From Ricordea florida (lineage: Eukaryota; Cnidaria; Anthozoa; Corallimorpharia; Ricordeidae): a DNA stretch of 64,000 bases. The notes beneath the pieces are model-generated. The model ran no database searches and was not told the DNA's origin. It was given only the letters and a program-made list of their open reading frames with translations. The position numbers and the translations under genes are program-made. The stretch lies in the NCBI GenBank assembly GCA_949710005.1, contig OX453285.1:6483132-6547131 (forward strand). The letters are read 5' to 3'. Positions 1 to 64,000 of the stretch are shown here, piece after piece. Position 1 is the stretch's first letter. Every line of letters starts with the position of its first letter.

Positions 1-363
1 ACTCTGAAATAAAAGTGCATCAGGAGGCAATCCGCGTCACCACTGCGAATATCGACGGCACGATTGCAATGTGGAAAGTCGAACTCCTGAAGCACGAACT
101 CTCAGAGGCAAAAGCCACGAGTCTCACTGAAGCCGCAGCAACATTCGTTGGAAAACTCAATAGCGAAATGGCGGCTTCGCATGCCTCCAAGGCTCTTCAA
201 GCGGAGATATTTCGCAAGGCTAAAGGCAAAAGTCAAACAGAGATGGAAGAACGTGAAGTTTTCGTGCCTTCGGAGGACTCCGTCAGAGATATTATTTGCA
301 ATGTGCTCCGCCTTCAATCTATGAGCACGGCAAACCACCATTAGGGGAACAGGCAGCGTTAAG

Positions 364-1655
364 TCTCTCTTGTCTACTCCAAATCTGGTGGTAAGCACAA
401 TGGCAAGTCACGCAAAGGGCAGCCTGAGCAACGGCAGCAACAGCAACAACGCCAAAGGTCAAGTTCAGCCCAAAGGCCCAAATCTCGAACTGACCGACGA
501 CAGCAACAACAGCAGCCCAAAGGTCAAAATCGGCTAATGGGCCCAAATCCCGATCGTCGTCAAAAAACGCCCGGGGAAAAGTTTCCGGCACGTAAGATAG
601 ATAGGCGCTCTGCATACGAAAAACGGCTCTTTAAGATGGCTGAACGACCCCTGTACGACTTGCTTCCACGGAATACGAAAATCCATAATTTCACCACTGT
701 TAACCTTACTGAGCGGCTGTCAAGGGTTCTGGGCGTGGGTCTTAAGGTCAGACCCTCGCTTTGACCCCCAAGTGAAGCTCAGTTCGACTCACAAATTAAG
801 GACTTCTGTCGAAGAGTTCGCCTTCAAGACAGGTTCGCCGACAGTCCACAAGACACAGATCTCAACCCAAGACCTTACGTCTCCACAGGCTGGAATCCTC
901 CGCGAGAAAAACCTGATCATGAAGACAAACTCTACGCTTTACGCAAAGAACTACGAAAGAACTTTGTGGTTAGCAAACCGCATTCGAAGAATAATCGCAC
1001 AAAGCAAGAGCGACCAGACCTGAAATTTAATCCGCACATTAGAGTACTCCCCACGGATAAAAATCTTGGGCCCGCTGTTTTACCTACGAACTGGGTTCAA
1101 GGTGAGACACTGAAAGTCTTAAATGACGAGTTATCATATCGACAAGTCACGCAACAGGACTGGTATGCTAATCGTCTTGAAGTTATTTGCATGCAAGATC
1201 GGTCTGTTTACAGTAGATTCATTTCCTCTGACGCAGCTCGTTTTTTGCGTAGTTTCGATCATTTTGTTAATCCAGCTAAGTTCTATGTCATTCCTAAGAT
1301 CCATAAAGATCCTATGGTGGGAAGGCCCATTGCCGCTTCTCATTTATATATCACTAGACCTATCAGCATTTTTGTTGACGAGCTTACTAAGCCAAAAATA
1401 CATATGCCTACGGTTCTTAGGGATTCTGGTGAGCTTATTTACTTACTGGAGAACACGGTGTTACCCAACAGCAATTGTTTTCTTGTCACGGCGAATGTTG
1501 TATCCCTCTATCCAAACGTGGATACCAAGAAAGCATTAATAGCGCTCGACTTGCTTCTTCGGAAAGCAAGGGTTGCCGAGACTCCACTTTTAATTCAGCT
1601 CGCCAGAATTGTTCTGGATAATAACTATTTATTAAATAGATTTAGGCAAGCCTAA
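364..1655 (+). pseudogene. PLE reverse transcriptase, first part (in-frame stop)
   Basis: One frame runs through this stretch except for a TGA at 762-764. Visible PLE RT landmarks are LPTDKNLGPAV near 1048-1080, FYVIPKIHKDP near 1280-1313, and TANVVSLYPN near 1485-1515, where the family usually has an Asp at the catalytic position (TADV). An Asn there would by itself suggest a dead enzyme. The N-terminal part is Gln/Arg-rich. The frame ends where foreign sequence begins, just after the NNYLL motif that normally precedes the next RT block. Confidence 0.75.
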
Positions 1656-2352
1656 AAGCGGAGCTCCTCACACAGACCCTCACACATTGAAAATGCTGTC
1701 ACTAAAGTTATTAAATACGCCTGGTGTACGCAACTACTTAAAGAAGATTCGATAGCTGAAATAAATCGTCAAAAAAAAAACATCTAGCTCGCGACTCAAC
1801 GGAAGAACCATTACCTGGTCAGCAAAATTATAATAGTTTTAAAGCAACACCAAAAGCAGGTAGGCAGCTCTTAAACAAATGAAAAATAGACACTCAGCTT
1901 TATGCTTATAACCCTTTAAAAATGCTTGAAAACTTGCTGGAAGAACTCAGCTTTATTCTTATGTCCCTCCAAAAACGCTTGAAAACTTGTAGGAAGAAAA
2001 TTTTTCCTCCAAAACCGCTATGAATAATCCGTTTCTTCAGCAAAACATTGCAGACTGCTGTAGACTGCTGGCTGTAGGTTGTGTAGCCGCGGCAAGCCGC
2101 GAAAAGCGCGCGAAAAACAAAGCCTCGTTTCGGTTTAAGACCTTCTAAATATCCCGGATGACTATGGCCGCCATGTTGGGGCAACGTCGTCGTCGTCGTC
2201 GTCCTCGCTAGGCGCACGCGCCCGCGAGCCATGCCGCTAGCCACGATGAAAATGAAAACTCAAACGCATGGTTTTCTCAATTTCTATCCTCGCACGGCAG
2301 TTATGGGGCTCCGCTCTGCGGCTCTTCGAGCCGCTGTGGGGCTCCGCTATCA
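1656..2352. mobile_element. DNA element inserted inside the PLE RT
   Basis: About 700 bp interrupts the RT between NNYLL and the GIAMGTPF block. The ends are imperfect inverted repeats: AGCGGAGCTCC at about 1659-1669 pairs with GGGGCTCCGCT at about 2339-2349. The interior has a GC-rich patch with a CGT trinucleotide run near 2186-2205 and no credible transposase. Best read as a non-autonomous TIR element. The exact ends and target duplication are uncertain. Confidence 0.5.
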
Positions 2353-2356
2353 TCAG

Positions 2357-2586
2357 AATTTAGTCCGGCTATTTTCCATCAAGTGTTTGGTATCGCAATG
2401 GGCACTCCCTTTGCCGTCACAGTAGCAAATGCCTTTATGTATTATCACGAGATAGATGTTGTGGAGTACTACTACCAATATTTGACAGTTTACAAACGCT
2501 TTATTGATGATATTTTTGCTATCTGGTGCCGACCCATAGGTAATTTTCTGGAATTCTTAGGTGCCCTTAACAACAAGACTGATCAA
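2357..2586 (+). pseudogene. PLE reverse transcriptase, palm fragment
   Basis: The RT frame resumes after the insertion with GIAMGTPFAV and then RFIDDIF, the PLE form of the catalytic palm motif with both aspartates present. The two RT halves match conceptually across the inserted element, showing that the insertion came after the PLE. The frame ends at the hairpin MITE. Confidence 0.75.
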
Positions 2587-2748
2587 ATTAGTAATGGTAA
2601 TAGGACTGAGTGGAGTCCAATTCGGTCTGTAATCATACGAGTGATAAACAAAATCGGACGACCGCGTAGCAGGAGTCCGATTTGTTTAATCACGAGTATG
2701 ATTGCAGACCGAGTTGGACGACACAAAGTCTTATTACCAATTAATCAT
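2587..2748. repeat. Hairpin MITE
   Basis: A long foldback. TTAGTAATGGTAATAGGAC at the left pairs with GTCTTATTACCAATTAA at the right, and an inner stem joins GTCCAATTCGGTCTG near 2614 to CAGACCGAGTTGGAC near 2704. No coding capacity. Typical of a non-autonomous DNA transposon. Confidence 0.65.
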
Positions 2749-2880
2749 AACTTTAACAAAATTTGTGATGTATAAACTTTTTTTTTAATCAAAACACATG
2801 AAATTCCAAGATTTTTTTTGCCAGAAGTGAAACAAAAGCCATTTAAGCGCGCGCGTGATGGCGCGTACTGTCCAATTACT

Positions 2881-3078
2881 AGGGAGCTTAAGCACGCGCG
2901 TTTTTGTGACGCGGACGGCAACCGGAAGTGAGCTGTTTCCCCTTTTAACTTGTCTTCACACAACTACATTTACATTGATTAGTATCTTTTCTCCATTAGA
3001 GATGATCACTATAAAAATCTGGGAGACAGCACTGTCCTGGCACGTGAAATGTTCTCTTCCAGTTGCCGTCCGCTCCCT
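2881..3078. repeat. TIR MITE, family B copy 1
   Basis: Begins AGGGAGCTTAAGCACGCGCG and ends GCTCCCT. The terminal repeats of about 40 bp include GACGCGGACGGCAACCGGAA and its complement. A second copy lies at 8831-9042 with near-identical interior (TCTCCATTAGAGATGATC). Confidence 0.7.
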
Positions 3079-4148
3079 ACTCAGGCATGACGCGTACTGT
3101 CCTATTTAACTGTCCTATTAAGGCTGAAATCAGGGCAGTTGATAGCCAATCAGATTTGAGAATTTTGTTATAGTTATGATTAAGCTTACTTATAGTATAA
3201 GCGAAAGTAGCATTTCCTTTCTGGAAACAAATACCTGTATATACCATTCGGGTCGTTTCACCCTTCTAGCAATAAGAAAGCCTTTATCAAAGGGAAATTA
3301 ATGAGATATGCTATGAACAGTTCCTCCTTCGTGTTTTTTTCCAAGACTAGGAATAACTTCTGGAAGCGGCTACTTCTGGAAGCGGCTACGCGTTAGAGAG
3401 TATCCTTTCAGGTTTTTGCTTCCGCTGTTAAGTGTTATAAAATACGCTGACCGAAAGTAGTGGCTCTATCAGAATCTTTAGAAAAAGTCTTTGTTAGGTA
3501 GGACTATCATATTTAAGACTACCTTTAATTGTTGTCATGTTCGTATCAAGAATGTTATTAGCCGGATAATGCCAGATCTCAATTGTACTGTTTGTTACGA
3601 GAAAACCGTAACATTAGCTCACCTCTGTAATTAAGTTTTTTTGGGGACCACAGATTTAGTACTAAATCTGTGGTCCCCAAAAATAATAAGTCACGCATAC
3701 GTCATGACAGAAATTTGTCACACGTATGCTACACCTTAGTCACGCCCTGCTTAAGAATCTAGTTTGTTTCCCGTACGTGAATCCGCTACAAATCTGTAAA
3801 AGTAATTTACGCGGCTCACACTATGTATAAATACAAGCCTGTAATTCTCATTTGTAAAACTCCCTGAAGACGTCCGCGAAAGTCGGACGAAACGCGTAAG
3901 AGAATAAATCAGCTTTACAAACCCTGTTCGCAGAGTGCTGCTCACTACTTCACTATTCAAAAAATCCACCATTTTCATAGTCATTAATCATAATATTTCT
4001 TTTAATTTTGTCGCCCTTTCCATCCGAAACGAATTTCTAAAAAAAGGTTTTTAATCTCGTCCAACACCTGACTGAAGAAAGCGTTGAGCTGCTTACAAAA
4101 CAAAATGAAGGCCGGCATCATCTGATGTCCAACGTGTCATACACTAAC
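3079..4148. other. Region 3' of gene 1 exon 13; no gene recognised
   Basis: Holds a 46-bp perfect palindrome (3638-3683) and a stretch (about 4005-4090) matching 60045-60130 beside the second gene copy. That shared stretch resembles the end of an L1-like ORF2 on the minus strand (INNLFYKF followed after a frameshift by DGKGGKMK in the 60-kb copy). I could not find the transmembrane and tail exons expected for gene 1 here. Confidence 0.5.
3638..3683. repeat. Perfect 46-bp palindrome, no spacer
   Basis: GGGGACCACAGATTTAGT runs directly into its own complement ACTAAATCTGTGGTCCCC, flanked by T5 and A5, giving 23-bp arms around the 3660/3661 boundary. Confidence 0.9.
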
Positions 4149-4375
4149 CTTCCGTTCCCCCGAAGCACACCTCTGCAGGTGAGCAATACGGTTTGTCAAG
4201 GGCGAGTCCACCTTTGTCTTTTACGCACCAATAACAGCTTACAACACCATCACATGTCTCTGAACTGTTCTTCTCCTCGCAATAAAAATCGAAGCATTTT
4301 TCTAGACCTGATGTGGATGGTTGGGAATTGTTCGACGCCTGAATATGTGGAGCGGCAGGCGGACAAATGGAAATG
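4149..4375 (-). CDS. CACHD1: Gene 1 exon 13: Cys-rich juxtamembrane module
   Basis: The acceptor is a strong pyrimidine tract ending TTGTCCAG before 4375. The donor is GTTAGT after 4149. The 227 bases leave phase 1. It encodes ISICPPAAPHIQ, CFDFYCEEKN, CDGVVSCYWCVKDK and CSPAEVCFGG, matching the extracellular Cys module next to the membrane in CACHD1. Read without splicing, the frame would stop two codons later. The same donor in gene 2 leads to a transmembrane exon, so splicing is preferred. Confidence 0.8.
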
Positions 4376-7300
4376 CTGGACAAGAAAAGAATTGAGCAAC
4401 GTAAGGCTGGAAGCATCGGTCAGAAAGATACCAAAATGGAAAAATATGTTAAATATGCGTTGTCCTAACGCGCATCAGTAAAATCGAAGGTTCAGTGAGT
4501 CAAAATATATGGGGATGATGTCGATAAAGAAAGCTCAGCATTCATGATATACGAAGCCCGACTGAACGCAGATATGCATTATTTAGTTTAGCGCAGCGCT
4601 TATTATCGCAATCCTGGCATGAAATTCAGAGACACAGATAAACCCTGGACATCTTGTTTCTGTTATTTTCTTTGTTCCCTCCGTTGCTCACGGTTTTTTA
4701 ACAGAGCAGCTATCGAATAACTGCAGCGATTACAAACAATTATTGGATGAGTTTTTCGTGATATCCAGAATAAACAAGGTCGAGTTTGCGGGTTACCATC
4801 CGAAGCCGAAGGCTGTGGCTGATAACCCTTTCTGAGACCTTGATTATTCTGGATATCACAAGAAACCGAATCTAATAGTTGTTTTATTATACATTTAACG
4901 ATACAAAAATGGTCACGACTTTGAGTGGAACTGGTGATTTATTTCTAAACGAAACAAACCTAGAAGTCATGTTTTTGCTTTTTCACTGATGGCAAGCACC
5001 ACAAAGCGCGCGAACTTCACATGATTACCCTTAGAAATCATGCACCGCGGTCATACATGACATGATTACCCATGACCTTGAGTGTCCCAAACATGATTAT
5101 TGTATAATCTGCAGTTATGACGTCACAGGCGCCGATTTCGAAAATTCACTGTACGCTTTCGGCTAACCAAAAAAGAGATAGTGAGTTCAATGTATCATAA
5201 TAACTACTTACCTGCTGTTTGGGAACTGGCTTTCACAATAATGAAACTCCAGTGGGGAGGAACAGGGGCATTCACAGGGTAAAGGTGCATAATGGCACGT
5301 GTTATCCGAGAAACACGAGCACGACTCAAAAGCACAGGACCTCTCACGAAGAGCAATTCCTGCAACAAAAGGTATAACTATTTATTTTTCTAGAAAATTT
5401 CATACCTTTAGTATTATCCGAATCTGGATTTGTGATCCGAAATCACACGGATCATGGAACGAATGAATCCACCCTGGACAAGTGGTTCATTGGTTCCTTT
5501 GATGCGCCGTGACCTGAGTGATATCAGACCCCAAATCCAGATACGGATTATATCAAAGGAAAGCACTTCAGGCCTGTAAAATATGTTCACCAACGGGGCT
5601 AGTGTGAGAGTTGCTCGGCTCGTGTAGTGGGTTCTTCATTTCGCACAGGCCAAGGGAACTCAAATTAGAATTTTGTACCTAAGAAAGCGTTGGTTCCAGT
5701 AATTTCGCCTAGCTGATACTTCTCGCATCTGTCACCTATTCCAAGAGAATCGACTCCCCCGCGAGGTAACTTGACTTCGTAGAAGCTCTGCTTTTGTATA
5801 TTCTCAAGATTACGACAGTGGTTCTTAATCAAGTAATTCTTGTTTATTAAATCCTCGGCGATGTTTTCCTCCTTCTCTGTGATGTGGACGTACTCCACAT
5901 CTTTTGGAGTCGCTGACGACAACAGAAAATCCTCGTGCATGATCAAGAAACCAGCGCTGTCCATCACAAAACATTTGTACGTATTAGTCTCTTTGCATAT
6001 CGGATAAACGTCCGTGAGCAGCCTGTGGATTGGCAAATACAATAAATACAGTTATCATAAAGGCGCATACGAGCCATAGAGTCCACACGGCCGGAGCTTA
6101 TCCTGTTTTCAGTAGCATAAAGTACCTGAAAGAATTGTGATTCCTCCCTCCCCCCACCCCCCACCCCCCACCCCCCAATTCAACTGGATGGGGTGCCAGT
6201 CCAAATGCAGGTTACCCCAGAATTACATCCCCTGTAGCCAAACATACACCTGGGTGGAGTGTAGTTAAGTTTCTTATCCAAGGAAACAACACAGGGCCAT
6301 CGCCAGGGATCGAACCCCGGAGCTCCTACTCGGCAGTCAGACACGCTGACACTACCGTATTCCTACATACATAAGATACATACTTTATTTGCAACTCCCC
6401 AAAGGGGCTTCTCAGTTACAAAAGGGAGAAAAAAAAGATAAAAAATAAAAATACATCAATCGAAATGAATAAGCAAAATAAGAAAGGAGTCTAAAATTTA
6501 AATATTAAGAAGTTTAAAATTGATTATTAAGAATTCGCGTTATAAAAATTTAAAGTATGTTCAATCAAGTGTCCCTTAAATGCTTTCACGGAGGTCAAAC
6601 TTTTCAAATCGTCACTCAGCTCATTCCAGATTTTTGCTCTGCGATATGCAAATGATCTTTGTCCGGTAACCAGTCTGCATCGTGGAATGTTTAAGTCATT
6701 ACTCTGTCTGGTGTTTATTGTAGCGATTTGAGATTGGAAAATAAATCATAAATCATCCCGTCGATTTATGGCCCAAGCGCGAAGCGCTTGGGCCATAAAT
6801 CGACGGGAAAAAAAACGAGGATCCGTATTTTACAGTACGGACCGAGAAAACGAGGTTAATAAGATATTTATTATATCTCTGGTGTCATTTTGGCGACCAA
6901 AACAAACTTTAGCGGGCCGTAAAGTGAAGTACGGCCCGCTAAATTGACCAATCACAGCGCGCGTACTAACTGAGAGATATAATAATAGGACTTAATAAGT
7001 GATTAATGATATGTATGAATGTGGCTTAATGCCGAAATGCGCGTTTTGGAACTTAAAATAACAAAAGCTCTATCTTAGGCCATACCCACACTAACGCGTT
7101 TTCAAAAGTCTCCGTTTGCATTTCGGCAAAAACAAAATAAAAAATTTTCATCCACATCCACATATTTTTCGCCTATCCATACTAAAACGCTAAGAAAAAC
7201 GATTGAAAACGACTGGAGCCAGAGACTGCGCAGGTGTTACGCAAGTACAACAACAAACAACAGAAGATCATCCGCCATCTTGGATAGATGCTCGATTTGG

Positions 7301-10300
7301 ACTGGAACCAATTGCATGTGACGCTTTTCATGTCACCGTTTTCATAAGTCTCCGTTTTCACCTGTCCACACTAGAAAAGGAGCGTTTTCAAAACGATGCG
7401 TTTTAAATTTTTTCCACTTTGGAGAGCGTTTTTCAAATGAAAACGCATCCGTTGTCACGCGTTTTAGTGTGGACGGAAGGCCAAAACGCATCGAATAGTG
7501 TGCGTTTTCAAACGAAAACGCATCAGTGTGGACGAGGTCTTATTTACCTGCGAGTCTAAATAGTATCAATGACATCCTTATTCGCATTAATACAGTAATC
7601 CTGAAGTCAAGAGATGTGGTTTTGCTTATTTGTTGTTTCTGGTTTTTAGACGAGATAACGACGATTTTATAGCAGAATCGAAAATTCTCGAAGATGTTCC
7701 GACTTGTCCCGACAATTTTCAGCTACTGACAGGCCCTAAATCTTCGTCACCTTTCAGTACAAAGCGTCCGATCATTTGTGGATACCACCACTGAAACCAC
7801 TCAGTATGATGTGGCGATTATTTGTAAAGCTACCGCTGAACAATACTGTACTGTACTGTTTGTTTTACTATACAGCGTAGTTCTACCTTTTTCATCTGCG
7901 GATCAAACCATGCAGTGTGACCAATCTTTGTAAAGCTACTGAACAGTACTGTACTGTGGTACTGTTTGTTTTACTATACAGCGTAGTTCTACCTTTTTCG
8001 TCTGCGGATCAAACCATGCAGTGTGACCAATCTTTGTAAAGCAACTGAACAGTACTGTACTGTGGTACTGTCTGTTTTACTATACAGTGTGGTTCTAACC
8101 TTTATCTGTGGCTCAAACCGTGCAGTGTGACCAATCTTTGTAAAGCTACTGAACTGTTTGTTTTCCTATATAGTGTGGTTCTAATATTATTTGTGGCTCA
8201 AACCATGCGGTGTGACCATTCTTTGGGAGGACAATGTACTATGTCTTACCTGTAGAAGTATGTTAGAGGAAAGTCAGCTCCCATGACCCCCAGTACTTCA
8301 GCGTTAGTGTTATGTTTGTGAATAGCTTCTCCACGCTGCAACGTTCGAGCCATCGTTATAACTACACCAGCTCCTCCGAAGTCCAAATAAGGCGTTGTCA
8401 GTGCTATATATCCTGTGTTGGCTAAGGCGGTGTAATACCTAATGATACGGGTTAATATAAGAAGGGAACAAATCAGGGTTCATATTAGGTTCCTATACAG
8501 ACGTTCTTCGAGGTTCGTCAAGAATTCCTTGAAGACCTTCGTAAGGAAGGAATGTGTGACGACGAATTCCTCGTTGATGTTCGTGGGCAAGGAATGTGTG
8601 ACAAAGAATTCCTCGTTAATATTCGTGGGTAAGGAATGTGTGACGAAGAATTCCTCGTTAATATTCGTGGGTAAGGAATGTGTGACAAAGGCCAAAGAAC
8701 GTCTGTGAGTAGGAGGCTAAGTTCATACAAACCATAAAGCCGAACCATACATACGGTCAATTTTGTTATCTTTCGAAAGGAGATAGGCGACTCCCTAGAA
8801 CAATAATTGCAACCTCAGTGCTTACTTATAAGGGAGCTTAAGCACGCGCGTTTTTTCAGACGCGGACTGCAACCGGAAGTGAGCTGGTTCCCCTTTTAAC
8901 ATGTCTCCACACAACTACATTTACATTGATTAGTATCTTTTCTCCATTAGAGATGATCCCTATAAAAATCTGGGAGACACCACTGTCCTGGCACGTGAAA
9001 TGTTCTCTTCCGGTTGCCGTCCGCGTCTCAAAAACGCTCCCTATTGCCAGAAATGCACGCCACATTCTTTAACAAACACTTCACGTTTGTAGGAGTCATT
9101 TAGGAACTCCATATTACTTCATATAAGAGAGATGTTTAAGTGTTTAAGTGATATTAAAACAGTCAAGACACACTGCGATGTGAAGAGTATGAATCTCATT
9201 AACGTGCATTTCTGGACATATCTCTCAGTGCTAAGGAACGGACCATTAGAAAAGTGATGGGGGGGGGGGGGTGGGGAAAAAAACAAAAAAAAATTCATGC
9301 AAGGCAAAATGCCAAAATAAAAATTCATGCAAAGAAGAAGGTAAAAAAAAATTCATGCAGAAGGAAGGTCCAATTGTGACTTTTTCACAGGTAGTAAAAA
9401 AAATTCGTGCAGAGAGGTTCACCTGAAAAAAAATTCCTGCAAAAGCAGTGAGCGAAAAAAAAAATTCGTGCAAGCTGAAAATTCCCCACCCCCCCCCCCC
9501 ATCACCTTTCTAATGGTCCGTCCCTAAGAACTCGCATAAAAATTATTTTCTCCCTAAAATGGGTAATTCGTATTTGTAGTGCTTATTGGTTGCCCTTTGT
9601 GTGGAGCCTTGACATAAAGGGCGCCTAGATAATTCAAGCGGCCTTTTTTTACCTCATGGTATGTATGTCATACCATGAGGTATAGTAATGGTTGGATTTG
9701 TCACTCCATTCCCGTTAGACAATTAATTTATGCATTAAATCCGCATTAAATGTGAATTAAACAGGTTCCCCCGTATCTCCCCTGCTAGGTTTGCTCTCGT
9801 CCACAAAGTCGTGCAATTGTTTTATGTTCACATATGTGGGGGGAGGGGGTGAGACAAAGCGGCAGCACATGTTTACAAAATGGCATCTGTTTTGTTGTGG
9901 CCGACGCAAAGATTGTCAAGGCGGGTTTTCGTTCCTTTCGCTCCATCTTTGATCAAAATACACTGTTGAAGATCTCGCGAGCGAACAGGAAATGTGTTCA
10001 AGAATGCTCGAGGGCAAAGAAATGGGTTTTAAAGTCTTAAAAGTGACGATGTCTCCAATTTGGACGACGAGTAATCGATCAGTCGTAGCAAGAGTGCAAA
10101 AAACGAACTATTCGGAATGAACACTTCATGGTCTGGGGAAAGGACAGCACTTCATGGAATAATTACCACATACGATGAGGTAGCTCGAAGGAGCCTTTGA
10201 TTATAATAATAATAATAGTAATAAAACGAATATTTGAACAGGATAAACCCAACAGTACACATAGTACTGTTCTCGAAGGGGTCCAGTCTTTCTTTCATTA

Positions 10301-13300
10301 AATAATAGTCAGAAACAATATTTATACCACTACAAAGGGGTAGTGAATCATGCAAGCCTTTACAAGACATCCCGAGATCTTCTTTAGCAAAAAAAAAAAA
10401 AAAAAAAAAACAGAGGAAACAATTATTGAACAGAATTCTTTAAAGAGGTGTAACAGAATGCCTTAAGGTAGTGGATTTTTGGGCTTTCAAGTGCGAATCG
10501 CATCCGGAATTTCAAAGAAGATCTTGCGATGTTTTGTAAAAGCTTGCATGATGCGCTGCAAAGGAATAAAACGTTACAAAAAAAGTACAGTTACATATAT
10601 GTTCCAAGTAGGGTGCAGAAAATTTAGGAAGAGAAATATGTAGATGTGACGCAAAATGAATATATGAACAAATAGGTCATGGCTTGTAGATTACATGCAG
10701 TTCATGTGAAAACGGAAAAGCGGTAGTACCCTTTAATTTTGGTAGGTACGTGGTGTAAGCATCATATAGTTGTTCCCCGTTAGTGAATATATGGCATACA
10801 TTGCTTTCCACAGCCATACACGATGCTTACACCACGTACCTACCTTAATTTTTGTCGAATGAGCTACCATTTCTGTTCCTTAAGCCTATCATTCTTTCAT
10901 TCCTATGTAGCCTAACGCGGACACCAGAAAGACCTAGCCGCTTAAAGCCAAATTAACACCGGGTTGCAGTACTTTCTACGCAAGCTAAAGCCAGATATCA
11001 AACCTGAGTCATCAATAACTAACCATGGTCTTATTCTTGGATCGTAACCTTTGGCGTATATATGGCCAGGTATCACCCTGTAAACGCCATCCGCTGTCCC
11101 AATGTACCGCCGAACAAGATATTGCGTTAGCTCGGTTTTGTGTCGAAGCCACAGGTCTTCCACATTCCACGTCGAGATCACAGTGTCCCGGATGCCATCT
11201 TTCAATCCAGGGTTACTGCTTTTGCCCGTCATGTAAGCATTCAGCAAATTGACAATAGCTTTAGTCTCTTCTTTTCCTTGATAGGAATATATGTCCAGAA
11301 ATGCGCCGGGAGCTAATTTTACCACAGTTGTATCTACGAAATACGGAACAAAAAATAAGCTCAGGGCTGTGACTTAAGGTGGTCTTATACCCAAAAAAGA
11401 CTTTTTTGTTTGGAAACTTTGTCAAAAAATTATTGGTGCCATGTTGTAGAGCATGAAAATTTAAGATAAATTACACTTAACTTGGTCACATGACACGTCA
11501 GTTAATTATTAACTGGGCTAAGTGCCTGCTCCGGTAGCCAATCACAACGTAAGATTAGCTTCATTTTGTGGAGCCAGCCACATTTAAAAAAATAATAATA
11601 AATAAAGTTTCTTACTTTTTACAGAATACATCCCAAAATATGAACAAGGCTTCAGCGAGGTTTCCAAATCTATCCGGTGGTATATGAATCTGTAATCTGC
11701 CAAAAATAAAAATGAGAATGCATATATACGGCTCTAAGAACGTGTGATTGGAAATTGGTATTTTCCTAACAAACACCGTGTACATTGCTTTCCTTCTCGT
11801 ATTTTTTGTCTCTCGTGTTTTGTCAGACTTAAATTATTAACAGCTCAAAACAAAAGATAATGACTGGCCTACACGGACTCCCCTCGTCAACCTCATTCCT
11901 AGGGAAAAGCCCTGGGAACAAGGTTGTACCCTCGTGAGTTGTGGTGGCGATGCTTTCTTAGCCTTCAGTCAAATCTCCGCTCTAACTAGCGTATCTTTAA
12001 GAGATTTGCCTCTCTTGTATGATATAATCGGAGGCTTTGTATAGATGTTTTTCAGCAACGGCTGGTTTTGTATTAAAGCAGGCTGGTTAGGAAACCTGCT
12101 GGTTGATAAAGCTTCCTGGCTCACATAACGAAAGTCCGTAAACATATATATGCAAGAACAAATACAGCATTGTTGCTGTCATCATGTCTACATATCCAAC
12201 AATAACTCTTCTTGATTAACAGATGGGGCTTTTTTCTTTCACTAAAGTGGTAAATAATTCGTTGATATGATTTTATGATACTAAAGTTATTCCATTCTTA
12301 ATTCTTTGGAGACTGTTATGGTAATACATATTAGAGTGCGTTTTTTGGTATGAACCGGATTTAGATTTGTGATCCGAGATCACACGGATCACGACGCATC
12401 AAAGGAACTGGTGGCTCCTGATAAAGAAATCGAATATCGCACAGTGTGGTCATGCAATTTTGTCATTATTTCTACACTCATTCCTATTACCCCAATAATC
12501 AACATAAATCACTGTAATTATTATGGTTTTGTTAAACCTATCTCCATATTTTTGTAGTCATTTTTATCATAATTATTTTAACAAATTTGTCAAAATTACA
12601 TATACCACTTGTAAAAACATAAATTATAGTTAACGTACCTTTAGGAATGAGTAACGAGTCCAATATCTCCTTCTTTAGAGAAACCGGGATAACCACACCC
12701 ACAGAAAAGTCAGTGCTTTGAACCGGCGTCCAATAATAACTTGCATTCACCTCCTTCATTGTTACTCCCTCCATTTCCTTTCCACCTCGAGCCAGAAATC
12801 TTTTAGCGACAAAGGTTTTAGAACCTGTTTCACCCCTGGAAAAAAGAATTATGAAGGGTCATTCAAGTTGATGCCAGTGTCGGCCATGTTGTTGCCTGTC
12901 CATGTAATGACCAATCACAGCGCGAGTAGTATCCAATACATTTTAGTATGGGAATTTGATTTCTACAGAAGGTCACGGTGGTGCACATCAAACAAACCAC
13001 ACTTGCTCACCAATAAAACATGCAGCTTGGTGTAACCGATATCTCTCGGGTAAATATGGTTTATTATCACCTGGTGTTACTGATGCCTCAGTGGGTAAAT
13101 ATAGGATGTTATGAACTGATGCTCCTGAAGTCTTAACTGGGTAAATATGATTTGATATTACTTAAGGTAAGTTAATTACGTTTTCAACCTGGGTCTATTT
13201 AAGCCTTGCGAAATTTTGTGAAAGCTGTGTCGACTAAATCCTCTGTACTCGCTAAACACTGTGAAGTTTTCTTGACTAAGGTAACAAACACAGTGTCATC

Positions 13301-16300
13301 ACTTTGTTTTGATTAATGAGCCTCTTGATCTGGAATCTACCAAGTTTACAAGTGCACTAAACTGGAATATATTATAAGTCATCGTGGATGATGCAGTTGG
13401 TAAATAAACTGTTTCATTTGTCTCAAACGTAGGATCAGCAGGATCGAAATGCACAAATCAGAGCGTACAAACTAACCTACACAATGGTACACAAACCAGT
13501 TGACCCCATCACCTGAATATGACCAAGGGTAAGCGGTAGAACCGTCACAATCTACATTCAAGTGACTACGTTGTGAGACAAATGAGGAAATTTATATAAC
13601 AATTACACTTAACTGCTTTAACGGCCTATTGCAACAATCAAATGCGCAAACTGTAAGCTATTAAACGTACTTTGTCATTGACTCAAAGACATCGGCAAAC
13701 TCTTTATCTGTCTCTAGAGTCCTTATGTCCATAAAGATAGGGTCCCCGTACGCTTCTGAAGGCGCTGGTAGGAGTGGATGGAGAAGGGTCCTTCCAGAGC
13801 CACTAATCATAAATGCATAAGTGCTTTGTCCCTGGTTGAAATACGTGATATCAGATAACAAGTCCTCCATATTAATATCCGTACCAGCCACGCCTATGAA
13901 TGCTCCCTGGTGATAGCAAGGCAGAGTGATCGACATCAGGAGACCTGAATACAATAAGAACAAATTATAATATAGTTAGGGGAAATGGTGCGCTCTGATT
14001 GGCTAATTTGTCACAAACAGTAGTTAGATTTTTTTACCATTTGCCTTTATTACAATATTAAAAGTGGATTAAAGCTAATTCACATACTTGGGAAATATAA
14101 AATAATAGGGAGAGGAAAAGGCGAGGAAGTCTCAAGAAGCCATCAAGGCTTATAGGTGGGGCTCCATTTTAAAATTAGATTTTAAGTTAAACTAAAGTGA
14201 AGAACGTAATTAAGTGTAAAGTACAAAGAAAACTTAACTGATCAATGAAGTAATTAATAGTAATAAAATTAACTAAATTAATTGAATAGGATTTGAGTAA
14301 CCGTTTTAAAGATCTTACATTATTAGATTCAATTATCGAGTGTGCCAGAGAGTTATGATAGGTTATTGTTAATTGTTTGTTGTTATTTCTACAGACTTTG
14401 GGGCGGTATAATTCAGCATATCAAGTAGAATAGTCATGAATTTGGTTTCCAGTTCGGCTGTACAGGAAATCAGTTCCTGAATGTTTCAAAATCTTTTTAT
14501 GTAGACCTATTGATTATTACACTAAACGTTGGATATAATAAGTTAAAATCTTAGCGTTAATGTTGGGTTAGGGGAGAGGTAGGTGCCCAGTTGCCCAGAT
14601 ACTTCCATTGATCCGAATGTTTTTCTCGAGACCCAAACTGGCTATTAGACAAGATCATAATTTCAGTTAGATACCTTGAGATACGATTATGTACAATTTT
14701 TTTCAAAAATTTTTTGAAAAGCAGGAAGTATTGAAATTTGTTTAGGTGCAAATATACCTGAAATCAAAGACAAGTGGATAATATGCAACAACGGTTCACA
14801 GATAAAATCAAAGGACTTCTTAATGGTGGATACTGGCAAATTTTCAAATCCAGCGTGCTCGTTTATTTGGACGGGATCAAAAGTTTGTAGGGAGGAAGAA
14901 GAGACTGTCCTTAGATATTTATTAAAAGAATTAACCACTGGGGTGATCTTTCTTGCTAGATTTAAAAAAAATTGGCAAGGTGAGGGGGCTTATGCAATTT
15001 CTAAGAGGTGCTTTCCGAATCACAACAGCCCCCCCCCCCCCCTCCCTCATAAAAAATCAACGGCCCTAAATTCACTATTTTAGTATAGATTTACTAGAAA
15101 TCTCTTTGGAAATGCGGCCGCCATTTTGTTGACGACAGCATAGTGTTTATTACACTACTCACATTTTCTTTTACTTTGTAACATGGAATAAATAGTGAGT
15201 AGCGTAGCTAATAAGGGAGCAGCATTTGTGATAGAATATGTAACAGAACCCCAATAGAACTTTGCGGAAAGTTATAAGGATGAATTGTCAACTTCGACTG
15301 TTTTATTTATGTTTTACTAGTAACAATCCTATCTTGGAAACCTTTATAAAATCAACATAACAGGACCAACGTTTAATATTGAATTTCCTACCCGTGCCAA
15401 AAGCATCCACGTAAGGTATAGAGACTATAGGATCGATTAACTGTTTTCCAACTGCGAAAAAGTTGTAGTACTGTGCCATCTCAAATCGTAATGACTTTAC
15501 ATCTGCCACGAACTTATACTCTCCGACCTGAAACTCAGAAGTAAAAGAGGATGATACTGTGGAATAGAATAAAAAAGATACCGATGATATTATGATCCTG
15601 GAGAATTTTTGTCGCATGTATTTTCGGCACTGTCGCATGCAAACGTGCAAAAAGCAATTACGAGTTCTCCTAAGACCTTTCGATTACTAGCTCTACCACT
15701 CAGCTAAAGGAGACGCGTTGGAGCAAGGCCATTAAATGAGGTCTGAATGGAACAAACATCCGGTACAAATGCCCCGTATGCTGCTAGCGTTTGAATATAG
15801 AAGAGGGTGCCGTAATGTGATGATGGACTCTGTCGTCGATGCCTGCGAAAACACGAGTGTGCAACAGCTCATTGCTTACTCGGTGAATGTTTATGTCGAG
15901 TATGACACTTCTGTCTCGTAAGAGAATGACCGGTCAGAGCACTCGGAGTAAAAAAGTACAGGCTCTGTTGTACAGAATAAGAAATAAACTTTCATACTGG
16001 GGTACAGACAACTGATTAATGAGATAGCCAAGTTTCAAGGTCGAAAACGAAATGTTTCCAGACACTCGAAGAAAAGCAACCATTAGATCTGTTCCTGGGG
16101 TGGTGATTTTGATCTCTACCGTGGTCACTATTTTTTAGTTTCTCTCATGCGGTACTTGTTATTCTAAAAACTAGGGCTATCGCTTAGTAGGAATTTCAGG
16201 AAGTAATTTGCAGCACTCTTCGCTTTATTGCACTAAACTGTTCCTTAACCTATGATCTGCGAGATCCATATGATAAAAATTTACACCAATAGCGATTATG

Positions 16301-19300
16301 CTTTGCTACTGTACTTGGGTAAAGACCTAACATTGAGGCCCAACGCTCCAAATGGGCTATGGGTTCGTGATATAATATAATTACCGTGATATCTCCAAAC
16401 TCTGTGCTTTGCGGGACGCCATATTTTGTCCCGTTTTGATGAGCAATGTCCTTGAGGATCCCAGTCCGCCCCGCACGTCCAAACCCAAATGTCAAAATGA
16501 CGACAGAATTGTTCATTTCCTGATTCCTGTCCTTGATAATTTGAAAGATTCTTTTTTTGTCATCCTGCGGCTCACCATCGGTCAAGAAAATAATTACTTT
16601 TCTCCTCTTCTCGCCAGACTCGGAGGCAAACGAGCCTTTTAAGAGGGAGAATGCTTCCTCTAAGGCCAAACTGTAGACAGTCGATCCTACGAGTAAATTA
16701 TATTGAGTACCTTAGGTTTTTTATCACCATGGTTTCGGTGCAGTTTATTGAACTTCAGCATGCCAGGAGAAGAACTCAGCGTAACCTACGAGACTACAAA
16801 TTGTTACACTTTTAAAACATATAAAAACGTATATGCATTTATTGGAAAATTGATCATATAAATTCTTCTTTTGTCATGCGATCTAGTCACTGGATGTTGA
16901 TCGCGACGTTTCTACTGCTTACTGCTAGTCTTCTTTAAGCGATAGGGTCGACTGATTCTGGCTCACCATTATGTAGCTGTGTGGTCTGCTCTGATTGGTG
17001 CGTTTCGATCCTGCTTTTGTTCCTTCTTGCTGTGTTTTCCTCAGGGGTCCGCTCGTTGTTGTTGTGTTTCTTGATTGTCGGCATCCACGCTTCTCGAATT
17101 TCAATTCCGTTATCAACGTTGATATTATTAGGGTGCAGTCTCATGTGAATTGCCTCTTTCACCTTCCTCGTGTACCAGTGGTTATCACGATCAATAAACT
17201 CAACTTCTTTCCAAAGCGGCGTGTTCAAGTTATTAATTTATCCTCCAGGACGCTCAGCGACACAGAAACCACCCTACTGAAGAAAGGATTAAACGTCGCT
17301 GTGACACCTACAAACATTTAGCAACAGAAATTATCGCCAAAGCTAAATCAGCCATCAAACCACTCAACGCTGAACAGGCCGACACCGTACGGAGAACCGC
17401 GAACAGCGAACTTCAGAAGGGTAAACCACCAAAGCCCAACATCACGAACGGATATGAGAAACGCACAGAACAGGCTCAAAGAGGAGAACCCCATCAAGGT
17501 TCTACCGGCGGACGAAGGCTGTACCAGAGTAGTCCTCGACACTGACACGTACCATTCCAAGATGTCAGTACTGATCAATACAGGACCGTACCGACCCCTA
17601 AACAAAGATCCAACAGACCAATTCAATTCAATTCAATTCAATTCAGCAGTGGCCAACTCGAAAGCTTACAGCTCCTTTGGCCACTGCACACGATACATCA
17701 GCAAAGTAATTCATCTCTTTTTTTTTTCCTTCGTCTATTTTTCCTTTTGGCTCATTTTAATACCTATATTGTAATTATGTTTTTCTCTTGTAATCGTCGT
17801 GTAAAATAAAGATTGAATTGAATTGAAAGAATACGACAGAGACATCCTCGCCAATGAAACCGGACCCAAGCCGCTTTGGAAAGAAGTTAAGTTTATTGAA
17901 CGTGATAACCACTGGTACACGAGGAAGGTGAAAGAGGCAATTCGATTTACTGAGGAAAACTCAGCAACAAGGAACGATAACAGGACCAAAACGCACCAAT
18001 CAGAGCAGACCACACAGCTACATAATGGTGAGCCGGAATCAATTGACCCCATCGCCTGAAGAAGACAAGCAGTAAGCAGTCGAAACGTCGCGATCAACAC
18101 CCAGTGACTACATCGTGTGGCAAAAAAAGAATTTATATTATCACCACATCTTCCCCGATGCACAACAACCTATTCCTTAATATTGAAAAATTATTTACAA
18201 TGTAGTACTGGTTTGGTAAAATTTTATAAATAACAACAACTGAATCACAATCTGTAAATAACATTTATGTAAAACTTATAAAATAGATACATACATACTT
18301 ACATACATTCATACTTTATTGCAACTCCCTAAAAGGGTTTTTCAGTTACAAGACTACATAGCTATAAACCAAAAGAAGTGATTAAATTACCAAATAACTA
18401 AGCTAATAAATACAGGATAGGATTTATTATTTACAAATTCATAGATTTATCAGAGAAAAGTAAGTTAACAATTCTTTTCCAAAAAAGTTTGACAGAGTCT
18501 GAAGATTTAACTTTGTCTTAGATTATTCCAGAGGCTAGTACCACGGTAGGTGAAAGACCGCTGACCGATAATTCGACGGCACCTTGGAATGTTCAGTTGA
18601 TCTAGTATTTCTAGTATGAATGTGTGAACGTGGAGTGAATTTCTTGATCAAGTAGTCAGGGACAAGTTTATTAACACATTTAAACATCATAACAGCATAC
18701 ATTAATTTAACTTCTAATGTATGGAACCTATTATTTAAATTTCCTTCAATGTTTAAGAATATCGTTCAAACTGATTTTTATACGTAAGAATTAACTTCAT
18801 CTTATGTAATGTAAAAAGGAACTCTACCGAAGTTTTGTAGCGCTAGTCTTCGGCATCCCGTATAGACTGACTGAGGGACTGGGGTATCAGCCTTTTGAGG
18901 TAGTTCTGCAATATACCCCTTACGAGTTTCACACGGATCGACCACTGATTTTGCACGGGATTCCAACGTGGAGTGGACCATTGAAGTTGCAAATACCAAT
19001 CGTCCCAGAAAAAAGGGAAGTCCCCCGAAACCTTGACGCGCTAGCCTTGGGCATCCCCGCGTAATGAACTACTCAATTTACTTTGAACAAAGCATGCCCT
19101 GTTACGGTTTCCTCTTGCTTGACAACTAAAATGGAGATTGTTTTTAAATAGTTCATCGTCTGCTTTAACAATATTTGTATTAGCAGTAGTATTAGTCTTG
19201 GTGTTAGAACGATTCTTCGTGACTCGAGGTTTTACAGAAGGTGTTTAATCTAAAGAACCACAATGTGAGAGTCAATGATCAAATCAGGGAGTGAAAAGGT

Positions 19301-22300
19301 TAAATGCAAGAATTATATTGCAGTATGACTCATATAGTTTTGCAATAGGAGGAAAGGCTTGAAATTAAAGCTGCATTTTGTGACTTACGGAGTTAAAACT
19401 TAGAACCACATTGTGTGACTACAGGTTTGACTCACGGGATATGTAAGACACAAGACTTTTATTACGTAGCTATGCGACAAAGTGAACAGTTTTCGCCTTA
19501 CCAAGCGGTACAAGCTCCTTTACGTAATCCTTCAAACTTTTTTTATTGATGGGTGTTGCCAGTGCTAACCGCTCACTGTAGCACAAACTTCTCCCTCCTA
19601 TCCCACCCGGGGTAGAGGCTTCTGTGTTGAATGACACTATGCCAACCTAAAAGAAATAATGCTGTTAGTGAGGTCGGATTTTCTAAGGCGGAGACATAAG
19701 TCAATCGCAATGCAAGTTCTCAGGTGTCGTGATTGGTTTATTCTTCTACTTCTGCTTGAGACTTCAAAAAATTATCTTTCAGTGGATAATAGGTGACGAG
19801 CCATCAGAAGCGGAATCGGAAAGCTCCGATTTTCTACTTCGTGGGTGTAGCCTTTTGCCAATTGTGCTCAAAAAATTGCTGTACTATAAATGCATCTAGC
19901 AGTGCTGAGAATTTTTGTAAATTACACTGAAGTTATAAATTTTGTCAATATTTTTATTTCACGAAGACCAGAAAAGCCAGATTTATTATGCCGGCAGTGC
20001 TACTTTCAGATAAAAAGCAAAAAGATTATGTTGGGGCGGCTATGTTATTCCAAAAGTTATGCCAATGTGAAAATCGACAAAGGTTTAGTGTAGATCAAAT
20101 CGTGACGTTACCTCAGTAGCGCCGGCCAAAACTGTGGAATCTGCTATCAGAGTCACACAGAGCTCTTGGAGCTTTTAAGGCCTTCAAAAACGTGTAAAAA
20201 AATTTGAATTTTTTTTTAACCTCATTCTGTACTTGTTGTTATAATGTTGTTTGCGAGTGCGATCATCGTTTTGGCCTCTCAGCATAACGTGTATCTAATC
20301 TTAATTTATGTGGAATACCTGTAAAATAGCTAGTGTGTCATTTCATTATGTAAAGTCACAATACAACTGAAGAGCTAAGCGTAAGATACACTAAACTTGT
20401 ATTGTTGTTGTTGTTGTTGTTGAAATCGTTCGCCTTCTCCGATTACAACCCCAACTCCGACTCCGTCACTAGTAATTATTACGACCAGTGTATAAAAACG
20501 CTCACCTTGTCCTTTGGATTCATAGTGTCCAAAACGGTATTAGCAGCTTCAACAGCAAACACCATATTGTCTCCAGCCATTGATGAACTGGTATCAATGA
20601 CCAACACGACATCTTTAGCTTCAGGTGTGGCTGTCTCCACGTAAAAAGGTCTGTAGCGAGGATCGTACACACCACACTCTACCGTGTCATCAAACAGAGG
20701 AAAGTTGGTCAGGAGTCCTTGTTCAGAGCCAAAATATTGCCACTTGATGAAGGGATGCTTGTTAGAAATGTCCTTCATGGTATTAAGGACATCGCTGTGT
20801 AAGTGTATTGGATTGGGAGGGGCACTTCCCGAGATCTTTACACACCATTTAGTCATGTCAACTTTTGAACGAAATCGAGCATCATATTTGAGTGTGGATT
20901 TGTCACTTTTGCAGCATTCCGTAACAGCAGAAGGGGTCATTGACTTGGCGTAAGAAGCTTCTACAGCCTCTCTAAGTTCCCGTGCCACAGCGTAACGTTC
21001 CTTGAATTTCTCGGCGAGCTTAACTGCTATATCTTGAGTAATACCCTGCCCTTGAATATCTGCCTCGTGGTAATGCAGATCGTTCAAATATTGCTGCCGG
21101 TAAGATAAGAAAGTTATTTATCTAGTAAATTTGTCTACAGAAAAGCTATCGAATAAGGAAACGCAATGACTACAACTAATTCATCCGAGTCAAACCACGG
21201 TTATTAACGTGTGATGTTCAGCCAGTTAGACCACTGTTATTAACGTGTGATGTTCAGTCAAGTTAATCCACTGTTAGTAACATGTGATTTTCAGTCCAAT
21301 CAAACCACTGTTAGTAATATGTGATGTTCAGCCAGTTAAACCACTGTTAGTAACATGTGATGTTCAGTTCAGTCAAACCACTGTTAGTAACATGTGATGT
21401 TTAGTCCAATCAAACCACTGCTAGTAACATGTGATGTTCAGTCCAGTCAAACCACTGTTAGTTACATGTGATGTTCAGTCCAGTCAAATCACTGTTAGTA
21501 ACATGTGATGTTCAGTCCAGTCAAACCACTGTTAGTAACATGTGATGTGTAGACCAGTCAAACCACTGTTAGTAACATGTGATGTTCAGTCCAGTCAAAA
21601 CACTGTTAGTAACATGTGATGTTCAGTCCAGTCAAACCACTGTTAGTAACACGTGATGTTCAGTCAAACCACTGTTAGTAACATGTGATGTTCAGTGCAG
21701 TCAAACCACTGTTAGTAACATGTGATGTTCAGTGCAGTCAAACCACTGTTAGTAACATGTGATGTTCAGTGCAGTCAAACCACTGTTAGTAACATGTGAT
21801 GTTCAGTCCAGTCAAACCACTGTTAGTAACATGTGATGTTCAGTCCAGTCAAACCACTGTTAGTAACATGTGATATTCAGTCGAGTCAAACCACTGTTAG
21901 TAACATGTGATGTTCAGTCCAGTCAAACCACTGTTAGTAACATGTGATGTTCAGTTCAGTCAAACCACTGTTAGTAACATGTGATGTTCAGTCATATCAA
22001 ACCACGGTTAGTAACGTGTAAATTAAACTACATAGTATAACAATGAAGTTAAAATAGGGGTTATGGTTAGGGTTAGGGTTAACGTCTGAAATAACCTGAA
22101 GTAGTTGAAAATGCAAGGTTACCAGTTAATTACACATATATCACAGTTTGTGGTCTATAACTAACATATATGGTGGCCCATTTGGGCCATAGCGTTTTTT
22201 TTATATCTTTCAAATTTTTTTTTTTTAGGTTTTGGTTTCTTTTCCTTTTATTATTCTCTCTTTTTAATTTTTTGTTTATTTTATTTACTTAGTTATATTT

Positions 22301-25300
22301 TCAAACTGTAATTATTTTTCAAAAAAAAACAATCAATAAAAAAACATTAAAAAATTTACTGGCAGCTGAAGTCCATGTGAAACAACGCACGCCATTTTGA
22401 ATAATTCTACTGGAACAATGAATTAGGTTAGTCCATTTGGGTAGTCCATGGATTGGGAGTCGGTGTTTTGTCCATCAACCGATAGTTGCGGAAAAAAATA
22501 GAATTGAATTATACTTAGATTTTTCACATACCTTTAATTTTTTAGATTGATAACCCAGACATAGAGTTGTAACTTTTTTTTAATCCCCTGTGACTTCTGG
22601 CCGCTTCCAAAAATGTTCCCTTATTTTTTAAATTAAGTACATTTTTCTTAACATTTCGTGAATAGACCTGGCAAGTTTCTGCGCGGTTTTATGACATCCA
22701 TTTGTTTTCAGTACGGTCCAGTATTTTCGGTTCAATATTTGGCGGCAAGTCTATGGTGGCCCATTAGGGCCATAGCGTTTTTTTTTTATCTTTCAAATTT
22801 TTTTTTTTTAGGTTTTGGTTTCTTTTCCTTTTCTTTTTCTCTCTTTGTAATTTTATGTTTATTTTATTTACTTAGTTATATTTTCAAACTGTAATTATTT
22901 TTCAAAAAAAAAAAACAATCAATAAAAAAACATTAAAAAATTTACTTAGAAATTATAAAAAAAATTTGCACGTGGCCCATGAGGGCCATAAGCCCACAGA
23001 GGCCATAGCCCATCAGGCATTTCGACTCTAGGTATCGCCAATGCATTCTGGGATAGTAATTGTTTTTGTGCCATGTGCCTAACATTATCGGTGATTCTAC
23101 GAAATGTCGAAGCGGAAAAAGGAGGATTGGGATGCGTTTAGAGCGAGAGTGGGCAAGAAAAGAGCAGGTAACAGCAAGACAGAGTCAAATGGATTTTAAT
23201 TTCTAACATTTCAACGCCTTTCCTCATCCGTTGAAGGCAAGTGCCAAAAATATTCACGTATCGGTGCACTGACCTTGGTTCCCCTCGATTGCGAAGCCAC
23301 ACTCTAAAATATTAAAGAAGCATGCAAAGAAACACTTCCAGCTTACCGATATGGAGTGTGATTTGCTTGCTGGTGAGAGGGGACCATCTTACACCGACAC
23401 AAGCCAAATAAAGAATTGGAAATTGCTTCACATCAGATTTATCGAACCTGGTACTGCAATGCCAGATGCCCCGAATCGACGGCGTGATCGGCTTGACGAA
23501 TTTCCTCAGTCAGCACCCACGAGCCCAAGCAAGTCTGTGAGAGTAGAAGGTATAAAGGTAAGATTTCCGCACAGTTCCCTACTTCATTATGCATGCTGAA
23601 GCTGTCTTGTCTGGTGTAATGCACGTGCAAATATTTCTTGTGTTCGAAGAACGAAATAATATAGTTACAGAATGCATAATGAAGTAGGGACCTGTGCGGA
23701 AATCTTACTTTTATACCTTCTACTCTCACAGACTTGCTTGGGCTCGCGGGTGCTGACTGAGGAAATTCGTCAAGCCGATCACGCCGTCGATTTGGGGCAT
23801 CTGGCATTGCAGCACTAGGTTCGATAAATCTGATGAGAAGCAATTTCCAATTCTTTATTTGGCTTGTGTCGGTGTAAGATGGTCCCCTCTCACCAGCAAG
23901 CAAATCACACTCCATATCGGTAAGCTGGAAGTGTTTTTTTTGCATGCTTCTTTAATATTTTGGAGTGTGGCTTCGCAATCGAGGGGAACCAAGGTCAGTG
24001 CACCGATACGTGAATATTTTTGGCACTTGCCTTCAACAGATGAGGAAAGGCGTTGAAATGTTAGAAATTAAAATCCATTTGACTCTGTTCTGCTGTTACC
24101 TGCTCTTTTCTTGCCCACTCTCGCTCTAAACGCATCCCAATCCTCCTTTTTCCGCTTCGACATTTCGTAGAATCACCGATAATGTTAGGCACATGGCACA
24201 AAAACAATTACTATCCCAGAATGCATTGGCGATACCTAGAGTCGAAATGCCTGATGGGCTATGGCCTCTGTGGGCTTATGGCCCTCATGGGCCACGTGCA
24301 AATTTTTTTTATAACTTCTAAGTAAATTTTTTAATGTTTTTTTATTGATTGTTTTTTTTTTTTGAAAAATAATTACAGTTTGAAAATATAACTAAGTAAA
24401 TAAAATAAACATAAAATTACAAAGAGAGAAAAAGAAAAGGAAAAGAAACCAAAACCTAAAAAAAAAATTTGAAAGATATAAAAAAAACGCTATGGCCCTA
24501 ATGGGCCACCATAGACTTGCCGCCAAATATTGAACCGAAAATACTGGACTGTACTGAAAACAAATGGATGTCATAAAACCGCGCAGAAACTTGCCAGGTC
24601 TATTCACGAAATGTTAAGAAAAATGTACTTAATTTAAAAAATAAGGGAACATTTTTGGAAGCGGCCAGAAGTCACAGGGGATTAAAAAAAAGTTACAACT
24701 CTATGTCTGGGTTATCAATCTAAAAAATTAAAGGTATGTGAAAAATCTAAGTATAATTCAATTCTATTTTTTTCCGCAACTATCGGTTGATGGACAAAAC
24801 ACCGACTCCCAATCCATGGACTACCCAAATGGACTAACCTAATTCATTGTTCCAGTAGAATTATTCAAAATGGCGTGCGTTGTTTCACATGGACTTCAGC
24901 TGCCATTCTGAATAATTATAATGGAACAGGAGCGAATGATCTGCTCCTGAATGGAACAATGAATTTGGGTAGTCCATTTGGGTTAACAGATAGTGACCAT
25001 GGGTAACCATGCCTAATAGACCAGTGCATCCTACGGAAATTACCCTAGGCGTTTCATTTATTTATTAGAGACTTTATAAAGCGACGGCGGAAGGGTTTGA
25101 CAACGGCTTTCGCGACCTAAAGAAACTGGAACGACAACCTCTATCTGTCGAGTGTCAAGTTACGTTACGCAACAGTGGTTTTCAGGACGGTGTTCTGTTC
25201 TTTTGGCACGAAATGCAAAACACAGTTCTAGGTCTAGAGCTACATTTCAGTTATCGGCCTGTTACGTTTTATTTGTAAAACTATTGATTTTAAAACCAGG

Positions 25301-26329
25301 ATCAGCGTTTTTCACCTTAGAACAATCAACAACATTCAGAGTTCTCGTCCGAATGGCCTCATGAAATAACCAAGAACACACGGCCGCACATGACTGCTAC
25401 ATTTGTAAATGTAAAAATTGTCAAATTGTCAAAATTTTCAATATATGGAAACTGCAACTCAAGTCTACATTCTTAAATTGTTAGATTGATTCTATTCATC
25501 TCTGTACCAAAGTATCGAAAATTCTTTATAAATCAGTCCATCCAGTTATTCTTTCATCATCATCATCATTATCATTTATTTCATGCCTCTTTTTTAAATA
25601 CATTATCAATTAAAACTTGCTTTAATGTATGGCGAGGTGACCTCTAGAAAGCACGAGGCTCATATTTGAGGCCACCTCGGAAATAACAACATGTCTACAT
25701 AAATAATGCTATGAGTCTGCGGCTTTGCCAATTTAATGATTATTTTACTAAAAACACTAGCAGCTTTTTCTTAAAGTTAGGAAAACTTGGCATAGAAGTG
25801 ATTGTAACAGGAAGGGAATTCCAGATCTTTGGTCCTTGGTAAAGAATTGTGAATTCTTTGAGATCAGTTCGACAGCTATGAATTTGACTATTTGCAATAA
25901 GCAAGTTTAAGAGCAACGAAGGCAACAGGTTGTTATGAAAACAGTACATACATTTCGCTGTTTGAATCGTATTGATTTGAAAAATGTCTAAAATTCTCAA
26001 CTGGAGAGTAGAGGAGCAGAATGCGCTTCATGATCTGAATTGGTGATAGCTCGCACAGCCCGTTTTTGCAGACAATAAATACCTCTTATTAATCGAGTTC
26101 GAGGTCTGTACTGTAAAATACGGACCGAGTTTTTTTCCCGTCGATTTATGGCCCAAGCGCGAAGCGCGCGGGCCATAAATCCACGGGAAAAAACGAGGAT
26201 CCGTATTTTACAGTACGGACCGAGAAAACGAGGTTAATAAGATATTTATTATATCTCTGGAGTCATTTTGGCGACCAAAACAAACTTTAGCGGGCCGTAC
26301 AGTTAAGTACAGCCCGCTAAATTGACCAA

Positions 26330-26364
<35 letters not shown>

Positions 26365-29300
26365 TTCTATTTAGGTTAGTTACGTATGTAGACGACCATG
26401 TAGCGTTACAGTCGGTGATATAAGGATAAATTAGTCAGTAGTACAAGGTGAGTTTAGTTTTTAAAGATAGACAAAACCGGGACCTGAATAGCATTCCAAT
26501 TGAATTAGACATTTGCTTAAATAAATAGCTAATATGATCTTTCCAAGTAAGGTGCTCGTTAATGCCGTATACTCCAAGAAATTTACTGGCGTTGGTTTGT
26601 GTTAAGAGTTGACCCCATAAGAGATAGAGAAATCGTGGTTACATTTCTTCTGCCAAGGTTTGAGAATGAGATAGGTCGTTTTCTTTACATTAACCTATGA
26701 TTTTTTTAAATCTTAGCCAAACTTCAATTCTTTTCTAGTTCGTTATTTAGTACAGATTCTAAGGTGTATGGGTTAGATGCTAGTATCGTCCGACAAAGAG
26801 GAGACGCTCCCCACCAATTCTATAGCGTTTGGGAGATCGTTTATGTAGAGTATGAAAAATAAAGAAACAGGAATGGAACCTTGTGGTACACCTGCAATAT
26901 TATGGTCTGCATCGGAGAACCGGTTTGATGGAATTGAGCAAATTGATAACCATAGGAAAAGTAGCTTTTTATCCACTGCAAAGCCGCACCACGACGGAGA
27001 CCATAATGTTCCAGCTTGTTGAATAAAATTCCATGATCAAGGGTATCGAACGCCTTAGAAGAAACCAGAAAGATACCTACAGTTGTTTCATGTTGGTGAA
27101 TTGCTGAAGGGATTTTATTAAGCAAATAGATTAGCGCGCGTGATGTCAAGTGATTTTTACGAAATCCAAACTGACGGAGATAGAGTATTTCGTTTGTTTC
27201 GGCAAATTCGACTTAGCGATTGTACAAGACCTTTTCAAAGAATTTTGAGAAATTTGGTGGCAAAGAGATTAGTCTGTAATTTACAAAAAGACTCGAATCC
27301 TCTGTTTTGTAGATATGAATTACTTTACCAATTTTTAGTATATCTGGGAAAATGCCTTTCAATAAAGAAAGATTTATAATGTTTGCCAGAAGTGCAGAGA
27401 TCAAGTAAAATGAATGCTTTTATCACCCGCATAGAAATATTGTCATAACCAGGGGCCTTTCTTGGCGTAAACAAGCTACAGATATTTTCCAATTCACTAG
27501 TGTCGGTAGGTTCTAGAACGATGCGAAGGTAATCTCTGCTACCAAGAGATGAGCGAAAAGTGGTCGAATCCACGGTGGGAATAGCACTCGCTAGGTTAGG
27601 ACCAATACTGGTAAAGTATTTACAGAATCTGTCAGCGATGTCCTTGGGATCCGTGATTACTTTGCTGTAGGATTTAAATGAGGAGGGTGGAGATGGATTA
27701 ATCTTACGTTTGTTTATAACCTCGTTTAATAGTCTCCATGTTGTTCTGAGGTCATTTTTGGCAACTTCTAATTTGGAGTCGTAATATGTAAGCTTAGCAA
27801 TACGTATTAAGCAGTTCAATTTTGTTTCTGTATTTCAGCTCTCAGGAAGTGGTAGGTGATTGAACGAGTTTTTTGTGCAGTCTGTTCTTCTTGTTAATGG
27901 ACTTTAAGAGACCACGGCTCAGTCATGGAGAGTAGAACTTCTTCATTTGCTTACTTCTGACATAAAAAGTAAAACAGGTCTCATAAATTCTGGTAAATTC
28001 ACTTATAAAATCATTGTAAGCTTCGCTGGGGTCGTTCTCTTTAATAATTAAAGACCAATTTGTAATTGAAAGGTTTTTGTTAATTTTTTTTCCAAATTAA
28101 TAACATTGATTTCGTGAGTAAGAATTTTCAGGGTGTCGTTACCAAAGTAAGTCAAAACCGGTAAGTGATCAGACAAATCATTTAGAACGATGCCAATGAA
28201 AACATTTTGCAATATGTTGTTCGTGAATATGTTATCAATTAGTGTTGCAGAGTAGCAAGTGAGGCGAGTCGGTTTTGAAATAAGAGGCAAAAATGCGTGC
28301 GAAAATAAGCTGTCAATAAAATTAATTCCTGTGTTGGTATGTGGTGGTTATACTGAAGAAGGTCTAAATTAAAATCTCCCATCACATAAGAGTGTTAATT
28401 GTCTTTAGTGATAATTGAAAGAATGTCATTCAATTTCTCTAGAAAAAGGGCAGTGTTTTGATTTGGCAGTCTGTAAACAATACCGACAATAATGTTTTTC
28501 CCTTGGGGAACAATGATTTTGACAAAAATTGATCAATTAATTCTGAGTCAAAAAATTTGCATTCTTTGATAATTATGTATTCAATATTGTTTTGTAAATA
28601 AATGCCAACTCCGCCGCCTGTTTTTCCTTTTACGATGGTTGGAGACAAAATTGTATCCTACGATATTTACAAGCTCTGAAGTGGATTCAGTAAGCCACGT
28701 TTCTGACCCGCCGAGAACAGAGAATGTCCTTTTGAGATTTTGAGTGTAAAATTTAGTAGATCAAGATTTTTTAACAAACTGCAGTCATTTAAATGCAGAA
28801 CGAAAAACATCGAATTCTCATTAAAGGAACTAACCTGATCATTAATATCTTCCTCCACCATATATCTACTGGTCGGTAGACGAGTAAGGAAGTTTGAGTC
28901 GGGATTAAGATTATTTGAGAATGGATCAAATAATCCAGGCTAGTGTATAGGATGATATAAGAGCGATTCAATGCAATCACTGTTATAATTTAAAGTGCCA
29001 CGAGACATTTCGTAAAGTGCTATGTTGAAAGAATTAGAGTCTAAATTATTATTAGTCATTTTGGTAAGATTTCCGCACTGGTCCCTACTCATTATGCATG
29101 CTGTAGTTGAATTGTCTTGGGAAGTGCGCGTGCAAACATTTCTGAGAACAAAACCGTACGGCTACAGCATGCATAATGAAGTAGGGACCTGTGCTGAAAT
29201 CTTCCCGTCATTTTTCCGTAAAATTGGAGAGTGTTCAATGCTTCGATCATCTTTCGTGATTGAACAGGTTGGTTCGCCGCCATTACCAGACCCCTGTGCA

Positions 29301-31164
29301 TCGTTTCATGTCAGAGATTCCTGCAGACTTTCAAATCCACGTCTGCGGGTGGTTATTGTCAAACTTTCTACGTTCTACGTTGTATTCAAAGCAGCCTGAT
29401 TTTTCGTAGTTATGTCTAGTGAACTTATAAGCTAACCCTAATCCAAATATAGTATGGTGACTGTTCATTATTAGTGTAAGTATTTAAGAATAATATCTTA
29501 TTTATCTATGAATCAAAGTTAAGATCATTCGTACTACTCAGAATTGTTGTCTTTAGTATATTCTTCAGCACATTTTTCACCATCCTTTCCAGCTTTATAG
29601 CGAAACATCACTTCCAAAACACGTTTGGCTCAGTAGGTTCGCAAGGTTTATCATTCACATCTCGACATTCATTACAAACATCATTCTCATTTTCATCATC
29701 ATCCTCGAATGCAAATACGGGTTTAAGACATTTCTCGGTAAACGTAAATCCTAATCTGCTATATCTGTAATTTTACCCTCCTCATAACACTGCACATCCA
29801 TTTCTGAAAAAATCGTTTTTGTAAACCTCAACTCGTTTCTCAGTCATCTAACTGGAATATTTATATTTCTTTAAGTAATTAAAATGAATGATACTTAGAG
29901 TGCAAGCAAGCGTGAATATGTCTGCCTGCAGTCTTTTTAATGAACAAGACAGAGGACCAAATCTCCCGGGTATCATCACATGATCAGTATTGGGAAAAGA
30001 AAATGTGCTAGCGAATAAGGTCTATTGCGGGATAGAAATTAACTTCGTTTTCTATCTGTGTCAGTCGAAAAGTATTAGTATGAAACGTTCGTGTTCCACA
30101 AAAATGATCGGTATGTGACCTCCCGCTATAGCCCGACTTCATCACTTAAGGTTTCCATCTATCCGTTTAACGTTTCAAGCCATTCGTTTATTTTTTTTCT
30201 CAGCCGTTTAACGGCTACCAATTCCGGATATGGAGGTTCTGTCCTCGTATACCGGTACATGAGGGAAATAAGCATTGTATTCTCTTTTTTTAGGAGACAA
30301 TGGTTAGCTGTAATGTATAGTTTAGTCTATTGTATCAGGTCTTGTGTACACGTACACGGGGACAGAACCGATATGGAAACCGTTTGAACGCATTCATCAT
30401 CCGTTTACTGTCCGTTTACAAAGCGTTAAATTTTAACCGTGTAAAACAAGAGCGTGAGTGTACGAAATCTTGTGTCCGGTCACATATTATCAATTATGAG
30501 TGTCGCTGAGTGATCTGTAATTCTGGTTGGTTGCAATATTTGTGGGTAGAAGATTAAAGAGCCCAAAGTATTTAGTAACGTCTTATGTTCAGTCAAACCA
30601 CGGTTAGTAACAAGTGATGTTCAGTTTTACTGCGTGTCGTCCACGCCAGTATTTTACAAGATGTCTCGGATCATAGTACTTCCGGGGAACTGAATGGAGT
30701 ACTTCGACTCAGTTGTCTGTCAAACTTGATTCAACGTCTTTTGTCCAGAATGGATCAATCGTTTTCTTTGGATGTTTTCATATATAATTATTCTCAAAAG
30801 ACGTCCGGTTAGGATGTAAGTTCAATTGAAATGCTACTCTTAACTCTGTTCCACAATCGCTAGTCCCGTTTACTCGGTTGCGGAGTTTGAATAGATATTC
30901 GCGTTTCCTTGTAACACCATTTTGCAACTTGGAGATAACAACAAGAAACGAAAAAGTTCAGTAAAATAACTGTGGTCAAATCACCTGCATTTCGTCCACT
31001 CCGAGTCCTTCTCTCGCCAACGCCTGCAGCTTCTGAGCAATCGGCGAAGGATTCAATGGTCCGCCATTAGCTAACCCCCGATAGGTTAGCAGAAAGTCAA
31101 ACGTGCATAGGAAAAGAAAAAATGCAACAGCGCGAGTTCCAAAACTTCGATTTGGCAAGGCCAT
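4149..31164 (-). CDS. CACHD1: Gene 1: CACHD1-like VWFA/Cache protein (13 exons visible, 3' end missing)
   Basis: Thirteen exons on the minus strand join in phase from ATG 31164 to a donor at 4149, totalling 3,121 coding bases (1,040 codons plus one base). Order: hydrophobic signal peptide (exon 1), VWA with DTSSS, GST and TDG MIDAS residues (exons 2-4), first Cache-like region (5-7), second Cache-like region (8-11), then Cys-rich CECPC and YWC modules (12-13). Landmarks such as KYGVP, GTNAFLG and CFGG match the CACHD1/alpha2delta family, whose members sit at the cell surface and modulate voltage-gated calcium channels. The family normally has a C-terminal membrane segment. None was found left of 4149, so the last exon(s) are probably outside the window or lost. 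Introns are full of repeats. A closely related copy lies at 56-64 kb in the same orientation. Confidence 0.85.
4768..4862. repeat. Intronic hairpin repeat (gene 1 copy)
   Basis: GTGATATCCAGAATAAACAA near 4769 pairs with TTATTCTGGATATCAC near 4846. The inner part holds GAAGCCGAAGGCTGTGGCTG. The equivalent element sits at 61247-61352 in the matching intron of gene 2, so it predates the duplication. Confidence 0.7.
5212..5359 (-). CDS. CACHD1: Gene 1 exon 12: CECPC Cys-rich segment
   Basis: Acceptor TTTTGTTGCAG and donor GTAAGT give 148 bases with start phase 1 and end phase 2. It encodes GIALRERSCAFESCSC, DNTCHYAPLPCECPC and LEFHYCESQFPNS. The CECPC...PLE spacing is a CACHD1 hallmark. Confidence 0.88.
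5411..5552. repeat. Intronic MITE (gene 1 copy)
   Basis: Inverted ends TATCCGAATCTGGATTTG and CAAATCCAGATACGGATTA. A matching copy is at about 61905-62046 in the same intron of gene 2, and a fragment of the left end is at about 12354-12416. Confidence 0.7.
5679..6022 (-). CDS. CACHD1: Gene 1 exon 11: membrane-proximal Cache region
   Basis: Acceptor CCAATCCACAG, donor GTACAA, 344 bases, phase 2 to phase 1. It encodes LLTDVYPICKET, CFVMDSAGFLIMHEDFLL, VEYVHITEKEENIA, DRCEKYQL and GTNAFLG. These follow the alpha2delta/CACHD1 pattern of a Cache fold with the HITxKE and TNxFLG motifs. Confidence 0.9.
6147..6178. repeat. C-rich simple repeat (CCCCCCA)n
   Basis: Runs of six C separated by A, complementary to a G-run tract on the minus strand. 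It lies at the junction between gene 1 intron sequence and a SINE. Confidence 0.85.
6178..6362 (-). mobile_element. tRNA-derived SINE-like element
   Basis: On the minus strand a pol III B-box-like stretch (GGTTCGATCCCTGG) lies at about 6305-6318, preceded by an A-box-like GGTAGTGTCAGCGTG. A short copy of its inner end (AACAACACAGGGCCATCGCC) appears at about 62628-62647 in gene 2, where the rest has been deleted. Confidence 0.6.
6363..6750 (-). mobile_element. CR1/L2-like LINE 3' end
   Basis: Minus-strand reading gives the C-terminal RT tail pattern (RSFAYRRAKIWNELSDDL), a stop, and a 3' UTR ending in CTTTGGGGAGTTGCAAATAA and a TATG-rich tail. A second truncated copy of the same 3' UTR is at 18283-18620. 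Confidence 0.7.
6757..6985. repeat. Multi-hairpin foldback element, copy 1
   Basis: Contains three stems. 6757-6807 is a 51-nt hairpin with 24-bp arms (CCCGTCGATTTATGGCCCAA) around GAA. TAGCGGGCCGTA pairs with TACGGCCCGCTA at 6911-6942. TTATTATATCTCT pairs with AGAGATATAATAA over 6870-6985. Related copies are at 26109-26363 and 51865-51930. Confidence 0.75.
7074..7541. repeat. MITE with GCGTTTTC-rich ends
   Basis: The ends carry CCACACTAACGCGTTTTC and GAAAACGCATCAGTGTGG, imperfect inverted repeats, with additional internal GCGTTTTC copies. The same element, shortened at the left, lies at about 62935-63320 in gene 2. The open frame at 7203-7406 falls inside it and is not considered a gene. 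Confidence 0.65.
7542..7780. other. Intron sequence shared with gene 2
   Basis: Nearly the same sequence appears at 63321-63560 (for example GATGTTCCGACTTGTCCCGA). No feature beyond shared ancestry is visible. Confidence 0.6.
7785..8236. repeat. 106-bp satellite, array in gene 1 intron
   Basis: About four degenerate monomers containing GAACAGTACTGTACTGTGGT and AAACCATGCAGTGTGACC. The period is 106 bp, measured in the related array at 49990-50552. It ends about 14 bp from the splice donor of exon 10. A third array is at 63560-64000. Confidence 0.85.
8250..8438 (-). CDS. CACHD1: Gene 1 exon 10: Cache region (PYLDFGGAG)
   Basis: Acceptor CCGTATCATTAG, donor GTAAGA, 189 bases, phase 2 to phase 2. 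It encodes YTALANTGYIALTTPYLDFG, GAGVVITMART and LGVMGADFPLTYFY. PYLDxGGAG following RPW is the classic second Cache motif of the alpha2delta/CACHD1 family. Confidence 0.9.
8513..8690. repeat. 42-bp minisatellite (about 4 copies)
   Basis: AAGGAATGTGTGAC recurs at 8547, 8589, 8631 and 8673, an exact 42-bp spacing. Because 42 is a multiple of three it creates open frames on both strands, which are artefacts. It lies just outside the acceptor of exon 10. Confidence 0.9.
8831..9042. repeat. TIR MITE, family B copy 2
   Basis: Same family as 2881-3078: starts AGGGAGCTTAAGCACGCGCG and ends CAAAAACGCTCCCT, with TIRs including ACGCGGAC and CAACCGGAAG. Confidence 0.75.
9231..9528. repeat. MITE with G-run/C-run terminal repeats
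   Basis: CTAAGGAACGGACCATTAG at the left pairs with CTAATGGTCCGTCCCTAAG at the right. The repeats continue inward into a 13-G run (9259-9271) plus G4, and the complementary C run (about 9487-9500). The A-rich interior repeats AAAAAATTCATGCA-like units. Confidence 0.8.
9640..9890. repeat. Dispersed repeat, inverted relative to 58560-58820
   Basis: Contains the hairpin TACCTCATGGTATG...CATACCATGAGGTA and later GTTCACATATGTGGGG and CGTGCAATTGTTTTATG. All recur in reverse order and complement at 58560-58820. Confidence 0.7.
10199..10310 (-). mobile_element. LINE 3' end, same family as 33.97-36.9 kb
   Basis: An AAT/ATT simple repeat followed by GAACAGGATAAACCCAACAG and AAGGGGTCC. It matches the 3' terminus of the LINE near 33968-34050, including the trinucleotide tail. 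Confidence 0.6.
10389..10410. repeat. Poly(A) tract, 22 A
   Basis: Uninterrupted A run in the intron. No element could be tied to it. Confidence 0.9.
10741..10853. repeat. Hairpin MITE
   Basis: GTAGGTACGTGGTGTAAGCA is repeated inverted as TGCTTACACCACGTACCTAC about 70 bp away, closing an AT-rich loop. Confidence 0.75.
11024..11333 (-). CDS. CACHD1: Gene 1 exon 9: second Cache domain, first half
   Basis: Acceptor TATTTCGTAG, donor GTTAGT, 310 bases, phase 1 to phase 2. It encodes TTVVKLAPGAFLDIYSY, AIVNLLNAYMTGK, ISTWNVEDLW, YLVRRYIGTADGVYRVIPG and YDPRIRPW. VRRYIGTxxGVxRxxPG and the RPW end match CACHD1. The alternative read-through past RPW loses homology, which fixes the donor. Confidence 0.9.
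11616..11696 (-). CDS. CACHD1: Gene 1 exon 8: short linker exon
   Basis: Acceptor TTTTTATTTTTGGCAG, donor GTAAGA, 81 bases, phase 1 to phase 1. It encodes DYRFIYHRIDLETSLKPCSY. The YHRxDL motif is characteristic between the two Cache regions. An alternative acceptor 6 bases inside would give a stop and is excluded by phase. Confidence 0.82.
11700..12638. other. Intron 7, no gene recognised
   Basis: Contains only a MITE fragment at about 12354-12416 (GGATTTAGATTTGTGATCCG). The open frame at 12369-12557 overlaps that repeat and has no recognisable product. Confidence 0.5.
12639..12835 (-). CDS. CACHD1: Gene 1 exon 7: end of first Cache region
   Basis: Acceptor CTTTTTTCCAG, donor GTACGT, 197 bases, phase 2 to phase 1. 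It encodes GETGSKTFVAKRFLARGGKE, ASYYWTPVQSTDFSVGVVIP and KEILDSLLIP. The YYWTPV...DFSVGVVIP pattern matches the first Cache domain end of this family. Confidence 0.88.
13455..13600 (+). mobile_element. PLE 3' end, degenerate
   Basis: Aligns by eye with the PLE 3' end at 17997-18150, sharing TTGACCCCATC, ACCTGAATATGACC (intact copy CGCCTGAAGAAGAC), AGTGACTAC and GAGGAAATTTATAT. Confidence 0.6.
13671..13944 (-). CDS. CACHD1: Gene 1 exon 6: first Cache domain core
   Basis: Acceptor TTGTATTCAG, donor GTACGT, 274 bases, phase 1 to phase 2. It encodes LLMSITLPCYHQGAFIGVAG, TDINMEDLLSDITYF, YAFMISGSGRTLLHPLLP and FADVFESMT. GVAGxDI and HPLLP are standard Cache/alpha2delta features. Confidence 0.92.
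14557..14938 (-). mobile_element. CR1/L2-like LINE RT fragment
   Basis: Two overlapping minus-strand frames give HLSLISGIFAPK and FQKIFEKNC, then SQFGSREKHS. These correspond to the INLSLxxGxFP...SKIxEKxx...QFGFRExHS block of RT, with frameshifts. Confidence 0.65.
15392..15527 (-). CDS. CACHD1: Gene 1 exon 5: VWA-to-Cache junction
   Basis: Acceptor TGAGTTTCAG, donor GTAGGA, 136 bases, phase 0 to phase 1. It encodes VGEYKFVADVKSLRFEMAQY, YNFFAVGK and PIVSIPYVDAFGTG. The YVDAFGTGL start of the Cache region continues into exon 6. Confidence 0.9.
15665..15722 (-). repeat. tRNA-like relic, probable SINE fragment
   Basis: The minus strand reads CTCCTTTAGCTGAGTGGTAG followed by AGCTAGTAATCGAAAGGTC, resembling a tRNA 5' half and anticodon arm. 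The T-arm/B box is missing, so it is not a functional tRNA gene. Confidence 0.45.
16385..16686 (-). CDS. CACHD1: Gene 1 exon 4: VWA domain, second half
   Basis: Acceptor TTTACTCGTAG, donor GTAATT, 302 bases, phase 1 to phase 0. It encodes STVYSLALEEAFSLL, KVIIFLTDGEPQDD, NSVVILTFGFGR and GTKYGVPQSTEFGDIT. It supplies the MIDAS Thr (G-S-T, about residue 307) and Asp (TDG, about residue 341). A nearer AG at the CTACAG inside the exon would break phase. Confidence 0.9.
16860..17228 (-). mobile_element. PLE C-terminal end (minus copy)
   Basis: The minus-strand frame reads PLWKEVEFIDRDNHWYTRKV, KEAIHMRLHPNNIN and GIEIREAWMP. This is the C-terminal part of the PLE GIY-YIG endonuclease, followed by a 3' UTR with the AAGAAGAC...GTAGAAACG hairpin. 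It abuts another PLE fragment in opposite orientation. Confidence 0.8.
17229..17605 (+). mobile_element. PLE N-terminal fragment (plus copy)
   Basis: NLSSRTLSDTETTLLKKGLN, then after frameshifts IKVLPADEG and VVLDTDTYHSKMS followed by LNKDPTD. This is the start of a PLE protein up to the first RT block. The rest is deleted. Together with 17827-18155 it represents one internally deleted copy. Confidence 0.78.
17606..17826 (+). mobile_element. Short non-LTR insert with (TTGAA)n tail
   Basis: Bounded by (AATTC)n at about 17621-17645 and by AATAAAGATTGAATTGAATT at the right. A polyadenylation-like AATAAA followed by a short tandem tail is typical of L2/CR1-type LINE 3' ends. Confidence 0.5.
17827..18155 (+). 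mobile_element. PLE C-terminal end (plus copy)
   Basis: EYDRDILANETGPKPLWKEV and FIERDNHWYTRKVKEAI repeat the GIY-YIG C-terminus seen at 16925-17228 in the opposite strand. The 3' UTR carries the hairpin CTGAAGAAGAC...GTCGAAACG near 18055-18090. Confidence 0.78.
18283..18620 (-). mobile_element. CR1/L2-like LINE 3' end
   Basis: A tail of TACATACATA-type repeats, then CTTTATTGCAACTCCC and a minus-strand C-terminal RT remnant. Same family as 6363-6750. Confidence 0.65.
18621..19501. other. Intron 3, no gene recognised
   Basis: No recognisable product or repeat. The minus-strand open frame at 18802-18999 lacks splice context and homology that I can see. Confidence 0.4.
19502..19646 (-). CDS. 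CACHD1: Gene 1 exon 3: VWA middle strand
   Basis: Acceptor TATTTCTTTTAG, donor GTAAGG, 145 bases, phase 0 to phase 1. It encodes VGIVSFNTEASTPGG, CYSERLALATPINKKSL and YVKELVPL. VxxVSFN followed by LxPLGST is the standard VWA progression. This exon has no ATG and is easily missed by open-frame scans. Confidence 0.88.
20095..20200 (+). mobile_element. LINE C-terminal remnant
   Basis: The plus strand reads RPKLWNLLSESHRALGAFK before a stop, matching the LWNxLPxxxR...LxxFK end of CR1/L2-type reverse transcriptases. Confidence 0.45.
20400..20423. repeat. (TTG)n microsatellite
   Basis: About seven TTG units ending near the donor side of exon 2. Confidence 0.9.
20506..21093 (-). CDS. CACHD1: Gene 1 exon 2: VWA_N region and VWA MIDAS
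   Basis: Acceptor ATCTTACCGGCAG, donor GTGAGC, 588 bases, phase 0 on both sides. It encodes the N-terminal helical region (YAVARELREAVEASYAK), KWQYFGSEQGLLTNFP, YDPRYRPFYVETATPE and the first VWA strand VVLVIDTSSSMAGD. DTSSS fits the DxSxS MIDAS motif at about residues 227-231. The YFGSExG...YDxRxRPxYV order is that of CACHD1 rather than classical alpha2delta. The longest exon of the gene. Confidence 0.93.
21185..22018. repeat. 37-bp minisatellite (about 22 units)
   Basis: Unit CAAACCACTGTTAGTAACAT plus GTGATGTTCAGTCCAGT. A few units are 32 bp, lacking CCAGT. One isolated unit occurs at about 30584-30625, at the other end of the same intron. Confidence 0.95.
22168..22360. repeat. A/T-rich repeat, extra copy beside the palindrome
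   Basis: Starts TATGGTGGCCCATTTGGGCC and ends AACATTAAAAAATTTACT. The same unit occurs within the left arm (22752-22945) and inverted in the right arm (about 24300-24505). Confidence 0.75.
23104..23167 (+). CDS. Small exon in palindrome arm (start MSKRKKEDWDAF)
   Basis: The ATG at 23104 opens MSKRKKEDWDAFRARVGKK and ends at a plausible donor AGCAG/GTAACA. Function unknown. The same exon exists in reverse in the right arm at about 24104-24167. It could be a host gene fragment or part of an unrecognised transposon. The join to the following open frame is not proven. Confidence 0.35.
23310..23560 (+). CDS. Open frame in palindrome left arm (ECDLLAGERGPSYTD)
   Basis: Frame containing MECDLLAGERGPSYTD, NWKLLHIRFIEPGTAM, PDAPNRRRDRLDEFP and SPSKSVRVEGIKV, ending near GTATAAAGGTAAGA. 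The mirrored copy at 23665-23945 on the minus strand differs by a few residues (LLLIRFIEPSAAM), so both copies have kept the frame largely open. I do not recognise the protein. It could be the second exon after 23104-23167. Confidence 0.35.
23598..23666. repeat. Palindrome spacer, loop of a hairpin element
   Basis: About 70 bp unpaired spacer. Together with its flanks (AAGATTTCCGCAC...CATTATGCATGCTG and complement) it resembles the stand-alone hairpin at 29066-29203, including loop words such as TTGTCTTG and CGTGCAAA. Confidence 0.7.
23665..23945 (-). CDS. Mirrored open frame in palindrome right arm
   Basis: Inverted counterpart of 23310-23560, reading KHFQLTDMECDLLAGERG and DRLDEFPQSAPASPSKS. 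It stays open across the palindrome centre by chance. Same unknown product. Confidence 0.3.
23667..24904. repeat. Giant palindrome, right arm
   Basis: Inverted copy of 22361-23597 ending CATGGACTTCAGCTGCC. Small differences between arms, such as missing A residues in homopolymers and a few substitutions, show it is old enough to have diverged slightly. Confidence 0.9.
24905..25540. other. Intron 1, no gene recognised
   Basis: Just outside the palindrome a short partial repeat of its outer end recurs (GGAACAATGAATTTGGGTAG near 24952). Beyond that nothing is recognised. The open frame at 25152-25364 is not supported. Confidence 0.4.
25545..28980 (-). mobile_element. CR1/L2-like LINE, degenerate EN-RT
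   Basis: Minus-strand order matches a LINE ORF2: endonuclease pieces (GGGVGIYLQNNIEYII at 28560-28620, LIDNIFTN and LNDLSDHLPVL at 28130-28250), a linker (27325-27819), RT blocks INLSLLKGIFPDILKI and AGVPQGS...INDLPNAI, then PKIWNSLPV at about 25800. The RT catalytic box reads LSDDT in place of FADDT. Many frameshifts. The 3' tail is an ATG-type repeat near 25560. A foldback element is inserted at 26109-26363. Confidence 0.82.
26109..26363. repeat. Multi-hairpin foldback element, copy 2
   Basis: Best-preserved copy. An outer stem CTGTAAAATACGGACCGAG / GGATCCGTATTTTACAG encloses the CCCGTCGATTTATGGCCC hairpin. Then come TTATTATATCTCT / AGAGATATAATAA and TAGCGGGCCGTA stems. Inserted within the LINE. 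Confidence 0.8.
29066..29203. repeat. Hairpin MITE related to the palindrome centre
   Basis: AAGATTTCCGCACTGGTCCC and CATTATGCATGCTGTAG are mirrored by CTACAGCATGCATAATG and GGGACCTGTGCTGAAATCTT. About 60-bp loop. Confidence 0.85.
29204..30984. other. Intron 1 proximal part, little recognised
   Basis: Contains one 37-bp minisatellite unit at 30584-30625. A possible short inverted pair is GGTTTCCATCTATCCGTTT near 30149 and ATATGGAAACCGTTTGAAC near 30372, perhaps a MITE. No gene seen. Confidence 0.4.
30985..31164 (-). CDS. CACHD1: Gene 1 exon 1: start codon and signal peptide
   Basis: ATG at 31164-31162, donor CAG/GTGATT at 30984, 180 bases, phase 0. It starts MALPNRSFGTR followed by a hydrophobic stretch AVAFFLFLCTFDFLLTY, a convincing secretory signal, then QKLQALAREGLGVDEMQ. 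It joins in phase to exon 2 (QYLNDLHYHE). Chosen as first exon because of the signal peptide and the upstream non-coding gap. Confidence 0.88.
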
Positions 31165-31364
31165 GTTTTCCCCAAAGAGTCGCAGTACTTTTTACTTTTG
31201 AAGTTATGGTAGAACAACTCTTCACGTATAGCAGAGCCCAATTAAAGTATTAGGTATAGTTAAACAACCACTATTGCACCAACAGCAGTCGACAGTTCTC
31301 ATCGCCAACAATTCAGGTCACGAAGAATCCGCGCAGCGTCAGCGGTGCTTCCTGTGAATCCAAT
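31165..31364. promoter_or_regulatory. Short intergenic region, possible bidirectional promoter
   Basis: Only 200 bp separate the gene 1 ATG (minus) from an ATG at 31365 (plus). No clear TATA box. CpGs and a GCGGCCG cluster occur toward the plus-strand start. The promoter role is inferred from position only. Confidence 0.35.
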
Positions 31365-31472
31365 ATGGCGGCCGTGGGAATAAAGAGAAACACGACCAAA
31401 ATCGATCACAAACAATTCCATAATCTCTCAACGTCTCAAGTGGAAAAAAAATTACCGTCTCAAGTTCGCGAT
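31365..31472 (+). CDS. Putative first exon of a divergent small gene
   Basis: The ATG in the context CAATATGGCGGCCGTGG opens MAAVGIKRNTTKIDHKQ and continues to LPSQVRD, ending at a good donor GTGAGTAC after 31472 (108 bases, phase 0). A candidate second exon at 32176-32238 preceded by ACGGCAAACAG joins in phase and stops, giving about 56 residues rich in Lys/Arg/Ser. No family recognised. It could be chance. Confidence 0.35.
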
Positions 31473-32009
31473 GTGAGTACTAATGACCTCCGAAAAAAGG
31501 AAGATAAATGTTCCTGTTTATATTTTGAAATTTTTATTTCAGAGGCTAACTGTAAAGATTAATAGCCTGATGCTGTTTAAAAACCTATGTGAAAATAAAT
31601 ACTTGCGATGATAATGATAACGATGAAGGTGACGGTCGTTTTCAAAAGTTTCTGTTCCGGTTGCTTAAATGTTCGAATAACCTGACCTAAAACATAAATC
31701 CTACACTGACTATATCTGTACAGAAAATTGGGATCATGCAGGCCAAAAATAAAATAACTTGCCAGCTCGAAGGGGCAAGATAAAGTTAGACCAACCATTA
31801 TGATGTACAGACTTTAAATAGGAACGGGTATAAATAGGTGCAATATTTGTTTTAACTGTAAGGAACGGTACAGTTAGATTCCATGTCGAACTACAATAAG
31901 CACCGGCTATGCTCAGTTTACCCATCACACTTAGCAAATCACTGCGCTAAATCAACTTCGAAATACATAACCTGAAAGTACGGTGTGGCCCACAACTGCC
32001 ACGACGGCA

Positions 32010-32172
32010 AAACTTACTTTCTCACGACAAAAACTTACTTTCTCACGACAAAAACTTACTATCTCACGTTTAAACTTACTTTTTCACGGCAAAAATTACT
32101 TTCTTACGGCCAAACCTACTTTCTCACGGCAAAACTTACTTTCTCACAGCAAAACTTACTTTTTCACGGCAA
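32010..32172. repeat. ~21-bp minisatellite
   Basis: Repeated units of ACTTACTTTCTCACGGCAAA with variants, about 7-8 copies. The two overlapping open frames here are products of the repeat. Confidence 0.9.
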
Positions 32173-32175
32173 ACA

Positions 32176-32238
32176 GACGGCCGAGGATGTATGGTTTAGC
32201 AAGAAAAAATCCGGAGTACGATATTCGCAGCGTAGTTA
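32176..32238 (+). CDS. Candidate second exon of the divergent small gene
   Basis: After AAACAG the phase-0 frame reads TAEDVWFSKKKSGVRYSQRS and stops at TAA. The acceptor has a poor pyrimidine tract because the minisatellite precedes it. Support is only phase agreement with 31365-31472. Confidence 0.22.
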
Positions 32239-32239
32239 A

Positions 32240-33190
32240 CAAGGTTCAATCCATGTAGATGTTCTTGATTGTATTTCTGGCTATATCGAAATATCGAAAT
32301 AGAGAGGAAAGAAATGATCACTTTAAATATTTGTTTTTAGGCTGAAAAGACCAACTGTAATATTGAGAACGCTTTACAGTTATATGAGAAACACGTGTTG
32401 CTAGCAGGCTCCATGGCATGAGATATAACCGCATACCTTACGTTTTTTAGGTACTCTTGATTTACATTTTTCTATTAATCCTTGCCCGCAAAGGAATCAA
32501 TCCCAGCATCTTTGAGGGTGCTGACTATTGTTACTGGCTTTTAATTTCAAATACTGAATGGCGGCAAAGCTTTCTTTGATCCATTTTTTTTACATGTTTA
32601 TATCGTGTGTTAGTTCTGTTTTGTATGAAAGAAAGAGGAAAAAAATTACAGTAAACCAGAACTGCAGCAAAGGAATATAAAACGTGTCATAAATTGTTAT
32701 GCATGACAGCAGAACTGCAAGTTGTGTCACCGTTCTATCTGTCATGTCCGTTACACTTAGCTTAAACTGAAGTCAAACTCAAAAAGATGTAATCTAAGAC
32801 AAAGAGAGCGGAGACGACAGGGACAACTCAACAACAGGAATCTTCAACTTACTTGGTGCAAACACATTTAGGAAATCAGTAAGAAGGCATCCTCAGCTTT
32901 TGATATCTTCGATTGGAAGGGTGGGACCTCTTATTAAAAAGCAAACTGCCATTTAATTTTATAGCGCTTTAATTTTGCCACCATTTGATTTTTGCAGCCC
33001 TGTTTGGGACTGTTTCAGTGTCTACTTCGTGCAGCTAGAATAATTATGAAATTACCTTTTGATACAAACACAGAACTTCTCCTATCCTATCTATCCTTAA
33101 CTGGGAGAAGCTATCAATTCGACGAAGGAAATAGAAAGCCTTATTGATGTAGAAAGAAATGAACGGTCCGGAATATCTTCAACGTACGTC
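32240..33190. other. No gene recognised
   Basis: AT-rich sequence without a recognisable product or clear repeat. Confidence 0.4.
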
Positions 33191-33194
33191 TTTT

Positions 33195-33400
33195 CGCTCA
33201 ATGTTACTCTAATTACAACCTGAGAAACTCTGAGGGAAACCTGGCTTTGCGAAAACCGAGAACTAACTATTTGAAACGAAGCGTCTCCTATAGGGGATTA
33301 ACACTATGGAATACCTTGCCCAATAGCTCAAAAAATGCCGGATCTGTTGTGCAATTTAGGCAAATGCTGAAGAAGGTGTCCGACATATCATAAAGCAGTT
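33195..33400 (+). mobile_element. CR1-like LINE RT C-terminal remnant
   Basis: The plus-strand frame reads YNLRNSEGNLALRKPRTNYL, KRSVSYRGLTLWNTLPNSS and FRQMLKK. This is the conserved LRxS...PRTNYxKxSFxYxGxxLWNxLP end of CR1/L2-type RTs. Confidence 0.65.
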
Positions 33401-33469
33401 GAAAATAGTCTTAAGTTTTAAGCACGGCATTTGTTTCTGACACGATTTACTGGGGGGCTTGTTCTCGGG

Positions 33470-33926
33470 AAAAAGTCGGGCCGCCCGACTTTGCAAAGAG
33501 TAGGGTGTCCCGACTTTTTGAAATTGAAAGTCGGGATCGTCAAGAATCGCTTTCCACTGACCGAGACCATATCGCCTCTGACCAGCTTTGAGATATTTGT
33601 CTTCTTCGGGAGTGAACATCACGTTCTTTCTTCGTGCGCAAATTTTCTCTCCCTCCGAAAACGCTTTCGCGCCTCGCGGTCGGCGCAGTGGTAATCGCGT
33701 CGCATTCGTCATTGGAAGAAATTTCGGACTTGCCCGCATTTTGCTCGGAAGAAGACGAAGTATTCTCAGAAAGCCTCGAGCGCACGTCCATTTCTAATTT
33801 TTCAAGACATTGGTGGGCTTTGCTGGCGACTTCGCACGATCGCAGTTTTTGATAGTGAACTCTTGCCACGACGGAGGTGTGTTTTTGATCCTCGGAAATC
33901 GTCCTCCTCCTCCAAAGATTAAACAA
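33470..33926 (-). pseudogene. Myb/SANT-like domain fragment (frameshifted)
   Basis: Minus-strand frame A (33926 down to about 33660) reads MFNLWRRRTISEDQK and a Ser/Asp-rich segment. Frame B continues with RRKNVMFTPEEDKYLKAG, RRYGLGQWKAIL and DPDFQFQK, which resembles a single Myb/SANT repeat of the telobox/TRF type (F/W..EED..L..G...YG.G.W..IL). The two parts need a frameshift near 33660-33700. Downstream sequence is disordered. Probably a broken gene or transposon-carried domain. Origin unclear. Confidence 0.45.
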
Positions 33927-34156
33927 TTTGACCCGAACGCTATTTAAAAAATAGTGTTTCGAGGATAATAGTAATAATAATAATAATAATAATAACGAAT
34001 TTTTAAACAGGATGGCCCTTCAGTACATGCGTACTGTTATCAAAGGGGTCCTGTAAAAGAAAAATATATATAACAATATAAGAATAAAAATAAAATACAT
34101 CATATAAAAGGATAAAAAGTAAAAATTAAAAATCCATTAAATTATGCTTATTTAAC

Positions 34157-34828
34157 CTAAACAAATAATTCGTTTAAAAACTGCCTAAATAAAACCCTAC
34201 TGTTAGTTTGTCTAGTTTTTAAAGGTAAAGAATTAAAAATATTTGCACCAGAGAAATAAAAACTTTTTCGTGCAAATTCAAGTTTCACTTTAGGTAGAAC
34301 AACAGTGGCTCTACAGTTCCTCGTATCACGATTATGCGTTAAAAGATTAAAATAGTTTTTAAAAGGGGTGCAAACGTTGCCTTGTAGGCAGTCAAAAACA
34401 AAATTACAGGCTTTTCTCATTTGAATGTTCTCGACTGTGGGTAGGCGGAGTACACAAGTAAGACATGTAGGATTTGGCAGAATGATCCTGTGACTTCGTT
34501 GTTCCAGGTCTCTGATTTTGCGCTTGCGTGTTTCTGACCAACCAAGCGCACTTTGACCACAGTAAGTGAAAATGGGCATGATCATTGTCCTGTAGATGCG
34601 TTCAGCGCTAAAGACATCAATGTTAGAACGGATTCGTCGCAATAAATTTACTCTCCCAGCTGCTTTTTTGTACATTTTTAAAAAGTGCGTGTCAAGATTT
34701 AGTGTGGGATCTAAATGAACGCCGAGGTATTTATAGGTTGTTGTCGCGTTTATGCGGCATCCGTTTACCATCAAGTTTAATTCTTTGCCATTGAAACAAT
34801 TTAATCTTTTCGCTGTTCCAAACAACAT
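34157..34828 (-). pseudogene. LINE ORF2 C-terminal part
   Basis: Frame starting MLFGTAKRLNCF, with KYLGVHLDPTLNLDTHF, YRTMIMPIFTYCGQSALGW and IFNSLPLKTR. Continues ORF2 after a frameshift at about 34830. Confidence 0.8.
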
Positions 34829-34832
34829 AACT

Positions 34833-36428
34833 TCAGTTTTTCCTTTTTAAGATTGATGATAAGTTCATTTTCTCTAAACCAGTCAGCGAGACTTTTGATG
34901 TCTTCACCGAGATTGTGTTGTATAGCATCCCGAAGTCTTTCGAGGAGGTGAAAATAACTGTGTCGTCTGCATAGGTGATAATTTTGGAGTAACGAAGTGG
35001 CTGATGGACGTCATTAAAGTGAATCAAGAACAATAGCGGACCTAGAATACTTCCTTGGGGAACACCTGTGAAAACAGGATTAGGTTTACACAGCACTCCT
35101 TTAAATTGGACGAGCTGCTTCCGGAGAAACAGATAATCCGTAAACCAGTTCAGTTCATTGTCCTGTATGCCATAACAAGACAATTTTTCTAATAAAACTG
35201 AGTGGCTGATGGTATCAAACGCCTTTGTTAAGTCAATGAACACAGCTCCTGTAGCTTTCCCGCCATCTGCTTCTTTCCGGATTAAGTCTGTAAACAGAGT
35301 CACCGCTAATTCAGTTGAGCGATTAGATCTAAAACCAAACTGGTGTTCGGGAATAAGGCCATTGCGTTCGAGATGTGTCACTACTTGCTTATAGACAGCT
35401 CTCTCCAAAATCTTCGACAGAGTAGGGAGAATTGAAATTGGTCTGTAGTTGTCTATTTCTGCCGTAGAACCAGACTTGAACAGAGGAATCACCTTGGCCA
35501 CTTTCCAATCGGTTGGAACAACTCCAGTTGCGAGGGATAAGTTAATAATAAAAGTTAAAGGCTTTGTGATAACTTCTGCGGCATCTTTAAGTAATCCAGG
35601 GGGCAGATTATCTAGACCAGTCGCTTTCTTTCGTTTAAGTTTTTTCAGCTCCCTCAAAATATCTGCTTCTTTCACAACTCTGAAAAGGAATTTCTCTTTG
35701 CTAAGAGGAGGTTTCGTTCCGTTTTTGCACCAAACAAAATCACGAAGCAAAAACGACTTTCTTTTTAAATTGATGGCAGCGTTAGTAAAAAAGTCACAAA
35801 AACCGTTTGAGATGAATTTCTTATCGGTAGACTTCGTTCCATTTATCTGAAACGCTGATCCTTGTTCTGATGGTAGTTTCGTTGGATACAGCTTTTTAAT
35901 GGCACACCAGAATTTATCAGGAGAGCCGGCACTATCTCTTAGAATATCTTGATGATATTTGCTCTTGCATTTTTTAATAAGGCCTGTTACCCTGTTACGC
36001 TGTCGCTTGTACGATGACCAGTCCAATTCACAGTTAGTCCTGCGAGCTTTCCTAAGTAAACCATCCCTCAAATTCATCTCCCGTTTGACCTCTTGAGTCA
36101 ACCATGGGCAGAGTCTCCCTTTGACCTTCTTTTCAATGAGCGGCGCATGTTTGTCGATACACTGTTGTAAGATATTTTTTAAAACACTCCAGGCAGTGTT
36201 GACACAGGACGATGAAAAGACTTGCACAAAGTTCATGGAATTAAGCTCTTCGCAAAATAATTTCGCATCGTAGTTTGCAAAATTTCGGCAGGTAATGATT
36301 CTAGGATGATGTTTCACATTGTTTACTTTGCGAGAACAGCAGATCAATTCATGATCGCTCAAGCCAGCAGGGATTACTTTCACATGGTTGATTTTCTCGG
36401 GTTCGTTGCTGCATATGATGTCAATCAA
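34833..36428 (-). pseudogene. LINE ORF2 reverse transcriptase, 531 codons open
   Basis: Long frame with all RT blocks including LKKLKRKKATGLDNLPPGLL, ADNYRPIS-type block DNYRPISILPTL, FIDLTKAFDTISHSVL, GVPQGSILGPLL and TYADDTVIF. The catalytic Asp pair is intact. The frame is lost at both ends by single shifts. Confidence 0.88.
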
Positions 36429-36913
36429 AGTCTTGGATTCGCGCGTAATTCTCGTGGGGTTGAAAGAAGCTGTTTTAGTCCAACGGAGGCTAGAATTGAT
36501 TTAATTTCTTTGTGATCTGCTGGCACCAAATAATTGCAGTTAATGTCACCAGTAAGAATACATTCTTTGTCTTCTGATGACACTGTCGAAAGCATTGATT
36601 CAAATTTGCAATTGTAATCCACACAGAGATGTTTTGAAGAATCTGGAGGGCGGTAAATAATTCCAATAAGAAAACTTTTAGTTTTTGGAAATAAAATCTC
36701 GATCCAGATGCATTCGATGTCATCAGCTTCTAGATCTGTTCTTCTTTGGTAGGGAACAGATGAAGGGATGTAAACCTCAACACCTCCACCTTGACCTGAA
36801 ATTCTTGCCTTCCCGATGTATGCGTATCCTTCAATCTGTGCTTGAACCTCGTCATCGGCGGATAGATGAGTTTCACTTAGCGATAAAATGTGAAGATTCT
36901 TTAAGCAATCCAA
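36425..36913 (-). pseudogene. LINE ORF2 endonuclease part
   Basis: MDCLKNLHILSLSETHLSAD, GGGVEVYIPSSVPYQ, WIEILFPKTKSFLIGIIYRP and ECILTGDINCNYL give the AP-endonuclease signature residues. The frame breaks just before the SDH motif, which is in the next frame. Confidence 0.85.
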
Positions 36914-37085
36914 AATTTGACAGTTGGCTGATAGTTGCTCCGCGGAAATTTGGTGGTTTTAAAACAAGTATTTGGCCGATAAGCGAAGCTTAGAGGGCAA
37001 ATGTGCTAGTTTTAAGAACATCAAATTTCCATGGGGCAACTATCAGACCAATAGTTCCGAGGCAAAAACACTCTAATGCCTTTAT

Positions 37086-37400
37086 TGTTCACCACTAAAT
37101 TTTCTTCCGCGTGCCAGTTGAAAACCAGTCAAAACCCTCTAAATACAGATCAAATCAAATATTAATTTATGCTCACCTTGGGTTTTTGGGGTACAACCTC
37201 ACTGACAAAGATAGATACATCATCGCTGACCTCGGCGAAGCGAGTACCTATTAAAATTTTCACAAACAAGTAATATCCATCCGGGTATTTTCCTCGGAAG
37301 GGCACTATGAGCTGAGAGTGTCGCTCCGTAGACGAACACTATCGCTTCACGTGATTAATTTCAACCAATAAGAATATGAGAAAATTTAGTGGTGAACTGT
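37086..37400. repeat. TIR-bounded MITE candidate
   Basis: GTTCACCACTAAATTTTCT near 37089 is mirrored by AGAAAATTTAGTGGTGAAC near 37378. The interior has no coding signal. Confidence 0.6.
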
Positions 37401-37517
37401 AAATAGTGTTAGAAGCAGCGTCACATCACAACTAGCAAACGTTAGCATAGAAGAGTGTAGTTCTATGGGTTTCCTACATTATTATAGCTTAACCCACAAC
37501 TCACTCACTCAACTCAC

Positions 37518-37700
37518 TCACTCACCCTCATCAGGCCAATGAGGACCCTTGAGGCCGGCCAGAAGATAACGCCACCCATTCCGGTCTGAGGCCGATGCAG
37601 CAGCTCCACATGTATGCCATCCGAGCTTGTTCCTTTCATTCTCCACGGTTTTTCTCCACGTGCTCCTTCGGTCGACCTCCTTCCTGTTACCTTCAGGTGC
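37518..37700 (-). mobile_element. LINE C-terminal tail (RTE/other non-LTR)
   Basis: The minus strand reads STWRKTVENERNKLGW and SASDRNGWRYLLAGLKGP, the usual TWRRTVExE...DRxxWRxLL ending. Related to 52722-53036. Confidence 0.6.
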
Positions 37701-37710
37701 CCACATCAGA

Positions 37711-37761
37711 AAGGTGCCCACGTCAATGCAGTCTCGAGGACTGCATTGACGTGGGCACCTT
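37711..37761. repeat. Palindrome, 22-bp arms, 7-bp loop
   Basis: AAGGTGCCCACGTCAATGCA plus GT, loop CTCGAGG, then the exact complement ending GACGTGGGCACCTT. Confidence 0.9.
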
Positions 37762-39550
37762 AACCCACAACTCCTTAATTTTTCTTTTTTTATTTTTATT
37801 TTTACTACTACAAGTATAAAAAATACACTTCCTACTATACATAAATAATGGCTCACACAAAGACTGTTTAGGTACAATTACTACTATAAAATAGGATATA
37901 AGTTTTTTTTTTCATTTTAATTCTCACTACCACGGCAGAATAGCTGAAACTTTTCCCATTCACTTTCCTGATCGGCAACTTTGTTATTTGAATTCATAAG
38001 TTTCTTTTCTAACTGATGAACATAATTGATTTTGTTTAAAAAAACTGTACATTACAACTTCACGTCGATTTAAGTGTGAACCTCGAAAATCGAGGTCGTT
38101 AAGTATTCATATATTCAAGCTATTGTTCTTACTCATTAATCATTCATAACTATTACTTGCCGAAGATGCGGCTCGTTTCCGAAGAGCGCAAACCCTTTGA
38201 TGTAGGTGACATATTAAATGGAAGGTGCTGAAACCTCTAGGACAACAGAGGAAGTGGCTGCTTGACTGAGTTTAGGGTTAGGTAACTCGCATTTCTGTAA
38301 CATGATAAGTGTGTCATCTTACGGCTTCGATGTATTCGCCAACAGTAAAATCCATCGCGATGGGACTTAAAACAGGTAAATGATCAACTCCGAAAATTTA
38401 CCAACGCGATCTGATCTGGGAATGACGCTACTCTGGCCCGGCTTTATTCACTGCTTTATATCTTGCTGTTTTGACAATTTGAATAATAATGAGCTGACGC
38501 TTTTGTTTTGATATTTTAAATCACAATTAAGCTTTAAGTGGGCACTTTAATGAGACAAAACGCAAAAGAGTTTCGGCTAATAAACAGCAATGAAAAGCAA
38601 CAAACAAATTATTACGATTTATGAGCAAGCACGCGCTTATCTCAGAATGATCTGAAGCAATCTCAAATCGAATGCGTGATATGTAAACACGGTGAGCCTA
38701 ATTCCAAAATATTCTTCAAGCTGTAGATAATTTTCTAAAGAACTCAGAACGCTTAGAGTTCACAATAACATCACAAATCCAAGTCTTGCATGGTTCGTTT
38801 AAGAGGAAAGTTAAATTTATCAACACACTTCTTTATTTACGGATCCCACATCCAAACAAGAAGGCTTCGCGCGAAGGTAACTAAATCAACATGGCGGCTT
38901 AGACCTCAGACCACTTTTACGAATATTGACCGAAATGCCTCATTCAAACTTCCTTGAAAAGCTGTCAAACCGCCCTTCTTTCAAAAAAAAAATAAAAAGC
39001 GATATTTTTGAGAAGGAATTTAATTCATTCAATGATCTCTCTATGGATGAATCAGTCCTGAATCCTACGCGTCCCATGGGATGTCTAAGCTAAAAGTTTC
39101 CTTTGCAGTTTGAAACCGCCAATATGTGAATAAATAACGCATTAGTCGCATTTCGGCTTACAGTAACCAAAAATCCTCATTCAAGATCTCGTTTTGTAGC
39201 TCTCAAAATGCTCTATCTTCATAAATACAAATCAAACGTCAAAACATATCACGAAAAACTCAAATGCATGAAATGCCCGCGGACATTCCTTGGCGTTCAC
39301 TCACACGTCAAGAACAAAAGGATGCGCTCACAAGTTCCGATGCTCGAAGTCGCTTTAATTGCGCTATTGTTCCATTCCTTTGAAGTCGCTTTAGGTCTTC
39401 ATCCAAGAGATCTCACCTTTTCCCAAACGAATAAAACCGAAGTTATTCAACACACTTCGGTGACTCAACGGTGGCTTCCGAAGTGAATGCCCAAAGGAAT
39501 AAAGCGAGCCCACAAGGTAAAAATGCCAGCAGTTTCAACCATTTCTGAAT
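37762..39550. other. No gene recognised; flanked by a 29-bp inverted pair
   Basis: Sequence between CATTACAACTTCACGTCGAT (38050) and its complement (39553-39581). The open frame at 39208-39486 has no recognisable domain. Confidence 0.4.
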
Positions 39551-39557
39551 GACACAC

Positions 39558-40075
39558 TTAAATCGACGTGAAGTTGTAATGAAAAGAAGGATAAGTACAT
39601 TTGTTACGACATTCATAAATATGTTGCTTAGCTAAGACTAACGTGTGATTAATAAACAAGTAGTCTTCTTTCCTTTGCCAAAATCCAAAAAGTATATCGC
39701 TGTCTGAAAGGTCTCTTAAGGATATGTTTAATTGATTACTCCAAGTAATAAAGTCCGACCAGAAGCTCTTAGTACAGGAACATATAATTAACAAATGCTC
39801 AAGAGATTCGCTCTCTAGTTTACAAAATGTACATAATGGTGAATTTGCTAGACCAATTTTATGAAGAAAAGAATTTGTTGTCAAGTGCCTGTTTAAAATT
39901 CTCTACTGGAATTCTGTGGATTTGGTGTCTATGAGAACATTAAAAGGCAATTTATAAATATCGAGCCAATCAAGGCATACATCAGGAAACTGTTCTTTAA
40001 ATCTCGCTTGTGCAGTTGGTCTGGTTTCGTATCCTGCTCTAATTTCAGAATAAACATTCTTATTTTTTTCTTAAG
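39558..40075 (-). mobile_element. L1-like LINE ORF2 C-terminal (zf-RVT type)
   Basis: The minus strand reads RHLTTNSFLHKIGLANSPLC, CTFCKLESESLEHLLIICSC and FWSDFITWSNQ, the HxxC...CxxC-type zinc-binding end of L1/Tx1-like ORF2. Upstream, in other frames, are LDWLDIYKLPF-type motifs. Related to 45899-46690. Confidence 0.7.
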
Positions 40076-40423
40076 CATCTCAGCGGGCCGGAATCCTAAA
40101 TCCTCGAATCTGATTGGCTAATCGCGCGCTCGTAACCGGTCCAGCTTTTTACGATACGGACCACGGTCCGGATTTTTATCCGCGCTATTCGCGGCAAATT
40201 GAAATTGTTGCGAAAGAAATGGGATTTTTCTTTTTCTACATGTACATACTGACTTGCGAGTGAAAATAAAATTAAACTTTCTATAAACATGCCACTTAAA
40301 TTGATGCCCTATTTACATTTGTTTCATAGGATTTTGTCAGCACTTTCCTCCTCCAGCCTTAGACTTACACTCTTACACACGTCCCAGCGGAAAAAAAAAG
40401 CAAACAAACAGAAAAAATAAATA

Positions 40424-40569
40424 AGTTATTTACCGGTCTAGGTCGGTCCGTATTGGAAAAAGCTGTGCCCTTGGTCTTGAGTACGGCCCTCGGCCTTCGG
40501 CCTCGGGCCGTACTCAAGACCTCGGGCACAGTTTTTTTCCCATACGGACCTCCCGCCCGGTAAATAACA
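40424..40569. repeat. Foldback element
   Basis: GTTATTTACCGG and CCGGTAAATAAC form the ends. Inside, GTCTTGAGTACGGCCC pairs with GGGCCGTACTCAAGAC and GGTCCGTAT pairs with ATACGGACC. Confidence 0.8.
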
Positions 40570-41630
40570 TATATTTAGAAAGGACACTCTCGATTTGTAC
40601 GGCCTGGTTTTTAATATAGAGTTTAATTTGATCATATAAAAAAGGTTTTACCACTTTTGGGTCCGCAAGATGTCAAAGATTTTCTCCATTGAGTTGGTAG
40701 GGCCTCAAAAATTTGAAATAATCACCGGTTTGAAATTCTGCAAGTTACATGGACGATTGTGAGATAAAAAGGTAAGTCTGAAATGGAGGAAATGGCAAGA
40801 GTACATGTAATTTGTGGTTGCTGTGGTTTCACCTCGGATTTGACTGGTCGTGACACAAACATTCCAGACACATACATTCCAGAGATATGTTCAGGTGTTC
40901 AAGTTTCCCATTTTGGACTGTTAAGTCAATGCAATTTATTTGAAAACCACCAAAACTACGATCACATAGATGTACTTTGTTTTAATTTAATACATTCTCA
41001 GTGATAAAAATTTTTCACAGCCAGTATTGAGAGACCAGCATGTACAGTAGCCAGGAGCTTGGATATTTTCTTAAACAAATTAATGCTTATTTAAAAACAC
41101 TTTCCTGTACATTATTCAGCAAGGTGTTCTTAGCAAATCCCAATAATCATCAGAATCCTTGTGCTTCATGTTTGTCCCATCATTATGCTTTATGGAAAGC
41201 AGTTCGTGAGTTTTGACCATCAGTGCAATCACATCATAGTAAACAAGTACACACCAGAGTATGGAACCAATGTCTTAGCCTCTTCCGCTGGATACAATTT
41301 GGAACTACGTCCTTTATATTCCTGTCTGTCATAATCCAAATAGACTCAACATGAACATTATAGTCTGCAACCGTTACCATAAAGCGCAAAAATTACATAA
41401 ATTAACATTACATATTTTGGCGCGAAATAATTAAAAGAGCCCAAACTGCAGAGCACGACTGAATTGAATCTATATCGTAGAAATTATACCTTCAAAGTAA
41501 ACGTCGAGCAACCAGAATGGGATAGAAAAATTGTGTTAAGCATAACAGAGGTAAACCTCAGCTTGTAAGACAACATAATGCGTACCGTCGATAAATGAAG
41601 CCTTGGCGTCAAAATGAATTGCAACACAGT
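40570..41630. other. No gene recognised
   Basis: The open frame at 40783-41004 on the plus strand (MEEMARVHVICGCCGF) has no supporting splice or domain evidence. Confidence 0.35.
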
Positions 41631-41636
41631 GCTCAC

Positions 41637-41960
41637 CTACAAAACTCTCGATTGGACCGCACGACTTAGAATAGAAAATTTTACGTCTTCAGAGACCAAA
41701 ACATCACTCATATTGTGATTTAAAATATGGAAATCTCGAAGAGGAAAGCAGCGAAACGTTTCCTTGAAAGCTTCTTTGCACGCACAGACACGGGTGAGTC
41801 CTGGGGACCAGTCATAGCCTCGCTTTAAAGAAAAGCCAAGTTCCCGGGGCCAAGTTCGTTCCACGGCCAAAGAAATGGAACCAGTCGGTGGAAGTGTCCT
41901 GGGCTCGTTTGTGCGAACGTTATTTTGGGCGGACTTCTCTCCTATATAAACTCTAGCCAT
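41637..41960 (-). CDS. Hypothetical small protein or first exon, 107 codons
   Basis: MARVYIGEKSAQNNVRTNEP, TLPPTGSISLAVERTWPREL and ILSRAVQSRVL ending in TAG. The TAG is immediately followed by GTGAGC, so a donor may use AG/GTGAGC in another frame. The composition is less AT-rich than its surroundings. No family recognised. Could be chance. Confidence 0.3.
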   Translation of the reverse strand: MARVYIGEKSAQNNVRTNEPRTLPPTGSISLAVERTWPRELGFSLKRGYDWSPGLTRVCACKEAFKETFRCFPLRDFHILNHNMSDVLVSEDVKFSILSRAVQSRVL

Positions 41961-42039
41961 CGTGACATTAAAGCTTAGGCTTAAAATACCAAAAACCGGA
42001 CTTACTCGCCAGTAATGTTATCATTGTTTTATTTCTCTG

Positions 42040-42180
42040 TTTGTCAATTTACAGGGATTTTACAATGCCCTGCCTGTGTCAATTTACAGAGATTTTACAA
42101 TGTCCTGCTTGTATCAATTTACAGAGGTGTTAGACTGCCCCGCCTGTGTCAATTTACAGAGATTTTAAAGCATCAAATAA
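42040..42180. repeat. ~34-bp tandem repeat
   Basis: Units of TGTCAATTTACAGAGATTTT with CCTGCC spacers, about four copies. Similar words (TTTACAAACATTTTACAG) continue to about 42480. Confidence 0.7.
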
Positions 42181-42481
42181 CCATAGAAAATCTTTGTAAA
42201 TGTCAAATTTACAAACATTTTACAGCGAATTTCTTACGTCTGTAAATGTTGCAGTTTTTCTTCTTATTGCAGCAGCTAAAATTGATAATCATTTCATGCT
42301 CATTATAGAAATGAACATATCGCAAAAACTGTATAAAATGTCTACAAAAATGATTTTACAGACATTTTGTATTCCATATGTAAAAGTATTAAGATTTGAA
42401 CTGTTATAAAAAGTCTGTACATATAGAATTAACAAACATTTCATTATCCCTGTAAATGGTCCAGATTTTCCACTCTATTAC

Positions 42482-42506
42482 TTAAGGTAAGGTAAGGTAA
42501 GGTAAT
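42482..42506 (-). repeat. (TTACC)n tail of a LINE 3' end
   Basis: TAAGG repeated about four times, followed by TAATCTTTATTTATCCACGG. On the minus strand this is a 3' UTR with AATAAAGA and a short tandem tail. Confidence 0.6.
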
Positions 42507-42622
42507 CTTTATTTATCCACGGTGTTACAAATTCATCAGGCATAAAAATACTATAAAAAATTTAAAAACCTTAAATACATATTGGGTTCGCTAAAGTACA
42601 ATATTAAAAAGTATTTATTTAA

Positions 42623-42623
<1 letters not shown>

Positions 42624-42684
<61 letters not shown>
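42624..42684. repeat. (TA)n microsatellite
   Basis: About 30 TA units flanking the first PLE-type foldback. Confidence 0.95.
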
Positions 42685-42691
<7 letters not shown>

Positions 42692-42692
<1 letters not shown>

Positions 42693-42893
42693 ACGTTTGA
42701 TAAAGCAAGGACGGACAACTTCTGACGGTAAAAAAGTTAAAAAGTTAAAAATTTAATAGAAAAACGTTTCGGTATTATCATCTTATTGATCATCAACTGA
42801 TGAAGGTCTAAGACCGAAACGTTTTTCTATTAAATTTTTAACTTTTTAACTTTTTTACCGTCAGAAGTTGTCCGTCCTTGCTTTATCAAACGT
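42692..42893. mobile_element. PLE-terminus foldback (81-bp arms)
   Basis: Arms 42692-42772 and 42813-42893 are inverted copies (AACGTTTGATAAAGCAAGGA). At the start of the right arm is CTGATGAAGGTCTAAGACC followed by GAAACG, the type of hairpin seen at PLE 3' ends. Confidence 0.7.
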
Positions 42894-42990
42894 CTTTAAA
42901 TTCATTTTTGTGGTGAGGCTTGGACTGTGAATCTTCATTGATCCTCCTGACGCAGTGGCATTCTTTGTTGGCTTGAGGCATTTTATAACC

Positions 42991-42997
<7 letters not shown>

Positions 42998-43034
<37 letters not shown>
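42998..43034. repeat. (TA)n microsatellite
   Basis: TA tract joining two PLE-derived inverted structures. Confidence 0.95.
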
Positions 43035-43037
<3 letters not shown>

Positions 43038-43880
43038 GTACAGTCTCTCTTGCTAGGAGATTTTGTCTAGATCCTGCCTGCTTCCCATCTCTCATATTGG
43101 AGCCTCCCTTGCGGTTTCGCACTGGAAATTAAGGATGGACACCCGAAGGCCTGTGAGCACTTATGGTTAGGTGTCGATCCAGCCGTCTCAAACCTAAACA
43201 AGCCATTTCCCGGACCGGTTTCGACTTTAATGTCTTCTTCAGCGGGATTTTATAGTTTTAGCTTGTCCGGTCGCTATCGCGCCGTTGGACGTAATGCATT
43301 AACATATGTGGTCACTTACTTATATACTCTTGTGTTCAAATTACAACTATTGCGTCGTTATTGCGTCAACTAATTGCTTAACAAGTTCTTATTTTTTCGA
43401 GTTCTTGTTTTGATCCTAACAATTATATCTATTACGTCGATGTTTCGTCATTTAATCGGTTAACAAGCAAGTCTTTTTTCATGTCCTTGTTTTGATGTTA
43501 ACAACAATTACGTCTGTTGCATACGAACTTCCTCAATTTATTGCTTAATTACTGGTTCTTTTCTGCGAGTGCACTCGTTTAGAGTATATAAGTAAGTGAC
43601 CACATATGTTAATGCATTACGTCCAACGGCGCGATAGCGACCGGACAAGCTGAAACTGTAAAATCCCGCTGAAGAAGACATTAAAGTCGAAACCGGTCCG
43701 GGAAATGGCTTGTTTAGGTTTGAGACGGCTGGATCGACACCTAACCATAAGTGCTCACAGGCCTTCAGGTGTCCATCCTTAATTTCCAGTGCGAAACCGC
43801 AAGGGAGGTTCCAATATGAGAGATGGGAAGCAGGCAGGATCTAGACAAAATCTCCTAGCAAGAGAGACTGTACAAATTAT
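43031..43880. mobile_element. PLE-derived inverted repeat (300-bp arms)
   Basis: Arms 43031-43330 and 43581-43880 are near-identical inverted copies around a 250-bp spacer. Each arm carries CCGCTGAAGAAGACATTAAA and GTCGAAACCGG, a PLE-type 3' hairpin, oriented outward toward (TA)n. The open frames in the arms (RNRKGGSNMRDGKQAG) are shared by both copies but unrecognised. Confidence 0.75.
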
Positions 43881-43898
43881 ATATATATATATATATAT
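43878..43898. repeat. (TA)n microsatellite
   Basis: Short TA tract between the 300-bp inverted element and the RT-bearing PLE. Confidence 0.9.
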
Positions 43899-45556
43899 AG
43901 TTGTTGCGGGAGAAAAAAACACACAAACAAACTACAGGTTTATCCCTACAAGCTTGTTTCGTGGTTGCCCACTCGTAAGGGGATTTGGTAGGAATGTCCT
44001 TTACCATCTCTTATATACAAAATAGTTAAATTTACATAATAATAGAGATCGTTAAGTTTCAGGTCTTGCGTAAGAGGGTTTTGTTTCTGTGGCGGCAAGA
44101 AGACACAAGCTCATTACGTTTGTTTAGCGTGGATAGTTCGGGTCGGCAGATGATTAGGAATTTTTCTTTGAGGCAGAGGTTACATCTTTTGCTTGAGCTG
44201 TTATATGGCGAGTGTGAAGACAGGATCCGCCAGGAAATAAAGTGTTCAATGTTGTTGTCTTTAAGGGTTCATATGTGTTTGCTGAGCTCGGTGGAGTTTC
44301 TGTGTTTAGCGTGGCGGAAAGATGCGGTGTGGTTTCTGTATCTTGTTTTGAAGTCGTTTTCCGTATGTCCGATGTAGGTTTGGGACGTGTTGTTGTCTTT
44401 GCGCGTAACGGTGGCTTGGTAGATTACCGATGGTTGTAGGCAGTTTCCGTTGAGCGGGCAATTGTTCTTTTGTCGGCAGTTGCATGTCTTTCTTTCTTTA
44501 GTGTTAGCGGCGGCAGCATCGTTGGTTTGTGTAGATGTGGTTAAGATGCGTTTATTATGGTTGTCGATTATTTGTTTAGTGTTGTTCATGCAGCTGTAAC
44601 TGATCTTGATGGTGTTGCGGTTGAAGATTTTACGGAGCTCGTGGTCTTTTGGGAAGTGCTTATCTATTAGGGCGAGGAATTTGTGTTCGATGTTAGTACT
44701 TGTGTTCTTGCTGAAAGGGGGGTTGTACCACAGGATGTTACTGCGTTGACGGTTTTCTCGCTTGTTAGGTGTGGCTGGTTCGTAGTGTAGGGTGTAGCTG
44801 TATCCGCTTTCGTCGAGTGCTTTCTGGTATGAGGGGGCGGCTTGGTCAAAGGATGCTTTGTCGGATGATAGGGATGATAGTCGTTTGTTGATGCCAGCGG
44901 GAATGTTCTTTGTAGTGATTGGCGGGTGGTTGCTCTCGCGGTGGACGTACTGCAGTGTCGTATTTGGCTTTGTGAAGGGCTTATAGGTGTTTTGGTTGAG
45001 GTTGAATGTGACATCCAGGAAGTTAATTATCTGCTTGTTAGCTTCTATGGTAATGCGTAGTCCGTTATTTTTAAAGACACGGCATATTTCTTTCTTGATG
45101 TTTTCTGTGTCTGTAGGTGTGGTGTTAGTGGTCGCGAGTCCGTCGTCTAAGTAAAGTCCTACGTTAATATTAAGGTGTTGCAGCTGGGATAGGAGAAAAC
45201 TTCCTACAAGCTCGCATGTTTCCGCGCCGTCGTAGCTGCCCATTGTGACGTCAAATGCTGCGTTGCCTTTCTTTTGCCAGGGTTGTTTCTTGTGGATTAG
45301 GATGGAACTTTTAGCATGGATTGTCTGCTAAACAAACGTAATGAGCTTGTGTCTTCTTGCCGCCACAGAAACAAAACCCTCTTACGCAAGACCTGAAACT
45401 TAACGATCTCTATTATTATGTAAATTTAGCTATTTTGTATATAAGCGATGGTAAAGGACATTCCTACCAAATCCCCTGACGAGTGGGCAACCACGAAACA
45501 GGCTTGTAGGGATAAACCTGTAGTTTGTTTGTGTGTTTTTTTCTCCCGCAACAACT
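43899..45556 (-). mobile_element. PLE with 230-bp inverted terminal repeats
   Basis: ITRs 43899-44128 and 45327-45556 start AGTTGTTGCGGGAGAAAAAA. Between them a minus-strand frame encodes the end of RT and a GIY-YIG domain. The ORF end extends into the left ITR. The RT N-terminal part is absent, so this is a 5'-truncated copy. Confidence 0.85.
44059..45325 (-). pseudogene. PLE RT C-terminus plus GIY-YIG endonuclease (internal stop)
   Basis: The frame opens at about 45325 with FDVTMGSYDGAE, CELVGSFLLSQLQHL and the RT catalytic box GLYLDDGLATT. It continues with INFLDVTFNLNQNTYKPFTK, SNHPPITTKNIPAG and QTYIGHTENDFKTRYRNH (GIY-YIG part), followed by TELSKHI. A TGA at 44269-44271 falls where the family usually has Trp. 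The frame then continues to 44059 through ISWRILSS, CNLCLKEKFLI, LNKRNELVSSCRH and a normal stop. One stop aside, the sequence is well preserved. Confidence 0.85.
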
Positions 45557-45714
45557 ACTTCGCTCTACGTTCACGTATTGAGCACTGTTTTACGATTAAT
45601 CAACTTTTACACTTTATATATGTATATATATATGAAAAAGAAAAAAATAAGCCTGTTTTCCATGAATGCCGTGCCTCACTTGATATTGTAATAACTCAGG
45701 CTGTGTAAAAGTGA

Positions 45715-45840
45715 CTTGAAACTACGTTGGGATTCTGCTTGCCTTAAGTTTTAGGAAGACTATTCCACAGAACAGCACCGCTGTAGCGAAAACTATTACG
45801 CAGATAATTTGTGCGTGGGTGTGGAATAGTTAATTTACTT
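45715..45840 (-). mobile_element. CR1-like LINE C-terminal remnant
   Basis: Minus strand reads PHPRTNYLRNSFRYSGAVLW followed by NSLPKT, the conserved CR1 RT end. Confidence 0.6.
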
Positions 45841-45898
45841 ATTTCTGCTATTTCAGGTAATCTCTTAACTAAAGCGAAAGTCAATTAATTCAGTGCTG

Positions 45899-46690
45899 AA
45901 ATGAGAAACAATGAGGACCCGGAGTCCTTTCACTTAGATAAAGACGTAAATATTAATTTACTGAGAGCCAAATCCAAAGACTGCTACTGGCTAATTGTTG
46001 ATAAGGAGTACAAAGAAAAACAAACTGGTCCAAAGAGATGGAATCAAACCATTCCTATGGACAAAACAAACTGGAAAAATATATTTAAATCGGTACAATA
46101 GACTTGTAGAGAAAAAAGAATTAGGGAATTTTATTTTAAATTCATTTACAGAATTTTTGTGAATAAAAAGGAACTTTTTAGGTTTAGTATCAAATCAGAT
46201 AGTAATTGTATATATTGCGGGGATCTGGATTCTATAAACCATACCTTTTCAGAGTACCAGTTCACAAAATCCTTTACTCAAGAAGTAGTACAATGGTTTA
46301 ATACAGAGAATAACTCTGAATTTAATCTAAACATTGAAGGTCGTCTATTTGGTATTTTTCCAAGTTCAAGTACCTTGATTAAAGAACTAAACTACACCCT
46401 CTTTCTGCGTATTATATTTATACGAAAAAGCTCCAGAATGACTCAACATTTCTATTACTTTCCAACTTTATCAACAAAGTTAAATATAAGTATAAACTTG
46501 ATAAAATTATTTAATATTCGTAAAAGCTCCTCTATCTGTAATTCTTTAGATTTAATATAATTTCAATAAGTATGATTGTACAGAAAGATTTGTTTTTGTC
46601 ATTGTAAAAATAGGCTTAGAATAAGTGATGTAATAATTGCTGTAAGTGTAAGAAATGATTAATAAAAACTATATTGCAAAAAAAAAGAAA
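45899..46690 (+). mobile_element. L1-like LINE 3' part with poly(A)
   Basis: Plus-strand frames at 45901-46101 and 46159-46560 read LLRAKSKDCYWLIVDKEY, MNKKELFRFSIKSDSNCIYC, CGDLDSINHTFSEYQFTKSF and EGRLFGIFPSS, the zinc-binding C-terminus of an L1-like ORF2. It is followed by AATAAAAACTATATTGC and an A-rich tail at 46678-46690. Confidence 0.75.
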
Positions 46691-46784
46691 GAAATATTTG
46701 AACTGCGGATTAGTATGTAATGACATTGATTGATCATCGCACTTATGTACACAACTTAAGCAGCTGTGAAATTAAAGAATGAAA

Positions 46785-46862
46785 AAAACTCAGGCCTGAA
46801 CGGGATTCGAGCCTATGACCTCTGCGATACCGTTAAGGAAATGAGCATGAATGTATCCTCAT
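46785..46862 (-). repeat. SINE fragment with B-box-like motif
   Basis: The minus strand reads GGTCATAGGCTCGAATCCCG, similar to a pol III B box and its downstream region. The 5' tRNA-like part is not preserved. Confidence 0.45.
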
Positions 46863-48489
46863 CGTAATGTTAGTTTCATGGGAGTTTGATTGGAGTTTGA
46901 TGGGAGCTACCCTTAAATCTTACAGTCACGGATCCCGTACATTATCAACTGGTTTGGTAAACCCTATTTTGCGTATTTCAACGTCCTACCGACGCAGCAC
47001 CAATTTCTTTAGTAAAGGAGTCCTGTTGGTAAGAGACGCAAACGCTAAATTAGAATTGAGTATAATTCTTGCAAGGGAACACCCTGAAGACGTACACAGA
47101 TAACGTGAATGCCCGTGCATTATGAGGTGCGTCCCTCCACCGGTCCAATTTGTGAGTATCACGGAGTCTTAGGTTGGCGCATTCATAGAGTATGGAACGA
47201 GTGATGGAGAGGCAAGCAGCGGAGACATCTATCTGAACTTTCTGGACAGTGGTAATCCTATAAATGCTCTGTTCTATGCGTTTGACAACAGCAGAGAGCC
47301 GGCCAAGGTGATGGACGCCCACATGATACCACGCGGATTGACCAAAGCTGATTGCAAAGGAGACACAACCAGTGATACGCAGAGCGGTTTGTATGCGCAA
47401 AAGTGTCACAAAGATTGTGATCCCTTAGCTGGCAAGAATATTTACGTTGAGTTAGCGCGAACCATGACGATTGAGAAAGCAGGTTACCTTGCTAAGAGGC
47501 GGGTAAAGTCTCAAACCGGCCATAAGGTCTACACGACTGGATTTATCCCGATCTCTAAAATAGATAATGTCGTAAGCAGATTAGCCGTATCCGATTAAAG
47601 AAATTTAAAAGCAAGTCTTTCGGTTAAGGATTTCTGACGAGACTGAAAGCCCCTTGACCTTGTTCATGCAAGAGCGGCAGAACTGGAAAGTCTGGCTATT
47701 GGAGCCGTGGGTACAATATGCTCCTTGCAACGCAAAACCGTATTGGTGGGCACTGATTTGAGCTCGAGGAGGCTGCCTATCGTCAAAGATGAGGCGTAAC
47801 TGATACCCAGAGATTATCTCACACTAACCGTGTACAGGTTTGTAATAGGCCAAAGGTTGCGATAGCACGGATCTCATAAGCAAATCTAGCCTATTCCAGG
47901 CTCTCAGACTGGAAAGGGCAAACGTCAGGCCAAGAGAGGAAAAAAACTCTAGTCGCTTTTTAATACCCACTCACCTTGAGGCTCATCTCATTTGAGGGGC
48001 TGGAAAAGGCCAAGGCGCATTAGTTTGGCACAGATGAAAAATCGTGACCTAGAACCCAAAGGGCTGTCGATTCAAACGATGTCTAACTAAAGCTGCAGCT
48101 TAAGTGAAATTAGAAGTGTTTGAAACTGACCAATTAGCGATAGATTTGATGAGATCAATTCATTTTGGGAGAGCAGACATTGACTACGTATTCTGGTGCG
48201 GTATAAACGAGACTGAAAGGTTAAGTTAGAGCAGCTCAAATTCACTAAGAACATGGGTTTGTTAAGCTGAGCCTAAGCCTCGCTTAGAAACAACAGGCTC
48301 ATATTCCCCTGCAGGGTCACGTGTACCTGTCTCTGAGACATGTTTAGTAATAACATCCAACGGAAAGTCGGCAGGTAGCAGTAGCAAGGTTCCCTTCACT
48401 TCAGGCTTGTATTCTAAAGGAATACTATCAAAATCTTACAGTGCGCCTTATAAAATATTAGATGAAAACCAAGACATTACTTTTTTCAG
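46863..48489. other. No gene recognised
   Basis: Overlapping open frames occur on both strands (47050-47409 minus and 47308-47598 plus), but neither shows a domain or splice context that I can recognise. No repeats noticed. Confidence 0.35.
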
Positions 48490-48624
48490 GCTGCCAAAAT
48501 GCAAACGATAATAGAATCCCCCAAAGTTGTCAAGCGTGCCGCGTTGCTAAGGACGTGCAAACTTGTACATGCGTAGCTGAGTGTCCATCAGGAAAGTCAC
48601 TGACAGAAGACAATAAATGCGTTC
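48490..48624 (+). CDS. Isolated Cys-rich module exon
   Basis: A strong acceptor (TTACTTTTTTCAG) and donor (GTAAGT) bound 135 bases with phase 1 on both sides, the symmetry of shuffled extracellular modules. It encodes CQNANDNRIPQSCQACRVAK and DVQTCTCVAECPSGKSL ending DNKCV. The CxxC...CxC...CPxGxxL spacing resembles furin-like or EGF-like repeats of receptors. Neighbouring exons of the same gene were not found, so it may be part of a gene with distant exons, or a stranded exon. Confidence 0.5.
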
Positions 48625-49985
48625 GTAAGTATAGCTCAGAAAGAAAGCCCAGTTAAGCAAGACGAAACCGGTAACTACAAGTTCATGTGATAGCTTATGG
48701 ATAAACCACATCGCAGCGTGCGATGCTCAAAATAATGGTTTAGTACATGTACATCTTAGACGATATATACCCAGTCTAAATGTCGGGTCTGCCGAAAGAA
48801 GTACCCCGCCAGTTCAGAATTCTACATAACTATGAGATCGGATTCATTCTGTAAATTCTGGGAGAGTTCACGCGAAACCAATGGCTGCTTCACTTGGGGG
48901 ACGCAATGTATACAAGTGACACACATGAGCTCAAGCGCTTAACTTTCTTTGATAGGGATGCGCTAAACTATAACTTTCATAAGGGACACGGAGTGACATC
49001 GATGATCCATCCCTACCTTGAAATGTCTGGACCGCGTACAGATCCTTGCCTACCGGATCAAATTAAGTCGGCAATTCATTTATATGGTGATCTACACTTA
49101 CGGAGGTCTGTCAAATCTGTGATAGTTCCAAAATGGTTCATGCTCGAATTCCTTGACCCGGTGTACTGCATGCACTGATTATCCTGAATTCCTATAGACC
49201 AAGTGAAAAACCTTGGCATTTTAAGCAATCTGATTGGCTTACCAATTCGGGATATTCAATACTATTCACCTCCAAGGGCTGAATAGTGCCGGGCGTCTGG
49301 GAAATCCTTGTGCAAGTGAGTTTTGGTCGCAGAAAAAAAATTGCCGGCGTTAATTCTGGCTTAACATCTGTTGCCACGATTGATTGAGGTTGTTCATTGG
49401 TATATGTTAAAAAGGAATAGTTACATCGGTGTTTCGCAGTTTGGTAAATATTCAGCCAATATTCATCTTGATTTCAGAGAATAATTGTTAATTATTAGTA
49501 ATTCTAACAAGAAGCTACCACGTGTTTGCTATGATAAAAGTTTCATCATTGAGGTTTGCTTCTGATTTTAGCTACATTCTACGCTTTAATTAAGCAAACG
49601 ATGCGCTACGGCGGCATGAGTATTTAGGATGTCACAGTTTTGAAAGAGTTGCCCTTATGTTTGTGGCTTAAGATTGTCCAGCCATGGTCTCTTGGTAGGA
49701 ATACCTTAAACATGGTTCGTTATGAAAAACGTCATGTGGACACGACGAATATGTTTGCGGCAGAACTGAAGCAGGGCACAGACACTCAATCGGTCAAATT
49801 CTACTTCACTTTGCTAGGAGAAGAAAATGAAAAGTAAAAAAATTAAGTTCGACATGATTTGTCTTATGCCATAAATTGCAGCCCGTTAAGAATAGAGCGA
49901 ACTTACGGCGTTTCTTTTCACACTTTACAAAGTGACCCGATCATTTTGAAATGCGTTGCACTGTGGTAACCGGAGTGTAACTACA
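48625..49985. other. No gene recognised
   Basis: Open frames at 48894-49178 and 49640-49837 on the plus strand show no recognisable domain. Confidence 0.35.
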
Positions 49986-49989
49986 CTCT

Positions 49990-50552
49990 ATGATTTAACC
50001 CTTAACCACGTAATGTGACCATTCTTTGTAAAGCTACTGAACAGTACTGTACTGTGGTACTGTTTGTTTTACTATACAATGTGGTTCTAACTTTTTCATC
50101 TGTGGATCAAACCATGCAGTGTGACCATTCTTTGTAAAGCTACTGAACAGTACTGTACTGTAGTACTGCTTGTTTTACTATACAGTGTGGTTCTAACTTT
50201 TTCATCTGTGGATCAAACCATGCAGTGTGACTATTCTTTGGAAAGCTACTGAACAGTACTGTACTGTGGTACTGTTTGTTTTACTATACAGTGTGGTTCT
50301 AACTTTTTCATCTGTGGATCAAACCATGCAGTGTGACTATTCTTTGGAAAGCTACTGAACAGTACTGTACTGTGGTACTGTTTGTTTTACTATACAGTGT
50401 GGTTCTAACTTTTTCATCTATGGATCAAACCATGCAGTGCAGTGACCATTCTTTGGAAAGCTACTGAACAATACTGTGCTGTGGTACTGTTTGTTTTATT
50501 ATACAGTGTGGCTCTAACGTTTTCATCTGCAGATCAAACCTTGCAGTGTGAC
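49990..50552. repeat. 106-bp satellite, intergenic array
   Basis: About five monomers. CATGCAGTGTGAC recurs at 50113, 50219 and 50325, exactly 106 bp apart. Same orientation and family as the arrays at 7785-8236 and 63560-64000. Confidence 0.92.
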
Positions 50553-50592
50553 ATGGAATGAGATTCTTCTTGTGATCGTAATTTAGTTGCGT

Positions 50593-51850
50593 TTAACTTT
50601 TCAAACCTATCAAACAAATCATATGAAAATACACCGTTTCTAGTAGTAATTCTAATTGTTTACTTCGATAATATTTCGATAAATTTATGAATTTATCTTT
50701 TGGGAAGTTATTTACCAGTTTATCTAAGCTAGTAGCCATAAATCTAAAACTGTCAATGAATCTTAAATATATATAAACTGGTACTTTGTCGCCATTTTTA
50801 TCTATACGGGTATCCACCTTAATTCGCTTTGAGAATGAAATGTATACTTTCTCATCATTAGCAATGCAAACGATTTTGATTGACTCTTGAGTTGGACCCA
50901 CGTGGCACTCTGTATTAACATTCTTCTAGGCGTCTTCGTTTCCACTTGTGCTTGTGTTCCTAGTTTCTTGGTCTTGGTCTTGCGTCACAACAATTGGTAC
51001 TCGCATCTTTCTATTATAATTTTTAAATTGAATAAACTGGGGAGTTCCATCTTTATTAATTGACATTTTTACATTAACCTTCGCATGTTGTCGGCAATAT
51101 TTATTATGATTTAAGAGAGATTCACTGCACTTAATGAATTAAAACATCTGTAACAGAACAATATTGCATGACTATGGTTATTGATCTGAGAGCATACTAG
51201 TCCACTAAAATTCTTAATCAAGCAATAATGATTTAATTGGTAATTAGTAATAAATTAATATAACCATCACTACCAACACATCTATTACTTAATTTCGATG
51301 TATATAATTTTTGAGTTGGACTATGGTACCCAATAACATATATCGCATAAGGATTCTGACGTTCAAATACTTCTATATCATTATAGCTTTCAGGAAAGTT
51401 AATGTGGGCCCAGTGAAATTTTTCGGATTTCGCCCCCAAATCGGAGGTTAAACGCTGAGGATTTTTTTTCAGTTGGGTAAACCGCTGATGTAACTGCCAA
51501 CATAAAACACTTATTATCAAACAAATTCTCAACGTTAATGACAGATTTTTTATCGGCTGTGTATTTTGGTAACGGAATATAACTACTTCCAACAATTGGA
51601 TCAGCTTCAACCGTATCGAAATGTTCAACACTAACAAATTGCCAACCATTACCTTCATCTTGGAATTTAGGTCTTTTCTCTAGGATAGTTTCGAATATCT
51701 TCCCTAGAATCTTAGGTATATAATCAGATTCGGTAATTGTTACAGGTATACCACAGTTAAATCCAGCAAAAATTTCCTGTGGTTCTCGAGTAGATGAATC
51801 AAGTTAAAGCTACAGGTTAATATAAATCGTAATTTAACTGGTTTTTCCAT
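50593..51850 (-). pseudogene. Polinton-type family B DNA polymerase relic
   Basis: The minus strand in shifting frames reads NPQRLTSDLGAKSEKFHWAH, INFPESYNDIEVFERQNPYA, IYVIGYHSPTQKLY and then VPVYIYLRFIDSFRFMATSL followed by DKLVNNFPKDKF. The last matches the region around the first exonuclease block of protein-primed family B polymerases found in Polinton/Maverick elements. Several frameshifts. No capsid, integrase or terminal repeats nearby. A truncated old copy. Confidence 0.65.
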
Positions 51851-51864
51851 ATTACGAAATCAGG

Positions 51865-51930
51865 GTATTAAGTGAAGTACGGCCCGCTAAATTGACCAAT
51901 CACAGCGCGCGTACTAACTGAGAGATATAA
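51865..51930. repeat. Multi-hairpin foldback element, 3' fragment
   Basis: Carries TACGGCCCGCTAAATTGACC and AGAGATATAATAA, identical to the ends of the elements at 6757-6985 and 26109-26363. Confidence 0.75.
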
Positions 51931-52715
51931 TAAATTTGATTAACTCGTTGACTAAGATCTACAACGCGTTGGTTTACTGTTTATCGTATTGGTCGTATTG
52001 GTGGTGGAACGTTTGATAATAACCAATCGGTAAATTCTCTCATTCGTGTTCGAGCTTCCGCCGTAATTCGTTCGGTTACTTGTCTCAGTCAACGAGCTCT
52101 GATTAGTTGTAGCTGGCACAGGTCTTAAAATTGGTACATCTATGTCTGGTATTGGTTGATCCCTGATACTCGGTGGTTGACTGGTAACTGATTATTATAT
52201 ATAGTCTCAATTTTTCTAAATTGTTATTTAAAAAATATAATGTTAGTATGAATATATGTGGAGGTATTGCGTTAAAGAACGAAAAGAAACAGAACGTATC
52301 GAGGGTAGTGAGCAATATATGAGAACGAGTAATGGTAAATACATGATCAAATTCATCTGTGCAAGTTGTGGTGCGAATACGTCGAGATTTATCTCAGAAT
52401 CAGCATACAATATTAGTGGACAATAAGTAGAAGTATTTTAGTTGGTTTATGAAGAGTGAGGATAGAATATTATATCAATACTAGATAAACAGTATCCTTT
52501 ATGCGGTACCTTTAGAAGAAAAACAAAAATCGACCAACCAAAGCCCCCCATTCTCCACTGAAATGGTTCTTCATCTAGTAATGATTCATTATTAAAATTT
52601 ATAAGGCCGATTCATATATATAAATCTCGTCGCACATTTCAAAATATCATGCGCAAGCCCGGGGTGGGGAGGATTGACGTGTTTTGTTTTTCTTTTATAG
52701 TTTTTGAATTTTTTT
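51931..52715. other. No gene recognised
   Basis: AT-rich. The minus-strand frame at 52103-52315 is hydrophobic but without homology I can name. Confidence 0.35.
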
Positions 52716-52721
52716 TTCTCT

Positions 52722-53036
52722 TTAGTTCCTTGCCCCCGAGTGGGGAATAGGGCCGGAAATCAATGCTCGCCATCTGTCCCTATTCTTGGCCATAGCTGCT
52801 GCTGCGGCCCACGATGTAAGTCTCAGCTCAGCGCGTTCGTTCTCCACAGTTCTCCGCCATGTTTCCCTTGGCCGTCCTCTGCTTCTTTTTCCACTTAGTG
52901 CCCAGGATAATGCCACGTGTGGGTTTCGGTTTGGTGCCATACGCAGAACATGACCTATCCACTTCCATCGCCTGCGTTGCACTTGTGTACTAATCTTTTC
53001 GATTCCCGCTCTTCTCCGAATTTCATCATTGGGCAC
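52722..53036 (-). mobile_element. Non-LTR retrotransposon C-terminal tail
   Basis: DEIRRRAGIEKISTQVQRRR, WKWIGHVLRMAPNRNP and KRSRGRPRETWRRTVENERA are the highly typical RRxxWxGHVxRM...GRPxxTWRR ending of RTE/L2-like ORF2 proteins. Confidence 0.75.
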
Positions 53037-53199
53037 TATTTTTTTTTTACTTCTTCGTTTTTACTTTTTGAATTTTGTTTTTCAATTTTTCGTTTATAAT
53101 TTTTCCTTTTGGTTTTCTTTTATAGTTTTTTTAATTTTGACCATAATTTTCGCTTAATAAAAAGTATCTAAGGCTAAAAGGTTAAAAAATTTGTAAAGT

Positions 53200-53545
53200 T
53201 TAAAAGTAAAAACCTAACGTTTTCGGCTGTATCAGGGTTAAAAATGGCCGTCCGCACGCATGTATATGTTGGATCGTTAGCCCCTCAACGATCCTACGCT
53301 TGTGGAATGTCTGTGCTGAGGAGAGAATACGCCAGGTGAAAGAATGTGATGGGATTTCTCGCTGGTGTTTTGCAGGGTCAGAGGTGTGAACGAGATTTGA
53401 AAGTTCCGCAATTCGTACTGCAGAATTTCTCACAGTCTCGCCCATATAATCAGCACCACAACAACAATCTCCTTTGTAAACAACTTTCGATCTGTAATTG
53501 TTTTTGTCTTTGTTATTAAAGAGGCTTTTGATTCGCCTGTTTTTT
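53200..53545 (-). mobile_element. PLE GIY-YIG endonuclease fragment
   Basis: The minus strand reads SKVVYKGDCCCGADYMGETV, RNSAVRIAELSN, AKHQREIPSHSFTWRILSSA and FHKRRIVEGLTIQ. This is a GIY-YIG domain of a different PLE lineage, with YMG in place of YIG. Confidence 0.7.
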
Positions 53546-54423
53546 GTTTTTTACTTTTTCGTTTTCACTTTTTCACTTTTTGTTTTAATTTAATTTTCTC
53601 AGACATTATTTAAGTTTTTGTTTTCAAGGTATCGTTTTCGCTCTTTATTTTTCTGTTTTTAGTTTTCAATAAGAAAAAAAGCTAAAGCAAAAAACAAAAC
53701 AAAAGCAAAAACCAAAACCAAAACTTCGAAAACGAAAACGAACACGTAAACCGATTGTATAGACCATCATGCTTTGTTGTAGGAGCAATATGGCGGATGG
53801 AGCTGTTGAACCCATGCCGAGTGCGGGTTTGCTGGCGATGTTAGCCCTGGTAAATCCTATCCATTCACTTCCATTTTATAATGTCAACCCTAAATTACAT
53901 CTATTTATTTGCATCTTTTTTGTTCTTCTATTGAAGCAATGAAAGTTGCGTTATTCGATTGGATTAGAAAAACCAAGTCGAATGCTACGATTGTTGCATA
54001 CGTTAGACGGGATTTTGGCTTAGATTGGAGGTACTGTGAAGCTGCGCTTCTTAGTAGAATCATTAAGCTATAACTGGTGACACTGGAGCGTAATCAAGAA
54101 ATAGACAGTTGAATAAATAGACAGTAGGGTATCCCTTAACTACGTATATGGATTGCTTGAAGTGGTAATACAATTTGCGACACACGTTTGTTATCTAGCT
54201 CAGGAAAGAGTATTGCATTGTACACACTGCAAAGTCCCCAGCAGGAAGTAGAGCTCTCTATCGTACATGGGGCTCTTGAATGCTGAAACTGATAACCTGA
54301 TATCTTACGAGAATTTTACAGACTTATAAAGACTTATACAGACTTAGATGTAGATGATCCCAACTTAGGCCAGAACGATTTCTCACTGAGTTTGTTAACA
54401 AGACCGGCATAACGAAATATAAA

Positions 54424-54731
54424 CTGTGTTTTGTATTGTGCGTACATTAAAGAGGCGTTTGACAGCTCTCAACATTAATCGCCACGTGCCAGTGCGAAGG
54501 AGAGAAGTTTTATATGCAGTGTCGGTGAGTCAATGTCATGAATTGCTTTTTTCTTTTCGTATTCCAAGGACGCTAATGAAGGAAGTTCCTTTGTTTTTTT
54601 TTGTCTTCTTTTCTGTCGTGTATTATGTGATTGACAAGACTGAAATAACTGGTCCCTGTAGACAAATTGGGTACAGACATATGCACCAGCAACTGAGGAT
54701 GCGTCATGACCTACCTGTAAAAAGGTATGCT
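54424..54731 (+). CDS. Integrase-core-like gene exons (putative)
   Basis: Two stretches resemble a cnidarian family of integrase-core (rve-type) proteins. TLKRRLTALNINRHVPVRR (about 54438-54500) fits the TLRRRLxxLGLxRR helix. ITGPCRQIGYRHMHQQLRMR (about 54645-54705) fits the GxGxxxGYRxMxxxL motif, and ends at a donor AAAAAG/GTATGC. The first stretch is preceded by an open frame without clear splice. The catalytic domain proper is not seen. Confidence 0.45.
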
Positions 54732-55529
54732 AGTTTATTTCATTCCATTTTTTTTAGTTTTATATCCGTTGACGATTAAATGTTGATATAACCGGTTTTC
54801 TTAACCAATTTTCACCACCAGCAAATGGAATTTCCTTGAAATTCAATTTCACTCTTCAATAAGCTAAGGAAAATTTTTCTTGAGTGTACTCCTAAAACAA
54901 AAACCCTGCTTTAGAGCATTGTCAATGTTGACTTAAAACTGTGCAACTAAATTACGATCATGAAATCAGTCCATTGAGAAAAAAGATTTCTCCAAGAAAC
55001 TAAACAAGGTTAACGAAAGGTAAATAAAAAAGGAGGAACTTGCCGCTTTCGATAACTTATCTGGGATAAGCAGAACAGATCGGAGAATATTTTTGAGACT
55101 TAACTGTCCAAGTTAAATTTGACCTCACCGAAAGCTTGTCATGCACAATACGTAAGGCAGGTGTCACGCTTCTCTGTTGGGGCCTGCTAAAACAGGTGTC
55201 AAAGGCTTGTGGTCTTTTTTCCGAGGCCACTTTGATTATAAAACGAAAGTGAACTTTGAGAGTCATTTAGACATGCCGTTTTTTGTCATAGAGAACCAAA
55301 AAAAAAAATCAATGAAAATGTCATTGACAACCGCTGGTAATGAAGTTCTATTTCTTTCTAATTTCTAGGGAACAAATGTAATAGGTCTTTGTAGTAAGGC
55401 TACGGTTGTAGAGAGATTAAAACAGGAGATCTTTCATCCCGCGGGGACGAGAGATAGTTACCGTTGGTTGATTCTGGACAGTCTTTTTATTGAAACTCAG
55501 TGAGTGGGATGGTTAAGGTCCTGTTAGAA

Positions 55530-55622
55530 ATGATGTGTATCAGGCTATGCAAATACTGGACGTTTCTGGGATGGAGGCTAGACGGAAGCGGGTTTGTCGT
55601 AGAAGGGATTATGTGTCGGTGG
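55530..55622 (+). CDS. Integrase-core-like gene, further exon (putative)
   Basis: DVYQAMQILDVSGMEARRKR and VCRRRDYVSV match the next block of the same family (VxxLLxxLDPxGVExRRxxRLxRRxY), ending at TCGGTG/GTAAGT. Order and orientation agree with 54424-54731. The exon start is uncertain. Confidence 0.45.
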
Positions 55623-56393
55623 TAAGTATATAGTGTAAATATTCAAGCTGGACGTATACGATCTGACTTGAAAAAAAAATGTACGAATGGCAGGGAGGTT
55701 AGATCCTTCTGCCATTAAACAGTTGAGAACAGTTGCTTGGCCGTGCCTGCAAGCAGGAAGGCAGCTACTTCACTTAAGCAAACAGTGTCGATTTTGTGTT
55801 TGAAGGCTTGCGCGCGCTTACTATTAAATAAACAAATGAATATATTTCCTCGGATTCGACATTTTATTAGCTCCACCATGATATACTATTCTATAGATAT
55901 AACATAAGCAACGCCAAACGAATGATTTTTTCAAAGACACTCCTGAAGGTATACAGTAACCTTAAACTTGTACCTAACTAAAACAAACTGGCTCTAAACG
56001 TATTGGCCAAAAAGCTAAGGTTAACGCCTGATAGTACATTGAAATGAAATGGGTAGATAACAAATGGTATTTTAAGGTATGAATTGCTTCATTCCACAGA
56101 CAATACTCTATTTGACCCAAAATATTTCAAGCTAACACTAAACATAACATTCTAACTAGAGTATTTTTCATCAACTAGAAGAGACTTTAGTGTATCGCAG
56201 ATCCATCATTGCCCAGCCCTTCCTCTTCTAAGTGCTCTTTGTCGGGAGGGACGAAGACGCATTTCTGGGTGGTGGCGTGTACTTCTCATAATTTGGCGAT
56301 GTAGCACAACCAGTCTGCATGACCTGAGAACTAGCCTACTTACTTTGGTGGGCAAGACTATTGTTTGTGTTTTGATTAGCAATGGCATATGGA

Positions 56394-56429
56394 TTATCTT
56401 CGTCTGCGCTTCTTAAACCATCTTCGCAC
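56394..56429 (-). CDS. CACHD1: Gene 2 exon 15': basic cytoplasmic tail and stop
   Basis: Acceptor CTTTTTAAACAG before 56429. Phase 0 gives VRRWFKKRRRR and TAA. A basic stretch right after a membrane helix is a normal stop-transfer signal. A second frame here is also open (DGLRSADEDNPYAIANQ...), so a longer tail is possible if the upstream exon ended in another phase. Confidence 0.6.
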   Translation of the reverse strand: MRRWFKKRRRR

Positions 56430-59400
56430 CTGTTTAAAAAGTTTTAGACCGGTGGTCAATATTGATAAATCCAGCAGGAAGATAGGGGTGTTTCCAAGGT
56501 GTTAATGCTTGAATCTAAAAGTAACTTGTGGTAAATAACTGTAAGTTTTCTTTATAGCGGCGTGTAGCGAATTGAAGTACATAATATGCTATAAAGGGTT
56601 TTAACTTGTGCCAGTATCTTCGGACCCGTTTATCAACCCATTTAACAACCCAATTTTCCATATCTGTTGAGCACTATTAGTCCTCTTGGCATACATCTAC
56701 CAGTAAAAACTGAACAAGAGATGACCAAAGAAGTGCAACTTAGTGGCACGTTAACGAGCCCACCCACTGTTCGCAAGGAGTAGTGACGTACACGTCGATA
56801 CCGGTGTTGTGGTATGGCCTTATGACGTATGTATTATGAACGAGCTTTTACAACTCCTAAGCGCTACGTGTATAAAGAAAGCATTGATTGATTGAAAGAA
56901 GAATCTTTATAATTTTGTCACCCAAGAGACAAGCCCGCATTCTTACACTTCTTCTCCGCCCCTCGAGATAGTGGCTTGTCTCATTAAAGAATCATGATAT
57001 TACCTTCACCTTTCTGCAGTAGGTTTCAGTCCATTAATTTACCAAATGGGAAGAATTTGAACACTAACCAAAGAACGACGAGACTCTTTCTCTTATTTCT
57101 CAGTGATCTTTCATTTCCCAACCCCCTCGAGCCGCGCAAAAGGACAAGAAGTCTCTATTTTATCCACCCCTCCCAATAACACATTCTACTACTCACTACA
57201 TAATAACATGATTATTCCTTACCAGATACGCCACTATAGTTGAAAAGAACCCACCCGCCGAGCCACCAACAGCAACCGCTCCTGAGGACGAACCCCATGG
57301 ACCCTTCGGATGCCCGCATGTGTTTTGTTCTGTTGGAAATGTTGCTGAAACTATAATGGAGAAAACGAAAAGTAAAAAAGGAGTAAGTTGAATGCCCGTT
57401 GGCAAGTAAATTTTTCTTAGTAAATGCTCCTCAGGCAAGCAAGAATCATTACAAGCAAACAGTCTCCAATATTTCAAAGCTTATTTTTTGATTTTGTCTT
57501 AATTAGTGGAAACCCGCAAGTTTGATAACTTCAGGCTGTCATTTAATGTGTGTCTATCACGCTGAAAGGAACCTATCACATGATAGGTCAAACAGGGAAT
57601 GTTAAGCCCGCTAAACGGGATAAAACAGCATAAGAATAAACGTAAATTATTTTTTGTAAAAGTCTGTTACCGTTCATTCAGTCTTATCCGACTTAAATAT
57701 GCAGTAAAAATCTAAAAAAAGGTGACGTCGACGCTTTACAAGTTCACGATGTACAAGTCTTCGTTTTGCCACAGGCAAGTTGCGGTCTAGAGCCCTCGTG
57801 AGTCTTCATTTGCCAACGCGACGAGGTTACAAATCCGATTCAAACGGTCGTTCTGTCGTGGTGGATTGGAACAGATATCTCCTACATCTTCTTACGTTTC
57901 ATTTGGGGAAACAAACTGCCGCCTGGCGTCGCTTGCATGGTTGCGGTTGCGAGTCTAGCGACTTCAAATGAAAGTTAAACCTTTTTAATTGGATTCTGCG
58001 GTAGATTTATGGCGGTGGCTTCGTTCGATGGCCTGTGCAGAAATCGAGGGGATGGCCTTGTTCTCTCTTTATTAGTGGAAAGGCGGGAAACCAATAAATC
58101 ACCCAAATCGATTAAGATCAAGAACATAACCATACAGGGAGCAAGAAACACACCATGGAAAGGTTTACTGGATACTGGATATCCTCGTCATGGATGACGA
58201 TAGGGACCTTGCTTTTTAATTTGATGGCGGCGGAAACTGCGCTGACGTGCACGCTCCTCCAGGGTAGAGATAGCCACCTTTTGCCCGTCAAATAATTGAC
58301 GCTGCCACTGTCGAGTAAGGAGGTCTGCCCGTGTTCTTCCATTTGGAAAAGCTTGAGACCCTCATTAAAGCAATCTTTCCACCTCTTATGAGGTTGCCGC
58401 GTTTTCGTGTTTTTGCTGAAGAGCACTTGTTTCGGAGAGCGATGGTCGTCCATGCGACAGACGAGCCCAGACCAGCCTAGACGGTTCTTCCTTATGGCAA
58501 CTTCAGCAGGGATCATTCGCGAGATCTTGAAAACCCGCCTTGACAATCTTTGCGTCGGGCTCGACACAACAGACGCCATTTTGTAAACATGTGCTACCGC
58601 TTTGTCTCACCCACCTCCCCCCACATATGTGAACATAAAACAATTGCACGGCTGTGTGGACAGAACCAAACCTACTAGGGGAGACAGGGGAAAACCTGTT
58701 TAATTCATATTTAATGCAGATTTAATGCATAAATTACTTGTCTAATGGGAATGGAGTGAACAATCCATCCATCACTATACCTCATGGTATGAAGTACATA
58801 CCATGAGGTAAAAATGGTTCATCGTTAATGTGGAAATTCGCAGATGGCACAACAATTGCTGAATCTGTTGGGGGTACCTGATGTCAGTGTCCTGTGGATC
58901 ACGAACTTAATTAGTTGATCGTAAAACAATTCCTTCAAGTTAAATCCTACTAAGTGCAATGAACTGCGTATTGACTTTCGTAGAATCCTCACTTGGTTGA
59001 GCAGCCTTTAGAAGTAAATGGTCAGGAATTTGAAATAGTGAAGTCAAGTTAAGTCTTTAGTGTCACGTTTTGTAATGATGTGGAAATACCATATTGAAAA
59101 CATCACTGTTAACGCGTCTCAAAGCCTTTTTCGTTTGAAGCAACTGAAGCGCTCAGATCGACAATTAGTCATTAATACAATCATGTTGTTCTTGCATAAC
59201 ATCTGTCTTAGAATATACGTGCCACGCGTTTCATCCCAGCTTACAAGTGCAATTTTAAGAGCAAATCGAAAGAATAAAAAAAAAGATCTTAGAATAATAT
59301 TCCCAGCTCTTTCATATACAAATAATAATAATAATATTAATAATAATAATACTAAATAATAATAACTTTTATTTAAAGAGGGTAACACCTATCACTATCA

Positions 59401-62400
59401 AAGTATTCTTTCTAGTGGCCCTATACAAATTGAATCATACTTAATTGAATCACATCAAAAGTTGTTTCTTGTGGAGAGGCGAAAACTGGAGTACCCGGGA
59501 AAAAAAACCCTTGGAGCAGAGTAGAGAACCAATATACTCGGCCCACATACTCCGGCCTCATTGTGCTCTCACCACTGCGCCAACCCTGCTCCCTGCGTTA
59601 ACAAGGGCTAAAATTATGTCTCTGTATGACAGACGAGAAAGGTAATGTAAAGAACTATTTCATTAAATCATGGACAATAGTGAGCACCAGTTGAACGGTT
59701 TATTACCTCCTTGCAATTCCAAATACATGCGACTGTCATAGGCTAAGAATCCGGCGAGACATCAATTGTTTGCACTTCCCGTTATTAGAACCAATAGATA
59801 TGAGAATTAAATAAATATTTATAATTCACTTTTCAGCCAATGCGTAGTTATAATTAAGTTATAAATTTGCATCCCTGGTCTTTATAAGAGAATTGTGCCA
59901 TAGATTTAGTGTGAGGAATTGGTTCATGGATTTTATATTACCATCAAGACTTATTTCTGACCACATTTGCAATAACTCAGCCGTAAAACGGTCCGTCACA
60001 TTAATATTTTAAGTGCTTTGTTGAAGGAGTTAAAACTTTTCATTTTGCCGCCCTTTCCATCCGAAAACGAACTTATAAAAAAGGTTATTAATCTCGTCCA
60101 ACACCTGACTGAGGTAAGCGTTGAGCTGGCATTCTCTGATGTCCAACCTCCTCGCAATTCCTCCCACATGCGACCATCACAGTCTAAGGATCCGTCGAGA
60201 CATCGATTGTTTGCACTTCCCGTTATCAGAATCAATAGATATAAGAATTCATCTATAATGCACTTTTCAGTCAATGCGTAGTTATAAAGAATATTATAGG
60301 ATCGAATAGAAAGAATAATATTTCTTAAAACATTCATATGAATGTTATATTCAAATTTCATTTCGCTGTAATTTTTAAATGCATGCGATTTAGTCGTGAG
60401 ACTGCAAAATGTATACACTTCTTCTCCTTCTAGGCTATGATGTTTTAGCTCTTAAAAAAAAAACCAATAAAGATGTCAGAATTTCTTTTTTGTGAGAGCG
60501 GGTCTTCTAAAGTATTTTTTAGCGATTTTATGCCAAGTAAAAGATCCCAAAAGACCAAAAAATTTGGTTTGATGTTGAGCTGCTTACAGAACAACAACCG
60601 TGTCATACACTAACCTTTCCTTCCCCCGAAGCACACCTCTGCAGCTGCGCAGTACGGTGTGCCAAGGGCGCATCCACCTTTGTCTTCTACGCACCAATAG
60701 CAGCTTACAACACCATTACATGTCTCTGAGCTGTTCTTCTTCTCACAGTGAGGATCGAAGCATTTTTGTAGCCCTGATGTGGATGGTAGAGGATTATTCG
60801 ACGCCTGAATACGTGGAGAAGGAGGCGGACAAATGGAAAAGCTGGACAAGAAAAGAATTGAGCAACGTAAGGCTCGAAGCATCGGTCAGAAAGACAACAA
60901 AATGGAAAAGTACTTTAAATATGCGTTGTCCTAACGCGCATCAGTTCAGTCGAAGGTTCAGTGAGTCAAAGTGTAGGGGGATGATGTCGATAAAGAAAGC
61001 TCAGCATTCATGATATATCAAGCCCGACTTAACGCAGATATGCATTCTTTAGTTTAGGGTAGCGCTTATTATCGCAATACTGGCATGAAATTCCGAGACA
61101 CAGATAAACCCTGGACATGTTGTTTCTGTTATTTTTTTTGTTTCCTCTGTTGCTCATGGTTTTCCTCCCCCTCTGTAACAGCTTTTTTAACAGCGCAGCT
61201 ATCGAATAACTGCAGCGATTATGAGCAATTACTGGATGAGGTTTTTGTGATATCCAGAACTATCAAAGTCGAGGTAGGGGCTATCATCCCAAGCCGAAGG
61301 CTGTGGCTGATAGCCATTACCGAGACCTTGAATATTCTGTATATCACAAAAAACCGAATCTAATAATTGTTTTATTATACATTCAACGAAAAAAAAAAAT
61401 GGTCACGACTTTGAGTGGAACTTGTACGTGATTTATTTCTAAACGAAATAAACCTAAAAGTCATGTTTTTTCTTCTTCACTGACGGCAAGCACCACAAAG
61501 CGTGCGAACTTGACATGATTACCCTTACAAATCATGCACCGCGGTTATACATGACATGATTACCCGTGACCTTGAGTGTCCTTGACATAATTATCGTATA
61601 ATCTGCAGTTATGATGTCACAGGCGCTGATTTTGAAACTTCACTGAACGCTTTCGGTTAATCAGAAAAGAGATAGTGAGTTCAATGTATCATAATAACTA
61701 CTTACCTGCTGTTTGGGAACTGGCTTTCACAATAACGAAACTCCAGCGGGGAGGAACAGGGGCATTCACAGGGTAAAGGTGCATAAGGGCACGTGTTATC
61801 CGAGAAACACGAGCACGACTTAAAGGCACAGGACGTCTCACGAAGAGCAATTCCTGCAACAAAAGGTGTAAGTATTTATTTTTCCAGAAAATTTCATTCC
61901 TTTAGTATTATCCGGACCTGGATTTGTGACCCGATATCACACGGATCATGGAACGAATGAATCCACCCTGGACAAGTGGTTCATTGGTTCCTTTGATGTG
62001 CCGTGACCTGAGTGATATCAGACCCCAAATCCAGATACGGATTATATCAAAGGAAAGCACTCCAGGCCTGTAAAATATGTTCACCAACGGGGCTAGTGTG
62101 AGAGTTGCTCGGCTCGTGTAGTGGGTTCTTCATTTCGCACAGGAACTCAAGGGAACTCAAATTAGAATTTTGTACCTAAGAAAGCGTTGGTTCCAGTAAT
62201 TTCGCCAAGCTGATACTTCTCGCATCTGTCACCTATTCCAAGAGAATCGACTCCCCCGCGAGGTAACTTGACTTCGTAGAAGCTCTGCTTTTGTATATTC
62301 TTAAGATTACGACACTGGTTCTTGATCAAGTAATTCTTGTTTATTAAATCTTCGGCGATGTTTTCCTCCTTCACTGTGATGTGGACGTACTCCACATCTT

Positions 62401-62519
62401 TTAGAGTCGTTGACGACAACAGAAAATCCTCGTGCATGATCAAGAAACCAGCGCTGTCCATCACAAAACATTTGTACGTATTAGTCTTTTTGCATATCGG
62501 ATAAACTTCCGTGAGCAGC
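56394..62519 (-). CDS. CACHD1: Gene 2: CACHD1-like paralog, five 3' exons
   Basis: Exons 11'-15' join in phase on the minus strand: 62176-62519, 61706-61853, 60615-60841, 57223-57350 and 56394-56429. The first three have the same lengths and phases as exons 11-13 of gene 1 (344, 148, 227 bases). Exon 14' adds a membrane segment and exon 15' a short basic tail. The 5' exons must lie right of 64000, since the next upstream intron still runs at the window edge. Gene 1 lies downstream in the same orientation, so the pair is a head-to-tail tandem duplication. Confidence 0.82.
57223..57350 (-). CDS. CACHD1: Gene 2 exon 14': transmembrane segment
   Basis: Acceptor TCTCCATTATAG (or six bases on, TTTCAG, same frame), donor GTAAGG, 128 bases, phase 1 to phase 0. 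It encodes SATFPTEQNTCGHPKGPWGS and SSGAVAVGGSAGGFFSTIVA followed by YL. The Gly/Ala-rich hydrophobic run with GxxxG-like spacing directly after the Cys module matches the membrane segment position in CACHD1. Confidence 0.75.
57351..58100. other. Gene 2 intron 13', no feature recognised
   Basis: No repeat or coding signal that I can name. The plus-strand frame at 57780-57971 is unsupported. Confidence 0.35.
58118..58579 (-). mobile_element. Non-LTR retrotransposon C-terminal tail
   Basis: RKNRLGWSGLVCRMDDHRSP, KQVLFSKNTKT and RQPHKRWKDCFNEGLKLF match the RLxWxGHVCRMDDxRxPK...RPxxRWKDC ending of non-LTR ORF2 proteins. Lies in the intron of gene 2. Confidence 0.7.
58560..58820. repeat. Dispersed repeat, inverted relative to 9640-9890
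   Basis: Contains CCACATATGTGAACATAAAA and TACCTCATGGTATG...CATACCATGAGGTA. Shares all landmarks with 9640-9890 in reverse complement. Confidence 0.7.
58950..59420 (+). mobile_element. CR1/L2-like LINE 3' end with (AAT)n tail
   Basis: The plus-strand frame MWKYHIENITVNASQSLF, RLKQLKRSDRQLV and LRIIFPALSY matches the end of RT. It is followed by AAT repeats (59320-59365) and TTATTTAAAGAGGGTAACAC. Confidence 0.65.
59700..60290. repeat. Direct duplication of a ~145-bp unit
   Basis: 59706-59860 and 60150-60290 share GAGACATC...TTGTTTGCACTTCCCGTTAT and CACTTTTCAG...CAATGCGTAGTTATAA. The minus-strand frame of the second unit reads NNRCLDGSLDCDGRMWEELR, a Cys-containing stretch. The first unit has a stop in it. 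Whether this is a lost exon or a repeat is unclear. Confidence 0.5.
60040..60130 (-). mobile_element. L1-like ORF2 remnant shared by both gene copies
   Basis: The minus strand reads INNLFYKF and, after a shift, SDGKGGKMKS, resembling INKLFFDFxWxGKxDKIKR of L1-like ORF2. It is also present at about 4005-4085 beside gene 1 exon 13, so the insert predates the duplication. Confidence 0.5.
60615..60841 (-). CDS. CACHD1: Gene 2 exon 13'
   Basis: Same length, phase and splice sites as gene 1 exon 13. It encodes FSICPPPSPRIQ, CFDPHCEKKN, CNGVVSCYWCVEDKGG and CAAAEVCFGG. About 19 of 75 residues differ from gene 1, and an extra Cys appears in KGGCALG. Confidence 0.82.
61247..61352. repeat. Intronic hairpin repeat (gene 2 copy)
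   Basis: Counterpart of 4768-4862: GTGATATCCAGAACTATCAA with the complementary end TATTCTGTATATCAC and the shared CCGAAGGCTGTGGCTGATAG core. Confidence 0.7.
61706..61853 (-). CDS. CACHD1: Gene 2 exon 12'
   Basis: 148 bases with the same GCAG acceptor and GTAAGT donor as gene 1. It encodes GIALRETSCAFKSCSC, DNTCPYAPLPCECPC and LEFRYCESQFPNS. Four of 48 residues differ from gene 1. Confidence 0.88.
61905..62046. repeat. Intronic MITE (gene 2 copy)
   Basis: Counterpart of 5411-5552: TATCCGGACCTGGATTTG and CAAATCCAGATACGGATTA ends. Confidence 0.7.
62176..62519 (-). CDS. CACHD1: Gene 2 exon 11'
   Basis: 344 bases, phases as in gene 1. It encodes LLTEVYPICKKT, CFVMDSAGFLIMHEDFLL, VEYVHITVKEENIA, DRCEKYQL and GTNAFLG. 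Only seven of 114 residues differ from gene 1 exon 11. Confidence 0.9.
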
Positions 62520-62639
62520 CTGTGGATTGGCAAATACAATAAATACAGTTATTATAAAGGCGTATACGAGCCATAGAGTCCTCACGGCTGGAGCTTATCC
62601 CAGTTTCAGTAGCATAAAGTACCTGGAAACAACACAGGG

Positions 62640-62930
62640 CCATCGCCAGGGACGAGCCGTACGAGCCCGTAGGGCGAGTGCAGTTTGTAGTCTTTGAAAA
62701 ATTTATGAGTGCTGATTTATCCCAAATTGCACGAGACAAATCATATGATTACTTGTTAATAATATACATGCAAAAATTTAATTTCAACTTTCTGCACTCA
62801 ATTTCAACTTTTTGCAATCAATTTCAATTTTCTGCATTTTTTTGGGATTAATTGACGTGCTCTCAGCCAATGAGCATGCTGAAATTTTGGCATTTATATT
62901 ATTACGGCAAAAACAAAAAAAAAAAATTCA
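62640..62930. other. Gene 2 intron segment absent from gene 1
   Basis: Starts after a SINE scrap with CGAGCCCGTAGGGCGAGTGC and contains repeated AATTTCAACTTTCTGCA-like units. Gene 1 has SINE, LINE and foldback insertions at the equivalent place instead. Confidence 0.5.
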
Positions 62931-62934
62931 TCCA

Positions 62935-63320
62935 CATCCACATAGTTTTCGCCTATCCACACTAAAACGCCTAAAAAAACGACTGAAAACGACTGGAGTC
63001 AGAGACTACGTAGGTGTTAGGCAAGTACAAGAACAAACAACAGAAGATCTTCCGCCATCTTGGATAGATGCTCGATTTGGACTGGAACCAATTGCATGTG
63101 ACGCTTTTCACGTCACCGTTTTCATAAGTCTCCGTTTTCACCTGTCCACACTAGAAAAGGAGCGTTTTGAAAGCGATGCGTTTTTATTAAAATTTTTCCA
63201 CTTTGGAGAGCGTTTTTCAAATGAAAACGCATCCGTTATCGAGCTTTTTAGTGTGGACCAAAACGCATCGAATAGTGTGCGTTTTCAAACGAAAACGCAT
63301 CAGTGTGGACGAGGTCTTAT
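62935..63320. repeat. MITE with GCGTTTTC-rich ends (gene 2 copy)
   Basis: Right part matches 7145-7541, including GAAAACGCATCAGTGTGGAC. The left terminal repeat is missing. Confidence 0.65.
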
Positions 63321-63559
63321 TCACCTGCGGGTCTAAATAGTATGAATGACATCCTTATTCGCATTAATACAGTAATCCTGAAGTCAAGAGATGTGGTTTT
63401 CCTTATTTGTTGTTTCTGGTTTTTAGACGAGATAACGACGATTTTATAGCAGAATCGAAAATTCTCGAAGATGTTCCGACTTGTCCCGACAATTTTCAGC
63501 TACTGACAGGCCCTAAATCTTCGTCACCTTTCAGTACAAAGCGTTCGATCATTTGTGGA

Positions 63560-64000
63560 TACTATCACTGAAACCACTCAGTATGATATGGCGATTATTT
63601 GTAAAGCTACCGCTAAACAATACTGTACTGTACTGTTTGTTTTACTATACAGCGTGGTTCTATCTTTTTCATCTGTGGATCAAACCATGCAGTGTGACCA
63701 TTCATTGGAAAGCTACTGAAGAGCACTGTGCTGTGGTACTGTTTGTTTTACTATACAGTGTAGTTCTATTTTTTTCATCTGTGGATCAAACCATGCAGTG
63801 TGGCCATTCTTTGTAAAGCTACTGAACAGCACTGTGCTGTGGTACTCTTTGTTTTATTATACAGTGTGGTTCTATCTTTTTCATCTGCGGATCAAACCAT
63901 GCAGTGTGACCATTCTTTGTAAAGCTACTGAACAGTAATGTACTGTGGTACTGTTTGTTTCACTATGCACTGTGGTTCTGATATTATTTGTGGATCTAGC
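63560..64000. repeat. 106-bp satellite, gene 2 intron array (cut by window edge)
   Basis: About four monomers with ACCATGCAGTGTGACC and GTGGTACTGTTTGTTTTACT. It occupies the same intron position as 7785-8236 in gene 1 and runs to the right edge. Confidence 0.9.

What the first reader, a model, noticed from the sequence alone, without database searches (positions are those of the whole stretch)
22361..24904. A 2.5-kb near-perfect palindrome centred on a hairpin transposon
Arms of about 1.24 kb are inverted copies around a ~70-bp spacer. The spacer and inner flanks resemble a stand-alone hairpin element at 29066-29203 in both stem and loop. This suggests that a short hairpin element templated the palindrome, for example by fold-back priming or hairpin-capped break repair, turning adjacent single-copy DNA into a giant inverted repeat. 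A pre-existing short inverted repeat is known to seed large palindromes in other eukaryotes. A natural example with the seed still visible is unusual.
Basis: partly seen in the sequence, partly recalled or inferred. Interest (0 to 1): 0.75.

Follow-up and report, generated by a model that had tools for sequence, protein, structure and literature searches.

The report
Large palindrome grown from a hairpin
In what looks like an anthozoan (coral or sea-anemone) genome, a small hairpin-shaped mobile element appears to have acted as a turning point for DNA copying, giving a 2.5-kb mirror-image sequence that also copied neighbouring DNA; the likely start, direction and stop of the copying can still be read.

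Summary
The palindrome is real (22360-24905, 97.3% over the self-alignment). Its centre is one full hairpin MITE (23557-23709). About 800 bp of each arm is not single-copy: it is the 5' part of a dispersed 8-bp-TSD transposon ("E"). About 390 bp of flank ("B") beyond E's end is mirrored too; B186-389 was found only in the two arms. Polarity is readable. The right edge lies inside a second hairpin MITE ("BH") whose other copies (9 listed) and a segmental-duplication paralog run straight across it, so it is old. The left edge matched nowhere else: it cuts BH 3-4 nt into its second stem and joins it to a truncated E end. So the left arm is the copy. Best explanation: fold-back copying from the hairpin centre, then end joining, probably in two rounds. 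The inner 380 bp of the arms differ (10/380) almost as much as separate E copies do; the next 224 bp do not differ at all. Four other loci hold E inverted around this MITE, so the inner part may be an older foldback form of E. Not shown: reads, the progenitor, matching target sites for the left E remnant. The paralog reads 5000 N at the equivalent place.

The parts
22361..24904 (.). whole palindrome (arms 22361-23556 and 23710-24904 around the hairpin MITE)
   Evidence: self-blastn 22360-24905, 97.26% over 2554 columns; arm alignment
23557..23709 (+). central hairpin MITE, GGTAAG...CTTAC(C/T); free copies elsewhere have 8-bp target-site duplications
   Evidence: 13 of 16 free copies with a TSD match of at least 7 of 8, best of several end positions; position 103 is A in the window and 5 of 5 E-borne copies scored, G in 16 of 16 free copies
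22753..23556 (+). left arm, transposon E 5' part: terminal inverted repeat and N-terminal exons of the alpha-kinase gene, up to the MITE
   Evidence: genome matches; alignment; Pfam of the intact copy L012
23710..24512 (-). right arm, the same E 5' part, inverted (read here as the template arm)
22361..22752 (+). left copy of flank B: 22361 to about 22480 is half of hairpin MITE BH (stem 1, loop, 3 nt of stem 2); 22546-22749 (B186-389) found only in the two arms
   Evidence: 40 of 356 candidates scored
24513..24904 (-). right copy of flank B (one substitution in 389 bp against the left copy)
24785..24983 (+). second hairpin MITE BH, continuous across the right palindrome edge (stem 1, 27-nt loop, stem 2 from 24902); its far end is diverged
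22170..22360 (+). A: truncated E terminal inverted repeat abutting the left edge; left side of the new junction
   Evidence: 22169-22360 to 22752-22946, 95.4%
22360..22361 (.). junction not found elsewhere: E end joined to the BH loop/stem 2 edge, 1 bp shared by both sides
   Evidence: of 101 places listed only the window itself continues across it (40 of 2013 candidates scored)

Best explanation
A hairpin MITE inserted once into transposon E, and MITE-bearing E copies spread. Fold-back copying then made the palindrome, probably in two rounds. First, an inverted E arm formed around the MITE (here or in an ancestor copy). Later, a break on the left side exposed a single strand whose 3' end snapped back on the MITE hairpin or on the E palindrome around it and primed synthesis. 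The last round copied the right arm outward from somewhere between about 22950 and 23176 (left-arm coordinates): the rest of E, E's end and about 390 bp of flank B. It crossed the first stem and loop of a second hairpin MITE (BH), ended 3-4 nt into BH's second stem, and the new end was joined, with 1 bp shared, to a broken E end (A). Shown by sequence: MITE inside E with the empty site known, old right edge, left edge found only here, one full MITE as spacer, flank mirrored beyond E's end, two zones of different arm divergence. Inferred: the break, the fold-back, the polymerase, the joining, and the number of rounds.
For: Intact E copies L012 and L013 read GGTATAAA|TCCCCCC with no MITE; 7 of 15 other E loci fetched plus the window carry the MITE exactly there. 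The central MITE shares a base with 5 of 5 scored E-borne copies and 0 of 16 free ones. Right edge: 9 other BH copies align continuously through it, and paralog C14:6581163-6581711 is colinear at 93% (40 of 450 candidates scored). Left edge: no other of 101 listed places continues across it. Bases flanking the mirrored E (GCAAGTCT | AGACTTGC) are reverse complements, not a direct repeat, so E did not insert into a ready-made B palindrome. Arm divergence: inner 380 bp 10/380; next 224 bp 0/224, where other E copies differ from these arms by 2.2-9.4%; E-end zone 2/201, where others differ by 9.5-25.5%. E ends of the two arms differ at 1 of 195 sites but from A at 14 of 194 and 13 of 192 (gaps ignored). 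Precedent: fold-back priming at breaks near inverted repeats (PMC10622511, abstract and first part of Discussion read), foldback synthesis with the other end captured by end joining (PMC11724301, abstract).
Against: If A is the left end of the same E insertion, its 8-bp target site should match the right end's; TAACATAT and AGACTTGC agree at 3 of 8. No non-inverted E-MITE progenitor was seen among the 8 MITE-bearing E loci (3 of them truncated in the MITE). Both arms share private changes in the old inner zone too (23209, 23211, 23301, 23460), which a plain inherited foldback form does not explain without homogenisation or formation at this place. Small numbers: 14 substitutions in all. In the paralog the corresponding stretch is 5000 N, so the palindrome may be older than the duplication and its outer arms kept alike by conversion.
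Confidence: 0.62

Rival explanations
1. One round only: a plain E-MITE copy beside B folded back on the MITE once, making the whole 1.2-kb arms; later arm-to-arm conversion made the outer part look younger.
For: Both arms share changes private to this copy over most of their length, some near the centre (19 columns, some in alignment-sensitive homopolymer sequence).
Against: The inner arms differ by 10/380 (2.6%), close to the 2-5% mostly seen between separate E copies there, while 224 bp further out differ by 0; E inverted around the MITE exists at L009, L016, L017, L018.
Confidence: 0.2
2. The palindrome (with B arms) is old, shared with the paralog, and conversion between arms keeps the outer part identical.
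For: The paralog has exactly 5000 N ending beside B position 185, as an assembly might break inside a palindrome.
Against: The stretch may also be an ordinary gap or withheld; nothing there can be read. In L010, another copy with inverted E arms, the arms differ by 6.3%, no less than different copies.
Confidence: 0.1
3. The whole 2.5 kb is a foldback transposon that inserted as a unit.
For: Palindromic shape; foldback-type E derivatives exist.
Against: B186-389 found only in the two arms; no direct repeat flanks 22361-24904 (AATTTACT against ATTCTGAA, read by eye); right edge continuous in 9 other BH copies.
Confidence: 0.03
4. Assembly or library artefact (a read folded on itself).
For: No reads could be inspected; a paralogous stretch nearby is 5000 N.
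Against: Of the polarised substitutions in E, 6 are private to each arm, and MITE-centred inverted E recurs at other loci; a folded read would give identical arms. The B arms alone differ at only one base.
Confidence: 0.05

Closest known systems
Fold-back inverted duplications at breaks near short inverted repeats (yeast, PMC10622511: abstract and first part of Discussion read; human, PMC3907307: abstract read)
   Same: short inverted repeat at the centre, single-copy spacer, inverted copy of flanking DNA
   Different: here the seed is a whole hairpin transposon and the product is interstitial, about 1.2 kb per arm, in a natural genome
Templated inverted insertions at breaks (PMC11724301, abstract read)
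   Same: one end made by fold-back synthesis, the other captured by end joining
   Different: those are described as mostly about 5-34 bp; this is about 1.2 kb and runs from one hairpin element into another
Foldback-like TIR extension in Galileo (PMC4168063, abstract and one Discussion section read)
   Same: long inverted arms that recruit internal transposon sequence, even other inserted TEs, into the terminal repeats
   Different: here the mirrored DNA continues past the transposon end into flank found only in these two arms
Arm homogenisation by template switching between inverted repeats (PMC8604942, abstract read)
   Same: could explain nearly identical outer arms
   Different: acts on existing short repeats; it does not create new arms

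Membership tests
fold-back inverted duplication | inverted repeat at the centre that pre-dates the duplication | tested here: met
   full MITE at centre, same insertion point and diagnostic base in other E copies
fold-back inverted duplication | one edge ancestral, one new junction | tested here: met
   right edge continuous in 9 other BH copies and in the paralog; left edge only in the window (scored candidates only)
fold-back inverted duplication | single-copy progenitor of one arm ending at the seed | tested here: inconclusive
   intact E without MITE found (L012, L013); no E-MITE copy with the original far side among 8 loci; the planned genome-wide pattern search did not complete
foldback transposon (whole 2.5 kb) | same unit at several loci | tested here: not met
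   B186-389 found only in the two arms (40 of 356 candidates scored)
foldback transposon (whole 2.5 kb) | target-site duplication at the unit's edges | tested here: not met
   flanks AATTTACT and ATTCTGAA, read by eye
foldback form of transposon E (inner part) | inverted E arms around the MITE at other loci | tested here: met
   L009 (17 bp of arm), L016, L017, L018
foldback form of transposon E (inner part) | direct 8-bp TSD next to its two ends in the window | tested here: not met
   GCAAGTCT and AGACTTGC are reverse complements, as copying of the flank predicts

The most novel reading that the evidence does not exclude
Palindromes can grow in steps along a chain of hairpin transposons: a MITE hairpin seeds an inverted transposon, that palindrome seeds a larger one that captures host DNA, and copying ends at the next hairpin. 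A genome rich in hairpin elements would then hold a ladder of such stages, with hairpin MITEs as both start and stop signals for natural inverted duplication.
Probability: 0.33. Interest if true: 0.75.

Novelty: new variant of a known kind. Interest (0 to 1): 0.52.

Why it matters
In the papers seen here, fold-back priming is studied in yeast and in human rearrangements, soon after the event. This natural product keeps its seed, its direction of copying and its end point, and related stages lie elsewhere in the same genome. It makes it possible to ask how often hairpin transposons, present in many copies here, create inverted duplications of neighbouring DNA, and where such copying stops.

Tried and rejected
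Rejected: insertion of E into a ready-made B palindrome (flanks are reverse complements, not a direct repeat); the whole unit as a transposon (no other copy listed, no TSD). Not kept as certain: that A is the left end of the same E insertion (TSD 3 of 8; still possible because A shares private changes with both arms, and because its cut at the equivalent of about 22945 lies near the inner limit of the young zone). Left open: one or two rounds, conversion of outer arms. Breakage-fusion-bridge was disfavoured because the centre is one complete MITE. Hairpin capping by a transposase on excision (recalled; a hAT example is in the listing, paper not read) was rejected because the MITE is still present. 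A polymerase stop at BH is only suggestive: a template hairpin would be expected to block before its first stem, so folding of the new strand or later cutting at the loop may fit better; not tested. A scan of viral contigs gave 11 pattern matches and no confirmed relative. Free MITE L056 first scored as having inverted flanks; these are tandem-repeat units away from the MITE edge. A paper search on palindromes in coral genomes and one on alpha-kinase with transposon and cnidarian found 0 papers in that library. Corrected on checking: I first put the arms' difference at 1.5% against mostly 5-13% between copies; by zone the inner arms are almost as different as separate copies, so I moved weight from one round to two.

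Full report
The window lies on contig C14 of a 538-Mb, 48-contig genome.

Observation. The inverted alignment 22360-24905 (97.26%) is real. Arms align with one substitution in the outer 389 bp and more towards the centre. Among substitutions that other E copies polarise, 6 are private to the left and 6 to the right arm; one more, at 23557, is private to the right arm. So the arms are not one molecule read twice.

Centre. 23557-23709 is one full hairpin MITE. Sixteen free copies were examined, chosen as strong genome matches and not at random: 13 of 16 show 8-bp TSDs with at least 7 matches, taking the best of several end positions; 4 of these share one target inside another repeat. Flank inversion is at shuffle level in 15 of 16; the other is tandem repeats away from the edge.

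Arms. A genome search with 22300-23700 listed 101 places, 40 of 2013 candidates scored. 22753-23556 is the 5' part of a dispersed transposon, E: end repeats of about 280 bp, tip ATGGTGGCCC, 8-bp TSD (read by eye: L012 8 of 8; L015 and L017 7; L010 and L021 5; L009 none). The copy L012 carries a 400-aa ORF with an alpha-kinase domain (Pfam E 5.5e-29) and a second ORF with 188 homologues at E of 1e-5 or less. Of 15 other E loci fetched, 7 have the MITE at the same base, 2 have the empty site GGTATAAA|TCCCCCC, and 6 do not reach it. MITE position 103 is A in the window and 5 of 5 scored E-borne copies, G in 16 of 16 free copies, so one insertion into E is the simplest account.

E inverted around the MITE occurs in L009 (17 bp of inverted arm, then the end repeat), L016, L017 and L018. 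In L010, L011 and L023 the MITE is truncated and its far side unknown, with an inverted E arm about 2 kb further in L010. So the inner palindrome has relatives.

Age of the arms. Counted by zone: inner 23177-23556, arms 10/380 (2.6%), each arm against other copies mostly 3.6-4.5% (range 2.1-8.5%), other copies among themselves mostly 1-4%; next 224 bp, arms 0, against other copies 2.2-9.4%; E-end zone, arms 2/201, against other copies 9.5-25.5% in poly-T-rich, alignment-sensitive sequence. Of 14 substitutions between arms (indels and MITE stems beyond its first base not counted), 11 lie at or inside 23177 and 3 outside (Fisher p 0.0004 with the boundary chosen after seeing the data; change-point permutation p 0.008). 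The inner arms look almost as old as the split between E copies, the outer arms much younger. Against a simple inherited foldback form: both arms share 19 columns that differ from the consensus of the other copies, including 23209, 23211, 23301 and 23460 in the inner zone. In L010 the two arms differ by 6.3%, no less than different copies; in L017 by 3.2%, somewhat less.

Beyond E. The mirrored sequence runs about 390 bp past E's end. A search with 389 bp of it (73 places, 40 of 356 candidates scored) found positions 186-389 only in the two arms, and about 133-185 also in the paralog; positions 1 to about 120 are half of a second hairpin MITE, BH. In 11 of 12 BH loci aligned the sequence runs from loop to second stem as at 24904/24905, and one search lists 9 other copies continuous across that point at 80-88% identity. 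So the right edge is the ordinary inside of BH. On the left, BH is cut 3-4 nt into its second stem and joined to A, a truncated E end (22170-22360). No other listed match continues across. The left arm is therefore the copy.

A. It shares private changes with both arms but splits before them (13-14 differences in about 193 sites; arms 1 in 195). Its target site agrees with the right end's at 3 of 8. It is the left end of the same element with a lost or mismatched TSD, or of a sister copy.

Paralog. 4130-47887 is colinear with 60595-114900 in window coordinates, blocks 85-97% identical. The paralog has exactly 5000 N ending beside B position 185, where the palindrome would lie: a gap, perhaps caused by the same structure, or a withheld stretch. 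It leaves the age open.

Conclusion. After the zone count I moved weight from one round of copying to two, and raised the odds of the stepwise novel reading slightly (0.30 to 0.33); overall confidence in fold-back copying is unchanged.

Noticed in passing
L012:1176-5395 (C11:15362175-15366394): Transposon E carries an alpha-kinase-domain gene next to a second ORF with 188 homologues: a DNA transposon with a kinase cargo.
   Followed up: partly
window 4130-47887 and C14 downstream (window coordinates 60595-114900): Tandem segmental duplication, blocks 85-97% identical, with an exact 5000-N stretch in copy 2 where the palindrome would be.
   Followed up: partly
window 43012-43330 / 43581-43899: Another inverted repeat, 319-bp arms 98.7% identical with about 250-bp spacer.
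   Followed up: no
window 43898-44128 / 45327-45557: Inverted 231-bp repeats (98.3%) around a 324-aa ORF; looks like a Penelope-like element (recalled resemblance, no Pfam match).
   Followed up: no
window 21180-22019: Tandem array of about 37-bp units left of the palindrome, beside an ORF with a weak VWA_N match (below the curated cut-off).
   Followed up: no
L010 against L009, L017, L023: Read from the left E arm, the MITE loop is seen in both orientations relative to E, as spacer inversion or the two arms of a palindrome would give.
   Followed up: no
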